The translations under genes were made by a program, and so were the position numbers. A DNA stretch of 64,000 nucleotides from Xylogone sp. PMI_703 (taxonomy: Eukaryota > Ascomycota > Leotiomycetes). The notes below the pieces were generated by a model. That model saw only the letters and a list, made by a program, of their open reading frames with translations. It was not told the origin of the DNA and made no database searches. Where the stretch lies: contig JAJTUQ010000002.1 of assembly GCA_021399445.1 (NCBI GenBank), positions 7,936,001-8,000,000 of the forward strand, in the 5' to 3' direction. Each line of letters starts with the position of its first letter. Within the stretch, counting starts at the first letter, position 1. This document shows, piece by piece, positions 1 through 64,000 of this stretch.

Positions 1-1082
1 AACTATTTCAAAACCTGGCTATTTTAAGATACGTTCTATGTGAACCCTTGATTAGTATAATTCGGAGAGAAAGGAAATTTATTTATCTGTGGCTTAGAGC
101 TATTAGTTCTGATGAATCCACTACTATCAACTCACTAAGGGGCTTACTTAGTTCAAACCCTCACAAACATTACATGCTATGACACGAAAGACTGATTTCT
201 TAGTGATATCAAGGATTCATCAAACATCTTGACTGTAAAATCACATCTACATCCAATCCTTGGACATCTGGCTGCTCTAACACGTATCACCTCACGAGAA
301 GATGTGCCTTTCCATTGGAGCGTCGCTTGGCATTACTACACCTCATGAGAAGAGTCAAGCTAGTGAAAACTCGTGAGAATACATAAATTTGAGTGATGTT
401 GCCCTGGTTTGTATTTGGTGTGCTATAAGAGTGTATTATGTCAAATTTTGGCTTGCCGCGTGAACCTTGAGCCAGCTTAAGTGCTTGCGTCTACCATGTT
501 CTTTCAAGAGAACAAAGGCTCCTTATTCTTTCGAGCCGAGAAGACCGCCGCCAAAAGCATACTGTCGGGTAATAATCGGATCAATCTTTCCCGTACCTCA
601 ATGGGCTCTCGTCTTGCAAAACGAGAAACAAGAATAACGAGCAAACCATGAAATGAGATCATGGGATTCATAGAATCATACTTAGACAACGAGAAGAGGA
701 TAATGGCGCTGATAAGAAGCCGTAGCTTGCAGCTCAGCGATACTCCCTTGAAGCTCTTTTCATATAACTGCGAACCTGGCAATTTTTAAAAGATTTCACC
801 TATCGGGGACAGGTCGGATACGTCCGCTGGAACTCTCCTATTTACGAACTACCATTGGGTATCTCCGATTTATTTGATATCACATTATTATACATGCAGT
901 AGTCGTCGGCTCAGTTACGTGTAATCGGCCTTCTAAGTATGTCCGTAGATCTAAGCGAAGAGTGAAAGGGCCGACGATTAATGTGATATAAATTATCGAG
1001 ATCTCGATTCTTTCCTAGCTTCAACTGTGTTATACTAATAGGTTCGACTATAATTCAAATATTGTTTGAGATAGTATCCCAG
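1..1082. other. Left-edge intergenic region
   Basis: No supportable gene. The only longer open frame (minus strand, about 504-782) has no recognisable domain and no spliced continuation. The last few hundred bases are presumably the promoter and leader of the aldehyde dehydrogenase that starts at 1083. Confidence 0.5.
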
Positions 1083-2975
1083 ATGGATCCTAATAGTTTG
1101 GAAACCCGATTGTTCATAAATAATGAGGTGATTACTTCGAAGTAGAAGCATTAGAACTATATGATGGAGAAGTTGTCTAATACCTATCTCAGTTTGTCCC
1201 CGGCAAGGCAGGGAAGACGTTCCCTTTATACAGCCCTGTAAACGACCAAAAGGTCTGCGATATTCACGAGGCGCTAGCAGAGGATATAGATATAGCGGTT
1301 CAAGCGGCACAAAAGGCATTTCCGGCATGGAGTGATCTTGATGCCTTTCAACGGGCAATTCCGATGGCGAAACTCGCACAGTTAATCCTTAGAGACGCTG
1401 AAGAGCTGAGTCAACTCGATGCTCTGGCTATGGGAAAGTACTTCAACATATTTCGTTGTGTTTAATATATAAGGATTAATGGGGCTTGAGCTGATTGTAA
1501 TGCAGACCCGTTGAGTTGCTGAAGAAGATGGATGTACCGGGCTGTGCATCTATTTTCAACTACTACGCTGGATGCGCTTATCATGTCTTGGGAGAGTCTA
1601 GTCTTAATAGCGCAAACTTCCTCAACGTGAGCGTCCGGCAACCTTACGGAGTTGTCGGATTGATAATTCCGTGGAATGTATGTGCATCCCAATTCTTAAT
1701 TTCTTAGTTCAGGGGTGAAAAGCTCACTAGCTACCAGGTACCAATGTTGATGTTTGCTTTCAAAGTTGCACCAGCAACTATCTGCGGCAACACTGTAGTT
1801 CTTAAAGCTTCCGAGAAAGCACCCCTAAGTTCCTTAAAACTTGCAGCACTTGTCAAGGAAGCAGGGTTTCCTCCCGGAGTGATAAATATCGTCAACGGCT
1901 TTGGTAGCCCCACAGGACAGGCCATTGCTGAACACATGAAGATACGTAAGATAGCTTTCACAGGCTCCGTTATGACTGGACGAAGGATCATGAAGATGGC
2001 TGCGGATTCTAATTTGAAGAATGTGACGCTTGAGTTAGGAGGGAAGAGTCCGGCAATTATCTTTGAAGATGCAGATATCACCCAAGCAGCACGAGAGTGA
2101 GCTGTATCCCGTAGTTAAAATTCAAGAGCATCTTCTAACGTTTATTCCAGGACACACTATTCTATCAATCATAATAGTGGACAACACTGTCAAGCGAATA
2201 GCCGCATTCTTGTTCATGAATCAATTGCAGAGGAATATGTTACTCAGCTCAAAAACTTGATGTCAAAAGTAACCATTGGAGATCCTTTCGAAAAGAGCAC
2301 ATTCCAAGGGTAAGAACATATTGAGCATATCTCTGAATGGTGAAGTAGCTGACAATATCCAGCCCACAAGTCGACCAGAAGCAGCTCGAGCACATTCTGA
2401 GATTAATAGAGGTCGGCAAGAAGGATGGAACCCTGATTCATGGCGGTAACCGCTCAGGGGTGGCCGTATGTATTCCCTATATCAACTCATCGCTAGCAAG
2501 ATCTTGACTTGATCCAAGGGAGCCTTTGTCGAGCCTACCATATTCATGAATGTCCCCACAACTTCTCCAATTTACCAAGAGGAAGTTTTTGGTCCTGTTG
2601 TCGTTGTCAATACATTCAAAACCGAAGAAGATGTCCTAGAAGAAGCTAATGGAACAGATTTTGGCTTGTTTTGTAAGTCGACTGATCGTTGACCCGTCTT
2701 CTCTTCCTCTGACAAATTAAATAGCCTCGATCTATACTAAAGACTTCCACCGTGCTATCTGGGTGGCCAAGCGGCTCGAGTCCGGCGCCGTTGGTGTGAA
2801 CTGCTCTGTTCCTATGAGAGCTTTGGACATGCCTGTTGGAGGGTGGAAGCAGTCTGGCGTCGGACGAGAGCTGGCTGTCCATGGGCTGAATAATTTTACA
2901 GAGTTGAAGACTATCTTCTTGAAATATGGTGACAATCAGAAGAATGGCCTGGCATATAACTGGCATTGTAACTAG
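1083..2975 (+). CDS. NAD(P)-dependent aldehyde dehydrogenase
   Basis: Oxidises an aldehyde to the acid; probably cytosolic because no targeting sequence is visible. Eight exons keep phase: 1083-1127, 1193-1437, 1506-1677, 1738-2096, 2151-2309, 2363-2465, 2519-2672, 2725-2975, giving 495 aa, the usual ALDH length. The start is an ATG followed by LETRLFINNE, the expected N-terminal strand. Visible hallmarks are IIPWN, the cofactor stretch with GNTVVLKASE, the general base in LELGGKSP (about E253), the nucleophile in GQHCQANSR (about C287, the normal 34-residue spacing) and the C-terminal EEVFGPVV block. The family is clear (ALDH1/2-like); the substrate is not. It converges on the GH5 gene, with 454 bp between their stops. 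The enzyme could serve the catabolic genes further right, but nothing here shows that. Confidence 0.93.
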
Positions 2976-3429
2976 AAAGTAGCAATTGCAATTTATACTA
3001 CTGGATCTTCAAAATTTATAGACCTGGTAGTAACCTAAAGATTTGGTAGTTGTAGTGATTAGAGTCTGTAACTACTAAAATCACAGTGCGTCCTGGTATA
3101 CTAGAAACATCCGCTACTCGCAACGATGCCAGGTTATATACAGTACGTAGATACAAACCCAAGAACACATGCATTTCAATATCTATACGGTTGTTTCTCG
3201 TGATTGTTATACTTCAATTCCTGGCAAACTTGAACGTCATTTTATATAAAACCATATACAGCTAATCTACTCGTAATTTTGTCTTTACCATTGTCCTATC
3301 CACCCCATCTCTATCCCAATTTTAGGTATCAAAACTAGAAACACTTTTCATAAAGAAAAATAAAGAGATTCGTTATACACATATTTAAGAAAAGAAAATA
3401 TCAAAAGGACAGAAGGGCTTCACGAGTCA
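2976..3429. other. Convergent 3' intergenic region
   Basis: AT-rich spacer between the ALDH and GH5 stop codons. It holds the two 3' UTRs and no coding signal that I can see. Confidence 0.5.
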
Positions 3430-4677
3430 TCACTGCCTGATCAACTCAGACATGTCACGCATGCGATAATCCAAGATAGGCGTCTCCCAGTCATCCTCTA
3501 ACAACCCGTAGGTCTCTTCTTCATTGTTGAAAGGCTTCCGTGGATTGATAGCCCAGTAGCCAAAGTCCGCATCGATAGACTTTAGGTACCTCAGCAAATT
3601 TTTCCAGTAATTAGCGTCACCATTTTCAGGTTGATGAGGTGCACCGAATTCGCTAACCCACACCGGTGCAATTTGGTTCTCGAGAATATATCCCCAATTT
3701 TCCTTCATGGATTTCGCAAAGGATGAATAGGAGCGGGCGGCATACATGCCGCCAAAACTTCCCCATCCAGACCAACTGTACACATGAGCAGAGTATACAA
3801 CACGGTCTGGAACATCAAGGATTATTGGACGATTCCATACACCGGAGAGATCGTTTGAAGATGAGATGCCTTCAACAAAGATGAGCCAGTCGGGGCGAAG
3901 TGATAATAATAGATTGCCGGCACGTTCCGCTGCAGAAGCCCATTGACTCCAGTACATGGTTCCCCAGGGACCGCGGACTTCATTGCGCAAGTCTGCACCG
4001 ATAACCAGGGAGTTTTTGAGGAAGGGAGTCATTATCGTTGCCCAGTTGGAAAGCCATTGGGACTCTGACATGCTGACCCGACAGATGGGGCCTAGATAAT
4101 CATTATGCCATGCTGCATCACAGAGATTTGCGCCACAGCACCAGGTGGCTTGCGTGATATGGTTATTGACAATTATGGCAATACCCGCATCAGTTAAGCT
4201 ATTGACCACGGCGATAAAAATGTCCAATGCCCTGAGTCCGACTAGATCGGCGTTGGCAGCGAGAAGGTGCGCTGGAATTAGAGGGTTATCCATCACCATT
4301 TCATCTGAGTAGGGCAATCGCACACTATTGAACCCCAGTCTCTTGATGGCCTTGGAGATGTCATCACGATGTCGAACATCCAGGCCCCCTGGGACGAAGA
4401 GGAAGTCGCTTGCGCCATACCAGTTTACCGACGCCAGCTTGAACCGCTGGTTCTTCGCATCAATAACATCCCTCCCTCTTGTGTGCAACGGCGGGTATGA
4501 TAAGAGGTTCCCCAACCCTTCTTCTGGGGCAAGTATTTTCTCGGGATGCTGTACTTGAAAGTAAGCAACACTGAGCCGGAAAGAGACTTGATGTCTGAGA
4601 CGGAAGAAGAAGAGAAGAAGACCGCCGACAACGACGAAGGAAAGCACGAGCTTAAAACGACTGAATGGTACCCTCAT
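3430..4677 (-). CDS. GH5-family endo-glucanase-like enzyme with N-terminal membrane anchor
   Basis: Single-exon protein of 415 aa. Residues about 9-26 are a strongly hydrophobic segment after a short basic head (MRVPFSRFK), which reads as a signal anchor or uncleaved signal peptide, so the enzyme is likely type II membrane-bound or secreted. The catalytic part runs from about residue 78 to the end. It shows the GH5 pattern: GFNSVRLPYS, the acid/base in GADLRNE (E233), a conserved HVYSW histidine and the nucleophile in VWVSEFG (E343). The overall style is that of fungal cellulase-family (PF00150) proteins acting on beta-glucans; the exact substrate cannot be told. It is transcribed divergently from the GT2 gene across a 1.2-kb shared upstream region. 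Confidence 0.9.
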   Translation of the reverse strand: MRVPFSRFKLVLSFVVVGGLLLFFFRLRHQVSFRLSVAYFQVQHPEKILAPEEGLGNLLSYPPLHTRGRDVIDAKNQRFKLASVNWYGASDFLFVPGGLDVRHRDDISKAIKRLGFNSVRLPYSDEMVMDNPLIPAHLLAANADLVGLRALDIFIAVVNSLTDAGIAIIVNNHITQATWCCGANLCDAAWHNDYLGPICRVSMSESQWLSNWATIMTPFLKNSLVIGADLRNEVRGPWGTMYWSQWASAAERAGNLLLSLRPDWLIFVEGISSSNDLSGVWNRPIILDVPDRVVYSAHVYSWSGWGSFGGMYAARSYSSFAKSMKENWGYILENQIAPVWVSEFGAPHQPENGDANYWKNLLRYLKSIDADFGYWAINPRKPFNNEEETYGLLEDDWETPILDYRMRDMSELIRQ

Positions 4678-5890
4678 GGTGATGAATTGAGCGTCGATGA
4701 GCGTCGTGTGACGGGGAGGGGGGCAGAGGAAGTCGACGACATGATTCTGTCTGCTGCCTTCTGGAAGGCCTGCGCTGTCCGGGATGTTCGGCTAGGGCTG
4801 AGAGGATGCAAGTGCTGACGTATACAAGGAAGGATGAGGAGCGCCATGGCGAGTGGATTCGATCCTAAACCCAAAAATATCGATCTCCAAATGCGATACT
4901 GATGCAAACAAGTGATTTAAAGGAAGAAAGAAGCTGACAAGAAGTGACATTGGGCACGAAATGGGTGACAGTCTAGAGGGTCAAGGATGTGCTCTCCACG
5001 TGATTTGACACTTACAGAGTGAAAGTCACATGACCAGCCACCGAGCCACTGAAGTCCGTGCGGATGAGTGCATGGTGGATCGTGCCACGAGCGATCAACG
5101 GGGTGTTTGTGTATCACCATCCCAAACAGCCAATCAGGAGCCAGCGTGATAACCCACCGCCGCCCATCTCACGGGCGCCCTAAGACGGTCTTGATCAGCT
5201 GCCATTTGGTGACATTTGCGCTGCGTCCAAGCGACGATGTTTGTTTCAACGTCGTGGCCTCGTTCTCAGCTTCTCACTGGCTGGAGCTTGTGGTCGACCT
5301 TGGGCATTGGCATGTCACTTGTCGCAGAGTTAGCACCATCCGGCGCTGGACGAGATGCGCAACAGTTCTGTTGGCTGCGCTCTGGCATATCCAATCGTCG
5401 CGCAATGTGGGCAGCATCGTGGGCCAGGAAGCTCTCTGGGGCCACGATGGGGGCGGACGGCGGGCACCATCGTAGCTATCGTTGCTATCGCGGCGAGATG
5501 CTGCTGCAACGTCGAGAGATTCGAGATATCCCGAAATGGGTCAGTAGACCTGCAGCTGAGAGACCCTTTTTGACCCTCTAGGACCCTCCAAGTGCCACAC
5601 TTTATTTCGCGGCAATGCTGCTTCCCTGCTCTAGAGTGTGCAAACCCGATCTTGCAAGGGTCCAGGTCCCAGGGCCGAGGTGGGTTGCTCTCGAGTTTGT
5701 CTCTAGCTTGGAGTTTTCTTGAGCAGGTGCAGTTGCTATATTTCTCTACTATCTCCAGTCAGCTTCTTTTTTTTGCTCTTGCTCTACTCTGCTCTGCTTT
5801 TGCTGGTCTGAACCACCCTTTCTCTCTGTCTTGTGGTGGTTTTTGCTTGTAGCTTCTGTGACTAGTTAGTTCTTGGGTGTGATACAAGCT
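4678..5890. promoter_or_regulatory. Bidirectional upstream region of GH5 and GT2 genes
   Basis: The 1.2 kb between two divergent start codons. The right part (about 5690-5860) is a C/T-rich run with repeated CTCT and CTTTTT stretches on the + strand, typical of fungal core promoters just before a start. Open frames on both strands here have no domains and look fortuitous. Confidence 0.5.
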
Positions 5891-7969
5891 ATGTTCCACT
5901 CACCCAGCCCTTCCTGGTTCACCCAGAGAGTCACAAGCTTTGCACTGGCACTGCTGGCAGTCCTGTGCTATTTTGCACTATTGCACGACAGCCCTCTCAG
6001 GCGCCATGGCGATGGCCTCGATTCCAATCCAGCAGAGCGCCTCACTCCAGCAATGCTTATCTTCGTGTGCTACGATTTATTTGTCCACCTTCTAGCCTCC
6101 TTCTTCCCGTTGAGATTGTGCTGGTCGACCTGGACCCTCACCCAGAGGCTGAAAGCAGCCGCAGCTCGCTCTCGGGATAGCTTCAAATCAGCTTCTAAGG
6201 GCGGCTCAATTGTTCGCTATAAGACGTTCTCTTCAGAGTTCGGCTATGAGAGTGGTGTGTCTTCGGATTCAGACGACTCGGAGCTCACTTACTCCATTGA
6301 AACGGGCAAGCTTTACAGTAAGCTTGTTCTCCACGCAATCCTCATTCCAAACTACAAGGAGGGATTGGATACCCTGAGAGAAACCCTAGAGGTTCTAGCG
6401 CACCATTCGCGAGCTCGGACTAGCTATGATGTAAGTTACAAGTTGCAAATTGCTGGTTTTAACTGCATACCCAAGTAATGAAGCGCCAAATTTTCAATCA
6501 GGCTGATAGCATGCTCTAGATTTACCTCGCCATGGAGCTCGGCGAGGTTGACTCGGCTGCCAAAGGCGCCCTTCTCATGAAAGAATTTGCAGATGCTTTT
6601 CGCGCTATAGACTGCACTCTTCACCCGAGAGGTATTCCTGGAGAAGCCCAGGGGAAGAGCAGCAACCTGCGATGGGCAGCAAAGTATGCCAGTACCAGGT
6701 ATCCCGAAGAGATGAAGCAAAATGTAATTGTTACAGTCGTCGATGGTACGTCGCTTCACTCCTGTTCCATTCTAGTTTATATAGCTATACGTTGTTTATT
6801 GCAAGCTTTCAACCATGAACAATCACTCATCGCACCAGCTGACGCTGGTTCTGTACAGCTGACAGCCATCTCTCATCCAATTATTTCACACTCTTATCCA
6901 GCATGCACCTTGACCACCCCACCACAGCAAGCAAGACGATCTATGCTCCTCCCATAATATTTGACCGTAATGCCCACGTCGTTCCAACCGTAGTTCGAGT
7001 AGCAGACATCTTCTGGTGTGGCGCAGGTCTCTCCTGCCACTACGTAAGCTCTTCAGTGTGTCCACCTACCTCTGTTTACTCTCTTCCTATGTCCCTTGTA
7101 GATCATGTAGGTGGCTGGGATGCCGGTGATGAGGCTATTGGAGAAGACATGCACATGTACCTTAAGTGCTTCTTTGCACTCAATGGAAATTTGAAGACCA
7201 GAACCATTTTGAGTCCAGCTAGCCAGACGAACGTTCATAGCGATGGTAAAGGAGTAGGAGGGTTCGTGAGGGATGTTAATGCTAGATATAGACAGGCCTT
7301 GAGGCACATGTGGGGTAGTTTAGATAGCGGATATGCTGCCCATGGGATCCTAAAGATGGTAGCTGATACCTGGAGAAATAATGTGGAGGAACGGTATGTT
7401 TCCTTCCCGTTCCTGACTTTCGTTTCCGATTCCTTCATTTGCCATCATCTCCCACTGACGCTCACAATAGACCACACTGGTCCAATACCCTCGTCCTCCT
7501 CTACCGCCTCTATGAAGCTCACTTCCTTCCAGTCCACATCGCCATCCTCCTCCTAACATCAAGCATCTACACCGTCCTTGTCCCACCGCCCATAATCCAT
7601 CCCGTCCTCTTCTACACCCTCTCACTCACAAACACAATTCGTCTCTGCACCTTACTCGTCTTAACCGTCTTCATCGCGATCTACGGCCGGTACCATAGCT
7701 TCTGCGTCTCAGCCCGCTACCGAGAGATGAACCACGCCGGCCTCGCAGATGCTATGAATGGTTTCAGTTACCGGAAGTTCTGGGGCTGGAGGGGTAATTG
7801 GAGCGATTACACCGTCTTTCCAATCGCTGGAACACTGTTCGGGAGTGTACCCGCTTTAGTAGCGCTGTGTTGTCATTTCTACACGCTGAGACTTGTGTAT
7901 AAGGTCTCAAAGAAGCCGACTAGGAACGGAGCTGCAGGGGCTAGACCTGGAGTGGAAGAAACGGCTTAA
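5891..7969 (+). CDS. Membrane glycosyltransferase, family 2
   Basis: Four exons (5891-6430, 6520-6745, 6859-7393, 7471-7969) give 599 aa. Two N-terminal membrane segments (about 11-30 and 55-80) precede a cytosolic GT2 domain with the entry strand HAILIPNYKE, the metal-binding VVDADSH (DxD type) and the acceptor-side GEDMHMYLK and RHMWGSLDSGY. About four membrane segments follow at the C-terminus. This matches the fungal Glyco_trans_2_3-type family (chitin/cellulose-synthase-like fold). The third exon is fixed by the DADSH motif: using the acceptor at 6857-6858 restores it exactly. I chose ATG 5891 because the frame upstream has only a TTG. Sugar donor and product are unknown; the divergent GH5 partner suggests a role in cell-wall or surface polysaccharide. 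Confidence 0.88.
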
Positions 7970-8850
7970 GTGAGATATCTGGCATCAACTTGGCGTGGAG
8001 GTCGATTTTTAACTTTTGCGTTCAGGCGCATTAAGGCCTATTTTATAGCATTAGAAGTCGCTCTGGGACAATCTTCATGAGGTTTACTCACTATGGCTTT
8101 TTGCTGCTTTTTGGCTGGTTGGACAGCTCACTTTGCCACCATTGTTTGGATTTGGATTTCGCGTCTAGATTTTCGCATCGCCATACAAGGGGTAATATTA
8201 ATACAGATTAACAATGATAGTTAGTTCAGATATAGTAGAGATAAATGATCTATTTAACAGTATTCATGTACCGCTTTTCCAGAATGATTTAGGCAGCAAC
8301 AAAAGTGAGGTTGGGTTTAAGTTTAAGTACGTTTAATGGTCCACGTTTTGGCTTCCGGAAGTTCCGGACGGCAGGACCCACGTGGGCCTCGATGTCCTCC
8401 CCTGGTCTGGGGAATCCCAGATCGTAGAATCTGCTCCATGTTTCTAAATATATGTAGACGCTAGCAGTGTTATTGTCGTACGCTCAATTAGTGAAGTAAT
8501 CTGTTTAATCTATGAGGTCATGGTGTAATCGAACACTTCCAATCAAGGTTCTCTGATACATAGTTTCAGAGGCATATATCGCAAAATGGCGGAACGCACG
8601 ATTTTTTAAAATAATGTAAGATCTCATAAGTCTTTTAGAACTGCTCAAGAATATGAGAAGCAAAGATTTAATTGTGTAATTTTCTAATATACCTCCTTAC
8701 TAGTCCTGCACTAAGGCGTGACAACATTCACATGTCTTCTCACCTAACGTTGTCATATTCAGTTGAAGTACTACATTTTTTAGACATAATAATCTCTAAT
8801 AGAGTACTTGGATGTTATATGAAGGATAGGGATGGGTACTAATCAATCTA
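7970..8850. other. Intergenic region between GT2 and FAD monooxygenase (convergent)
   Basis: 881 bp, moderately AT-rich, between two stop codons. I see no gene, RNA or repeat that I can support. Confidence 0.5.
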
Positions 8851-10525
8851 CTATATCCTGCTCTCTATGCCCTCATGAGACTTAGCCTCGCTTTGTAAAT
8901 ACTGTTCCCATACGTCTTCAATATCATTATGATATATCCATGGCAGCGCGCCTTCGCCTCCAAATGACGCAATCCTTGTTTTCAATGCACTTTCAAAGCT
9001 TTTATCGGGATTGTTTGCTCTGGCTTCTTGTCCCTTCTGCTTTTGTCCATCCAAATATTGATACCTACAAAATCAACTTAGCCCGGTGAACAGTACTTTT
9101 TGTATTACCAGAACTTACATTCGAAGATAATATGGCGACCTAATCTCATCAAATATCTCTAGAGCTCCTGGGAGTGATTCTATCGATGAGCCAGCGTGCT
9201 TGATAGCTTGAGCGAGTATCCACCCGTCTTCTAAAGCAAAGGCAGCACCTGAACCAAAGGCGCCTTAGATGTTGAGTTAGTGCATTTCAACTGATCATGC
9301 CAACTTTAGGATAATTATACCTGAGAGAGGATGACTCGCATCACCTAGAAGCACTACCTTGCCCCAACCAGTGAGCTTCTCCAACCTCGGGCCTGCAAAT
9401 GCAGAAAATTCCTTCCATTGGCCTTCCTCAACTTGGGCCAACGCTTCTCGAACTCGTGGATCGTAATCCTGCTCTCGGCATTCAGTTAAAGAAAGGCCTT
9501 TCTCAAGAAGGATTCTATTCCGAATGCTGATCTCACCTGGAAATGAGATTCAACTCTCTCGTTCGTTGCAGGGATTCCCCAACTAAACACCTTACCCGTC
9601 ACCGTTTCGGGATCGACGACATTCCTCGCCGCAATCTCAAACATTCTTTCCTCTTTTGGGAGTTCTTGTGGATCATCAACTTTTGAAAAATACACATGAC
9701 CGGCCGGGCCGTGCCACCATGCAGTGGAGGCGGTCAGATCGGGAAGATGTGCAACAGTGGTTTCGGGTATAATCACCCGCCAGATGATTGTACCTAGATG
9801 TCGTACCATGTTAGACCTTGTAGCTGACTGATAGCGGTTTGAATAAGCCGACCTGTGAACTTGATTTTGTGGTCAGGGAAGAGGCTGTCTCTAACTATCT
9901 GCAAACATGTTGAGAATCAGCATCATGAGGTGTGACTGTGAGATGGCCGGAAGGAGAGTCACCCACTGAACGAATGCCATCGGCCCCGATGACTAAATCA
10001 GCAATAGCCTCGGTTCCATCCTGGAAGGAGAGTCGTACTCCTCCTTGTTTCAGATTTTCTACGGCTTCGAGACGTTTGTTTAGTTGGATGATACCGGGAG
10101 GAACCCTTGAGATTAGCGCTGATTGCAGGCGGGTTCTTCTCACACGTTGGGGCTGATACTCCAGGGCGAGTGAGGAGGGACCGGCGGAGCTAATAATCTC
10201 GCCATTCAGGCCGTTCCTATTACCACGTTAAATCAATCCGGACTCTCCGCTCTCTGGTGAAAAGATGGAGGAGCTATTTGGTCTACCTATGCAAAACTGA
10301 TGTTTTCAAGTGACCTTTCACTTGATCAGCAGCCCCCAACAAACCAAGAACCTTCCAGCAATTGTATCCGATGCGGATTCCTGCTCCAATCTCCCGTAGT
10401 TCTTTGGCTTGTTCAAAGAGAGATATCTCAATGTTAGGGAGAGCGGATAACGCAATAGCAGCGCCGAGACCAGCCGGGCCACCTCCACAAATAGCAACTT
10501 TTATCGGAAGCTGATGGCTGCCCAT
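8851..10525 (-). CDS. FAD-dependent aromatic monooxygenase (salicylate-hydroxylase-like)
   Basis: Seven exons (10525-10287, 10216-9967, 9898-9853, 9793-9537, 9468-9321, 9263-9119, 9064-8851) join in phase to 432 aa, the normal length for class A flavoprotein hydroxylases of the salicylate hydroxylase / FAD_binding_3 group. Motifs in order: the dinucleotide fold VAICGGGPAGLGAAIA near the N-terminus, the mid-protein VIGADGIRS (DG motif) and the second FAD contact VVLLGDASHPLS followed by GSGAAFALEDG. Such enzymes use NAD(P)H and O2 to hydroxylate, sometimes with decarboxylation, a phenolic substrate. No targeting peptide is seen. A second enzyme of the same superfamily lies at 52.5-54.0 kb; they are distinct in sequence and exon layout. 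Confidence 0.9.
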
Positions 10526-11247
10526 ATCGACTATGCTCTTTAATTACTAAATATCCAAATAGAAAGTATATGGAGAATTTATGGGCTTCATTATAAGGAG
10601 ATAGTAGAGTTAGGGATTCCAAACCCATGGTGAGGATGACGTGCTTCTGGCAGCTTATCGCGTTGCGTAAAACGACCACTTTCCTCAGCAAATTATTCAA
10701 CTTCCCAGCACAAGTCCCTCCGTGGTTAATAATTGATAGAGTAAGGCTCACAAATTACTTAGTCATGCCGTACTTATCATGATCCGATGAGTGGTATGGT
10801 AGATAAGCCTACGAGCTGGGTTAGTTGTTTAAGAGAATCTAAATATACTATTAGAGACGTTACTACACATCTGAATATCTTGAAAGAGCATGCAGCATTG
10901 ACTGCAAAATACAAGCGGGTCCACAACAAGAAAAAGGGTGTGAGTTCCATCCTTCGTATCGAGCAACTTATAACGGATCGTGGTCGCCGCTGGGAGATAC
11001 ATGCATTGTGACGGCCAAACCTGTTGTACGGGTACTTCGGCTAATAAGTGACTTCTACTCTCTTTAACACCATCACTTTGGCGTGTCACAAACACTACAT
11101 GCCTCATCGCTCCGTATTTTTAATGCTGTCAACTTGGTTATACAGAGCGCTTCACGACAGTATCTAGCAATAAGCAATGCTGAAATTCTTCTTTTCTCCA
11201 GGGTTTCCAGTTAGTAGATTGAAGATTGCTACAGCAGATATTACGGA
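10526..11247. other. Intergenic region
   Basis: 722 bp between the start of the FAD monooxygenase and the stop of the GH31 gene, both on the minus strand. It should hold the monooxygenase promoter and the GH31 3' UTR. Small open frames at 10787-11107 on both strands have no recognisable domain. Confidence 0.5.
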
Positions 11248-13941
11248 TTAGATATTGCCAGATAAAATCTCTGATTGAGGCCCAAGCCGGAACAAAGGGA
11301 TCCTGTTGATAAAAAATACATCAGCTTTGAACTATCATATAAGCGCTTGCCCGGGTTATACTAACATGCTCTTATTGGCGGCCACAGTAACCTATCAAAT
11401 ATTATCAGCTCAATTCTGCTTATTTCTATCAGCTGGTCAGAGCTCTTTAAACTTACCCACTGTCCACCATCATAGGTTTTATTGGTCCACCAATATGTCC
11501 ACTTCGAATCTATTGCGGACGAAGACAACTTCGGAAGATAGACCGTCGCGTTTGTAGCTCTGTATGTAGTAACTGGAGCTACCAGTAGTCGGGGCCCAAA
11601 CATGTATTCCTGGTTTAACTTCTCTGTTGCTTCCAGAGTATATGGATCACTGCCGGAGAAATCCATAAATAAGGGGCGAAGAATGGCACGCCCCGTCTGA
11701 GAAAGTTGCTTGAACAACTCTTTGGTGTATGGCTGCAAAGTGTATCTAAACTTGATATAAGATACGATAATAGGCTCATTTTCGGCACCGTAGCTCCAAG
11801 GTTCTGTCACGTTTAACAGGTTAATTCTTTGTCATTCATACGTCCAGAGAACTTACCATTAGGACAAGTTAGGAAGCTCCCTTGGTCAGAAGGAAGACAG
11901 CTCCTGGATCCGTGATTACGCATAATCTATGACTATTAAAAAAGCTAGTACAGAGAGTAAGTGAGAGCACATACCGGCAGAAATGTCGCCCTATAAATGG
12001 ATGTTATTAATATAAACTCTTTTTTTTTTTAAACAGGGGTGTTACCATTGCAACCATCTCACGTATAACTCCTGGTATTCTGGATTGCTAACATTTCCTG
12101 AATTTGGCTGGCCATTGCTTTTAAAGCCGCCAATATCCAAGGTCCACCACCCTTGACCGGACATAGACATGCTTTGTCCGGCCGCAATCATCTGTTTCAT
12201 TGAGTCCCACGTTTCACTACAAGAAATACTGTCAGCAAGCAATCCTAAAAGGAACATATTTGGACACACAAGATATCACCGCTCCAAACCGCACTTGAAA
12301 ATCGTTGTGAACCCGCCCACGATGATCGTGTCAATGATACAGATGACGGTGTTTTCGATCCTGATGCATTTAGCTGCCCTTCATGAATACCCATTTGATG
12401 GAAATATGGAAACAGCATGGCATATTGATCTCCGGGTCCTAATGCATAATCCGTCCAAGGATAGACGTCATTAGCCACCTGTCCACCTTCGTCTTCATCT
12501 AACCAATAATTATGGATTCCATTATCATAGTAGTTCCCTTTTAGTCTACTCCAGAGAAAATCTCGCGTCACAGGATTTGACGGATCGATGACATGAACAT
12601 ATTTACCCTGCCACAGGCCTGCAATATCACCTGGGCCGTATGTTTGTGCGACGAGGCCGAGGCTCTGCACTTCCGGATAGTTGATGCTAGCATCTTCAAT
12701 ACTTGGCCACACCGAGGCCATCAGTTCTGCTCCTGTGAGATTTTTCACTGATTTGAGTTAATATAGGTGAATTTTGAAATGAGCGCTGAAAAGGACAATG
12801 GTAATTACCACGCTGAGACATCCCTGCTGGATCTGGAAAAGCAGATGAGTTCAGCTTCCAGTCCCCCTCGTGAACCCAACTTAGATAATCAATAACTATC
12901 ATTGATACCGGAATATTTCGCTAGATACTGTCAGTACGCTCACATTCTCTGAAAAATCAACTTGGATGAGGTCAATTACATCCGCAAATCCAGTTGTAAC
13001 ATTGATCACCTCCTCTTGGGTTCCATAACGAAGCTTACACTGCCAATAACCAGTAGCAAACTCGGGAATCATAGGAGATCGCCCAGTAGTCGCGGTATAC
13101 CTCTCTAAAAGTCCGTCATAATCCCCTGGTGGCCGGATTGCAATATAGTAATCCACGATCGAGGTGTGGTCGCTGAGAAATCGAGTCCTGATTTCGCGTC
13201 TAGGTTAGTATATTTGCATTCTAATAACTTCCACACAGTTATTTACCTAGTAGGGGATAGTTCCATCTTGCCTAATGATGGTACGTTCCAGAACAACAGG
13301 TATCCGCGATCCGACATGATCGTTGGAATCGGATTCAGCGAGTTGAACTTGACTAAGTCGATCGTCTGATTCTTTTTATTCAAATACCCCGATAGATCTT
13401 GCCCTGTTCCAAAGAGCTTCTCGGACTCGCTTTCGGGAGTCGTGAAGGTGAATTGGGCGCGGAAGCCTGCTCGAGCATCTTTCTTATTGTACCATCGTGC
13501 TGGATATCCTGGAGTTTGAAGCCAGAGCTCTTGTAACACGGGAGTTTTACTGCCATTGTCAACTCGATAGAAGCTAATTTGGTTATTATGAATAGCTACA
13601 GAGGCAAGCCCATTGGTAAGGTTAGCACTTTGGGTTGTGTTCAAGGTGGTGGCATATCCTGTGCCAATGGATGTATTGGAGGAGCCATCAAGTGGAGGAT
13701 CAAGGATGACACTATGTGCATCGCCTTCAGCTCAGTCAGACTCATTATAGCCACATATTATAGAATTTGATATACTATTCGGAATGTGATTCAAAGTTGC
13801 TCTAATACGAAAACCATCTTGACCCCAACTTTGTATCAGCACATTTTCGTGGCCATTAATAAGACGTATTCCGTCTTTACTCTCGACTCCTAGGCTGAGA
13901 ATTGAAATTGCTATGAGCACTGAAGATAAACATAAATGCAT
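11248..13941 (-). CDS. Secreted GH31 alpha-glycosidase (alpha-glucosidase/alpha-xylosidase type)
   Basis: Eleven exons (13941-13776, 13730-13247, 13199-12980, 12920-12809, 12747-12270, 12216-12046, 11990-11975, 11926-11857, 11803-11457, 11391-11366, 11302-11248) join in phase to 714 aa. A signal peptide covers about residues 1-21, so the enzyme is secreted. GH31 hallmarks: GYWQCKLRYGTQEEV, MIVIDYLSW, the nucleophile in YWLDEDEGG (about D411), RSSWAGSQR, the acid/base in WSGDI (about D485), GWWTLDIGGF and a C-terminal sandwich ending LFRLGPQSEILSGN. Two exons are tiny (16 and 26 nt) but each restores a conserved block (LP before MRNHGSR; GGQW followed by VTV). The first intron (13775-13731) removes an in-frame TGA. 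Several N-glycosylation sequons are present. Whether it prefers glucosyl or xylosyl linkages cannot be decided here. Confidence 0.88.
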
Positions 13942-15623
13942 TGTGGATGTTAGGTGTCACAACGCTTGACGCTCAACCCCCACCATATACGTATTTTTCG
14001 AGATGAATATATACACATCTAGAGCTCCCCGTGAGCCTTTCAATAGTCCATAATACTTTTTTAGCCTGTTCCCGATTTATCCGGAAAGCTCCTTTACTAT
14101 ACACAAAAGCTCTTTATTCGGGCTCTTTCTCGGAATGTTAGAGCTACTCAGTTCAGGACGTCATTGGCCCCCGCTCAAATTCCCGGCCGAAATGATAAAT
14201 CTCTATGTAAAAGATGTAACGTTGGATGTCAGAATTGTCCGTATAAGCAGAGTTAAAATGCTTAATGCAGATCTTTTTCAAAATAGAGTAACTGAGGATG
14301 CAAGTCTTGTGTGTTGGAAGAGGGGAAACAGCAGCGGGCATAGGTTGAGAGACCTGTACCCCACCATTGCATCCTAGGACTTTTGTTTCTGAGAAATGAT
14401 CATCTCTATACGATCTGGTACCGCCATATGCTTGAAATTGAGTAATTAATGATCTGATGGTTTATGCACGTTGTGCTTTACATATTTCTAGTTGAGCGTA
14501 CATTATGAAGCGACTGATCAATGTTACGATGATCTGTAACGGGATTAACCTCGCCAGCCACAATAACCGTAACCACGCAACCTTACTGTATCATCTTTGC
14601 CTTTTGACTGCTCAATTCCTTATTGAAATGTCTGAAGCTAGTGGTGTTTCCAAAGCTTATATACTGCTCTCCCTTTCCACTTACAAAGTATGAGTCCAAG
14701 CTTGATGATAGATGGCGTCATCAGGAGTTCGAAATAGCCTGGAAGAAAAGTACTAGATTCAGAATGCTGTTTTATATCCAGGGAGAATCTAATTTAGAAA
14801 CATTAACTAAGGTAAAATATTAAGTGACTCAGCAACTTGCACGGTCAAGACCATCTTCTTCCTAGCTCATAAACAACCTTGTCAGCTCCTAGGTCCCTAC
14901 TCAATGTATGTCTTTATAATAAGTTGTAGAAATATTTTATTAGGCACTCAGACCTTATAGGGAGGGACACCGAGCCGGCCAGTTAAAAAACCCTGGAGTA
15001 GCGACTATTACCAAGCTGTAGCCAAAAACACATTTTCCACATCTAGAAGGCAAAGGCGAATTTAGCGAACATCATACGGCAACACTGTGCTTACGTGTGT
15101 CGAGCTTTCTCTAATATGTTACTGGACGGCGCGTATCCAGACCGAGATTTGTCAGACAATACGATTGAATTCCTTGTAATTAAAATTTGATACTAAGACA
15201 CTTTTAATGAATAATCCTTGAGTATTACAGCGCCTTAGGATATTATTAGAGATGTCCTATTTGGGAAGTTGTTCGACTGACTTCTTGAGCGTCACTTGAC
15301 CCGGACAAGGGTTTGAATCCAGCAGCAAGGTTCCCCGGGGAGAGGTAGACGCACAGACATCTGTAAGCTTCGAAAAAGGAGTGATTAATCAAGGTACATG
15401 GAGTGGCAATTGCTTCAAGATTCAGATTGCATAGTTCGCCTCGTGGCCCGGTTTGACATTTATGGTTAATACATTTTGTAGAATTGGTAACTAAGCAGGA
15501 CAGACTAAACATCCAATCCAGATTCTAGGTCTATAGAAACTAAATGTTATTTTTAACATTCCATGTCTCCTTACGCTGTTTTCTGCGTCTGACTCTATTG
15601 CACACACATCATACCCAGGCTTA
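13942..15623. other. Intergenic region
   Basis: 1.7 kb, AT-rich, containing the GH31 promoter on the left and the transporter 3' end on the right. Small open frames (for example 14135-14377 and 14505-14693) lack domains. A GTTTGAATCC string near 15310 resembles a tRNA B box, but no cloverleaf can be built around it. Confidence 0.45.
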
Positions 15624-17702
15624 TCATCCTGCGAATGGAGATCTACAACTGAAGGAAGTTGCAACACTGCCGCCATCGAAAGCACTAATCAGGGCCTCAA
15701 TAGCGGAGTAGCAACCAAGACCGCACACGACCAGCGCGCCAAGCATGTAGATAATGTTGAATGTTGTCAACAGGAAGCTCTTTCTGTACCCACGGAACCA
15801 TCGCTTCAAGCCTCCGTCAAGACGCGTATATTTCCTGGTGACATCGTCGAATTTCTCCTCGGGAAGCATAGCTCCAAGCTTAATTTCGAAGCCGATCTTC
15901 AAGAGAGCTGGGAAGGTGTAGGTGAAGTTGCCAATACAGAAGGCTCCAACCAAACTGGAAATGTCACCAAGCTGGGGGACAGCACCTGCTACGATGAAAG
16001 CGAGGGACCAGTATATGGGGACCATGACGACCCAGATAATCTTGCCCGCTCTGGTTGTGAGCGCCGGGAATCCTATCACACTATGTTAGAAGCCACGTAA
16101 CTACACTAGGACAATATATATATTCACGTACTGAGAAGTTCCATGAAAACGTTGTTGTAAATGACTTTAATACCAATGTTTCCGTACAGGGCAGCAGCAA
16201 TCAGACCACCTATTGTCGAACATGGTTAGCTAACGTGCTATATGTAACAGTGAATAAGGATACCAATAACATACCTACGATGGACAGAATATTGCCAGCA
16301 GTTTGGTAATTGTATGGGTTGATACTTTGAATGGCAGCGTTGTAAGTGTACTGGCCTTGGTAAGAGTACTGGAAGAGTCCGAAGAACATGTAGACGAGGT
16401 AGATGAAGACGTCGGCGCAGATCATGCCCTTCCAGAAGTCCCAAGGGTTACGCATCTCCGCGAGCAGGTTGAAGAAGAGCATAGCTCCACCGTAGGCGTA
16501 GATGATGGTGTTGATACCTTGGTAAGTACCCAGGAAACCAGTACCACCAGATGCAAATCCGTCAGGTGGAGTGCCTGCGAATTTCTGGATGGGAATATGG
16601 CTTTCCATAGTACCATTGGGGAAGTTGGTGTCACCATATGGAGTACCAGCACCACCAAAGGATCCGAACATGGTTGCGTAGTTAGGCTCCGAGGTAGCAG
16701 CAACACCGATAGCCATGAAGGAAGTGATAACAGTCGTCCAGACAGAGAGGTTGGCAAGCCATCCGAAACGCTGAAGCGTTCGGATCTGGCCAAGAACCAT
16801 ACCAAGGATTGCAATGATGAGGAGACAGACAATGAAGCAAACGCCGTTGCCATTCGCGCCATCCTTGCCAATTGATACCTGGGATATAGATCCACCAAGA
16901 CTAAGAACAAGCACGGCGACCAGCATGAACATCTGGAGCGTCTGCAGAACGTTGATAAAGTGTCTCATTTCGGAACCGAAGACACGGAAGAAAGCTTGAC
17001 CAAAATCACGGAGAGGATAACGGTCGGAATCCATGTGCATGTAGACGCCCCAGACGTACCAGCCGGAAATGGATGCCATGAGACCAAAAGCTGTATAGAG
17101 AGCAGCACCAGGTCCATAGCCAGTGTTGGAGAAAGCCCATCTGGGAAATTTAGTTAGCCTTCATTCTCTACTTTCGAGGCAGTGGGAGCATTCCCACGCT
17201 TACGCCTCCTCTGTTGATAGGACGGGAAAAATACTTACGGAGCACCACTGGGGCCGAGAATATCAGTTGTGATCAGGAAGAAGATAGAACCCCAACTGGC
17301 GGTTCTGGTGGCGCGGGAGGCTTGTCTCCACTCCAGGTCAGTGACCGTGGAGAAGTCATTGTGCGTCGTTACGATGCGGTCCTCATGAAGGACTGCATTG
17401 ACTTCATGGACGTGGCCTTTGGAGAAGCGGTTCTTGATCACGCCCACCAGAGACCACGGCTCCTTGGTCTTCTGGAGGTTGCCCTCATACACACGCTCTT
17501 CGGCACGCGAGATCTTGGCATAGTGGAGGTACTCCTCGAAGAGCACGTCCGGGTCGTTGTGCACCTGAGCGGCCTCAATGCTGAAGCCGTGCTGGGCGAT
17601 TTCCTCGTGGCCGTGGTCGAGCGTGAACTGCGCTGGGTTCTTCTCGCCGTCACGAGGGTCGCCGCCATCAAGGGCAAGGTTGGCAAGATTCTGAGAAGCC
17701 AT
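15624..17702 (-). CDS. Amino-acid transporter, AAAP/Aa_trans family
   Basis: Four exons (17702-17239, 17140-16275, 16209-16132, 16072-15624) give 618 aa. About the first 140 residues are hydrophilic (starting ASQNLANLALDGG) and cytosolic. They are followed by about ten or eleven hydrophobic helices, with the family signatures GPGAALYTAFG, GINTIIYAYGGAMLFFNLLAEMR split as in other fungal members, and LTTRAGKIIWVVMVPIYW. This resembles the fungal neutral/aromatic amino-acid permeases of the MTR type (PF01490): proton-coupled uptake at the plasma membrane. A longer open frame reaches further upstream (to 17870), but the ATG at 17702 opens directly onto a typical N-terminus for this group. The extracellular loop rich in Gly/Thr/Pro around residues 345-395 is longer than I would expect. 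Substrate range is unknown. Confidence 0.87.
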
Positions 17703-20595
17703 GGTGGATTTAGACCAAGAGCCCAAGAGCTGTTGCAGGCGTGAGTAGCTGCTGGCCAAGCCCAAGAGGACGGGGAGGAATCGAATATATGCGTCGCCAT
17801 CACGACTGGCAAGCAAGTCGCAGGATCGATACAAGCTTCTAGCCACGAGCCAAGGACGCCGATTAAGCACTATCTCCGCGATATTGGCAAATGGAAGGAG
17901 GAGGACAAATGTCCGAAAGAGGCAAGTAGTTAACAGTGTGATTTGAGGGCTTGCTCTCGGTGCTTTGTCCCCTGTGGTTGCATTGGACGGGGCCTTCCAT
18001 CTCTCGGGTCCAAGATAAGGGGCAACTGGGGAAGAGGCACGGCGTGGTAGGAGAGTCCGGGGGCGTATCTTAACACCTTCCTAAAGCTTTCGCGCCCCCC
18101 GGCCTCGCCCCATCAGCAGCCCGGCCTGTGCCTCCGCAATTTCCATCTGGAAGCTTTGAGCGCCCTCGTATAAGGGTCCATTGCATGAGTAGCTCAAGGG
18201 CAGATGTATTGAATCTGCCCGAACCAGCGTAGCGCAGTCAGACAGCTGGTTGTCGCGCGGCGAGTTCGCTCTGCTGTTGTGTACGATTTACGTGTTTCAG
18301 CCGGGTGACATTCTCGATTGCTGTTATGACCTGCCCTGACTGGTAACGGCCCGTGGCGACAAAGCCCAAAAAAAGAACCCAAAGGCGCGAGCAACTAGGA
18401 TGATAATCTAAGGGCGTATGTCTTGGTGTTGGAATCATTATTCACAGATAGTTAATCCTAGGATAAATAGCTGATCGGAGTCTTGGCCTCTTCCTAATAC
18501 CTGTAATCAAAAAGCCTTGGCCTTGGCGAAACGCACCAACTCCTCCGCAGAGAACAGCTGTACCGTATGCGCTCTGCTCGCATAAGCTTTCGCCAATGCC
18601 TTTAGTATCCTCGTTGAGGCTTTCTCTCTGGCAATCCTGCCGTCGCCAAACCGTTATTATCTCCTTGGTTGAGTTTGTGGCGTAGTCTTCCTGCAGACGG
18701 ACGAGGAAGGAGCAACTCCGCAGTGCACGGAAGCAGCGAGGCGGGACCACAGCACCCATAGACGCCATGCTGGAACCGACTTTTATCGTGCTTACGTGTA
18801 ATCGATCCTCGCCGCTGGGAAGGGTCCACCTGCGCATGGCCCGTTATCACCACCCCTGCCAGCTGCGGAATGTGTTTAAGATTGTGATGGGGAAGGCAAA
18901 GATACCGTACGAGACAACGGCATGGACCAGTTGAAAATCTTTCTGTCGCAACAGAATTCTGCTGTGTGATCTCGGTATTGAGACTCGTATTGGTAGATCA
19001 GCCCAAGAATTGAAGACGAATGAGTGCTCCTGGACTGTAGAATGATATCTCCGTAAATCAGTCTAGTTGGTAATACATCTGAGCCGAAGATTGATTAAAT
19101 ACCATCAACAAGCTTCCCTCGGCTAGCCTCGTCTGGGCGAATATGCAAGAGCTTGATATGAGAGAGCCAGAGACACATTTGCTGCTACGGCCCCTGACAT
19201 TCCCAAGGGAATGGATTAGCTCAAATGCATCTACGGTCCCAGCAATGAGGTTTTCCCTGGGAAGATCTTTGGAACCATGAAGCATGTTAGCCACGTGGAG
19301 GTGTGTGCTCTGACTAGGAATGCTGCAGGAGAGAGCCCCCACCAAGGATTCCCGTGATGATATATCGATGGACTGCAACGCTGGAACAGGAATGTGCCTA
19401 CAGTACCTGTGATAATGACGCCATTTGTGCAAGACTGAACTATATAGCTGTAAAGCCAAGACAAGGAGTAAATGGATCAACCCATTGTCACTTAATATTG
19501 CAACAGGGGGACAGAATCATACATATCTTGGAGCTCTTCATGCATAGAGCTAGCTCCTTACCTCCAACGTCTGTGGTTCGGACCGACCAGACCGTCAGTT
19601 GTCGAGCTCATTGTTCTATGTAGTGTTATGATAGCTTGGTAGAATTTCTCTAGACTATTGATCTTCTCTACTGTTAATATAGTACAAAGGCGGGAGAATG
19701 GTGCCGAAACCGTTCTCATACCCCTGAGATGAGCTAGCAAGTGTATCAGATTTCAGATAAGTATTATATTAATACTTTTAAGGGCATGCTTTTCAGTTTA
19801 TCACTTTTGAAAATCATATTGTTTCAATAATAACCTATTTCATGGACTAATACTTGTACAGACTCCTTCATCGTATTTAAAGTGTCAAAGATTATAAGTT
19901 ATAACTTAAGATTACAATATTCTCGAACTCTATCAATTATTTAACAAAAGCACGAATAGTATTTTTAACACAAGTACTCTTCAAGAACTTTCTTAACTCG
20001 TTGTTTGGCTTTAAAACGCACTTGGAAAATAATACCAATAGAAAAGTTACAAGGTATAGTTAAGATCGAGCAATTAACAGCACTTGTCACAATGACAGAT
20101 TGTTCGAAAGTATGAGTGACAATATTGAGAGGTGACTAAAAAGCAAAGATGCGAGGAAAAGAATGCCCTGCCCCGGCTTTTGGGGAGTGGGGATGCGAGG
20201 ATGCGTCGCACTGGGGAAGGCTGATGTAGCACACTTTGCTTGGAACCTCACCACGTTGTCAGATGACGGGCCAAGAGAGTGACAATCTCAAGTCATGGAT
20301 CAGTCAAGTATCTGTTTTACTGCTATGAGACGGATTGCCGACATTCCCCTTTTTGAGGGTACTGTATTCATGGTCCAATGCCAGATCGTCAACTACCCGG
20401 CTAATTGAACAAGTGGGATGGATCTCTCCACAACAAAAAGCACGACCGGTTAATTTGAGTATCGCAGCAGTCTGGTATATAACTTCTAGAAGCAAATTCG
20501 AGAAGAAAAGGTCATATTCTACGAATAGTGAACGTGGATATTTCCTGAAATTCACACAGATATGTAGATTTCCGAATCCATGAGACTAGAGGTGC
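17703..20595. other. Long gene-poor region with an AT-rich block
   Basis: 2.9 kb without a gene I can support. 17703-18200 is the transporter's upstream region. Open frames at 18194-18853 and 19058-19623 on both strands have no domain and inconsistent composition. 19740-20060 is strongly AT-rich and includes a 14-bp perfect palindrome (TAAGTTATAACTTA, 19895-19908). It could be decayed repeat DNA, but no element ends are visible. Confidence 0.45.
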
Positions 20596-21064
20596 CTAGG
20601 CTTTAGCAACCTCCTCGGGCGAGCCATCAGACAGGTCTCGTACAAATATTTCCTTAAATTCAGCTTCATACACTTTAGAGAAGTCGGTATCATCGTCGGG
20701 GTATGGTGAGGAATCATCATCCTCATCTGTGTCTTCCGAGAGTTGGGGCATCCGGCCTAAGAGCTTGAGAGACTGAGCGTGGAAAAGAAAGTGACGGTGA
20801 AGTGGCTTAGCTTTAGGTCCTTTTACACGCTCCTTGAGTTTTCGCTGAGGAGAGATTTCGATTTTGAGGTGCTGATAGAGAAATTGGACGGCAGCTTTAT
20901 AGCATACACAGTTTACTCGGGATACATTCTTCAGGCCTTTGGCAGCAAGGCGAGTTGTGGGACATTTAGTAAGAGAGAAGATTAGAAGGATAATTCCGGA
21001 GACATACATGTCTACATATCAGAGATATAATTGATTCAGGCAGCTCAGTCAGCTGTAGAACCAT
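20596..21064 (-). CDS. Small F-box-like protein (hypothetical)
   Basis: Two exons (21064-21004, 20936-20596) separated by a 67-nt intron with a good TTACTAA branch site give 133 aa. The N-terminus reads VLQLTELPESIISLI and continues, across the splice, with LKNVSRVNCVCYKAAVQFLYQHL. That is the shape of an F-box (LP...I..I, then a V/L-x-N-x-x-Y/F-helix) as found in many fungal F-box proteins, which recruit substrates to SCF ubiquitin ligase. The remainder is charged: a basic KLKERVKGPKAKPLHRH segment, then an acidic DTDEDDDSSPYPDDDTD stretch. There are no leucine-rich repeats or WD repeats, so it is either a minimal or truncated family member or an unrelated hypothetical. No expression evidence is available. 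Confidence 0.45.
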
Positions 21065-22220
21065 TGTGAATATAGCGGCGTGCAACTTAGAAAAGTGACG
21101 GGATTGATAAACGTGATAGTTCTTTTGGGCCCCAACTAAATCGACACCGAGATTCATTAAATCGACACATAACAACCGATACCGGCACCACTTCAGGCAT
21201 CAGTACGACTTCTGGCCATATACAAAGACTTTGACTACAGTAGATTGCCTTCAAACCGCTAATAAGAGCCTTCTTTTGTTGCATACGTTGCAACAGTACG
21301 GAGGTACTTTCTCGGAAATTGAAGTCCTAATTCCTGAGGCACCCAATGTCTGCGTCGAGCTCCTCGAGTCCTCCAGGAGTCGACCCGTAATTACGCGTAC
21401 GCCTCAGGCAGTGAACAGCTAGATGCAGCAGCGTGGCAGCTCCCATCCATGACACTAACACCTAGCTACACAGCACGTTTGGCAATAGTCAGCGTCATGA
21501 TAAGGAAACATCACTCAAGAATGTATCATGGCTTTTGCTCTGTCGAAACATATGCGAGTGTGAAAGTATTTGACCGCAGAGCCACGAAATGAACCAGCTT
21601 CCATGAGAAAGTGGGGTTGTTGTTCATCGTCGCAATAATGAGACTGCCTTTATTTTGCGACCAGCACATTACAGCACTCGTCAAGGCACGGAGCAATGAA
21701 TACATCCTGCACATACATGCATCGCTCTACAGTAGTGACTATCCTGGGTCGGAATTTTAGATGACTCAAATGGGCCTGATGTCACGCTTTGATCCAGGTA
21801 AGTCTGCAGCTGGCACTCCACTCTCTCACTCTGTACCTGTGAATATTTATCTTAGTAGCCGATGTTGGGCTCGGGTATCATTCACTGGGCTGATTTTCAT
21901 TACCGGAGCTCGTTCGCCTGTGACCTCTCCTCATGCTGCAAACGACCCGAGCATCGGCTCTCTCACTTCTCAGGATGGATGAAGTCGGTTTCTTAGATAT
22001 TCGCTCGGTGCGGCTAGATATAATCATAGATGCATACAAGTCCTGAGGTCGGTATATAGCATGGTTCATAGCCGAATGTTAGGTACGACTGCGGTAAGTC
22101 AGCGCTCACTAGGCATTAAATTCCGTTGCAGACCCCCCCCGTGTTTGAAGTCCTCACGACACATGAATATTGTGAAAACTCTCAACATATAGATTGCAAA
22201 ACGTACTATTAACCGACTAC
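21065..22220. other. Intergenic region
   Basis: 1.16 kb, presumably divergent promoters for the F-box-like gene and the CoA-transferase. The open frames at 21231-21422 and 21761-21982 carry no recognisable domain. Confidence 0.45.
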
Positions 22221-23558
22221 ATGATGATGACCCGATTGAGCACAGGTTTACGCGTTCTCAATGGTGGAATTGCTGGTCAACCAGGCCGACTTTTACCCGC
22301 CTCACGTCGAATATTACATGGATCCCTAAATCTGAGGCCTGAAGCTCTCAGCCCGTTAAATCTTAATCAGAGGAAACAACTGTCAAGCCATTCGAAAATT
22401 CAGCGTCCGTTGGATGGTATCACTGTTGTTTCAATCGAACAAGCCGTTGCAGCGCCGTTCTGTACCAGACAGTTGGCAGACCTGGGAGCTCGAGTCATTA
22501 AAGTCGAACGTCCATTAGTTGGTGACTTCGCGCGTGCATATGACACGCGAGTAGATGGATTATCGTCTCATTTTGTCTGGATAAATCGGTCTAAAGAAAG
22601 TCTGGCACTCGATCTAAAAGCCACAAAGGATTTGCAGATCATGAAAAAGCTCCTACAGAAGGCAGATGTCCTGGTTCAGAACCTGGCCCCTGGTGCAGCT
22701 GCTCGTCTCGGGCTCTCGTATGAAGCATTGAGAGAACAGAATCCCTCTCTTATTGTTTGCGACATCTCTGGCTATGGGGCTGATGGCCCATATAAGAATA
22801 AGAAAGCTTATGATTTGCTTATTCAAAGCGAGGCTGGTCTGCTTTCTGTCACAGGCACAGGAAAGGAGCTAGCCAAAGCAGGCATCTCGATAGCAGACAT
22901 TTCTGCGGGGATGTACGCATACAGTAATATCCTAGCTGCCATTATCCAGCGGCAGAAGACTGGTGAGGGATGCAAGATTGATGTCTCCATGTTTGAAAGT
23001 ATGGTGGAGTGGATGGGCTTTCCGCTGTATTACACGTACAAGGGAGCTGCCGGTCCAACTCCATCTGGCGCAGCACACGCAAGCATCTATCCATACGGAC
23101 CATTTGACACTGGAGATGACGGCACCGTGATGCTCGGAATCCAAAATGAGCGAGAATGGGTCGTCTTCTGTCGCGAGGTGCTCGGAAATCCAGAGCTAGC
23201 AGCAGATCCGCGCTTCGTGGATAATACGGTCAGAACTCAAAATCGCGACGCCCTCAAGAGGATTATTTGCGAGACATTCTCCAGCTTCAACTCAGAACAG
23301 ATTATAGAAAAGCTGGAATCCGCAGGTATAGCTAATGCCACCGTCAATGACATGCAGAGCGTCTGGAATCACCCTCAGCTGAGATCTCGACGCCGATGGA
23401 CTCAAGTTAGAACACAGGTAGGAACAGTCTCCGCTCTAATTCCCCCCGGGATTCCTCCTGCAGAAGCTTCAGACGAAATTACACCCAGAATGGACCCCGT
23501 GCCTGCCGTTGGTGAGCATAATGAAGCGATCCTTGCGGAGCTTGGAATATCTGAATAG
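22221..23558 (+). CDS. Class III CoA-transferase (CaiB/BaiF family), probably mitochondrial
   Basis: Single exon, 445 aa from the first ATG of an ATG-ATG-ATG cluster; the frame further upstream offers only a TTG. Residues about 1-40 are basic, rich in R, S, L and lacking acids (MMMTRLSTGLRVLNGG and on), a mitochondrial presequence type. The CoA-transferase III domain starts at LDGITVVSIEQAVAAPFC and shows LGARVIKVERP, CDISGYGADGPYKNK, the catalytic aspartate in ISIADISAG (about D226) and the GEGCKIDVSMFESM block. The family moves CoA between carboxylates (succinate, citramalate, glutarate, itaconate, oxalate/formate types) through an Asp-CoA thioester. The exact acids cannot be told. It sits left of a Zn2Cys6 regulator and a fumarase-superfamily enzyme that is also presequence-bearing, suggesting a joint mitochondrial pathway. 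Confidence 0.9.
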   Translation: MMMTRLSTGLRVLNGGIAGQPGRLLPASRRILHGSLNLRPEALSPLNLNQRKQLSSHSKIQRPLDGITVVSIEQAVAAPFCTRQLADLGARVIKVERPLVGDFARAYDTRVDGLSSHFVWINRSKESLALDLKATKDLQIMKKLLQKADVLVQNLAPGAAARLGLSYEALREQNPSLIVCDISGYGADGPYKNKKAYDLLIQSEAGLLSVTGTGKELAKAGISIADISAGMYAYSNILAAIIQRQKTGEGCKIDVSMFESMVEWMGFPLYYTYKGAAGPTPSGAAHASIYPYGPFDTGDDGTVMLGIQNEREWVVFCREVLGNPELAADPRFVDNTVRTQNRDALKRIICETFSSFNSEQIIEKLESAGIANATVNDMQSVWNHPQLRSRRRWTQVRTQVGTVSALIPPGIPPAEASDEITPRMDPVPAVGEHNEAILAELGISE

Positions 23559-24684
23559 CTTTTGATAGAGGGAGCCAGACAATGAGTTGCATGTAGGAAT
23601 TCGTAATACAATATAGATTTTCAACTTCGAGTAGACCCCCATGTTCCTCCCAAATCTCCAGCTAGGGCTAACCATCCTTGAACCGACAGCACGCCTCGAT
23701 CGAGTTGACAGACCGGTACAGTCATCTGCATCTAGCTACACCAGAGAGAGACTACTGTAACAGTTACATACCCCAACGTCTTTCTTCTCTACGTACGATC
23801 AGTGTCATAGCAAAATGAGAAGAAGGCCGGATGACGTCCAGAGCCATGTTTGTCGCATGGATTCACATGTTCTTTGCTCGAGTTGTGGCACGCCATGTTC
23901 GCCTCCTGCACCAGTAATGGCAGCCTGGGGAGGAAAGGAAAGGAAACCTTGGAAGGTGCAGGAAAGAGATTTTCCCAGCTGAGGGACTATTAATAAGAAT
24001 CGCGGCTACAGGCCAGTCGACACAGCAGGGTTGGGCATCCGCGGATAATGCGACAGAGGCAATTCAAGAAGATCCAGCCCCGACGGACTAGGCCAGAGAC
24101 CGGTCTCCCCCAATTGGCAGGCCATGCCGCGGTTGAGGGCAGGATTTGCAGCAGAATCCGTGGCACTCTCGCATTGCCCAATTCCACAGAGTTATGTTGG
24201 GCTCTTGCCCTCTCTCTCTGTGCTCCTCTATCCCATCTCTGTCCCTTCTCTCTCCCACCTCTATGGCTACAAAGAGAAGCGAGAGCGTGGCGGGGCGCAC
24301 TGCGGAGGTATCTCCGGCCCTCTAGGCCAAGGAACCATGCCTTAACACGGGGCTACGTCAGATTGCTGTGGATGGTATTTATTAGTATTTAGGTTAGCCA
24401 GACCTGCACGTATTCACGTTGGAAGGTCTCTAGCTGGTGATGGCAATGAAACAGGTCGCAATCTGAACCTCAACGATCCTCAGTTCTTTCTTCGAAGTCG
24501 CACCGCCCTGGTGTCTGCTATATCGAAGCCGCACGCATCGCCTACCGAAGTCTCCCGAGTCCACCGCGCCCGCCCAACGATGCTTTGATGAAACAACTCG
24601 CTGACGGATGTGGCAAGCCGGGAATCAAAGTACGATACCTTTCATCGTCAATCAATCCGTCACGTGAGCAGGATCACATATCAC
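23559..24684. other. Intergenic region
   Basis: 1.13 kb between the CoA-transferase stop and the regulator start. It includes C/T-rich stretches at about 24190-24270 that fit a fungal promoter. Open frames at 24048-24392 have low-complexity composition and no domain. Confidence 0.45.
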
Positions 24685-27292
24685 ATGGAGGCTACAAGGA
24701 GAGAGTCCATATCCGATGCTGCAGAAAGTAGTCAGACGAAACGGGTCACCGCTTCGCAGGTACGTACCTGCCTTCTCCCTGCCTTCACTGCCAAGTACTG
24801 TGCTAAGGTCTGCTAGGCTTGCGAACGATGTCGAGCACGAAAAACCCGATGTGATGAGAAGCGGCCACGATGTAGTCTATGTGAGAGGATGGACATGACT
24901 TGCGTATATCGTGAGCCAAAGCCGACGAAGTGAGTCGAAATACAACCTGCAGCTGAAACAGGGGATTTTTAACTGTACTCTTTGCAAGACTGCTTTCTAA
25001 AATGAAGGACCCATACTCAGATTATACGTAGAAAGGACCAGACCCTGGTGATGATACTTCAACAATTGGAATTGCTCAACCACAAGGTCGACGGCATCGG
25101 CTCACGATTCGAACAAGCCGCTGCCGACAATCCCACAACCGCTGAGGAAAGGGGGGCCGACTGGGTGCCCACTCAAATACCTCACCGACAAGTCCCCAGT
25201 GCTGGCTCATTGCCAATGAGCTCCGATCGACCCAACCTATCTTCATTTGCTATCCCGCATACAGTGAACATCGAAGGGCATAACATCCTAACATGGGCGG
25301 CGGTAAGAGATGCACTGGGGAGAGAAATTGGTGAGCTCCCTTATAAGGAGGGAATGGAGGCACCCTCTGCCAAATGGCTTGCAGATGTGTCGGAGATCTA
25401 TAGTACACCCGTTACGATAGACCCTCGTATCGATATTATCAGTGATGGCACTCATGGACCCTTCAGCCCAAGTCGCTCGGTTTACTTGGCTCAGGACCGC
25501 ATTTACGAGTGGTGCTTGACGTACTTCCACTCGTTCCACTGCATGTTCCCGATCATTGACCGAGCAACTTTTGAGACCATCCTGTTACCTCGTTGTCAGC
25601 AACATTCGTTCGACGAGAACGACGAGGCTTCAGCCCTGGTTCTTTTGGTGATGACGCTGGGCATCCTTGCGGAAGAAGGAACAATTGGCAAACCACTCAC
25701 GGGAGCTCATACGGGAATGATTGGAGGAACTGTAGAAAGGCCACCTGGCCATATCTTTTTACATGAGGCAATGCGAAGGATGGGTGTAATGCTGTCACAT
25801 CATACCATGATTAGCTTACAGTGCCATATCTTATGCGCGTAAGTTACATATTTGTCCCTAAGTCAGTAATTCTCACCATCTATATGTGCTAAATACCTAC
25901 CAGGATATATTTTGCTCAATGCTCAAAGAATATGGTAAAACCCACCTCGATCCTCGGACTTCGCGACATATAATAATATGGATTAGGAATACTGGCGTAT
26001 GACACAGCTAAGCTGTACTATATGCAGGAACCTTGTTCTCATGTATGTTTTGACGGCAAGTGCTGTTTATGGACTTTTACTGAGATCATGTATAGGACAT
26101 ATGGCTGGGGGACCTTCGAGAGTGATATGATCAGCCGATTGTTCTGGATGTGCATGGTGTTGGAAAGGTAGATGCACCTCGGCTCTTCTAAAAGACAAAC
26201 AAAGCTAATCACGGATGCCTGTTTCAGTGGACCGGTTGGGGAACTCGGCCTCAAACGTTCGGCACTATTCGAATTGCAGGACTCTATCCCTCTTCCATCA
26301 TTTACAACCGCAACAGGGGATTTACCTGAAACGGACCGTGAGTCGTTTCTCCAGTACCACTTTTTGGCTCAAATTACCCTACGGTCCTTAATAGACCGTA
26401 TAAACAGCGCCTTGAAAATATACCGTAAGTATGAAACCGGGTTGGGGGTTGTACCTAATCAGGGGCGCTGCAAATGCTAACGACGTGCTAGGCAATCCTT
26501 TTGAGACCGAGTCCACTTTTACAGATGCACTTGTTCAGGAACTATTTACGCAATTGCAACGGTGGCGTAACCATTTACCATTACCGTTACAATGGACGCA
26601 TGCCACAGCTCTTGAAGTTTCTCCCGAGTTGGATGACCCCGCGATGATCATTCTGAAATCCGACGGAATAATATACTGCATGATCAATGTCGACTTGATC
26701 CTTACCGCATCCCTCCAAACACGGTACAAATACACCGAATACTTGATTTGGCGTCCATACATTTACAAGGCTCTGCATTCCGAAGCCTTGGTTACTGACC
26801 AGGATTTACGCGGCTGCGAGAGAGCTATTTTGGTTAGCAACTATGTGTGACAGACAAATTTTCCTCGCAGCGCTAATCTTAATAATAGGCATGTACGCAA
26901 TGGCCGTTAACACTTCCACTATTCCAGGAGAGGAAGCGTCTTCTCCCTCATCTCTTTGAGTACAGCCACACGTAAGTAACCTCACTCATATCGAATAAAT
27001 CCGACCTTAATATTTTCATTGTAGCTTTTTCGGGATCCTGGTGTTGCTACATATCTGCTCATCCAGCAAAATCATCCGACCTCTACTTGACGTACAAGAA
27101 ACCCATGATCTTGTAGAAATTAGTCAGACACTGCTTCTACAATGGCTATCTGATATGAAAAGTGCACACCCAGTCGCTAAGTGGGGCTGGCAACTCATAC
27201 GTCTGCTTTACGCCGACCATGTGGTTGTTAAGACAGCCGACGACTTGGACTTGGTGGAGATGAGTGAGGAAGCAATTATAGAGACCACTTAG
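24685..27292 (+). CDS. Zn(II)2Cys6 transcription factor with fungal-specific TF domain
   Basis: Ten exons (24685-24759, 24817-24929, 25032-25838, 25904-25934, 25987-26042, 26096-26167, 26228-26424, 26492-26832, 26889-26971, 27025-27292) join in phase to 680 aa. Exon 2 carries a complete binuclear zinc cluster: C27-x2-C30-x6-C37-x6-C44-x2-C47-x6-C54, with the basic RARKTR inside. A coiled coil follows (LQQLELLNHKVDGIGSRFE). The middle region (YEWCLTYFHSFHCMFPIIDRATFE onward) is the PF04082-type domain, as in xylanase or amylase regulators. It is nuclear and probably binds CGG-type repeats. It lies between the CoA-transferase and the fumarase-superfamily gene, so it is a good candidate for their pathway-specific activator (inference). 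The first ATG in frame is used; the frame further upstream has only a GTG. Confidence 0.9.
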
Positions 27293-27680
27293 GTTTTAGC
27301 TTCAATAGATACTCGTTTCAAATCAATGCTCTTACGGTTCTGGCTTGAGACTGGGCGTTGGTAGGCTTTATCCGTGGGTTGATACCCTTATTTTGCGGCT
27401 ATGTCTGCACATATTTCTCCACGGGCATTTTGTAAGCTAGATATAGGGCCACAAATTAGGAGGGTTTCTCGAGTCGATTTCCATACTCATGATAAACTGT
27501 TATATAAAAGTCATTTAGGTACATCTCTAGTGGTCAAATTTCCAAGTTATTTAACCATGTAGATACACTATCATAGAGGAATAAAGATCCAGAGAGTATG
27601 TTTTAACTTTTCAAAATGAATTATATTTCTATTTTAAATTTCGTTAATATAACACCCATTTCCAGGGACTGATTTCGTTT
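27293..27680. other. Convergent 3' intergenic region
   Basis: 389-bp AT-rich spacer between the regulator and the fumarase-superfamily gene. It contains only the presumed 3' UTRs. Confidence 0.5.
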
Positions 27681-29254
27681 TTATTTCTCAGACAGCGCCA
27701 AGGTATCGTCAACCATCCTCCCTGCAGCACCCAAATAATTCAATGGATCACACAACCCTTCAAGCTCTTTCTCTTGAATACTCTTAACTACCTGATCATT
27801 TCCCTTCAGAACCTCAAACAGAGTCTTCTTTTCCTCAATAGCAGTCTTGCAAGCTTCATACACTACATCATGCGCAGTCTGTCGTCCCATGTAGGGTGCC
27901 AATCCCATCATGACTGCCTCGCCAACAATCAAACCTCTTGTGCTGTGCAGATTGCGCAGCATAGCCTCTTTGTCAACCACCAGGCCGCTGAGGGCAAAGT
28001 CAGCTTGGTGGAGAGCACCAACGGCGATGACGAAGGACTCGGGAATGGCAACCCATTCGAGATGCCATGGCCCAGAAGCACGCTCAAAATCCGCGACCAT
28101 TCCATCCAGTACCAAGCTAGCGTTGCTGCGGAGGAGTTTGCTGGCTGCGAGGATTACCTCTGAGCTGATCGGATTGCGTTTCTGAGGCATAGTCGAAGAG
28201 GCACCGCGGTGAGGGACGAAAGGTTCCGCAACCTCACCTAGCTCATTCGAACTCATTATAATTAAGTCTAAGGCTACCTTGCCTAATGTACCACCCATAA
28301 GTGCCAGGAAGTTGGTGATCTCCGCTACCCCGTCCCGGGCCACATGCCATGTGATCGCTGGATCAACAAGGCCAGTCTCGCGGGCGAGCTCCGCTCGGAC
28401 TTTGACGCCCTCGTCGCCGCTACCTAAACTTGCGAGTGTGCCCGCGGCACCACCGTACTGAACAAGTAGGGCTCGAGGCTTCAACTGCCGCAGTCGCTCA
28501 CGGTGTCTATAGAAGCCTGAAAGCCAGACAGCAGCCTTGTAGCCAAAAGTAACGGGAAGAGCATGCTGGAGATGTGTTCGACCTGCCATTGCATCGTCAC
28601 GGTACTCCTTGGCGAGCTTCTCGAGGCTAGCAATAACATCGTTAAGCTTAGATTCGACAATATCCAAACCGGCCTTCATCTGCAAAACTGATGCTGTATC
28701 CATGATATCCTGCGTTGTAGCTCCCCAATGGACGTACTTGCCATTCTCGGACCCGCAGATGGATGATAATTGTCGTACTAATGGCAGGATTGGGTAGCCA
28801 ACAATGTCTGTTTCGTTGCGGAGGCGGTCTAAGTCCAGAGCTTTGGTATTGGAAGAACATGATTCTGTGATCGCGTTCCCTACTGCGGCAGGGATAACGC
28901 CCACGGTTGACTGGGCGCGAGCGAGGGCTGTTTCGACGTCGATGCAACGAGAGATGTAAGCTTCATCGCTGAAGACCTAGGGGGATGTGAGCTTTCTTAA
29001 TATCCAATTTAAGGATTTCTTTCTTTCTTTTTATAGAAATTGAGCTCGGCAAATCTGAAGAGAGAGTACACCACCTTTCTAATCTCATCGGTACCGAACA
29101 AGTTGCGGAAGATGACCGAGTCAATTGCACTGACAGACCCGATGGATCTTGAACTCTGTCTGAGTGTCAATTGCAGTCTTAGTCGACTTTGTCGAGTTGG
29201 TTGTGATATGCTCGCGCGAGCGAGTTGACGAGAAAGAGCACGCACAGTGAACAT
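27681..29254 (-). CDS. Fumarase/aspartase-superfamily enzyme (carboxymuconate cycloisomerase / adenylosuccinate-lyase-like), probably mitochondrial
   Basis: Two exons (29254-29075, 28976-27681), 491 aa. Residues 1-40 (MFTVRALSRQLARASISQPT and on) are Arg/Ser/Gln/Leu-rich with no acids: a strong mitochondrial presequence, absent from housekeeping adenylosuccinate lyase. The lyase fold shows GATTQDIMDTA, GRTHLQHALPVTFG and the superfamily signature GASSTMPQKRNP with the flexible serine loop. Members eliminate fumarate-like products or cycloisomerise 3-carboxy-cis,cis-muconate, and fungal trans-aconitate decarboxylase is a relative of similar length. I cannot choose between these from sequence. 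Together with the CoA-transferase and the regulator across the 389-bp spacer, it looks like part of a mitochondrial acid-catabolic module. Confidence 0.88.
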
Positions 29255-30916
29255 ATTAGCGGCTATTACTCTTGTGATCTATCTTCTTCTTCCGTCTCTC
29301 TTCTCCAGTTATTTCTACGTCAATTAGCGCACCGGCCCTCCAGTCCCTCGATTTATTAAACCACTGGTTGTGGTTTCAATTCCTGGAATTCTATCAAGAT
29401 ATCTTAGTGATATCACTGGAATTGCACTTGGTATGATAAAAGAGATAGAATTTAAAAAAAGTTTTATCAAAAGAAGCAATTGCCGTCGACATCGACGATA
29501 TCGATAATAGTTTTGCAGGGTCCTTAAACACCCCCGCATTGATCATTACTTAGCGTCTAGTGGGGCCCAGGGGAAATCGGAATCGTTTGATTTTAGAGCG
29601 CCTGGTATGCAAACCAGATCCAGAAGGCAAGCCTCAACATTACCATTGGACAATTACATAGGCTCTCATGCAGCGCACCTCATCATGATTATCACAGTTC
29701 TTGCAAGTATGTTGATATATCACCCAGACTTAAGACGCAGAATGGCCATTGAAATACTGGTAATCAAATGCCAAATACCGCGGCAGTGCGGGAAAAGTCC
29801 GGCACGCAAACGGCTGCGGAAGATGATCCTGGGGCTACTCCGAGCCTCTTTCTCCGCCTTCGTCGCAGTACTGGTAAAAAAAAAGCTGTGTCTTTGCTCT
29901 GTACCTGTCATGAGCATGTGGGACAACCATCCGAGCTTTCCCCAGACCATAGTACCTAGGGCTATCCACGTGATTCCGGTAGGGCTGGTAGGAGACCCCA
30001 CATAAGGGACCCTTTTACGTGGGCGAACGCTGAACTGACTATTGCTACGGGCTTCCCGCCACTGCAATACCCTGTAGCTACAAGGCTTTAACCACAGCCG
30101 CGGATTTTTGGATTTGCTTTTGCATTTGTGCTCTTTGTGGCTGGTCTATGCAGGAGCGCTGTTGATTATAATATTTCTCAGAATTAGATACATGTGCCCG
30201 TTTGCTCAACTTAGCTGGGCACTGAAGAGAAATGTATAGGTGGTAATCTAGTGTCCGAGAAACACGATTGTGTGAGTGTTATTTCAACCTCTCAATGGTC
30301 TCAGCAAACATCTAGCCTTAGAGCAAATATATTAAACTATTAGCTGGTATGACAAGCGGTTGGTTGAATGTAGTCACCTATGGCTGTGGCGACTTTTGTT
30401 GGCGATTATTATAGGAGCACCCTTAGCAGTTGATAGAAGCTGGTCAAGCCAGGTTATAAGCTCTGACTTCAGACTACAAGCCGCTGACTAGGGTCCCTGT
30501 CTCTGTACTTATACACCACGGCTATATAGAGATATTTATTTGTTTCTTTTATACCCATCGGTCGAAATTTCCTGCTTATTATCTTTTCAATCTCTAGTGC
30601 ACAAGGTGCATACTAATCGTTTCCTATAACGGTACTATTTTTACCGTCCAAGTGACATCAACCTTAATACACATAGTACTACACTTGTTGTACACCCTCT
30701 TAAACCGGATTATGCTCCTCTAGAATAAAAGGTAGCTGTGGATCACCTCACACGGAATGGCATTAATTAATCTTAAAGCTGGAATAATTGGTCAAACTAT
30801 GCTGTTGAAGCCGATATCATATATACTAAGGTCATTTTGAAACTGCAAGGCTTGAGGTATACGCCATTAGAAATCACAACCTAGCTAATCAGACAACCAC
30901 CATCAAGTCTCTATCC
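29255..30916. other. Intergenic region
   Basis: 1.66 kb, AT-rich apart from 29720-30070. Open frames on both strands at 29607-30067 show no domain. The left edge is the promoter of the fumarase-superfamily gene and the right edge the 3' UTR of the dioxygenase. Confidence 0.45.
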
Positions 30917-32187
30917 CTAATCCAAAAATGTTTTTGGAACATCAGGACCCCAAACCGCAAGTGCCTCATCCCCAGCAGGTCCCCAGCCAATGGGCGTTTC
31001 TTCAGTCACTAAATCACCATCCGCATAATGTTCAATCATATTTCCTGTCGGATCCCACCAGTAATCGAAAATCTGACTACCAAGAATGTGTCGTCCCACG
31101 CCCCACATAATATTGTACCCTTTCTGCTCCAACCACTGATGACCGAGGTTCTGAGTGTCGAAGTCGTGGACTTCAAACGAGCAATGGTGGACGTGCGAGG
31201 TAGGATTTGTGGACAGGAACAAAGTGTGGTGGTCGGTACACTCGGTGCCACGATCGATGTGCATGAACACCGCGACATCTTTCCGCTTGGATGGATCATC
31301 ATTCTCATCCACGTAGAGAAAGTCAGTCGGTGCGAAATTGAAATTGCGTGTGTAGAAGTCAAGCTCTGATTTGAAGTCCTTGATGCAGAGACCAAAATGA
31401 CCTAGCTTATGCACTGCAGCAGGACCGGGCGTGAAACGTTGGTAGCCTCGTACACGGGGCTTTTCCGACTCGTAGTTGTATACTAGATTGGGTGGATAGG
31501 CAACATCATCCTTGAGAACTTGACCGTAAATGAGGTTGATTGGAAAACCTTCGGGGTCGATGATAGTTAACATGAAGCCTCCGCCGGGGGCGTTGTCGAG
31601 TTTGGTGATTTCGCCTGCGCCTGGTAGTTTTTGTGCCCTGAGTTAAGATGAGCGAAAGAACATGAAAACAAGTACCAAAAGATCATGGGAAAAAAAAGAA
31701 GGGGGGACTTAGCCAGATAATAAATGTTAAACTTACTTTTCTAACTCAGCCATGCTCTCGACCAAGAAGGTCCCTCCCAAGTATTTCTTCTCTCCCTTCT
31801 TTGCATAGTAGACGTAGGGATCTGGACCGTAGCCCTCATACCACACCTCATCATCCGTCCTGTTAACTACTGTCATTCCAAAATCTTGAAGAAATGTGGT
31901 GATTATATCGAGATCAGGGTGCTGATACCGCATGTGAGAGATTCTCACAATCTTGACCTGCTTCGAGCGGTCGATGCCGACTTTCTTCTGCCAATCTCGC
32001 AGCTTGACATCGGATTTGACAGCTTCGTGTTCCGCGACGGTCGCGCCACGGTTCGGTTTGGGATGCTCAAGAGCGGTCTTTTTAGCAAAATGTGGTTAGA
32101 ATGTTAATGTGTCCTTTTTAATTTACAAAATTATATCCAGAATCGCATTCAGAGCACTCTTACCTGGGACATAACAGCTGTCGCCAT
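30917..32187 (-). CDS. Extradiol-type dioxygenase / VOC-fold metalloenzyme
   Basis: Three exons (32187-32164, 32077-31737, 31637-30917), 361 aa. Two vicinal-oxygen-chelate domains can be read: an N-terminal one starting VRISHMRYQHPDLD and a C-terminal one starting KLGHFGLCIKDFKSELDFY. The expected metal ligands are visible in the second (His in LGHFGL at about 202, His in HVHHCSFEV at about 272, Glu in GNMIEHYADGD near the end), as in catechol 2,3-dioxygenase/metapyrocatechase. The family opens catechol-like rings next to the two hydroxyls using Fe(II). The 8-residue first exon (ATAVMSQ after Met) is supported by phase and by an N-terminus (EHPKPN...DVKLRDW) usual in the fungal group. It may act with the nearby acid-catabolic enzymes, but that is inference. 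Confidence 0.87.
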
Positions 32188-34915
32188 TGCGTCTGTTTTC
32201 TCTGGCTTCTCGTTCCTTTGGGTGGGTTTATGTGGGGTGCATCCACCTGCAAGAGAATAGATATCCTTCTCTGTGGCTCGATTCTCTTGATGTGATGAAA
32301 GAGATGTAATTATCAATAACAGTAAATCGTGTATCCAGCGATTGTGAAGATGACTAGGAAAATGTAGAAAGAATGGGAATCTGGGGTTTCGGCCTAGAAG
32401 AAGACGCCTCTGTGCGGAGATAACTGGTTGAAGCCACGGAGAATGCGGGGCGGTCGGAATAAGCGCGAGCCCTATAGAGCGGAGATGAGGGTAGCTCTTT
32501 TCCTCTTTGCCTCTTACGTCCCTCTTTTGTGCGAAGTAAGTTACTCGACGATGAGTGGTGCAACTGCTGCCCATCCATCTTATGAAATAATACTGCGCAG
32601 TGCAGTCCCTCTAAACGCGGGACGCTTTGTGTGCCGTGGGCCTTGTCCCGCAAGATAGAAAGAAGCTCTGCGGGACGCTCGCTGAATGCATACCAATATT
32701 CATCAATTGTGTCCGGAATCTTGGTCATTAAGCTCGTCATCTGTGCTTAGTCCAGCTGAGTATCGTTTTGTTGTGTGATGTAGTTTCTGTAGAGTCTTAG
32801 GGTTCTTGCTATAGTTGAAATGTGGTTCTGGGATACATACTGTTGTACTGTTGTGGGTAACTAAATGCCCCACATGTCTTCCATTCTCGCCCTGCGTGAT
32901 AATTTATCCGCGTGAGCTATTCATTGGCTTGATTTCCTCTGAGTTACCGGTTTATGCGGGAAAGGCCACCAACGTCTACGGTGTGACGTTAATCTACCGG
33001 TAAGCCATGGTCCTAGCCGCACTTCAGGTTGAGGTAGAATCTCCTAGGACCAATTTAACTATAAGATGATGGTTAGCTTCTAGCCCTATCTGCCTCGGGT
33101 ATAGATGATTTAATCTCTGTTTTCAAAGTAGCTCTTAGAAACGTTGGAAATAACTTACCAAGACTTATAGTATTCGGCTAGAGCCCTCGAGCTCAAGTCC
33201 TTCCTCTGGTCCACCTGACCATTTGATATTATATAATCGTGAAGTGGGAGAAACTTTCTTGATTTTCCTCCTCCCAGCTAAGCTCTCTAATCATTCTGTT
33301 AATTTATAATCCTTGGCTCATTCTCTTTACCATACTTCCAAATGGCAAGATAATGTTAGACAATTATGGCTTTTATACAATGTGCGATATATGGTTGAAT
33401 TAGATCAACTATTGGATCAGACCACCATAAAGTGGTCAAGCAGAACCATATATAGCGACAAAGTGCTCTGTATGCGGGGATCTAAATACAGCTCCCAAAC
33501 TCCGAATAGCCAAGACATACTATCGATATACTCCCACAATACGTAGTACAACGTAACACTGTAGTTATAGTATACTAATTGTGTTATATGGGAGTTGGCT
33601 CTATTCTTACGTACAGGGGTAAGAGATACAGTGAAGCTTACAGCTCCCACCACACCCGATTAAGTCTAGTATACGCATATATGACTTTCACGAGATGGAA
33701 GGAACTAACACGTACTTCGAAGGCCGAATTTCTAACAAATGGGATAACCAACAAAATTCAATCATTATGTTCCGTTCTATTGTAACTCATCTAATATCTA
33801 CATGACCTATAGGGTCACTAATATGGTATCATTTATAAGATACAGATAAAAGGGGTTCGGTTATTAATAACCATAACTTTAGTAGTACTAGTTTCCCATT
33901 CATTGGTTGCCATTGGCAAGGTATAATATAACTTGTGAGGTTTCTTCTTTCTCGCTATATTATATGTTCTGGACGACAGACCAACTCCGCGTATTGTTGA
34001 AGATCAAACATATGGAGGCGCATGATTTTAAGGCTGTTGGAATGCTGTGCTTCTGTATGATACACCACGAAGCATATAGTACGTGTATATAGTACAATTA
34101 AGATCAGACACCTCCTACGTGGCTTTTGCTTTAATTACTATAACTAGGAAGGTTGGTTTTTGTATTAATTGCGCTTGAATGACTGCGGGAGGTCATGGAT
34201 TTACCAAACACAGGGTGACTGAACCATAATACCTGGAGCGTTGGAATAATTTGAGTCTTTGAATTATTCACATCGAAGTATTGCTTGCAGTGAAAGCAAC
34301 CAAGTGATCTCACTCCGATTCAAAAGTAATCCTATATCGTCTTTTTACACACCTTTTAATATATCAGCTAAGAAACCAAACGATAATTTAGAGTCAATGT
34401 CTTCGAGGGACACCCAGTGGATATTATGTTCCTCCAGTTATACCAGTCATAGTCATTGAAGCATATAAAAATACAGGATTTCTTCTGGGTTCCTGTAATT
34501 GGATAGCTCAGGCGTAACAACGCTCAGACCAATCCCATGGCTGCTGCCGAATTTAGAGGCGGGTCTTCCGTGCCTCATTGTTATTGGGACGTGCCTCGAG
34601 CGTGCATATGGGTACCCGCAAGCACTAGGCCCGATGTAGTAGCATGTCTCCCAAGAGGGCGTAGTGCATTTCTGCCGGACCTGCTCGCAGCAACATATTA
34701 GTCGGCACTGCCGTCCTCCAGTCGAGTTTACTCTGCCTTGGAGCGCATATCTGGTCATACACTACTACTTCAAGGCATATGCCTCCACAGCTTGGCTTCA
34801 GGCCCTCGTTATTGTCATCTTTTGGATCAGACCCAATACTAGTCGATCACTTTGTTGGACCAGTAAAGCAGAGTGGACAGCAACACAAAGCTTTACAGGC
34901 AGTTACGATGCTGTC
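32188..34915. other. Long AT-rich intergenic region
   Basis: 2.7 kb with no supportable gene. 32188-32760 is the upstream region of the dioxygenase gene. 33060-34500 is AT-rich with many short frames and no domain. The stretch 34500-34915 is open in the frame of the following regulator-like gene but lacks an ATG, so I treat it as 5' UTR/promoter. Confidence 0.45.
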
Positions 34916-36496
34916 ATGACCATGGGTGAGAATTTAGGCAGATCGAGCTTTCTCTTCGTGAATAAGACCAGTTCATCCGACGTCCTGACTCGGAGCTACA
35001 AGACGGATGAGAGGTTCACCATCTTAAGCCATGTGCAGAAGCGAAGACGGCAAAAAGGCAGAGTAGAGAAAACTGAGCCATGGTCAATGTTTACATCATG
35101 TATGATACCAACTCCCCAGGCGCAGTCGACCTCAACCACAGACGAAGCTCAAAAGAGACGGCATGATGCCAATCTAGGTTCATCAGAACTACCCGCAAAG
35201 CCAAGCTCACCACGCTTACCTCACACCTACCCGGCTAATAATGGGGCTGATCCATTTCATTGTACAATTGTGGGAGTCGATGCTTGCACACATTCGATGT
35301 TGCGTTATGCTTTTTCAGAAGTAGCTAAAAAGACATTTCTAGCGGAGGCATTTGCACTACCTAGCGTGCACCCAAATGGACGACCCATGAGGCATGCCTG
35401 TATAATGGATGAGAGGTTGAAACGTTGCGTTGATGATGAGATGCTGATGTATTCAACTCTTGCATATGGCTCAAGTTGTATGGCTTGGTCTGTTGGACAG
35501 TATGAAGACGAAAAGCCTCCTGAGTACTTTACTGGAAAGGCGTTGCAAGCAATGCAGATTCGACTAGCTCTGGGGAATCCAAATCAGCCACCAGATAACT
35601 GGCTACTTCTGTCTATATACGCTTTGACGATTACTGAATTCTGGGGTGCCGTTCCAGAGCTATGGACCAAATGTCCACCGAGATATATCAGCGTCCTGAA
35701 TTCGGATAAACCTAACCGCCTTGAAGCTGCTAGGATCCATATGCGCGCGCTAGTTGATGTGGTTGATAATGCTGGTGGATGGAAGAACATCGATCCATAC
35801 ATCCTAGAAAGTTCGATCCTTGCAGACAAATACTTAGCGATATACCAGATGACTACTCCCGTGATCCCGTTGAACTGGGATCCAGGACCGTTTCCAAAGG
35901 CCAGACAGGACAAATTTCATGTACAACCAGACAATGTTCTTCCACTTCTAGGCAAGAAGCTTTTTAAAATTGCGATGGGCGAGGAATTGGCAGGCATAAT
36001 CAAAGATGTGGTTGGCTTTGCGAGATTAGCACATTGTGCTTGGTCCTGTACGGAGGTGCTAACAGCTCAAGATGAGAACTGGTTATTTTTACGGCATCAA
36101 GCTCTTATGTACCGCCTTTTATCTTTATCTAATCCTCAAGGCATTGAGAACTGCATATGTCTTGCTACGCGACTGTTTTTGCTCAATGCGACAGAATATC
36201 ACGGTGCCTATGTGTCTGCCCGAACCACTCTCCGGCATTTGAAGAAAGCTTTGATCCATGCGCGCTTCTGGGAAGAAGGGTTTGACAACGGAGTCTTGTT
36301 TTGGTGCCTATGTAGCGGCTCCATGTCGCCAGAGCGCTCTGATGAAAAAGAGTGGTCTCATGGTATGCTGGTTAAGTTTTTCAAATCATCAACCTCAGTA
36401 CGGGCCAAGGAGTTCTTTCAGGAAGATCTGGAGGGGTACTTGTTCCTTGCAGAAAAACAAGACACCCAACTTTCTAACTTGATAAACGATCTATGA
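34916..36496 (+). CDS. Fungal-specific regulator-like protein lacking a zinc cluster
   Basis: Single exon, 526 aa from ATG 34916 (or 524 from 34922). The frame stays open upstream, but only from a GTG. The N-terminus reads SFLFVNKTSSS, followed by SHVQKRRRQKGR. This F-x-F-V-N ... SHVxxxRR header is characteristic of the PF11951 (Fungal_trans_2)-like group, in which many members have no DNA-binding domain. The body (about residues 120-520) is an all-helical fold with no enzymatic motif. It could be a co-regulator or a degenerate transcription factor. It lies about 2.4 kb from the NRPS stop and on the far side of the beta-propeller gene, so it may mark the left boundary of the NRPS cluster; direct evidence is absent. 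Confidence 0.75.
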   Translation: MTMGENLGRSSFLFVNKTSSSDVLTRSYKTDERFTILSHVQKRRRQKGRVEKTEPWSMFTSCMIPTPQAQSTSTTDEAQKRRHDANLGSSELPAKPSSPRLPHTYPANNGADPFHCTIVGVDACTHSMLRYAFSEVAKKTFLAEAFALPSVHPNGRPMRHACIMDERLKRCVDDEMLMYSTLAYGSSCMAWSVGQYEDEKPPEYFTGKALQAMQIRLALGNPNQPPDNWLLLSIYALTITEFWGAVPELWTKCPPRYISVLNSDKPNRLEAARIHMRALVDVVDNAGGWKNIDPYILESSILADKYLAIYQMTTPVIPLNWDPGPFPKARQDKFHVQPDNVLPLLGKKLFKIAMGEELAGIIKDVVGFARLAHCAWSCTEVLTAQDENWLFLRHQALMYRLLSLSNPQGIENCICLATRLFLLNATEYHGAYVSARTTLRHLKKALIHARFWEEGFDNGVLFWCLCSGSMSPERSDEKEWSHGMLVKFFKSSTSVRAKEFFQEDLEGYLFLAEKQDTQLSNLINDL

Positions 36497-37482
36497 ACGG
36501 CAACACACGCTTTACCTGATCAGGTAGCATAGGACTGTGTTCGTAGCGGTGTAGGATAATTTGACTGGCATTTCATTGGTGACATGATGAAGTAGTATAT
36601 GTGTGTTGAAAGTCTCTGGAATAGGTTTTCCCAAAATTATTGGTTTATTACAAATTTGTCAGCAAGGGCTTTTTTTAGCAGTAGAATCAGAGTTCTCTCG
36701 TATAAGAACATAAACCATAGGGCTAACCGAAATACTGATTGTAGGATGAAAATGGCTTTATAGGTTCCTCTTGCCATGTCAGTTTTACAAAGTCGGTGGA
36801 AAGCTTTCACGTTCGGTATGTTTATTTCTACCAAACAAACTCACCGACTTTGTACCTGCGCCTTAAACCGACATAAAGGCTTGCACTTAGGATGCTAGTC
36901 AAATCCGGTAGTGTATAACGTCATCTTGCTTGTTTAAGAAACATTTGATCTTTCTTGCACTAGCCCTGCTATAGTTGTAATAGTCTGAGCCACAGCTTCA
37001 CGTAACTACTGGGGCATGCATCATGTACGTACACTTAATCTCATCTTGTGCCACTGCTTTTGCTCAATCAGCACCTTATAATGAATCAGACTTAGCTACT
37101 GACTATCCAAAATAAGGATCTGACTGATACGATGCCGAAAGCTGTGCTTCGATACTTGAAAAGGCGTAGATTATGTGGAAATTTGTTAACGGATGTTTAC
37201 AGCCGTTTATTCTGGATAAAATTTATGGTGAGCTTTTATTCTCTAAAAATACAAAATGTTACTCTTCTGCGGCAAAGCAGCTCTTAACAGCAGGAGGGGT
37301 CCGTGATGCAAATATGCTACACTACGTTTGCACCTGTCTTAGGATTTCGAGAGCTATTAAAGAGCACCTCAATCCCAGGTTTTGAACCCATCTAAGTGTA
37401 TCCTGTTCAATCAACCAGCAAACTTCCTCCTTCAAAATTGTTTAATTAGCTCTAAACCCTAATCTCACCGTGTTCTATAAGC
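36497..37482. other. Intergenic region
   Basis: 986 bp between two + strand genes, AT-rich, with no gene I can support (open frame 37173-37385 lacks a domain). The right end is the promoter of the propeller gene. Confidence 0.5.
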
Positions 37483-38599
37483 ATGAAAAGTGCTCTTTAT
37501 TTCGCGTCTTCCATAGCCGCGACTCTCACTGGGCTCGCTCTTGCTCTTCCGGACACGCCTCCCAACTTCAATAATGAGTTACGGACCGTTCATCAATTTC
37601 CCAATCTCACTTGGATAGAGAACTTTGTAAATCTTCCCATGCCAGTTAAGTTCGTGTATTATGGGAGAGACTAATAATGTCAATCAATTATAGGCTATTC
37701 GTTCGAATGGGCAGATAGTAGCAACAGACGTGGCTGGCGGACGAATTTTTCTCGTCGATCCTAAATCGCCTCAGGCTGAACCCCCAGTGATCTATCAATT
37801 CCCTGAAAATACTGCTATCGCAGGTATCACTGAAGTTGAAGATGATGTTTTTTACACCGCCGGCTCTCATGGTACTGTATATAACTTCACATTTACTACA
37901 AATACCTCGGCCGTCTGGGAAGTCGATATGCGGCATTACGACCACACAAAAAAAGTATCCGTACGCAAAGTGACGGATATAACCAAGGCAATAGTGCCGA
38001 ACGGGGTGACGACACTCTCGAAACAATATGGCACAATATTGGTCGGTGACGCCGAGGGTGGCGTTATTTGGAAAGTCGATGTCAAAACCGGCGCACATGG
38101 GATTGCCATAGATGACCCTTACTTCAAACCCAATACAAGCGTGCACCCTCCTTTTGGTGTGAACGGAATCCACATCATTGAGAAGCAAACATCTAAATCA
38201 AAGTCTGTTCCCACACTTTACTTCAGCAACACGAGTCGTGGTTACCTCGGGTTTATTCCAATCTGCCCTGAGACGGGCAAGGCAACTGGTAATGCCACTC
38301 TTCTAAGTGACAGTGTACATGCCGCAGACGACTTCACGGTCGACAGCTGTGGCAATGTCTGGCTTGCCGAGAATGTGTTGAATACTCTTGTTCGGGTGTT
38401 TCCAGATGGACATGTCCAGACTATTGCGGGAGGACCAACTTCAACGGCTCTGATTGGACCGGTGGCTGTTGCTTTTGGAAGAGGATGCGATGACCGCGAT
38501 GTTCTTTATATCTCGACAGATGGATATACTGTCGATGCAAATCAGAATCCATTGACAACTAATGGGAAGATTGCTGCGATTGACGTGAGAGACGTCTAA
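37483..38599 (+). CDS. Secreted SMP-30/gluconolactonase-like beta-propeller protein
   Basis: Two exons (37483-37626, 37694-38599), 349 aa. A clear signal peptide (MKSALYFASSIAATLTGLAL, cleavage near ALALP) makes it secreted. After WIEN the intron joins to FAIRSNGQIVATDVAGG, the usual start of the propeller. Repeated blade strands follow (VFYTAGSHGTVY, GTILVGDAEGGVIWKVD, GNVWLAENVLNTLVRV), the style of SMP-30/gluconolactonase/LRE-like proteins (lactone or ester hydrolases, or non-enzymatic propellers). There are several N-x-S/T sequons. In fungi such proteins often accompany secondary-metabolite clusters. It converges tail-to-tail on the NRPS with only 268 bp between, so it may be a cluster member or the immediate flank. 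Confidence 0.82.
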
Positions 38600-38796
38600 T
38601 ATGGTGGAGATACTTCTAAACGACGGCCGAGTAGCGAGTAGAAGATAACTGGCTAGGTTAGCTCTTTCGAAGCTCATATTAATTATTTGATGATAGTCGT
38701 ATTACATTCAATTCAAATTGATCTTAATTACACTAAGCCTGTTTTATGTCCAGGGAGTCCTGACAGAGATTCGCCCTGTATTCTTGACCTAGTAAA

Positions 38797-38805
38797 ATCA
38801 GATAA
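38797..38805 (+). promoter_or_regulatory. Iron-regulator GATA motif ATCAGATAA (3' spacer)
   Basis: Exact match to ATCWGATAA, the extended GATA site bound by fungal iron regulators of the SreA/Sre1/Urbs1 type. It lies between two convergent stop codons, so a promoter role is less likely than for the four copies to the right. Confidence 0.35.
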
Positions 38806-38867
38806 ATAAAGACATATTTGCTCGTAATTTTAAGTTAGAAGTGAGGTATCGGAAAGATTTTTGGCGC

Positions 38868-41800
38868 TTAAGCTCTCTGACGATCAACTAAAATATGGTC
38901 CGAATGACAGGTTGCCAACTCCTGAACAGCTGTGGCTAGTTCATCAAGAAGTGCATCAACCAACACCACATCTCTTTCACTTCCAACTATCCCAACATTC
39001 GTTTCCCCTCCTCGAACAAAAGAGACTATTTTCAAAGGAGAAATTGCATCTCCATGTGGATTTAGGATATCCACCCTGCAGCTTCCCCCTGCAAAAGGCA
39101 TTGTGTCAAAATCCTCCCAGTCCTGATGATGGACAATCGAGTCAAAAAATTGCATCTCTGATGACCACTGCGTACACTGCTTAGATATTTTTTCAAAACC
39201 AAGGAAATCATGGGCCGCCGACTCAGCAGATTGTTTCTGTACAAATTGTAACAGGTCCATCGTGGTCCATTGGAATTCGAAGGAGATTCGTACTGGAGTA
39301 AACTGGTAACAAGGGCCCATGACCGCTGCTGCGTTTACCGAATCTAGATTCCGACCGGAAGTTACGCTGCCAAATGTCACATCTAGTATCTGTAGATGAC
39401 GAGCTAGCACTAACGCCCATGCTGCCGTGACCAAATTCGCCGTAGTAATCTCCTTGGGTCGTTGGGAGATTTCGACTGGTCTTGTTTGAAATATCGCTTT
39501 GTCCGCTGGTTGCGCTGATTTTCCGCCTATGACGGATAATGATGATTCTCTTAGAAGGCCTTGCCAGTAACGGACTGCTTTGGCCCGGATACGCTCATCG
39601 AATATCCGTGCTATATACGACGAGAATGGCTGAGAGCTGACAACATGTCCTCCGGTATACAAAGTCTCCAGATCTTGAAGGAGCACGGGCAATGAGAGGC
39701 CGTCATACAGGGCATGAGATAAGCCAATGATAAGACATGATTGACCATTCTGGTTTTGGGAGTAGAATATCCTGAGGAAAGATGACCCTAGGTGATAGTC
39801 AGATTCTATATCCATCTTGCAGATTTCTGTAACATGTTCGTCCAGATTTCCGTCGACTTGTTGCAAGGTTACGGGAACATCTATCTCGTCTAATACAATT
39901 TGAAAGAGCCTCGACTCGTGTTCAACGAAGACGGTACGTAGGATATCATGAGACTTAATAAGCTTGTTGCATGCCCGTATTATTTGATCATGATCAATAG
40001 GCTCATCAAAATATAACATCGTATACTGTATAGAGGTACGTGGTGCTTGTATCGTCGCTCTAATATCGAGCGCTTGAGAGTCTGTAGCTGGATATGCATC
40101 TTTAATTGACCAGTCTGGATTTACAAGCATAGGCTTTACAGTATCAGCCAATGACGGCTCTATATTAAGGTGACTTAATATCGAAAAGGGTTTGTAAGTC
40201 TGCGAGACCTGAGTATTTTCTTCTGATGCCTGGTTGACTTTGAGCACTTTGGCGGTATCGCCAAGGCGCATTTTTTGAAAGATGTCGGCAACTGTTAAAC
40301 TATGTCCCTGGGCACGAAGATTTGAAACCAATTTCATGGCTAAAACTGAGTCACCACCGAGGCGGAAAAAGTTGTCGTCAACCTCAATCTGCTCCGGGCT
40401 GATTCCGAGTACCTTTGCCCACGAATCGCGCAGGATATTCTCCTCAATAGTCAACCTTGATTCTATTAAATTTCTCGTCCACAGCCCTTTGAAACCTTCA
40501 CGGAGTTGCCTGAACACATGTTGTGGAATCCTAGAAGCGAGCTCATTTAATAAGTCGCGATTGATTTGTCCCGCAACAGTGGGAATTTTGTCAACTACAA
40601 CGTAAGTTGAAGGGACCATAAAGGACGGAAGAGAATCTCGAACAAATTTATTGAGTTTTTTAGTCTGTACGGTTAGACTTATGGGAATTCTGGCGCAGAT
40701 CGTGGTCTTAAGAATTTGTGGATGCAATGTCTCATAGCTTAGCTCCTGTGTCTCCGGCATGACCTCAACAGTCTCTTCGGATGAGGGAGTTAACTCTATG
40801 AAGGCAATTATCTCACGTTCTAAGGTTTCTTTTCCGCTTTCCGATGACGATGAGAACACTGCTGCTGCTACAGGAGTGGTTTTTGGGATATATCTCGTAA
40901 AGAGAGCCTCGAGATTTTCAATATCTACCACACGGCCTTGAGTCTGGAGGAAATCTTGCTTTCGGCCAACAAATATTAAGCTGCCATCTTCTTGTAACTG
41001 AACCATATCTCCTGTCCGCTGTACTCTTCCCTCCCTCCCAACAAAATCAGAGCTTCCAGCCAAAAGCCAATCTGGAGACTCAATAGCTTCTCCGGAAACA
41101 AGTGCTCCCTCAAGCCAGAGCTCACCAATACAGCCGATTGGTGATAGTAAAGAGGGGTTTTGCGGGTTACACACCCACTGAACAACTACAGGAGGATAAA
41201 TTGATCCTTGTTTAATATTGGTGTCCGCTTGAAGTCTCCCTGATGGTCCGTTCAGGGATAACGGTGGAACCTGGTTTCTTAGCCATATCTGGTTCAATTC
41301 TGACCCAGGTAAACAAGATATCTCACGAATTCTTTTAGAAAGGCCCTTCATCAGTTGCAAACAAGCCATCTCAAGCTGTGAAAGGATTCTTTTCATTTGT
41401 GAGACCGAGATTAGGCTGCTGTCAAAGCTCGCACATACTCTAAAGCCACCTTTTTGAATACCGCAGCCTAACATAAGTGGATATGGATTGAAATGTAGTG
41501 CTTCGAGTACAACGTCTCCTTTGCCAAAGCCGAGTTCACTGCCAACATAGTCTGGCTCTGGTTGGATCACTAGGCCTGTCCCGGCTTCGCATGCATGTTG
41601 AGCATCAGGACTAACCTTTCTGATATTTTGCATCCCCATATGCTGATAAGGTGTACGCGCTAACATCCCATTCTGTACAGTTTGCAAGTAAGTTTCGACA
41701 GTGCTCATCCGATTGATACGTATGCGGACTGGCACTGTTGCTATCAAGGGTCCTACGACGCTTTCGACTCCAATCAAAGGTATATCCCGACCTGTGAGTG

Positions 41801-44800
41801 TCTCACCAAACACGACATCGTTGCTTCCAGTGTATTGTGATGCCACGAGTGCCCATGCACCACGAATCAGTGTTGCCATTGTAAATGGCAATCCAGTGCC
41901 AGTTTCGAGATATATTTGCCGCTCAAGCATGGCATCTGGTGTGGGCAAGAAGTCTCTGGAGGGTAGGTGGGGGAATTGAGGACCGACAGCATCTTGCAAT
42001 TCTCGTCGCCAAAATTCATGCATGGCAACTTCGTCTATATCATGAACGTATTTAACGAAGTCCCTGATCTGTGTCTGTATCTCAATGCTTTGGTGCTGCA
42101 GGGCATTACCGACCATCTTAAGTATTAGTGGCTCCGACCATCCATCATATAGAACGTGATGCACTGTCCAAACCATGTAATGATTGCCATCCTCTGAATC
42201 CACAATGGCATATCGGGCTAGGTTTTGGCCAAGTTCCATTTTCTCATTTCGATCATTTTCCAGATATTGCGATAAATCAGTCGAATGTCTCCAGGAGATG
42301 GTTTCCTTTAGTATAACTTGTTGTAGGCCAGGCTCCTCTTGAAGCTGGGTCAAGTGAGTGCGTAAGATAGGAATTGCTGCTACAACCTGGGCCCATGCTT
42401 CCTTCCACGCATCTAAACTGATATTAGATGGGATGCACGCAACTCTTTGGGCAACATAAACCTGTGTTGACTTGATTGAGAAGGTAAATAGAGACTCTTG
42501 TGTCGGTGTACAAGGGTAGATGTCTTCGACGCATGACTTGTCTGATTGACAAGCCTGCGCCGCATCGAGACGAGCCCGCTCAACTGATTTGGTGACCATT
42601 GAAAAGGGAGGTATTTCCACCAGTTCTCTTGATACACAAATACGAACAGAACTAGCCATTGTAGACAGCGTTGGATATTCGAAAGTGTTGGCGACGGTGA
42701 GATCAAGACCTTTGGCTCTACAGAAAGATACAAGTGCCATTGCTGTCAAGGAGTTGCCTCCGAGAGCAAAAAAGTTGTCATTGGGCCGAATGACTTCTGG
42801 ATCAAGCTTTAACGCTTGGCCCCAGGCCTGTTGTAAGCGTTGCTCGAGATCGCTCAACCCACGGGTCCCGGTATTTGTTGTCTCATCATCTAGCTGCCTT
42901 AAGTCTACAGTAGTACCGAACTGCCTAAGTCGCTTGCGATCAGTCTTGCCTGAGATCAAAACCGGAATATAATTGACTGGTATGTATGCAGTTGGCACCA
43001 TATATCTCGGCAGTACCTTTGCCACATCAGCATCAGCCTTTGATAGTGTTTCACGTAGCTCGCCATGGAGTTGCATCAGACTTATATCAGTATCCGCACT
43101 CCCTTTTATGGACTGAGAAGCAATGAATGCTACCAATGTAGGTTGGCCGCCAGACCCCGAAGATACAATGACTTCAGCAATTACATTGAAGTCTGAAGGC
43201 AACCTGGCCCGAAGCTGACTCTCTATCTCACCGAGTTCGACACGTTGTCCACGCAACTTGACTTGGGTATCTTTCCGTCCAACAAAGACAATACCACCAG
43301 AGCCATCGGGATCATATCTACCGAGATCGCCGGTCTTGTACAAACGTCCTTTACGCCCTGTGTAATCTTTGTAGCCCGCAACAAGCCATGCTGGGTCATG
43401 GATAAAAGAAGCCATAGTTTTGTCAGGATCGTTTAGGTAACCTTGTCCCACAATAGGTCCTTCGACCAATATCTCCCCCACAGCACCGACTGGCATAAGT
43501 TGTTCATGATCGTTTTGGTTGACGATCCATATGGCGGCTCCATTACCTTGCCCAATTGATATGTAGTCTCGGCCAGTAGCAGCGCTGCTGTTAATAGTAC
43601 ACCCAATTGTGCATTCGCAGGGGCCATAACCTATGACAATCCTAGTATCTTGACCCCAGAGCGTAACATCCCTTGCAGAAACGGCCTCTCCTCCAAGTCC
43701 AAGAGCACTAAGCGATGTGATGACATCTGCGTCTAATATTCGAGCCACTGAAGGTGTCAAGCCCGCATAATTGACCTGCATTCTTCGTATCACTCCATTT
43801 ATATCGTTTAATCGATCCTCATCAGAGGGGATACAAAGGCGACCACCGTTCCCAAGGGTTAAAAACATGCTATCAATGCTGACATCAAAAGCATAAGATG
43901 CAAAATCAAGAACTACAGAGTTTTCTGTATAGCCTACTGCCTTTGCTCGAGGAATAGCGCTACTTGTGTATGTTTCATGAGAAATCTTTACCCCTTTGGG
44001 AGTGCCTGTGCTACCAGAAGTGAAAATTAGGTACATTAAAGTGGATGACGGTACGACTGGTAACTTTTGCACAGCTTTCGAACTCGAGATATGTGTAAAT
44101 GTGTCTGATTCCACAACAAAAAGCCTTTCACTAGGCATGATTGAGGATGATAGATCATGCTGCTGGCGGGAAGTTAGCATCATTTTTGCACCTACCTGCT
44201 GAGCCATATTTTGGAGGCGAGCGAGCGGAAGCGTTGGGTCCATGAGCACAAAAGTCGCTCCGGCCTTCATGACTGCAAGCACAGCAACAATTGTCCATCG
44301 CGACTTCTCAAAACACACTGGAAGGACGTCATTTAACTCAACACTCATTTCTTGAAGTGAAGATGCAACCAATGTCGAATAATGGTCGATTTGAGTATAT
44401 GTCAAATCACCATCCCAAGATGAGATCGCCACTTTATCTGGAAACCTTTGAGCTTGTTGGCAAACCATTTCATGCATACAAAAGTTGTAAGAAGGTGGTA
44501 GAGTATGATTCCAGCCCCATATCGCATCAAGGTCATGAGCTGTTGGCCGCAGACACTCCTCAATTGAGGCGCTTGCGCTTGAAATACTCATTTTGACAGT
44601 ATCTACCAGGGTCTCGATATATCGTGTCACTGTGTATTCCATCATGTTCTTGGTGCGCCACGCTGGACGGATCCTCAGATAGCCAGCACTAAAAAATATT
44701 TCGAGGTGCAGCACTCCCTTTGCTCACGATAGTCAGCTATTTGATAAACTAAAACTAGATTGTGTGCTCACTTCATCCTTTGTTTCCTCTGGCATTCCAG

Positions 44801-45203
44801 ATAAAGAGATGGTGCTCAAAAAGAGCGAGACTGGACCTGGCTCGGTCGCATCCACATTTGGAGTGAGAAATGTGACTTTACGACAGATCGCGGCGGCAAC
44901 ATCTCTAACATTACTTTGTAAATTTGGTATCACTTCCTCCATGGACATACGACTATTCAAGAGCTCATGTCCAGGTTTACCTACTGGGCCTCCATAAGCC
45001 CATTCATAGCAGATCTGGCTACCTTCCTGCGTGCGCAACAGCACAATGAGCCAGGATAAAAGCAACAGTTCATCTTTCATGCCTGTCAAAGAGGTATTCT
45101 GATCAGATTGAAGACCAGTGATCTCGAAAGATCTGAAGGTAGTATCATCCTTTTGGCTGGTGGAGAAACCGCAGGCGGGTTCATCTTTCAGCATCGAACC
45201 CAT
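38868..45203 (-). CDS. sidD: Bimodular NRPS, A-T-C-(degenerate A)-T-C, extracellular-siderophore synthetase type
   Basis: Two exons (45203-44772, 44717-38868), 2093 aa. Domain order with approximate residues: N-terminal leader 1-200; adenylation 1 at 210-745 (FTSGSTGTPKGV, YAFDVSIDSMF, GYGPCECTI in place of YGPTE, YKTGDL, GRKDTQVKLRGQRVELGEIE, catalytic lysine in LISGKTDRKRL); thiolation 1 (NFFALGGNSL, Ser about 800); condensation 1 (HHVLYDGW about 997); a second adenylation fragment about 1330-1540 that keeps only the late motifs (VQRTGDM, FVGRKQDFLQTQGR) and has GQINRDLL where the lysine motif should be; thiolation 2 (FFRLGGDSVL, about 1601); condensation 2 (LSHALYDG, about 1811). This architecture and length are those of SidD/NPS6, which links hydroxyornithine-derived units into fusarinine/triacetylfusarinine-type siderophores. 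Product identity here is inference. It is divergent from the SidA-like gene. Confidence 0.88.
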
Positions 45204-45660
45204 TCTCCCAAACCGTCCAGCTCTGCTTCTCAGCCAACTCCTGGCAAGGTTTTAAGATTGGTGGAACGAGCACAATCAGGACGGTTGGTTCAGCCCACCA
45301 GAGATCCGCGCAAGAGATCAAGTTCAACTGTCGTGATATTACGCTTCCTGTATAGCAAAGACGTGCCAGGATTTTCCTCCAGTGACCGTGAGGTGACGAG
45401 GGTTGCTCCGTAGAGAAACTGTACCGCACACACACGCGCGCACACACATCGGCCAAGTCACACTGAAATGGGCTACGAAACAGCGAAGCGCGAAACAGCG
45501 GACTAGGACTCATTCAACAATTGGTTACATCCTTGAAGACTGCAAATGAAGCCAAGCAGGAGGCCTTGGCCCGCATGCAGTGAGTTGCCCTCGTATTGGC
45601 CCCATAATTATTCGGCGGAATCGCACGGCGTGCTCATAGACCAATCCGGTTGCTGCCCCC

Positions 45661-45674
45661 CATCTGATAAGATG
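45661..45674 (+). promoter_or_regulatory. Iron-responsive GATA site, copy 1
   Basis: CATCTGATAAGATG contains ATCTGATAA, an exact match to the SreA/Sre1/Urbs1 consensus ATCWGATAA. The 14-mer is itself a near-palindrome (CATCT/AGATG arms). It lies about 460 bp upstream of the NRPS start. Confidence 0.7.
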
Positions 45675-45691
45675 AAAACTCTGCACCATCT

Positions 45692-45705
45692 CATCTGATA
45701 AGATG
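45692..45705 (+). promoter_or_regulatory. Iron-responsive GATA site, copy 2
   Basis: Identical 14-mer repeat of copy 1, spaced 31 bp start-to-start (about three helical turns). Paired sites on the same DNA face are a common arrangement for GATA repressors. It lies about 490 bp upstream of the NRPS. Confidence 0.7.
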
Positions 45706-46256
45706 AACAATCATGCTTAAGTGGGGAATAGCCAGGATTGAACACCGAGCCCGACTCGCGCCATAAGCACTGTACCTATAAAGTGCCGTACCGATACCGG
45801 TACGGATCCAATGCATGATGCAGAGCTTTCTGGCTGAGGCTTGGATCCACCAGAGTATTGGTAACTTAACACGCAGTCAGTTTCCCTCTCTCGGATCCGA
45901 ATTGGTTTTGTCTTTTTCCTAGCCCGGCTGTCATTTCTTCAGAAAGGTCTAGATCCATTTAAAACTGGAGAATCTGGCCAGAGAGTGTACCGCACATCCA
46001 ATCACACAGTGTACATGATCCACGCAATGAACGTAAAGCTATATTAGATGATCAGATTAGATAACAGCATTGCGAGCACGGATCAGGTACGGAGCCAGGG
46101 GCCGGTAGCTTCGCTGCGCTTGGTATTCCGGAATCCTGTCCTCCTCGGCATCTTCGCATACATTACCGGAGTTAGAAGCTTCATTGATCATCTCTTTGCA
46201 GTAGTCTCTCTCAATATAAGCTTGGCCCCGAACTGTTAAGGCGGCCATGGAAGAAC

Positions 46257-46265
46257 TTATCTGAT
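46257..46265 (-). promoter_or_regulatory. Iron-responsive GATA site, copy 3
   Basis: TTATCTGAT on +, ATCAGATAA on the minus strand; with its flanks it reads GATCAGATAAG, a full match to the extended (G/A)ATC(T/A)GATAA(G/A) form. About 680 bp upstream of the SidA-like start. Confidence 0.6.
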
Positions 46266-46944
46266 CACCAGGTTTGATGCAGGATCCATGCAACGGCAGC
46301 ACCAAAACCCACGCTCAACCTGCTGGAATCCATCGAAGCCTACCTTGCAAGAATAGCGGATGCCATGAACAAGAACGTCACATGGTTATTGTCATTCCAC
46401 TTTCTCCGGCAATACCCTTCTCTTCCAAAACTGCGTGAGCTATTCCGGTACCTGTTGGCCTCCCAGCGGGTTTCTGTTGGGTTTTGGGCCGCATCAACGA
46501 GTGGTTGGTTAGTTTTCATATTGTATACCTGCAATTACTACCCAATGGCGCCCGCATTCCTGCTATTATATTCGCCGTCCGCAGGGTGCAGTGTCAGAGC
46601 TTTTGGAATATTTATGTTGTAGCGAGTTTGTGATAGATATGTGTATGGCGGTCTAGAAACTTGGGAACATCATTGAAAATTTAGTGTACGTTGTAGCCCT
46701 AGTCAGCAAGCTTAACCCCCGCCAGGCTTTAAGCAAGGAGTAATAGCCGGTGAGCTTCACGCCACCATTGTTGGTAGCTTGTGGGCAGTTCCAGCCGTTA
46801 TATACATGTACTAGTAGATACTTGATGATAGTCTCAGTATCCACAGGCTATAGCTACCTTTGCACTCATCGTACACCTCAATCATTCTAGTTTTTCAAAT
46901 ATTTTCATGTTGATAGTTTCTGTCATCTATTTGATGTCCTAAAC

Positions 46945-47831
46945 ATGGACCAGCTTAGTGAAATCTCCGCCCAGCGCAAAGTTTTACAGCCTTCGGTGCC
47001 ACACATCTATGATCTCGTTACTGTTGGCTTTGGAAACAAAGCGCTGGCTCTCGCGACGGCGATAAAAGACCATGATACATCTAATAATGTCGTTTTCCTC
47101 GAGCAAAACAGTTCATTCGAAGAAGGTAGTCACGATAATCGAGACCTGGATACGGAATCACATGATGTAATGCAGAATTCATTCATGCATGACCTCGCGA
47201 CATTACGAAATCCAACTTCTCAGTTCACGTTTCTAAACTACTTACAGGCTCAAGGGAGACTGGAAGACTTTATAGAGCTCCAAAGCGAACAGGTTAGAGA
47301 GGAGAACGATGGTTTCCTCCGACCACTAAAAGACGAATTCTATAAGTATCTATCTTGGGCGGCGGGATTCTTTGGAGACTTTGTGAGCTACGGGGAAGAA
47401 GTTATCCAGGTTTCCAGAATAAGCAAGTACGGACCCAAATCCCTGTGGAGAGTGGTTTCCAAGGATGTGAGCACGCAGGATACATTGGTTCGATATGCAA
47501 GGAACGTGGTGTTTGCCAATACCGAACATATGGCTAGCATTGCAGGAGACGATGTATCGATGTGAGTATCATCTTGACAATTCTTTTATTTTAACCTATC
47601 ATAGCAATGATTTGGCTGATCGTACTTGGTAGGAACCAGGAAGATTCTTTGGAGGACGAATTGAGGCCACAGGTAAGCTATTCACAAGCCATTCATAGAG
47701 AAACAAACACTGATTCCGTACTCTAGAGACACGGCGATGATCAATTCACTACCCTCGCCATGTATAGCGGGGACCTCATAGATTCAGTGTTCAACGATAA
47801 TAGGCTGCTATTGATTAGAGCTATGCTGTAA
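46945..47831 (+). CDS. Truncated ornithine N5-monooxygenase (SidA)-like protein
   Basis: Three exons (46945-47561, 47633-47672, 47727-47831) join in phase to 253 aa, half the ~500 aa of SidA. The N-terminal FAD-fold and substrate half is recognisable: YDLVTVGFGNKALALATAI (SidA-type enzymes have GFGPASLA), VVFLEQ, then MHDLATLRNPTSQFTFLNYL and YLSWAAGFFGDFVSYGEEV, all close to family consensus. Missing are the FAD-motif proline/alanine, the usual WHxGM...MQ stretch (replaced by an acidic insert, EEGSHDNRDLDTES) and the entire NADPH-binding domain. Exons 2-3 (beginning NQEDSLEDELRP) match nothing I know. True family members hydroxylate ornithine, the first committed step of hydroxamate siderophores. 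This protein should not be able to, so it is a relic or has another role. It is divergent from the NRPS with GATA sites between. Confidence 0.75.
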
Positions 47832-49010
47832 TGTATAACGGAAACATGTGCCAGAGTTGCACGATGCAGGAGCAAGTTGCGTTAGCGTTGAAAAAAGTGG
47901 CACAAATGATAGATTAAACCAGCGGTCTTTGTAATATATTGTTGCATTGGTATAAAGCAGCAGCTAGACTAAATTACACACATTCCTCCAAGCTCCAAAC
48001 CATTCTCGCCATTATTCCACAGAAATCTGCTCCTAGCTGAGCCGTGGCTCCGTTTATCCACCGCCACACTGCTCCCCAATGCCTTGTCTACTTTCTAGCG
48101 CCATGCTGCTTTTGCTAGTGACGCTGAGTCTCCGTGATCGGACGTGATGTTTCGTAAAATGCAAGCAGTGTGGATACTACTCTTCAGAGGCTACAAGTGT
48201 GGTGATGGATTGGGCACCTTCGCCGATCTAGCGCCATCTGATAACTTTAAAGCGACCGAGCGGAATCCCCAATCAGCTTCCGCATTCCTTCTCGTGCCCA
48301 GCCCTCTATTATTGTCACTTTTATATAGGCTCATGCAGATGAATATCCATAGGTCATTTGCCAGCAAACGGAATCTAGCTCATAGTTACGTGATACGGAG
48401 TCATTTCTTTAATCTCCCCCTTACAGAATTTCCAGCTTGTTCCATCCGAGGTGCCCGACTAGTCTGTCCCTAACTCTTCAGTTCCTTGATTTAGTAATCC
48501 TTAACGATTAATGAACTCTAGAAGGCGGCTATGGAGCATGAGCTCGCGGCATGTTCCACGCATTACAACTTCAGCTGCGGTGGACAGTGGAGCAGAGCAC
48601 TTCTAAGCCCCATGATAGAAATTCGGTGATTGACCATGTTCATGCCCCGCCACCTTCGTAGTGCAGAACACATTCTATAGCCTAGATACTCTTGTTGAAT
48701 AATGCTCTCGTTGCACGCACGCTGACCTCAAGCCATTTTCTAAGAAATTGAACGTAGTAAACAAGGAGAAAAATGGAGATGGAGGAACATCTACTTTTAC
48801 AATACTACAGTACGCCATGGGCTTCCACACATGTATATTACAAATTCAATTTTAAGTATCTATTAATACTGCTAGCCCTTGCCGACCAACAGGCACACTA
48901 ACCTGTACCTATTTGCCCCACCCCTAGAATTCGAGAGTACCGGGGAGTACATTAATATCGTACTGGATCATCATCACGCGTCTCATCCAGAACCACTTGG
49001 AAGCTCGTAA
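47832..49010. promoter_or_regulatory. Upstream region of acyl-CoA ligase
   Basis: 1.18 kb, no gene I can support (open frame 48144-48473 has no domain). It contains one exact ATCTGATAA iron-GATA motif, listed separately. Confidence 0.5.
48236..48244 (+). promoter_or_regulatory. Iron-responsive GATA site, copy 4
   Basis: ATCTGATAA, an exact ATCWGATAA match, about 770 bp upstream of the ligase start and in the same intergenic region. Confidence 0.55.
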
Positions 49011-51061
49011 ATGGATCCTATAACCCAACCGGCGACCGCTTCTTCAGCAGATCGCTGTCCCTCTCTCCTCCAGGGCCCATCTTATCCTCCTCTTCAACAC
49101 ATAACCCTTGGTCACCTCCTTGATAAGCAGACTATCGCTCAAGGTCTAAGGGAGTGCATAGTTTGTCCAACCTTGAATACGAGATGGACTTACAGTACTC
49201 TACAGAGGGAAAGTCTCGAAATAGCCCGAGGATTCCTTGCGATAGGTGTCAAATCAGGTGACAGAATTGGAATCCTAGCGGGGAATTGTGCCGAATATGT
49301 TGCTGTTTTCTTCGCAGTGGCATATATCGGAGGAATTTTGGTTGTTCTGAATAATACATACACAACGCCCGAAGCGTTGCGCGCTCTGGCACATTCTGGT
49401 ATGTATCATTCGTTTATAATCCGAGAACCAAATCGAAGAGCTAACCTAGTTATCCGCAGGCTGTAGAGTACTTTTGACTCAGCCCAAAATAGGACGAGCG
49501 AGCTTGAGTGAGCTTTTAGAACGCCTTGGTCCATATCCCAAAAAGAATGGGAAATCCGATGCATTAGAACAAATTATCATATTAAGGGATTCGCTGGACA
49601 CGTTTATGACTTATAGCGACCTCAAATCTGAAGGCCAAACAATTTCGTCAACAGTATTAGAGAACAGACGACGAAAGGTTTCTCCAGACGATGTCTGCAA
49701 TCTCCAGTATACAAGTGGTTCGACAGGACAGCCCAAAGCTGCCATGCTTACACATTTGTAGGTTTTACAACTGATTCTTGACCATAGAATATAAAAAGGC
49801 AGGTTCTTTACTGACCAATATAATATTAGCAATCTGGTTAATAATGCACAATCAATTGGAGATCGTCTTGATTTCACTCCTATTGATGTCCTCTGTTGTC
49901 CGCCTCCTCTATTCCACTGCTTTGGTCTCGTCTTAGGCGTCCTGGCCGTCATTACTCATGGCGCTAAAATAATACTCCCATCACCTACCTTTTCAGCTCC
50001 AGCTGTTCTTGAAGCTTTGTCAACGGAACGTTGCACGGCGCTGCATGGGGTCCCCACAATGTTTGAGGAGCTTTTAACCCTAAAGAAGCCAGAAAATTGG
50101 AGATCCGATGGGCTAAGGACAGGCATAATTGCAGGTGCACCAGTTCCGAGACATCTTATGAAGAGATTGGTGCAAGAGCTGGGGATGAAAGAATATACTA
50201 GTAGCTACGGTATGTGTTTGCCAATCCCAGAATTCAAGACAAAGCTCCACTAAGGTACAATAAATCATACTGATATACTGCATAAAGGCCTAACGGAAGC
50301 GTCACCAACGTGTTTCAACGCCTTCACTCACGACAGCATCCATACACGCCTGACAACGGTTGGAAAACTTCTTCCTCACCTGCGCGCAAAGATCGTTGAT
50401 CGAACGGGTGCCATTGTACCTCAAGGCTCTCGAGGTGAATTGTGTATTTCCGGCTACTCTCTTCAAAAAGGCTACTTCAATAATCCGGAGGAGACAGACA
50501 AGGCTATGCGGAGAGATGAAGAGGGAACTCTTTGGTTACATACGGGTGATGAAGCATTGTTTGATGAAAATGGATACTGCACTATTACAGGAAGATTTAA
50601 AGATATTATCATTAGAGGTATCTATCTTGACTTCAAAATAACGTTCAGACGAGAGTATCTTGAAAGATGGTAACTGACAAATACGCTCAGGAGGCGAAAA
50701 TATCTACCCAGTCGAAATCGAAGAACGTCTCTGCGAACATACCGCAATCTCACGTGCAGTCGTGGTAGGTATCCGCAATGCACGATACGGTGAAGTAGTC
50801 GGTGCATTTCTTCAGCATGCGACTGCTGCCTCTTTGAAGCCATCCGACGAAGAGATACGCACATGGACGCGACAAACCTTGGGCAGACACAAAGCTCCAC
50901 AACATATTTTCTGGCTAGGAGAAGAAGGCGCCCCAATAGATATTCCACAGACAGGAAGCGGAAAAGTAAAGAAATTTGAGCTACGGGCACTTGGTGAGAT
51001 TATCGTTAATGAGAGAGACAATAGAAAGAAGGAACGGTTAGAGGGAAAAGCTAAACTGTAA
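49011..51061 (+). CDS. sidI: Acyl-CoA ligase, SidI (mevalonyl-CoA ligase)-like, peroxisomal
   Basis: Five exons (49011-49398, 49460-49757, 49830-50209, 50288-50617, 50691-51061) join in phase to 588 aa, close to the length I recall for SidI. ANL-superfamily motifs: the AMP-binding loop YTSGSTGQPKAAM (about 214-226), CCPPPLFHCFGLVLG, YGLTE across a splice, WLHTGDEALFDENGY, GRFKDIIIRGGENIYPVEIEE and the C-terminal lysine in GSGKVKKFELR. The protein ends in AKL, a valid PTS1 tripeptide, so it is probably peroxisomal, where fungal extracellular-siderophore acyl precursors are made. SidI activates mevalonate to mevalonyl-CoA for anhydromevalonyl-hydroxyornithine. Assignment to SidI rather than a general medium-chain ligase rests on N-terminal similarity (LVVLNNTYT region) and on the NRPS neighbour, so it is moderately sure. 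Confidence 0.83.
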
Positions 51062-51182
51062 TGTTCGTTGCTAGAGTAATAGATGAGGAAAGGTACACAA
51101 TGTACATATTTAGTGATGTTATATAAAAGTATTGTATTTAATTATTGGACTATGTTCTCTCCCTAAAAGCGAAAGGGACTCT

Positions 51183-51923
51183 TTAATTCTGCCCTCTCTC
51201 CAGACTTTGGCAGTTAATGTGAAATACCACCGACTTTATAACTCCCTCAATGGTCTCTATCAGATTTGAACTCTCTTGAAAGGTCTCAGTCTCGCGAAAT
51301 TTTGCGTGAGCGTCAATACTAGGCCACCCAATGAACGCAGCGAGAATTGATCCTTGTTGTCCTTCCTCTCCTCTTATAGGAAAATCATTTTCTACTCCCC
51401 AACCGTAGCTCACACCCTTAATGTCTGAGCAGGACCCAGTGGTTTCATCTAGAAATGTTTTAAGTTTTGCGATTGCTGCATCTCTTCTAGCTTGAGAAAG
51501 ATCTGAAGAGAAGTAAAAGAGCATAACTTCAGTCACGGGTGACTTCAAAGCAGGGGCTGCAGATATCGTAACATCAATGTGCTTTGTAAATTCACCATGG
51601 GTTAAGATAAGTGGAAAATCCTTCACTGCTTCTCCCCCAAACCTGATGTATCATCTTAGCATCTATAGTACCTAGCATAGGAAAATCACTGTCACTTACG
51701 ATTTAGCGAATTTGTCGTGGTCTTCAATCGAATCCCAGTCGAAGAAAGCCCAGACTCTTGACAGATCTTCAATTTCGAGGCCCCAATAAACCTGATGTGG
51801 GCCACCTGCTGCAGTAGTAACAGCCTTCCACGCTCCTGTAAGGATCTGGCCCTCTCGCGTGTTATCGTCCATAATGTCAAGGTTGGGCTTGACGCCCATG
51901 CAGCCGACTTCAATTATGGGCAT
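51183..51923 (-). CDS. Two-domain ABM/dimeric alpha-beta barrel-like protein
   Basis: Two exons (51923-51700, 51642-51183), 227 aa. The N-terminal half (PIIEVGCMGVKPN ... QVYWGLEIEDLSRVWAFFDW) and the C-terminal half (VTEVMLFYFSSDL ... ILAAFIGWPSIDAHAKF) each show the beta-alpha-beta pattern and the W-D/S-I-D/E-x-H spacing seen in antibiotic-biosynthesis-monooxygenase (ABM)-type barrels, so it looks like an internal duplication. Such proteins can be cofactor-free oxygenases or act as cyclases/stabilisers; no catalytic residue can be named. The first ATG in frame (51923) is used. It is transcribed in the same direction as the FAD monooxygenase upstream of it (530-bp gap), tail-to-tail with the SidI-like ligase 121 bp away. 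No signal peptide. Confidence 0.7.
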
Positions 51924-52452
51924 CTTCAATTGCGTGGTATCCTAAGCAGTATAATTACAAGTGATGATATATTGGAACGATTATGAATAAAAAAACTTAA
52001 ATGGGACCTTATGATCGTCGGTTGATGAGCTGCTAGTTATTTATAGACGAATTTCTCAAGGCAGATACATAAGTAAGGTACAAGTTGTGGTGGGGTGCCT
52101 AGTGCCCCGGCTATTTAACTCTCTCCTCTTTGTTGGAAGAAAATGGTGGATTCATCACCAAAATACAGGAATTAAGTTGCCATTATTCTGGTGCCTGGTA
52201 GAGATGACGAAAGGCAGTACCAGTACTTCTCTTTTGGACTTCACGTACATCATTTGGATTTAAGTTGCCTAAATCATATTTACTATTCATCATGTTTGCC
52301 AGAGATTATGAAGCTCTAGCTTCACCACGAACGTAATGCCAACACAATACACTTTCATATATGTACTGAGGCAGCTTGCTAAATTTCTAATCCCTATTGG
52401 TCCTATAAGTAATCCCAAGTGCTATCTCCTGGTATATGTGCGCGTAATGAAA
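51924..52452. other. Intergenic region
   Basis: 529 bp, AT-rich: the promoter of the ABM-like gene and the 3' end of the FAD monooxygenase. Nothing else seen. Confidence 0.5.
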
Positions 52453-54031
52453 CTAGCTACTAGCTGCTTTAACGGTCTGCAAAGCTTCGTCGAATACTGC
52501 TTCAGCATGAGCTTCAGCGTCATGTTTGAAAACCCAGTCCTCTCTGGGGAGTTGTATAGATGCCGGGTTTTTCTTGACTTCATCCCAGTCGGCGTTATGC
52601 CACATGTCTCGAGTTGTCTCGCCTGTCTTCTGAACTGCGCGGACACGGTCATACCTATCATCGATTTAGCACTCGGGTTGGAATCCGAAGCAAAGTTACA
52701 GCTTACCTTATCTGCTGATATGTTCTCAAGGCATTTGGTACATCATCCTTGCCCGCTCTCTTCAGACATACTCCTAGAGTAACGCCATCTTCCATAGCTT
52801 GCGACGCACCCTGTGCGGAGGTGGGGAGAAACGGATGCGCGGCGTCTCCTAATAGCGCTATTCTGCCACCTTTGCTTACCCAGGTAGGTAATGGGTCACG
52901 GTATACAAGCTTCCAATCCACCAAACGCTCTTCAGGGGTTTTAGAGACAATTGCTTTACAAAGAGGATCCCAGCCTTCCAGTACTTTATAAACGTCTTCT
53001 AGCTTGCCGGGGAATGACCAGGACTCATCGATATCATGATCATCCTAGAGAATAGCAATGTTGGTAAATCTCCATGAACAATATGTATTTGAGCATGATG
53101 AGGCTTACTTTATGAGTCAATACCCAGCACATATCCTTTCCATCCTTTATAGAAGAGACTAAGAAATGAACATCTGGGCCTATCCACCCGTTGAAGGTGT
53201 CTCCATTTTCACATAGGTGCTTCGTCTGGGGGTCAGTAATCATATCTTTGTTTGAAAACCTGTTTATACCTTAGCCACAATCACATCTAGTGATATTAAT
53301 GAAGCAGAGAATAGATCGTACCAAGCACGGAAAACAGCGTAACCGCTACTCTTTGGCTTGTCGAAATAACCAAGAACCAGTTCTCTAGCTTTTGATCGCA
53401 CACCGTCTGAACCTATAACACAGTCTCCGCGGATCTTTGCATTCATTAAAATTAGGTCCTAGGAAAAGGAGAGCCCAGTAACATACCTCTCGACCATCTT
53501 GTAGCCGTATTCCGGCACCATTCTCATCTTCAAAGTATTCCGTAACCTTGCATCCTAGATGGATGGGGATTCCCAGCTCATCCTTCGCATAATTAAACAC
53601 GATTTCATGTAACTCTCCTCGGTGTCCGTTGAGATTCGGCGATGTGGGATCTCGTGGTGGCGTGGGTTGGGTAATTACTAATTCTCCAGTGTATTTGTGG
53701 ATTCTGAAGCCGTAGTCTGTGAGGTCAATGCAGATCTTGCGCATCGCTTCTGCTATCGATCCATTTGTGCCCCATCGATGAAAGATGCGACCAGCATTAG
53801 GTCCAAAGGAGATGATGTCGCCCAGCGCTTTTAGGACAGGGAAAGACTCGTAGATTTCTACTGTGTGGCCCTGCCTGTGGGCTTCAATCGCCGCCGTGAG
53901 ACCGCCAAATCCTATACTCGCATCGTTAGTATTGCGAGGAGGGGCTTTTTGGGTTCTTTCAATACAGCTTACTTACCAGCTCCCACAACAATAACCTTGA
54001 TTCCCGTTGGGCTGGGTCCAATAGAGCCCAT
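52453..54031 (-). CDS. FAD-dependent monooxygenase (salicylate-hydroxylase-like)
   Basis: Six exons (54031-53977, 53911-53487, 53434-53322, 53259-53109, 53044-52707, 52654-52453) join in phase to 427 aa. Motifs: IKVIVVGAGFGGLTAAIEA at the N-terminus, CVIGSDGVRSKARELVLG in the middle and IALLGDAAHPFLPTSAQGAS followed by AMEDG. These mark a class A flavin hydroxylase using NAD(P)H and O2 on an aromatic or polyketide-like substrate. The C-terminus (PREDWVFKHDAEAHAEA) is typical of fungal cluster-associated members. Start: the only ATG that places the dinucleotide fold at residue ~13. Its neighbour downstream is the ABM-like protein. It might belong to the siderophore-like locus or to an independent small cluster; sequence cannot decide. 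Confidence 0.9.
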
Positions 54032-55351
54032 CTCGACGGTATTAAGCTAGCAAAAGACGTATACAAAACAATAAGGATATCAAAGATAGGAAGGGCTATA
54101 CGGAATGCGCACAGAGACAGATAAACCTCATATATCAGCTTAGGAACTGATTCTTAGGAAAGATAATGCCGATGGCTATACCACGATTTTTGACACTGCT
54201 ACGGATAAACCCCAGCCATTCGTGGCCAGATCCAAAGGTTCCTGAATCCACCGTGATGTTACAGGCACTGTGGGGTTGCGATGTGGGGCAATGTGTTCCC
54301 CGCACTCGAATATGGAATCGTTGCGTGAAGAATCAATATATTCCAAAGCAATATCAGACTACCAGATTGATCTCATTGTCACTACCGTTACTCATATTCT
54401 GGAGTCATAAGGAACCTAGAAGCGATGCTACCATGCTCATCATCCACGTATTTTGGAGTGAGTTTTTCTCAGATATGGTATTCACGGACGGTTCAAGGAT
54501 CAAGCTCCAGGAAACATCTGATGACAGTGGCTTCTGCCCCTCACTTAGCTATTCAAGGTGGCTAAACGCCCGCAGATAGCTGGTGGCTGGCGGGTAATAT
54601 ATTAGCCTATACCTGCATTTCATCGTAACCTGGACCTACGTTCTTCATAAGTTTCACCTGTTCTCTTTACCTCTAACCCTACTATTTGGGTAATAGCAAA
54701 TCCCCAACGTAGAGACGTTACAAGTTATAATACAAGGTGAAGTGGAAGTAGAGCAAGCTAAGCAACGAGAAAGTCATGTGTTAGTCACATGACGACGAGC
54801 TGACGGGACATGCCTGGATATTTCAACAGATTATTGGGATTGTGGTAAATATATATATATATATATGTACATACAGGAGGAGTTTTCCTTTTGCAATTTA
54901 ACAGGATGTATTAAAAAATATAATTAACTTTTATGTCGACTCTTCGTGCACAGTATCTTTAGCTTTCGATCTCAAATGTTGACGTTGTGTAATGTCTTAA
55001 CTATTATAAATGGGTAAACGCTACGGACGCAAAGGTGAAATCGGAGGTGGAGGTGGAAACTAAGGGTCAAATTCCAAGATGTTGCACACGGAGGCATACA
55101 TGTTAAGGCATATGTTAGGGTAAAAGCTTTGAGATGCATCTTGTATATTCCAAAAGCAATGAGAGTTAGTCCTAAGGCTCCTATCTACGGAAATGACTGT
55201 AACCATATACTAAATATATATCCTATTCACCCCTGTCTCCTCCTAGTCCCCTCCTCCATAAACTGGGCTAGATTCGTTGGTGGCATGATCCTTAGGTTCT
55301 GTGTAGAACCTACTACCCGAACCTCACCGCTAAGGTCGCCGTGTCATAAGA
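54032..55351. other. Intergenic region with AT microsatellite
   Basis: 1.3 kb. It contains an (AT)9 tract at 54849-54866. The open frame 54166-54579 (+) has no domain and overlaps the likely promoter of the FAD monooxygenase, so I do not call it. Confidence 0.45.
54849..54866. repeat. (AT)9 microsatellite
   Basis: Eighteen bases of uninterrupted AT dinucleotides in the intergenic region. Confidence 0.9.
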
Positions 55352-55675
55352 CTAATTGCCATTTCGTTGTATAGAATTGAAACCAAAAGGGATCTGCCAA
55401 TTAAAAAACCCGTCTATATCAACTCTGTTGAAATCAGACAGTTGAGCACATTCTCCCGTCTCATCGAAACCAGAACAGACAAGCATGTTGAAGCCATTGT
55501 CTTTGTCTGTGTTAAAAACACAAGTCTGAGGGGAACCCAAGTTGAATGCGGCGCCGACGCTAATATCGATGTCTTGGGCAGCACCAGCACAACCTCCGTT
55601 GTTTGCGTGGCTTGGGGCGACAAATACGGCTTGGCAAATGCCGACAAAAATGGCGACTGCTAAGAAAGACTTCAT
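55352..55675 (-). CDS. Small secreted cysteine-containing protein
   Basis: Single exon, 107 aa. Residues 1-17 (MKSFLAVAIFVGICQAV) are a textbook signal peptide. The mature part has four cysteines (GGCAG, QTCVF, LVCSG, GECAQ), enough for two disulfides, and no known domain. ATG 55675 starts directly before the signal sequence; the stop follows the sequence NSIQRNGN. Size, secretion signal and paired cysteines fit a candidate effector or an antimicrobial/surface protein of a plant- or soil-associated fungus, but this class is defined only by these features. It is isolated, with more than 1 kb of non-coding DNA on each side. No repeats or transmembrane part. Confidence 0.72.
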   Translation of the reverse strand: MKSFLAVAIFVGICQAVFVAPSHANNGGCAGAAQDIDISVGAAFNLGSPQTCVFNTDKDNGFNMLVCSGFDETGECAQLSDFNRVDIDGFFNWQIPFGFNSIQRNGN

Positions 55676-56818
55676 TGTATAAAGTTTCTGCTAAACAAAG
55701 AATAGCTTTATAGTTGTTTTGTTTGCTTGGGAGGAATTGATAATTGTACTGTTTTGCTGAGAAAAGAAGATATATTCGAACGAAATATTTATACTGAACA
55801 ATGAGCACCGTTTGAAAATACGATTCATACTAATCAGCTTAGCGAATCAGACACTGCCAGTAATCTCAACTTCAGTATGCGTTTTCTAATCCGATCTAGG
55901 CAATCATTTCGATTGCTACGGTTGTTTAGCGCTGACAGTCTGACAGATGCTAGGAAAAACTCAGCTGTCAGGCATTTTTCAGATAATATTCAGAGATGAC
56001 CATAAGTCCGGCCGTCAAAGACTAGAACCACTCGGCTTAAAGCTAAATCAAAACATTGAAGGTCATGAATTATAGATAACTACTTCGTACTAGGCTGAAT
56101 AAACCACTGTCACAGTCCGTGCTCATAACAGAATGTCATAGGAAAATGGCCATTTAGCCAATGAACTTGAGAAGTACAGGCCGTCATGGTGGTCTATTCG
56201 GCCCAGTACGAAGTACCATTCACCCTAGTAACTGTCTTACAAATTATACCAACGGAGTTTGCCCTGGTGGGCCTCCTCGGTCTCCCAAACCGGATTGATC
56301 ACTAAAGTTCCTGCTAGGCCCCCTGTATTATTTTCCAGGTCCCATAAAAGGTACTCCAGATATGTTAACTACCACGCAATACGATCACTGCCTGGACGAT
56401 TTCGGTCAAACAGAGCCAAACTTAACATGATTACTGAAGTTGGCGGTCATTATCATTTCACCGATACCGTTGCATTGGTTCACTGCTGTCTATAACGGCG
56501 GCATCTACCCTCTTCGATTACATTATCCTTGGTTTCTGTCAACATCCACTATAGGCTTGTCATTGGGCGTCAAAAGCTTGCTTAGCAATATACAACTTCT
56601 TGAAGAATTGTATAGTAAACATTGATCGTCTATGCAGAGGAGACTGGACCCCTTGTATTGCAGCCAGAAATGCTCCCCTTCATTCTCGCCGTATCTGTTA
56701 AAGGCATTGGATACGGCCGCTCAGCGTATATAAGAATACAGAACATCCTTTTCATGAGAGAGGTACATTGCACTCACTGCTAGAACGTATTATCATTTTT
56801 AACAAGTAAATTGAAGTA
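55676..56818. other. Intergenic region
   Basis: 1.14 kb: divergent promoters for the small secreted protein and the first NmrA-like gene. Open frames at 56259-56625 (+) have no recognisable domain. Confidence 0.45.
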
Positions 56819-57697
56819 ATGGCTTCCCCTATTCTGGTTACTGGCGCAACTGGTACCACCGGCCTAGCCGCAACCAAAGAACTCCTACAGAGAGCATTAT
56901 CGGTACGCGCATTTGTTCATACCAATGACGATCGTGCACGCCAACTCGAAGCCCAAGGAGCTGAAATATTTGTTGAGGACCTTCTTGATTTGCGTTCAGT
57001 TCGCCGTGCATTGGCAGGCGTCAAGCGTGCTTACTTCGTGTATCCAGTTCGACCCGGCCTCATCGATGCAACCGCAAATTTTGCCCAGGCTGCTAGAGAG
57101 GCTAAGGTCGAATTCATTATCAACATGTCCCAGATCACAGCCTGGCCAGATGCTCCCAGCAATGCTGCGCGGAACCACTGGGTCGCAGACCGCGTCTTCG
57201 ATTGGGCGAGAACACCTGTGACACATTTACAGCCTACTATGTTTCATAAGTTGTTGGTTTTCTCACGCAAGACAATTATTGAAGCAGGAGTCTTCGGCGT
57301 TTTCTTTGGCCCATCTGGCAAATTTGCGTCAGTGTCAACTGAGGATTTGGGACTGCTTATTGCAACAATGCTTGCCAATCCTTCGGACCATGGGGGAAAG
57401 ACTTATCAGTTTTTTGGCCCTGAGGAGTTAACAGCTCCAGGGACTGCGGAGGTTCTCAGCAAGACTCTTGGGAGAAAAATTCGTTACGAACAGGTTAGCG
57501 CTGATGACTTCATCAAGTCGTTCGCCGGCGGCAAGAGCATTCCGTACCTTGAGCAGCATTTCAACGGAGCAGCTCAGATGCACCATGATGGAGTTTTAGC
57601 CGGGACAAATGACTCACTCGAGAAAATTATAGGTCGACGTCCTGAAAGCCTTGTTGAGTTTATCGAGAAGAATCGGGGTTTCTGGGAGGTGAAGTAG
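56819..57697 (+). CDS. NmrA-like / atypical SDR NAD(P)-binding oxidoreductase, copy 1
   Basis: Single exon, 292 aa. The Rossmann fold starts at once: PILVTGATGTTGLAATKELL (GxxGxxG). AYFVYPVRP, FIINMSQITAWP and HLQPTMFHKLL follow, the layout of the NmrA/TMR-type NAD(P)-binding proteins (PF05368/PF13460), which act as redox sensors or reductases on quinone- or lactone-like substrates. There is no canonical YxxxK catalytic pair at the expected place, as is usual in the NmrA branch. No targeting signal. It is a stand-alone gene. A second NmrA-like gene lies 3 kb to the right on the same strand but is multi-exon and only distantly similar, so the two are not a recent tandem duplicate. Confidence 0.88.
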   Translation: MASPILVTGATGTTGLAATKELLQRALSVRAFVHTNDDRARQLEAQGAEIFVEDLLDLRSVRRALAGVKRAYFVYPVRPGLIDATANFAQAAREAKVEFIINMSQITAWPDAPSNAARNHWVADRVFDWARTPVTHLQPTMFHKLLVFSRKTIIEAGVFGVFFGPSGKFASVSTEDLGLLIATMLANPSDHGGKTYQFFGPEELTAPGTAEVLSKTLGRKIRYEQVSADDFIKSFAGGKSIPYLEQHFNGAAQMHHDGVLAGTNDSLEKIIGRRPESLVEFIEKNRGFWEVK

Positions 57698-58075
57698 GCC
57701 GTATCCGTCATAAGTAGCCATGAAATATACATGGATTTCTTTTTGAGAACAGAGTATCAAGCTCTAGACTGTTAAAACACCAAATACGTTCTGTGCGTGT
57801 ACAGCATTATACGTCAAAATCTACCAGGTCAATCTCCCTTGCGTGTACCATCCCCGATCTCATGCTCTCGTATATGCCGTCAATTTGCCATTAGTCTTGT
57901 TCTATTAAAAATACCAAAAATATACATCGTAATCACAAAATAACATGATCTATTAGACTTTCAACTGATTTATAGCGAAATGAATCATTACTCCCCGTTG
58001 CGAGTTATTTATTCTTGGAATCGGCACGTGTTTGGGTTGAAAAGTGAATTGGTTGAATATCTAATATTCTATTTT

Positions 58076-58105
58076 GTTAACGGAATGATCAACCATTCCG
58101 TTAAC
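58076..58105. repeat. 12-bp perfect inverted repeat, 6-nt loop
   Basis: GTTAACGGAATG at 58076-58087 is followed by a 6-nt loop and its exact reverse complement at 58094-58105. A stable cruciform or RNA hairpin could form. Confidence 0.85.
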
Positions 58106-58270
58106 TAGAAGTTTCTATGTGTTCGCTTGGAATAATTATATTTCCGATTGACAGTATATATATCCATCAACTTTCTTGAACTGTTTTATCCTTCAATTAT
58201 ATCTTTGAATTGATTAAAAGAGGTAAGTAATCGTTGTAAGGTAAGTGTATTCTCAATTTTATTATTAAAA

Positions 58271-58652
58271 GCCAACGGTCATAAGTCGTTGGCACCAATA
58301 CTGTACGGTACAGCCATACAGTAAGAGTGGTAATTATACGAATTGTACAGTGAGCCAACGGCCTGTGCCAGCGGTCGTTGGCCGTAGATACGGACAAAGC
58401 CTTGATTCAATAAAAATACGTATAAAGCTATAAATCAAATTTAGAGTAAATAGAAAGCTACTGGCCGTAGGTCAGTAGCCCAAAATACTACAGATACGTA
58501 TAAAGCTTGAATCAATATATGAGGATAGAGCCGAAATTAACTTGACACATGACCTTAAGGGGTGCGAAGCACCCCCTCCTTTGAGCGTAGCGAAAAGCGA
58601 GCGAAGCTTGTATAATAAACAGTCTTTATTAAAAAAATAGGGCTTTACGCCC
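58271..58652. repeat. Cluster of short perfect hairpins, possible mitochondrial-type insert
   Basis: Within 382 bp there are: GCCAACG/CGTTGGC pairs at 58271-58293 and again at 58354-58382; CTGTAC/GTACAG at 58301-58313; GCTACTG/CAGTAGC at 58457-58479; GGGGTGC-gaa-GCACCCC at 58559-58575; GGGC/GCCC at 58640-58652. The 14-mer ATACGTATAAAGCT occurs twice (58416 and 58494). GC-rich hairpins embedded in AT-rich DNA are the hallmark of mitochondrial intergenic GC clusters/double-hairpin elements, so a nuclear copy of mitochondrial DNA is a reasonable guess. A miniature mobile element is the alternative. Confidence 0.55.
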
Positions 58653-59038
58653 AACTCAGTTGATTTTCTGATCATAGTAACAAAGTGTTCTTATAAGAGT
58701 GATTGTAAAAGGGAACGCATGGAGATATGTTGTGCTACAAGCAAAGCTATTCTACAGGAAGGTGTGGAGGGTTGCCTGTTACCTGATCTAGCCGAGGAGG
58801 CTCTCACAGCAGTGATACTTCTCATATACTACCGCTATTCGCGCCACAGACAACAGCTCTTAACAAAGCACTTACAGACTTAACTCCGGGAGTTGTATGC
58901 AGAGCGGTTACATTGACATGTGAAATTTGCCATTCCGAAATATTGTTTGTTGTTATCTCAGGTCAAGAAGCAAAGAATGGCTCGAGTGCTTCTAGATATT
59001 TGCCTAGATATGATTTAGTCAACTAATCCTCTAGGCTA

Positions 59039-60867
59039 TTAGGCCATACCTGCTATACTCCACCTTCTACTATGGCACTGCAGTGTACTCTTCAACGACC
59101 TCAAAGCCTCTATGCAATGCAGATCACCAGTTTTCATCCATAACTGACCTTGTACGGCAGCTGCCTGATAGAGGGAATATTGGCACAAATGGCGATAGTC
59201 CTTCTAATTTAAGCAGATTCATTCCTCCGAATAACTGCTTGGAAAAGTAAACGATCCTGGATGATAAAGTGTTCATGCGACTGAGGAGGCTATCATTTCT
59301 TTCACTCTCGCCTCGCTCCTTAGAAAGAAGACTAGACTGGTAAAGCATCAAAAGAGCACTATCATTTGTCAGAGAGCTACCTTCTCATCCTAATCCAATA
59401 AATTACCTGCTACACATCCCGACGGCGGCACAGGACCACTCGCATGAATCAGAAGCTTCCTCAAGTAGAAGTATGTTGTAAGCATCCAGAGTCCGTTCGA
59501 GCTGCACGGCTTCCTCGGTATTAAATTCTGGATCTGGGGCCGGTTCGAAGACGTGTCTGAGCACTCGTCCTATAAGGTGAGATATTTGGCATTCGCGTGC
59601 TAAAGCTCCAACGTAGACATTCGACGGGGTCAACAAGGTTGAGGGAGTGATTGAAGTCATAGTCTGTACCACTGCTAATTAGTGAATGCTTGGGCGGTGA
59701 TTCTTTGTTCAACTTGCATCCTGATTCCATAGCTCATCATGCATTGGAAGAAGGTCACAAGGATCGGCGTCTTTTGTGGAAAATAGGTCTTCTCCATTGC
59801 AAAGGTTAATAAATCTAATCGTACAATCAGCATCCTTATTAAGAACGCTATATATTAGCCTTGATGACAAAGGCATACCTGTCTACAATAATAGTGGCCC
59901 ACCACACACATCTCTCATCCTCTGCGCTCGCGCGGGTGATAGGATCATTGGGAATCGCCTGGCGCCATTTTTTATTGAGGCTGAGAGCATCTCCAATCCT
60001 GGCGCAAGCAGCTATCGATATTGACGCGGCTGGGTGAATGCCATGGCTCATCTCAAAGATTGACATTAATAGTCTGGACTGAACGACCTCGACTGAAAGA
60101 TAGCCTGCGGACTCTAAAAGAGATATTAAACTCTTGATCATAGCGTAAAGCGATGACTTCACCTCGCCTTCCTCGCTCGGGTTTTGACTTATGAAATGTA
60201 TGCACAACAACAGAACTATGAAGTCTGCATGTGGTGTGATCCAACTGTCTGGCAGACGTCTATAAAATCGCTCTTTTGCTATTACCGGCATCCAGATGTG
60301 TATCGTTCTGAAATACTTGGCCGTAGTGAGTTTTATATCGTCCATGGCCCCAAGAATTCTTGACGCCTCTTTGCCAACGATGATATCCACCATGGGTTTC
60401 CGAAGCTGATGATAGCTAAAAGGATCGATATTGGAGAAGGATGGGAAGTAGAACAGGTTGGATGGTTCTTCAAGCGATCTGGTTGTGGATAAAGAAACGG
60501 GCACTCCATCACTAGAACTTTCTGGCCGACTGCTTCTAGTGCGGCCAGCACGATGTGGTCGAACGTCCTTTAAAGCCGTGTATATGTCCTCATATTGACA
60601 GATACGACCAACCCTGTCTTCAGCGTCAGTGATATACGTTAATACATTTCTACTTCTCTTGGACCTACCTGACGCATGTCGCGCAGCTCGGTAATACCTT
60701 GTTGCACTTTCGCTTTCGCTGTTTATATGTCGGCCTTCCAAGCAGCAAAGATTCTTGTCGTCGGCAGGACGGGTGCCCAAGGCATACCTATCGTTCAAGG
60801 TATCTACTTCCATTTTTTCTAACCCAAAGAGACCAAAAAAATAAACCCTTCTAAACATGTCGCTCAT
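59039..60867 (-). pseudogene. Decaying fungal-specific transcription factor
   Basis: Middle-homology-region protein (PF04082-like). Exons 60867-59879, 59814-59714, 59671-59403 and 59376 onward are in phase and read CVWWATIIVDR / RFINLCNGEDLF / VYVGALARECQISHLIGRVLRHV / SSLTNDSALLMLYQ, all typical. In the last exon the frame breaks near 59175: SPFVPIFPL runs into a stop at 59124, while the next frame continues with the family-like YQAAAVQGQLW ... EALRSLKSTLQ and ends at 59039. A single extra base explains this. No Zn2Cys6 cluster is found at the N-terminus. The first ~47 codons (60867-60727) lie antisense to exon and intron 1 of the NmrA gene and are probably not genuine. So both ends appear damaged. 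The alternative is a functional protein with a different C-terminus (stop at 59124). Confidence 0.65.
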
Positions 60868-62244
60868 TGTTGAGGTCAGAACTCGTTAGAGATGAAAAAT
60901 ACAAAGTCCGTATAATGACTCGAGACCCCACAAGTCGTCGAGCAAAGGAACTTGCCTCCCTGCCTGGCGTAGAGCTGTTCCAAGGGACATTTGCTAGCGA
61001 GGATGATCTAACGAAGGGTTTCACAGGCTGTGATGGTGCAGTAAGTTTAACTTTTCTTTCTCGTTATTCAGGTATAACATTTATCATGATAAACTTTATT
61101 TCTGATTGCCTCATGTTAGACTAATAATGATCTCTATATATACAGTTTGTGAACATCGACGGCTTCAACTGTGGCGAGAAAGCTGAGATGTACTGGGGTA
61201 TACGCGCTTATGAGATAGCCATCTCCATCGGTTTGAAATTCTACGTGTGGGGTAACTTGGACTACGCATCAAAGAAAGGTAACTTCGATGAAAATATCCG
61301 GTGCGGTCATTATGATGGAAAGGGGAGAGTGGGAGGTAAGGAAGCTTCATGTTGCTCATGTTAGAAAAGACTAACAAGGTACCTACCTGGTGTGCAGAGT
61401 GGATTTTGCATCATGCAACCCCTAGAATGGGTGTGGCGCTCTTCACTACGGGGTAAGTGGCCGTGTCCCCTTATCGATTCTGCGAGAGCCAGAGTTAAGT
61501 ATGCTCCCCTTCATTGACATAACCTGATTAGACCGTATATTGATATGGCACTGGCGCCTCTGACACTCATGACCCCTCAAATTATTTCTGGCGTAGTGAC
61601 CTGGTCCGTCCCGTTAGGTAGGCAAGCACAACAACTGGTTTTATTGGGTTAATTACTGATGGAACACAGGAGATGGTGAAGTTGCCCATGTTGCTCTCTC
61701 GGATTGTGGTGTCTATGTCTGCTGGTTATTCGACAACCCTGATAGAGCAAACGGCCTAGATCTTGAAGTGGCTATTGACCACATCTCATATGCAGATATG
61801 GCTGCTAGTTTCGCAAAGGTGACAGGGCGACCTGCACAGTACATTGATGTGTCATTCCCAGAATATTTCGAGGAATTTGGTGGGCGGAAGGCAAAAGCGA
61901 GTGTTTTAATAAATCCCAATATCAACTGGATGGCCAAATTACGATTTGGCCTCAACTTTTCAACCCAACGACCATCCGCTTACAATGCAGACCCGGCCGA
62001 CCCTGCCACGCAAACTTTTGAAAAGAATTTCACAGGTTTCTGGAACCTGTGGAGAGCGAGCAAAGGAAACAAAGGCATTTTGCAGAGAAATTATGAATTG
62101 CTTGACGAGATCCATCCAAATCGGATCAAGAGTGCTGAAGAATGGTTCAGGAAAGAGGCCGAGAAAGGGGACTTGTGGGAGCGCGTAAATAATATGACTC
62201 CAATCTTGAAGTGGAGTGAGGATGGTGGGAAAGGCACACTATAA
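60727..62244 (+). CDS. NmrA-like NAD(P)-binding oxidoreductase, copy 2
   Basis: Six exons (60727-60799, 60880-61040, 61146-61335, 61398-61452, 61532-61617, 61670-62244) join in phase to 379 aa. The dinucleotide motif is ILVVGRTGAQGIPIVQ (GxxGxxG with R for G at the second residue) at residues 8-23. The intron at 60800-60879 restores ELVRDEKYKVRIMTRDP, the expected second strand, then LFQGTFASEDDL and the tyrosine-rich FVNIDGFN segment. A C-terminal extension (RPSAYNADPADPATQ and on) is longer than in copy 1. NmrA-family members bind NAD(P) and serve as sensors or reductases. The 5' end overlaps, antisense, the start of the decayed regulator on the minus strand. Confidence 0.86.
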
Positions 62245-63127
62245 CTATGTTTAGGAATGGTGGAAGCGCTGAGCGCCAGTTAGTCACTCTGGCTGCTTCA
62301 CTCAAGCTCCTAGTCACCCTCCACTTACCCTATTTGCCTTTACTGCTCTGGTTTCCAAGCAGTTATACAGAGATGCCCTTGTCTGATTATATCCGTTTGT
62401 AAATTATAGCCTCATAGCTGGTAATGATGTATAGTATATATATATATATATGTTCTACCCCATAGACCAAGCGGCCCATTGGCCAACGGGCGGCTAATAG
62501 GCTGCCTCATTGTAAATGGGCTGATCGGTCTGTGAGGCAGAACACGTATTTCACCTCCAACGCGAACTGCCTCATGAGAGAACAGTTGGCTGACTGAATA
62601 GACCTTAGTTCTTCAGACAGTAGTATTCGGTAAAGCATACTGCAGCGGTAAGGGAGTTTGGATTGACGAAGATCTCATGGTCATCGCCCCCATAACAAAC
62701 GTAGCCATTGTAATTATTAAACCCTCCACTGGCTATACGTTAGGAGACTCATCCAATCCCGGATGGAGGAAAACTGTTGAATAGCCTACTACCCAACGGC
62801 TGTAAAGTCGGCTGTAAATGTCGGGAATGTACATGAATTGTGCCCGGCTCATCCATTTACATTATTCACTCAACAACCCACGGCAATTTGAAGTCCGTTT
62901 ACTAAGTAGTAAGAGCAACAATGCCCAACAATTTTATGCAATGTCCATGGTCATTCTCATAGAGAGCCTACCTCACCAGCACTCTACATTATGTTGCCTT
63001 ACAAACATAATACCCATGAGCAAAAGTGTTCTCAGTACTGTAACCATGTTCCTTAGAAGTAAAGCCGTGAACGAATTTTGTTTTTCTTTTTTCAACATTG
63101 TCACTATCATCATCATCGAACTAAAAA
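62245..63127. other. Intergenic region with TA microsatellite
   Basis: 883 bp between convergent stops, with a TA dinucleotide tract at 62435-62451. The open frame 62818-63177 (+) has no domain and overlaps the IPMDH 3' end antisense. Confidence 0.5.
62435..62451. repeat. (TA)8 microsatellite
   Basis: Seventeen bases of alternating T and A downstream of the second NmrA gene. Confidence 0.9.
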
Positions 63128-64000
63128 CTATGCTTTCAAGGCTGCTACAATGGCGTCTCCAACTTCTACGGTGCTAGCTTTTCCACGCAAGTCACCCGTC
63201 CGAACACCAGACTCAATAACATTTCGCACAGCATCTTCAATCTTCTTTGCTTCAGCCTCCATACCAAAGGAATAACGAAACATCATCGCCACGCAGAGAA
63301 TCATTGCGACTGGGTTTGCAATACTCCTACCAGCAATACTAAATATATCGAAGTCAGCACTCATGGGTTACATTCAGAGATCACATGAAAGATCTGGAAG
63401 CCCTTACTCGGGAGCAGAACCATGGGTAGGTTCATATAGTGCATGGTGCTTTTTACCAGACTTGTCACCTGGAAGACTATTCAAACTTGCAGATGGCAAA
63501 ACACCGAGGGTGCCAACAATGGAGCCGGCTTGGTCAGATATAATATCTCCAAAAGTGTTATCAGCAAGAATCACACCGTTTAGAGAACGAGGATTAATGG
63601 CCAAAATCAGTGCTGCTGAGTCGGCGAGCTGAGTCCAGCATTTCACTTGAGGATACTCATTTCTCATTGTTTCCTCAAATACCTTTCTCCACAACCGAGA
63701 TGATGCAAGGACATTTGCTTTGTCCAGGGAAATAACCGGCCACGGAGGATCATGTCTCAATGCCAACTCCGCCGCTACGCGAGTGATGCGTTGAACCTCT
63801 TCAGCTGTATATCCCCATTCGTCCATGGCATAGGTGTCGGTTTCGTGCTTTTTACCGAAATACGCACCACCACAGTTCTCCCTCACCACTAAGAAATCCA
63901 CTCCTTCAACAATTTCTTGTCTGTAGGGGCTGAACTCCTTGGTAATTGAGGGACTGGGAGACTGTGCCGAGGCTGGTCGCAGGTTGGCATAAATATCTAG
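63128..64000 (-). CDS. 3-isopropylmalate dehydrogenase, 3' part (runs off right edge)
   Basis: Two visible exons (64000-63408, 63338-63128), about 268 aa of an enzyme that is usually ~360 aa; the N-terminal NAD fold lies outside the window. Visible motifs: LDIYANLRP at the edge, [12 protein letters not shown] (substrate arginine region), [14 protein letters not shown] with the catalytic lysine, the family signature [25 protein letters not shown], and HGSAP joined across the intron to [15 protein letters not shown]. The enzyme oxidatively decarboxylates 3-isopropylmalate in leucine synthesis (LEU2/LeuB family). IPMDH-like paralogues also occur in secondary-metabolite clusters, so this could be either the housekeeping gene or a paralogue; the visible part cannot tell. 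Confidence 0.92.

Follow-up and report, generated by a model that had tools for sequence, protein, structure and literature searches.

We analysed a window of 64 kb from Xylogone sp. PMI_703 (Leotiomycetes), in which the gene for a nonribosomal peptide synthetase (NRPS) of siderophore type is divergent from a SidA-like gene, and a SidI-like acyl-CoA ligase gene follows (Table 1). The NRPS is SidD, the fusarinine-type siderophore synthetase, as shown by a SIDD_N domain and by 65-67% identity to A. fumigatus SidD; the splice model is in accord with the database protein P0050, whose sequence at the exon junction is ETKDEG-VLHLEIFF. According to an excerpt of PMC5932178, an NRPS sequence is not enough to tell whether the product is fusarinine C or a coprogen.

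An earlier sequence-only reading had pointed to five copies of ATCWGATAA, and an exact scan recovered all five at the positions given in Table 1 and none elsewhere in the window. Four of them are located in promoters, as had been proposed: three between SidD and the SidA-like gene, of which the minus-strand copy also precedes the SidA-like ATG by 680 bp, and one before the SidI-like gene. The remaining copy, at 38797, lies outside promoters, ends 63 bp past the SidD stop and is probably non-regulatory.

Table 1. Features of the SidD locus, with two further paired-site loci of the genome
Feature	Position	Strand	Remarks
ATCWGATAA site	38797..38805	+	gap flanked 3'-3' by SidD and a convergent open frame that ends at 38599
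SidD exon 2	38868..44717	-	Pfam: one AMP-binding, two condensation, two carrier matches
SidD exon 1	44772..45203	-	ATG at 45203; SIDD_N domain; splice model
Divergent intergenic region, SidD / SidA-like	45204..46944	.	three ATCWGATAA sites
ATCWGATAA site 1	45662..45670	+	459 bp upstream of SidD ATG
Paired extended site	45662..45706	+	two ATCTGATAAGATGA copies 31 bp apart
ATCWGATAA site 2	45693..45701	+	490 bp upstream of SidD ATG
ATCWGATAA site 3	46257..46265	-	1054 bp upstream of SidD ATG
Half-SidA exon 1	46945..47561	+	N-terminal Lys_Orn_oxgnase, profile 1-154 of 339
Half-SidA exon 2 (predicted)	47633..47672	+	splice model
Half-SidA exon 3 (predicted)	47727..47831	+	short tail ending RAML, SidA C-terminus-like
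ATCWGATAA site 4	48236..48244	+	767 bp upstream of SidI-like ATG
SidI-like acyl-CoA ligase	49011..51061	+	five predicted exons, 588 aa; Pfam AMP-binding (exon 1)
Paired-site locus	C12:5023308		within an open frame, no Pfam match
Paired-site locus	C12:7227371		1.8 kb 3' of a multicopper oxidase gene

A half-length relative of SidA

The divergent, SidA-like gene lacks about half of SidA; it is a half-length paralogue and not SidA itself, and a role as ornithine hydroxylase cannot be assumed. The true SidA gene is on a different contig from the SidD locus. Compared to SidA (L-ornithine N5-monooxygenase, PDB 4b63 and 6x0h), half-SidA has a homologous FAD-fold half and a similar C-terminal tail, whereas it lacks lysine 107 and the NADPH-binding domain. 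A Foldseek search with a model of the relative P0174 returned A. fumigatus SidA at all ranks from 1 to 36 (best E 4e-14, TM 0.54).

The lysine of the SF(L/I)KDL motif, which binds the substrate in SidA, is present in 20 of 20 full-length-type proteins versus 0 of 17 short proteins, a count that is not independent of the choice of rows because the search profile was built from short proteins. The contrast set consisted of 19 longer relatives and the SidA of the genome, and P0177 and P0178 (309-310 aa) are among the 20 that keep the lysine. In all 17 short proteins the lysine at position 107 (hand-counted on the SidA structure chains) is replaced by His, Gln or Tyr, and the Trp of WHxGM is retained in one of them. 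At the FAD-binding GxG motif the window protein reads GFG, but the residues that follow and WHxGM are altered. The 16 short relatives, picked by hand for the tree, are the hits that outscored P0177, the first with a Pyr_redox match (among the best 120 of 673 hits); lower-scoring short hits with no Pyr_redox match, such as P0200, P0203 and P0245, are outside the tree. A tree that places the SidA-like proteins of 425-430 aa from Pleosporales as sisters of the half-SidAs is not rejected (AU p 0.30).

Half-SidA is a conserved, half-length and probably non-catalytic relative of SidA, the first enzyme of the pathway, and probably does not hydroxylate ornithine. SidA is a tetramer in other fungi. Half-SidA may tentatively be viewed as a conserved, iron-co-regulated SidA pseudoenzyme, which would have arisen through an ancient internal deletion of the NADPH domain, with the FAD-fold half and the tail kept in several Leotiomycetes families, and which might control or scaffold the true SidA or channel hydroxyornithine to the SidD pathway; we consider this possible, although doubtful.

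It is unlikely that the gene is a decaying pseudogene and not a maintained protein. The missing NADPH domain and substrate lysine would fit decay, as would the different splicing of the gene in the database annotation (P0001) and the origin of the relatives, since only three of the 16 have a named host and several come from short-contig reads. Sclerotinia sclerotiorum belongs to the Leotiomycetes. Its extracellular cluster is reported without an ornithine monooxygenase gene in an excerpt of PMC6941272, which also favors decay. Conversely, half-SidA and the 16 short proteins, all 17 of them without the lysine, form one clade (support 100/99), in which the three named hosts are all Leotiomycetes; half-SidA is 60-73% identical to four other relatives, and a similar tail, RAML, RAVL or RAAL, closes five relatives of 249-266 aa, those of Halenospora varia and Phialocephala subalpina included.

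An extended site and its paired form

The direct repeat that had been noticed in the SidD promoter is present, but its length of 14 bases was an underestimate: the repeated word has 16 bases, CATCTGATAAGATGAA. The repeat belongs to an extended site, ATCWGATAAGATGA, with 12 copies at nine loci genome-wide, compared to 1.97 expected among the 1359 ATCWGATAA sites (P ~1e-6). Seven of the nine loci carry iron-acquisition families, namely two ferric reductases, a transporter of MFS/TRI12 type, a multicopper oxidase, SidD and the SidF-like and SidH-like genes; the other two, a sugar transporter and a histidine phosphatase, have no obvious iron role.

A paired version with a similar spacer, in which the copies are 31-34 bp apart, is confined to three places in the genome: SidD, the SidF-like gene and a position next to the SidH-like gene. 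The 17-mer ATCTGATAAGATGAAAA has three copies in the genome, versus none for the reversed control. Among 5000 shuffles, the observed similarity of the spacers was reached by 1 for SidF-SidH, 17 for SidD-SidF and 118 for SidD-SidH. The SidH-side element is located downstream of the SidH-like gene and precedes a ribulose-phosphate epimerase gene by ~530 bp. Two of the seven loci from the motif-pair search are away from iron promoters (Table 1). The overlapping tandem ATCWGATAATCWGATAA has two copies, one at SidA and one in the SidH-side element. For the wider form with TGA after any two bases (ATCWGATAANNTGA) we counted 40 copies, compared to 13 for the reversed control; the GATGA form accounts for 12 of these copies, and four of the 28 others are at known loci (C1:293832, C1:4518611, C1:4518841 and C12:5022968).

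The longer DNA box common to three separated loci of the secreted-siderophore pathway is new here, as is the conserved half-length relative of SidA. Literature matches listed for the sequence GATAAGATGA included no title about fungal iron, and none of the papers matched for any two of GATAAGATG, TCATCTTATC and siderophore dealt with fungi.

Regulators and the motif at other iron genes

A domain search located a GATA factor gene of SreA type (C20:5342369-5342914) with two zinc fingers, and a Cys-rich stretch between both fingers is visible by eye in the translation; in the predicted protein, this combination is the SreA/Urbs1 architecture. We also examined eight other iron genes, picked by family or position and retrievable without the motif, of which the SidF-like gene and the FTR1 gene on C22 first surfaced via the motif-pair search. 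Six of the eight carry ATCWGATAA upstream (P ~1e-7 at a 4% chance each): SidA (4 sites, 1346-1564 bp upstream), the SidC-type NRPS (1), the SidF-like gene (2), the HapX-type gene (1), FTR1 on C12 (2) and FTR1 on C22 (5). There was no copy within the 10-kb stretch of the SreA gene, and none in the 3.4-kb locus of the SidL-like gene, which may span little of the promoter. The third-ranked PF13523 gene (C1:2005106) fell below the family cut-off and was therefore excluded from the gene count. Ten non-iron control loci, each taken as 3.1-3.4 kb of sequence surrounding a domain hit and not as a mapped promoter, contained no copy in 32.3 kb, with 0.88 expected.

The genome encodes a HapX-type gene, and the first SidD site has a CCAAT box at a distance of ~20 bp, as would be expected if the extended and paired elements were mainly HapX/CCAAT-complex composites with an incidental GATA part. 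We consider this quite improbable, and the composite site was rejected as a candidate: CCAAT boxes next to the sites show no enrichment, being found (as CCAAT or ATTGG, within 40 bp) at 11 of 32 iron sites versus 5 of the 24 remaining sites (P 0.21); the figure for random positions nearby is 24%.

The genome has seven GATA-finger matches, two in the SreA-type gene and five at other loci, and the GATA core is common to GATA factors; nevertheless, it is highly unlikely that the sites serve another GATA factor, of the nitrogen (AreA/Nit2) or light-response type. The SreA regulon of A. fumigatus is the source of the palindromic ATCWGATAA, which also matches the in vivo sites of orthologues of SreA elsewhere (both from an excerpt of PMC2610380), and the genes that carry the motif here are iron-uptake genes.

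Frequency of the motif

ATCWGATAA is common, with 664 + 695 = 1359 copies in 50.13 Mb by exact scan (443 + 464 = 907 for the reversed motif), and most of these copies are non-operators. The genome rate corresponds to 1.74 per 64 kb, and 100 dinucleotide shuffles of the window gave a mean of 1.90 (sd 1.47); the earlier estimate of roughly one per window by chance was slightly low. Equal density genome-wide was not seen: the locus is above the genome mean, with 0.26 copies expected in the 9.4-kb stretch. For the 9448-bp interval 38797-48244, whose bounds were picked after the sites were known, P is 7e-6 at the genome mean rate, which may understate the promoter rate in this and the following P values. 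A chance cluster of a common 9-mer, made of sites without function, is very hard to credit: at least five copies were reached by 3 of 100 shuffles, P is no lower than 0.03 for the window as a whole and one of the five sites is in a 3'-3' gap, whereas three sites within the 1741-bp SidD/SidA-like promoter have P 1.7e-5, the motif is at six of eight other iron genes versus none of ten non-iron loci, and the 17-mer is confined to three loci of the pathway.

Discussion

We are highly confident that this is an extracellular-siderophore (SidD) cluster under SreA-type repression, with paired elements and a conserved half-length paralogue in the place of the SidA-like gene. The iron regulation proposed by the sequence-only reading is supported by the SidD identity, the two-finger GATA factor and the motif at other iron genes, which make SreA-type iron repression of the locus, a known kind of control, very likely. 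By analogy with other fungi, SreA would occupy the sites when iron is sufficient, and SidD, the divergent half-SidA and the SidI-like gene would be repressed together; under iron shortage it would come off, and HapX and other activators would act. Such repressor sites before secreted-siderophore genes are as expected from other fungi. The copies of the paired element are about three helical turns apart, which could bring two repressor molecules onto one DNA face. The likeliest reason for the three paired elements would be that an ancestral sidF-sidH-sidD cluster had a single such element, from which all three descend, and that they have been kept; an ancestral promoter does not explain the position of the SidH-side element.

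In the A. fumigatus SreA regulon, the 9-mer is enriched upstream of sidA, sidC, sidD, sidF, ftrA, fetC and hapX (excerpt of PMC2610380). The Xylogone system shares with it, and with the orthologues Urbs1, Sre1 and SREB, the 9-mer and the two-finger, Cys-rich type of regulator; unlike in that regulon, the site frequently takes the longer form ATCWGATAAGATGA and has a paired copy with a similar spacer at three loci. A two-cluster layout, with sidA and sidC apart from the sidD cluster, is described in excerpts on Scedosporium (PMC5932178) and Cladophialophora (PMC10382037), and Xylogone resembles it, with SidA near the SidC-type NRPS on one contig, and SidD and the SidI-like gene on another. The sidD cluster of C. 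carrionii holds a second SidA-type gene, sidA2 (excerpt of PMC10382037), a name used only by that paper among the matches listed. In contrast to these systems, the second SidA-type gene of Xylogone is half-length, and the SidF-like and SidH-like genes are on two further contigs.

The known SreA rule is extended here to a genus for which no such analysis was found among the literature matches listed; a search for Xylogone and siderophore gave no title about Xylogone siderophore genes. As a marker of iron-acquisition loci the 14-bp site, with 12 copies, is far superior to the 9-mer with its 1359, and sequence-based regulon prediction could become practical in the lineage, if the site holds in relatives. 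The paired element at three dispersed loci would, if true, be a case of cluster regulation outliving the breakup of the cluster, and half-SidA, if conserved, would add a component of a new kind to siderophore synthesis in fungi.

In Sordariomycetes, SidI is known to carry a PTS1 (excerpt of PMC3709128). The predicted C-terminus of the Xylogone SidI-like protein is AKL, of PTS1 type, and the acyl-CoA ligase domain and the peroxisomal signal are both present.

Motif counts and placement of sites

A scan of both strands of the window located the 9-mer ATCWGATAA, the motif of the SreA-type iron-sensing GATA repressor, exactly at the five positions claimed in the sequence-only reading, with no further copies. 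Dinucleotide shuffles of the window contained 1.90 copies on average, and at least five in 3 of 100 shuffles. An exact genome-wide scan, which that reading had called for, was run on the assembly (50.13 Mb, 25 contigs, with the window at C12:7936001-8000000) and yielded 1359 copies (664 + 695) versus 907 for the reversed motif (the same letters backwards), i.e., 1.74 per 64 kb. At this genome rate, the probability of at least five copies is 0.03 for the window and 7e-6 for the 9.4-kb interval, the bounds of which were set after seeing the sites; for the three copies in the SidD/SidA-like promoter it is 1.7e-5.

Siderophore and iron-uptake features, with ATCWGATAA sites (bare numbers are window positions; C12, C20 and C22 are contigs of the same assembly)
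Feature	Position	Strand	Description
NRPS (SidD)	38868-45203	minus	Pfam: SIDD_N, one adenylation, two condensation, two carrier matches
SidA-like gene (half-SidA)	46945-47831		matches positions 1-154 only of the 339-position SidA-type profile
SidI-like acyl-CoA ligase	49011-51061		588 predicted residues; C-terminus AKL, a PTS1-type signal
Motif sites	45662, 45693, 46257		within the 1741-bp divergent region of the SidD and SidA-like genes
Motif site	48236		upstream of the SidI-like gene
Motif site	38797		63 bp beyond the stop codon of SidD; a convergent open frame ends on its other side
True SidA	C20:5484461-5485648
SreA-type gene	C20:5342369-5342914		two GATA fingers; Cys-rich stretch between them, seen by eye in the translation
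FTR1 gene, C12	C12:7221270-7225594 (locus with multicopper oxidase)	minus	divergent from multicopper oxidase (plus; start unmapped)
FTR1 gene, C22	C22:2519356-2520780		five motif copies upstream

Four of the sites had been assigned to promoters, and this assignment holds, whereas the fifth (38797) lies past the SidD stop and is unlikely to be functional. SreA-mediated iron regulation of the SidD locus is highly probable. None of the five copies is found at the other window genes recognized by Pfam, which encode a CoA-transferase family III protein (22194-23558), an adenylosuccinate-lyase-family protein (27681-28904), an NmrA-like protein (56819-57697) and an isocitrate/isopropylmalate dehydrogenase (63404-63901).

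A. fumigatus SidD is 67% identical to exon 2 of the window NRPS, and 65% identical, over 2067 aligned columns, to the database SidD protein from the genome that contains the window. The C-termini of the SidF-like and SidH-like proteins, whose genes lie outside the window, are AKL and SKL, respectively; these two labels are putative, based on Pfam (GNAT Acetyltransf_8; enoyl-CoA hydratase), the C-termini and our own reading. Peroxisomal signals have been reported for SidI, SidH and SidF, with SidI carrying PTS1 in Sordariomycetes and PTS2 in other ascomycetes (PMC3709128); the SidI-like gene would be a Leotiomycete example of a PTS1 SidI.

A probable wider iron regulon

The genome encodes a HapX-type gene in addition to the SreA-type gene. 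To limit circularity, eight iron genes were chosen by protein family or position: SidA, the SidC-type NRPS (a large NRPS adjoining SidA, labeled from sequence and place), SidF-like, SidL-like, two FTR1, HapX-type and SreA; it should be noted that SidF-like and the C22 FTR1 first surfaced via a motif search. In six of the eight, the roughly 1.5 kb upstream of the gene holds 1-5 motif copies (P about 1e-7, at 4% chance each), including four copies 1346-1564 bp upstream of SidA and two in the C12 FTR1/multicopper oxidase gap, on the FTR1 side. No copy was found in 10 kb at SreA, nor in the 3.4-kb SidL-like locus, which may contain little of its promoter. Ten control loci, which encode other flavoproteins and GATA factors and total 32.3 kb, contained none (0.88 expected). 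Upstream of SidA (C20:5487422-5487448), two overlapping head-to-tail sites and an inverted one are packed into 27 bp; the genome holds this exact overlap just twice.

ATCWGATAA was defined as the SreA motif in A. fumigatus, where 49 putative SreA-regulated genes have 5.4 times the genome average copy number upstream, and where the regulon includes sidA, sidC, sidD, sidF, ftrA, fetC and hapX (PMC2610380). An ftrA promoter with such a motif mutated was derepressed at sufficient iron (PMC10294635), and the same motif logic has been applied in other fungi (PMC10382037). The Xylogone locus is thus a further example of an already known regulon. Among the matches listed in the open-access literature, we found no description of the extended site, of its paired form or of the half-length SidA.

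Extended site and paired element

The repeat in the SidD promoter includes ATCTGATAAGATGA. Genome-wide, ATCWGATAAGATG has 20 copies at 16 loci (7.2 expected of 1359 sites; reversed control, 2), and ATCWGATAAGATGA has 12 copies at nine loci (2.0 expected). Seven of these nine are at SidD, SidF-like, SidH-like, two ferric reductases, a multicopper oxidase (Fet3-like in our reading) and an MFS transporter that matches TRI12 and that we read as siderophore-transporter-like; a sugar transporter and a histidine phosphatase account for the remaining two. SidA, SidC, both FTR1 genes and the HapX-type gene have the 9-mer with different flanks. The extended site is one class of site, not the sole one.

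Direct motif pairs, 0-30 bases apart, occur seven times genome-wide (reversed pattern, 0). In three of them, located at SidD, at SidF-like and next to SidH-like, GATGA follows each copy, and the copy spacings are 31, 34 and 33 bp, respectively. The 17-mer ATCTGATAAGATGAAAA is found genome-wide exactly at these three pairs, and their pairwise spacer similarity scores were reached by 1, 17 and 118 of 5000 shuffles. The A. fumigatus genes sidF, sidH and sidD are numbered consecutively (AFUA_3G03400, 3G03410, 3G03420; PMC5932178), and in C. carrionii an upstream region is common to sidF and sidH (PMC10382037). We infer that the three elements may go back to a single element in an ancestral cluster, which leaves the position of the SidH copy, 3' of SidH-like and 5' of an epimerase gene, unexplained. 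This triple/paired element (C1:293807-293853, on a further contig of the assembly) lies ~200 bp beyond the stop codon of SidH-like and some 530 bp 5' of a ribulose-phosphate 3-epimerase gene, so named from our reading of its translation; either the epimerase is iron-regulated, or the element works from downstream of SidH.

A half-length SidA paralogue

The predicted third exon of half-SidA encodes a tail resembling the SidA C-terminus (probability 82%, E 1e-5, in a single tail-profile comparison). Two protein searches provided the 16 further short relatives used here, among them those of the Leotiomycetes Venustampulla echinocandica, Halenospora varia and Phialocephala subalpina. Both the short protein of Venustampulla and its SidD lie on a contig of 1,340,527 bases, presumably one and the same. 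In the tree, a single clade (100/99) unites the 17 short proteins and excludes the 20 full-length-type sequences as well as three of 425-430 aa. The substrate lysine of L-ornithine N5-monooxygenase (position 107, hand-counted on SidA structure chains) is kept by all 20 full-length-type proteins and by none of the 17 short ones. The top structure matches of the model of P0174, a short relative, are SidA; the model is moderate, given its mean pLDDT of 68 and pTM of 0.68.

These comparisons suggest an old internal deletion, apparently maintained as a short protein. Half-SidA is likely to be a maintained protein, and catalysis as in SidA is unlikely; a regulatory or scaffold role is our guess. Against a wide presence of half-SidA, Sclerotinia sclerotiorum is reported to lack an ornithine monooxygenase in its extracellular siderophore cluster and to carry three genes of this kind elsewhere (PMC6941272).

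The three 425-430 aa sequences (P0254, P0269 and P0273, from Alternaria, Pyrenophora and Clathrospora) are a second, nearly full-length SidA-like group, in which the substrate lysine is also lost (Tyr in 3 of 3) and Pfam gives no Pyr_redox match; they are possibly a parallel pseudoenzyme.
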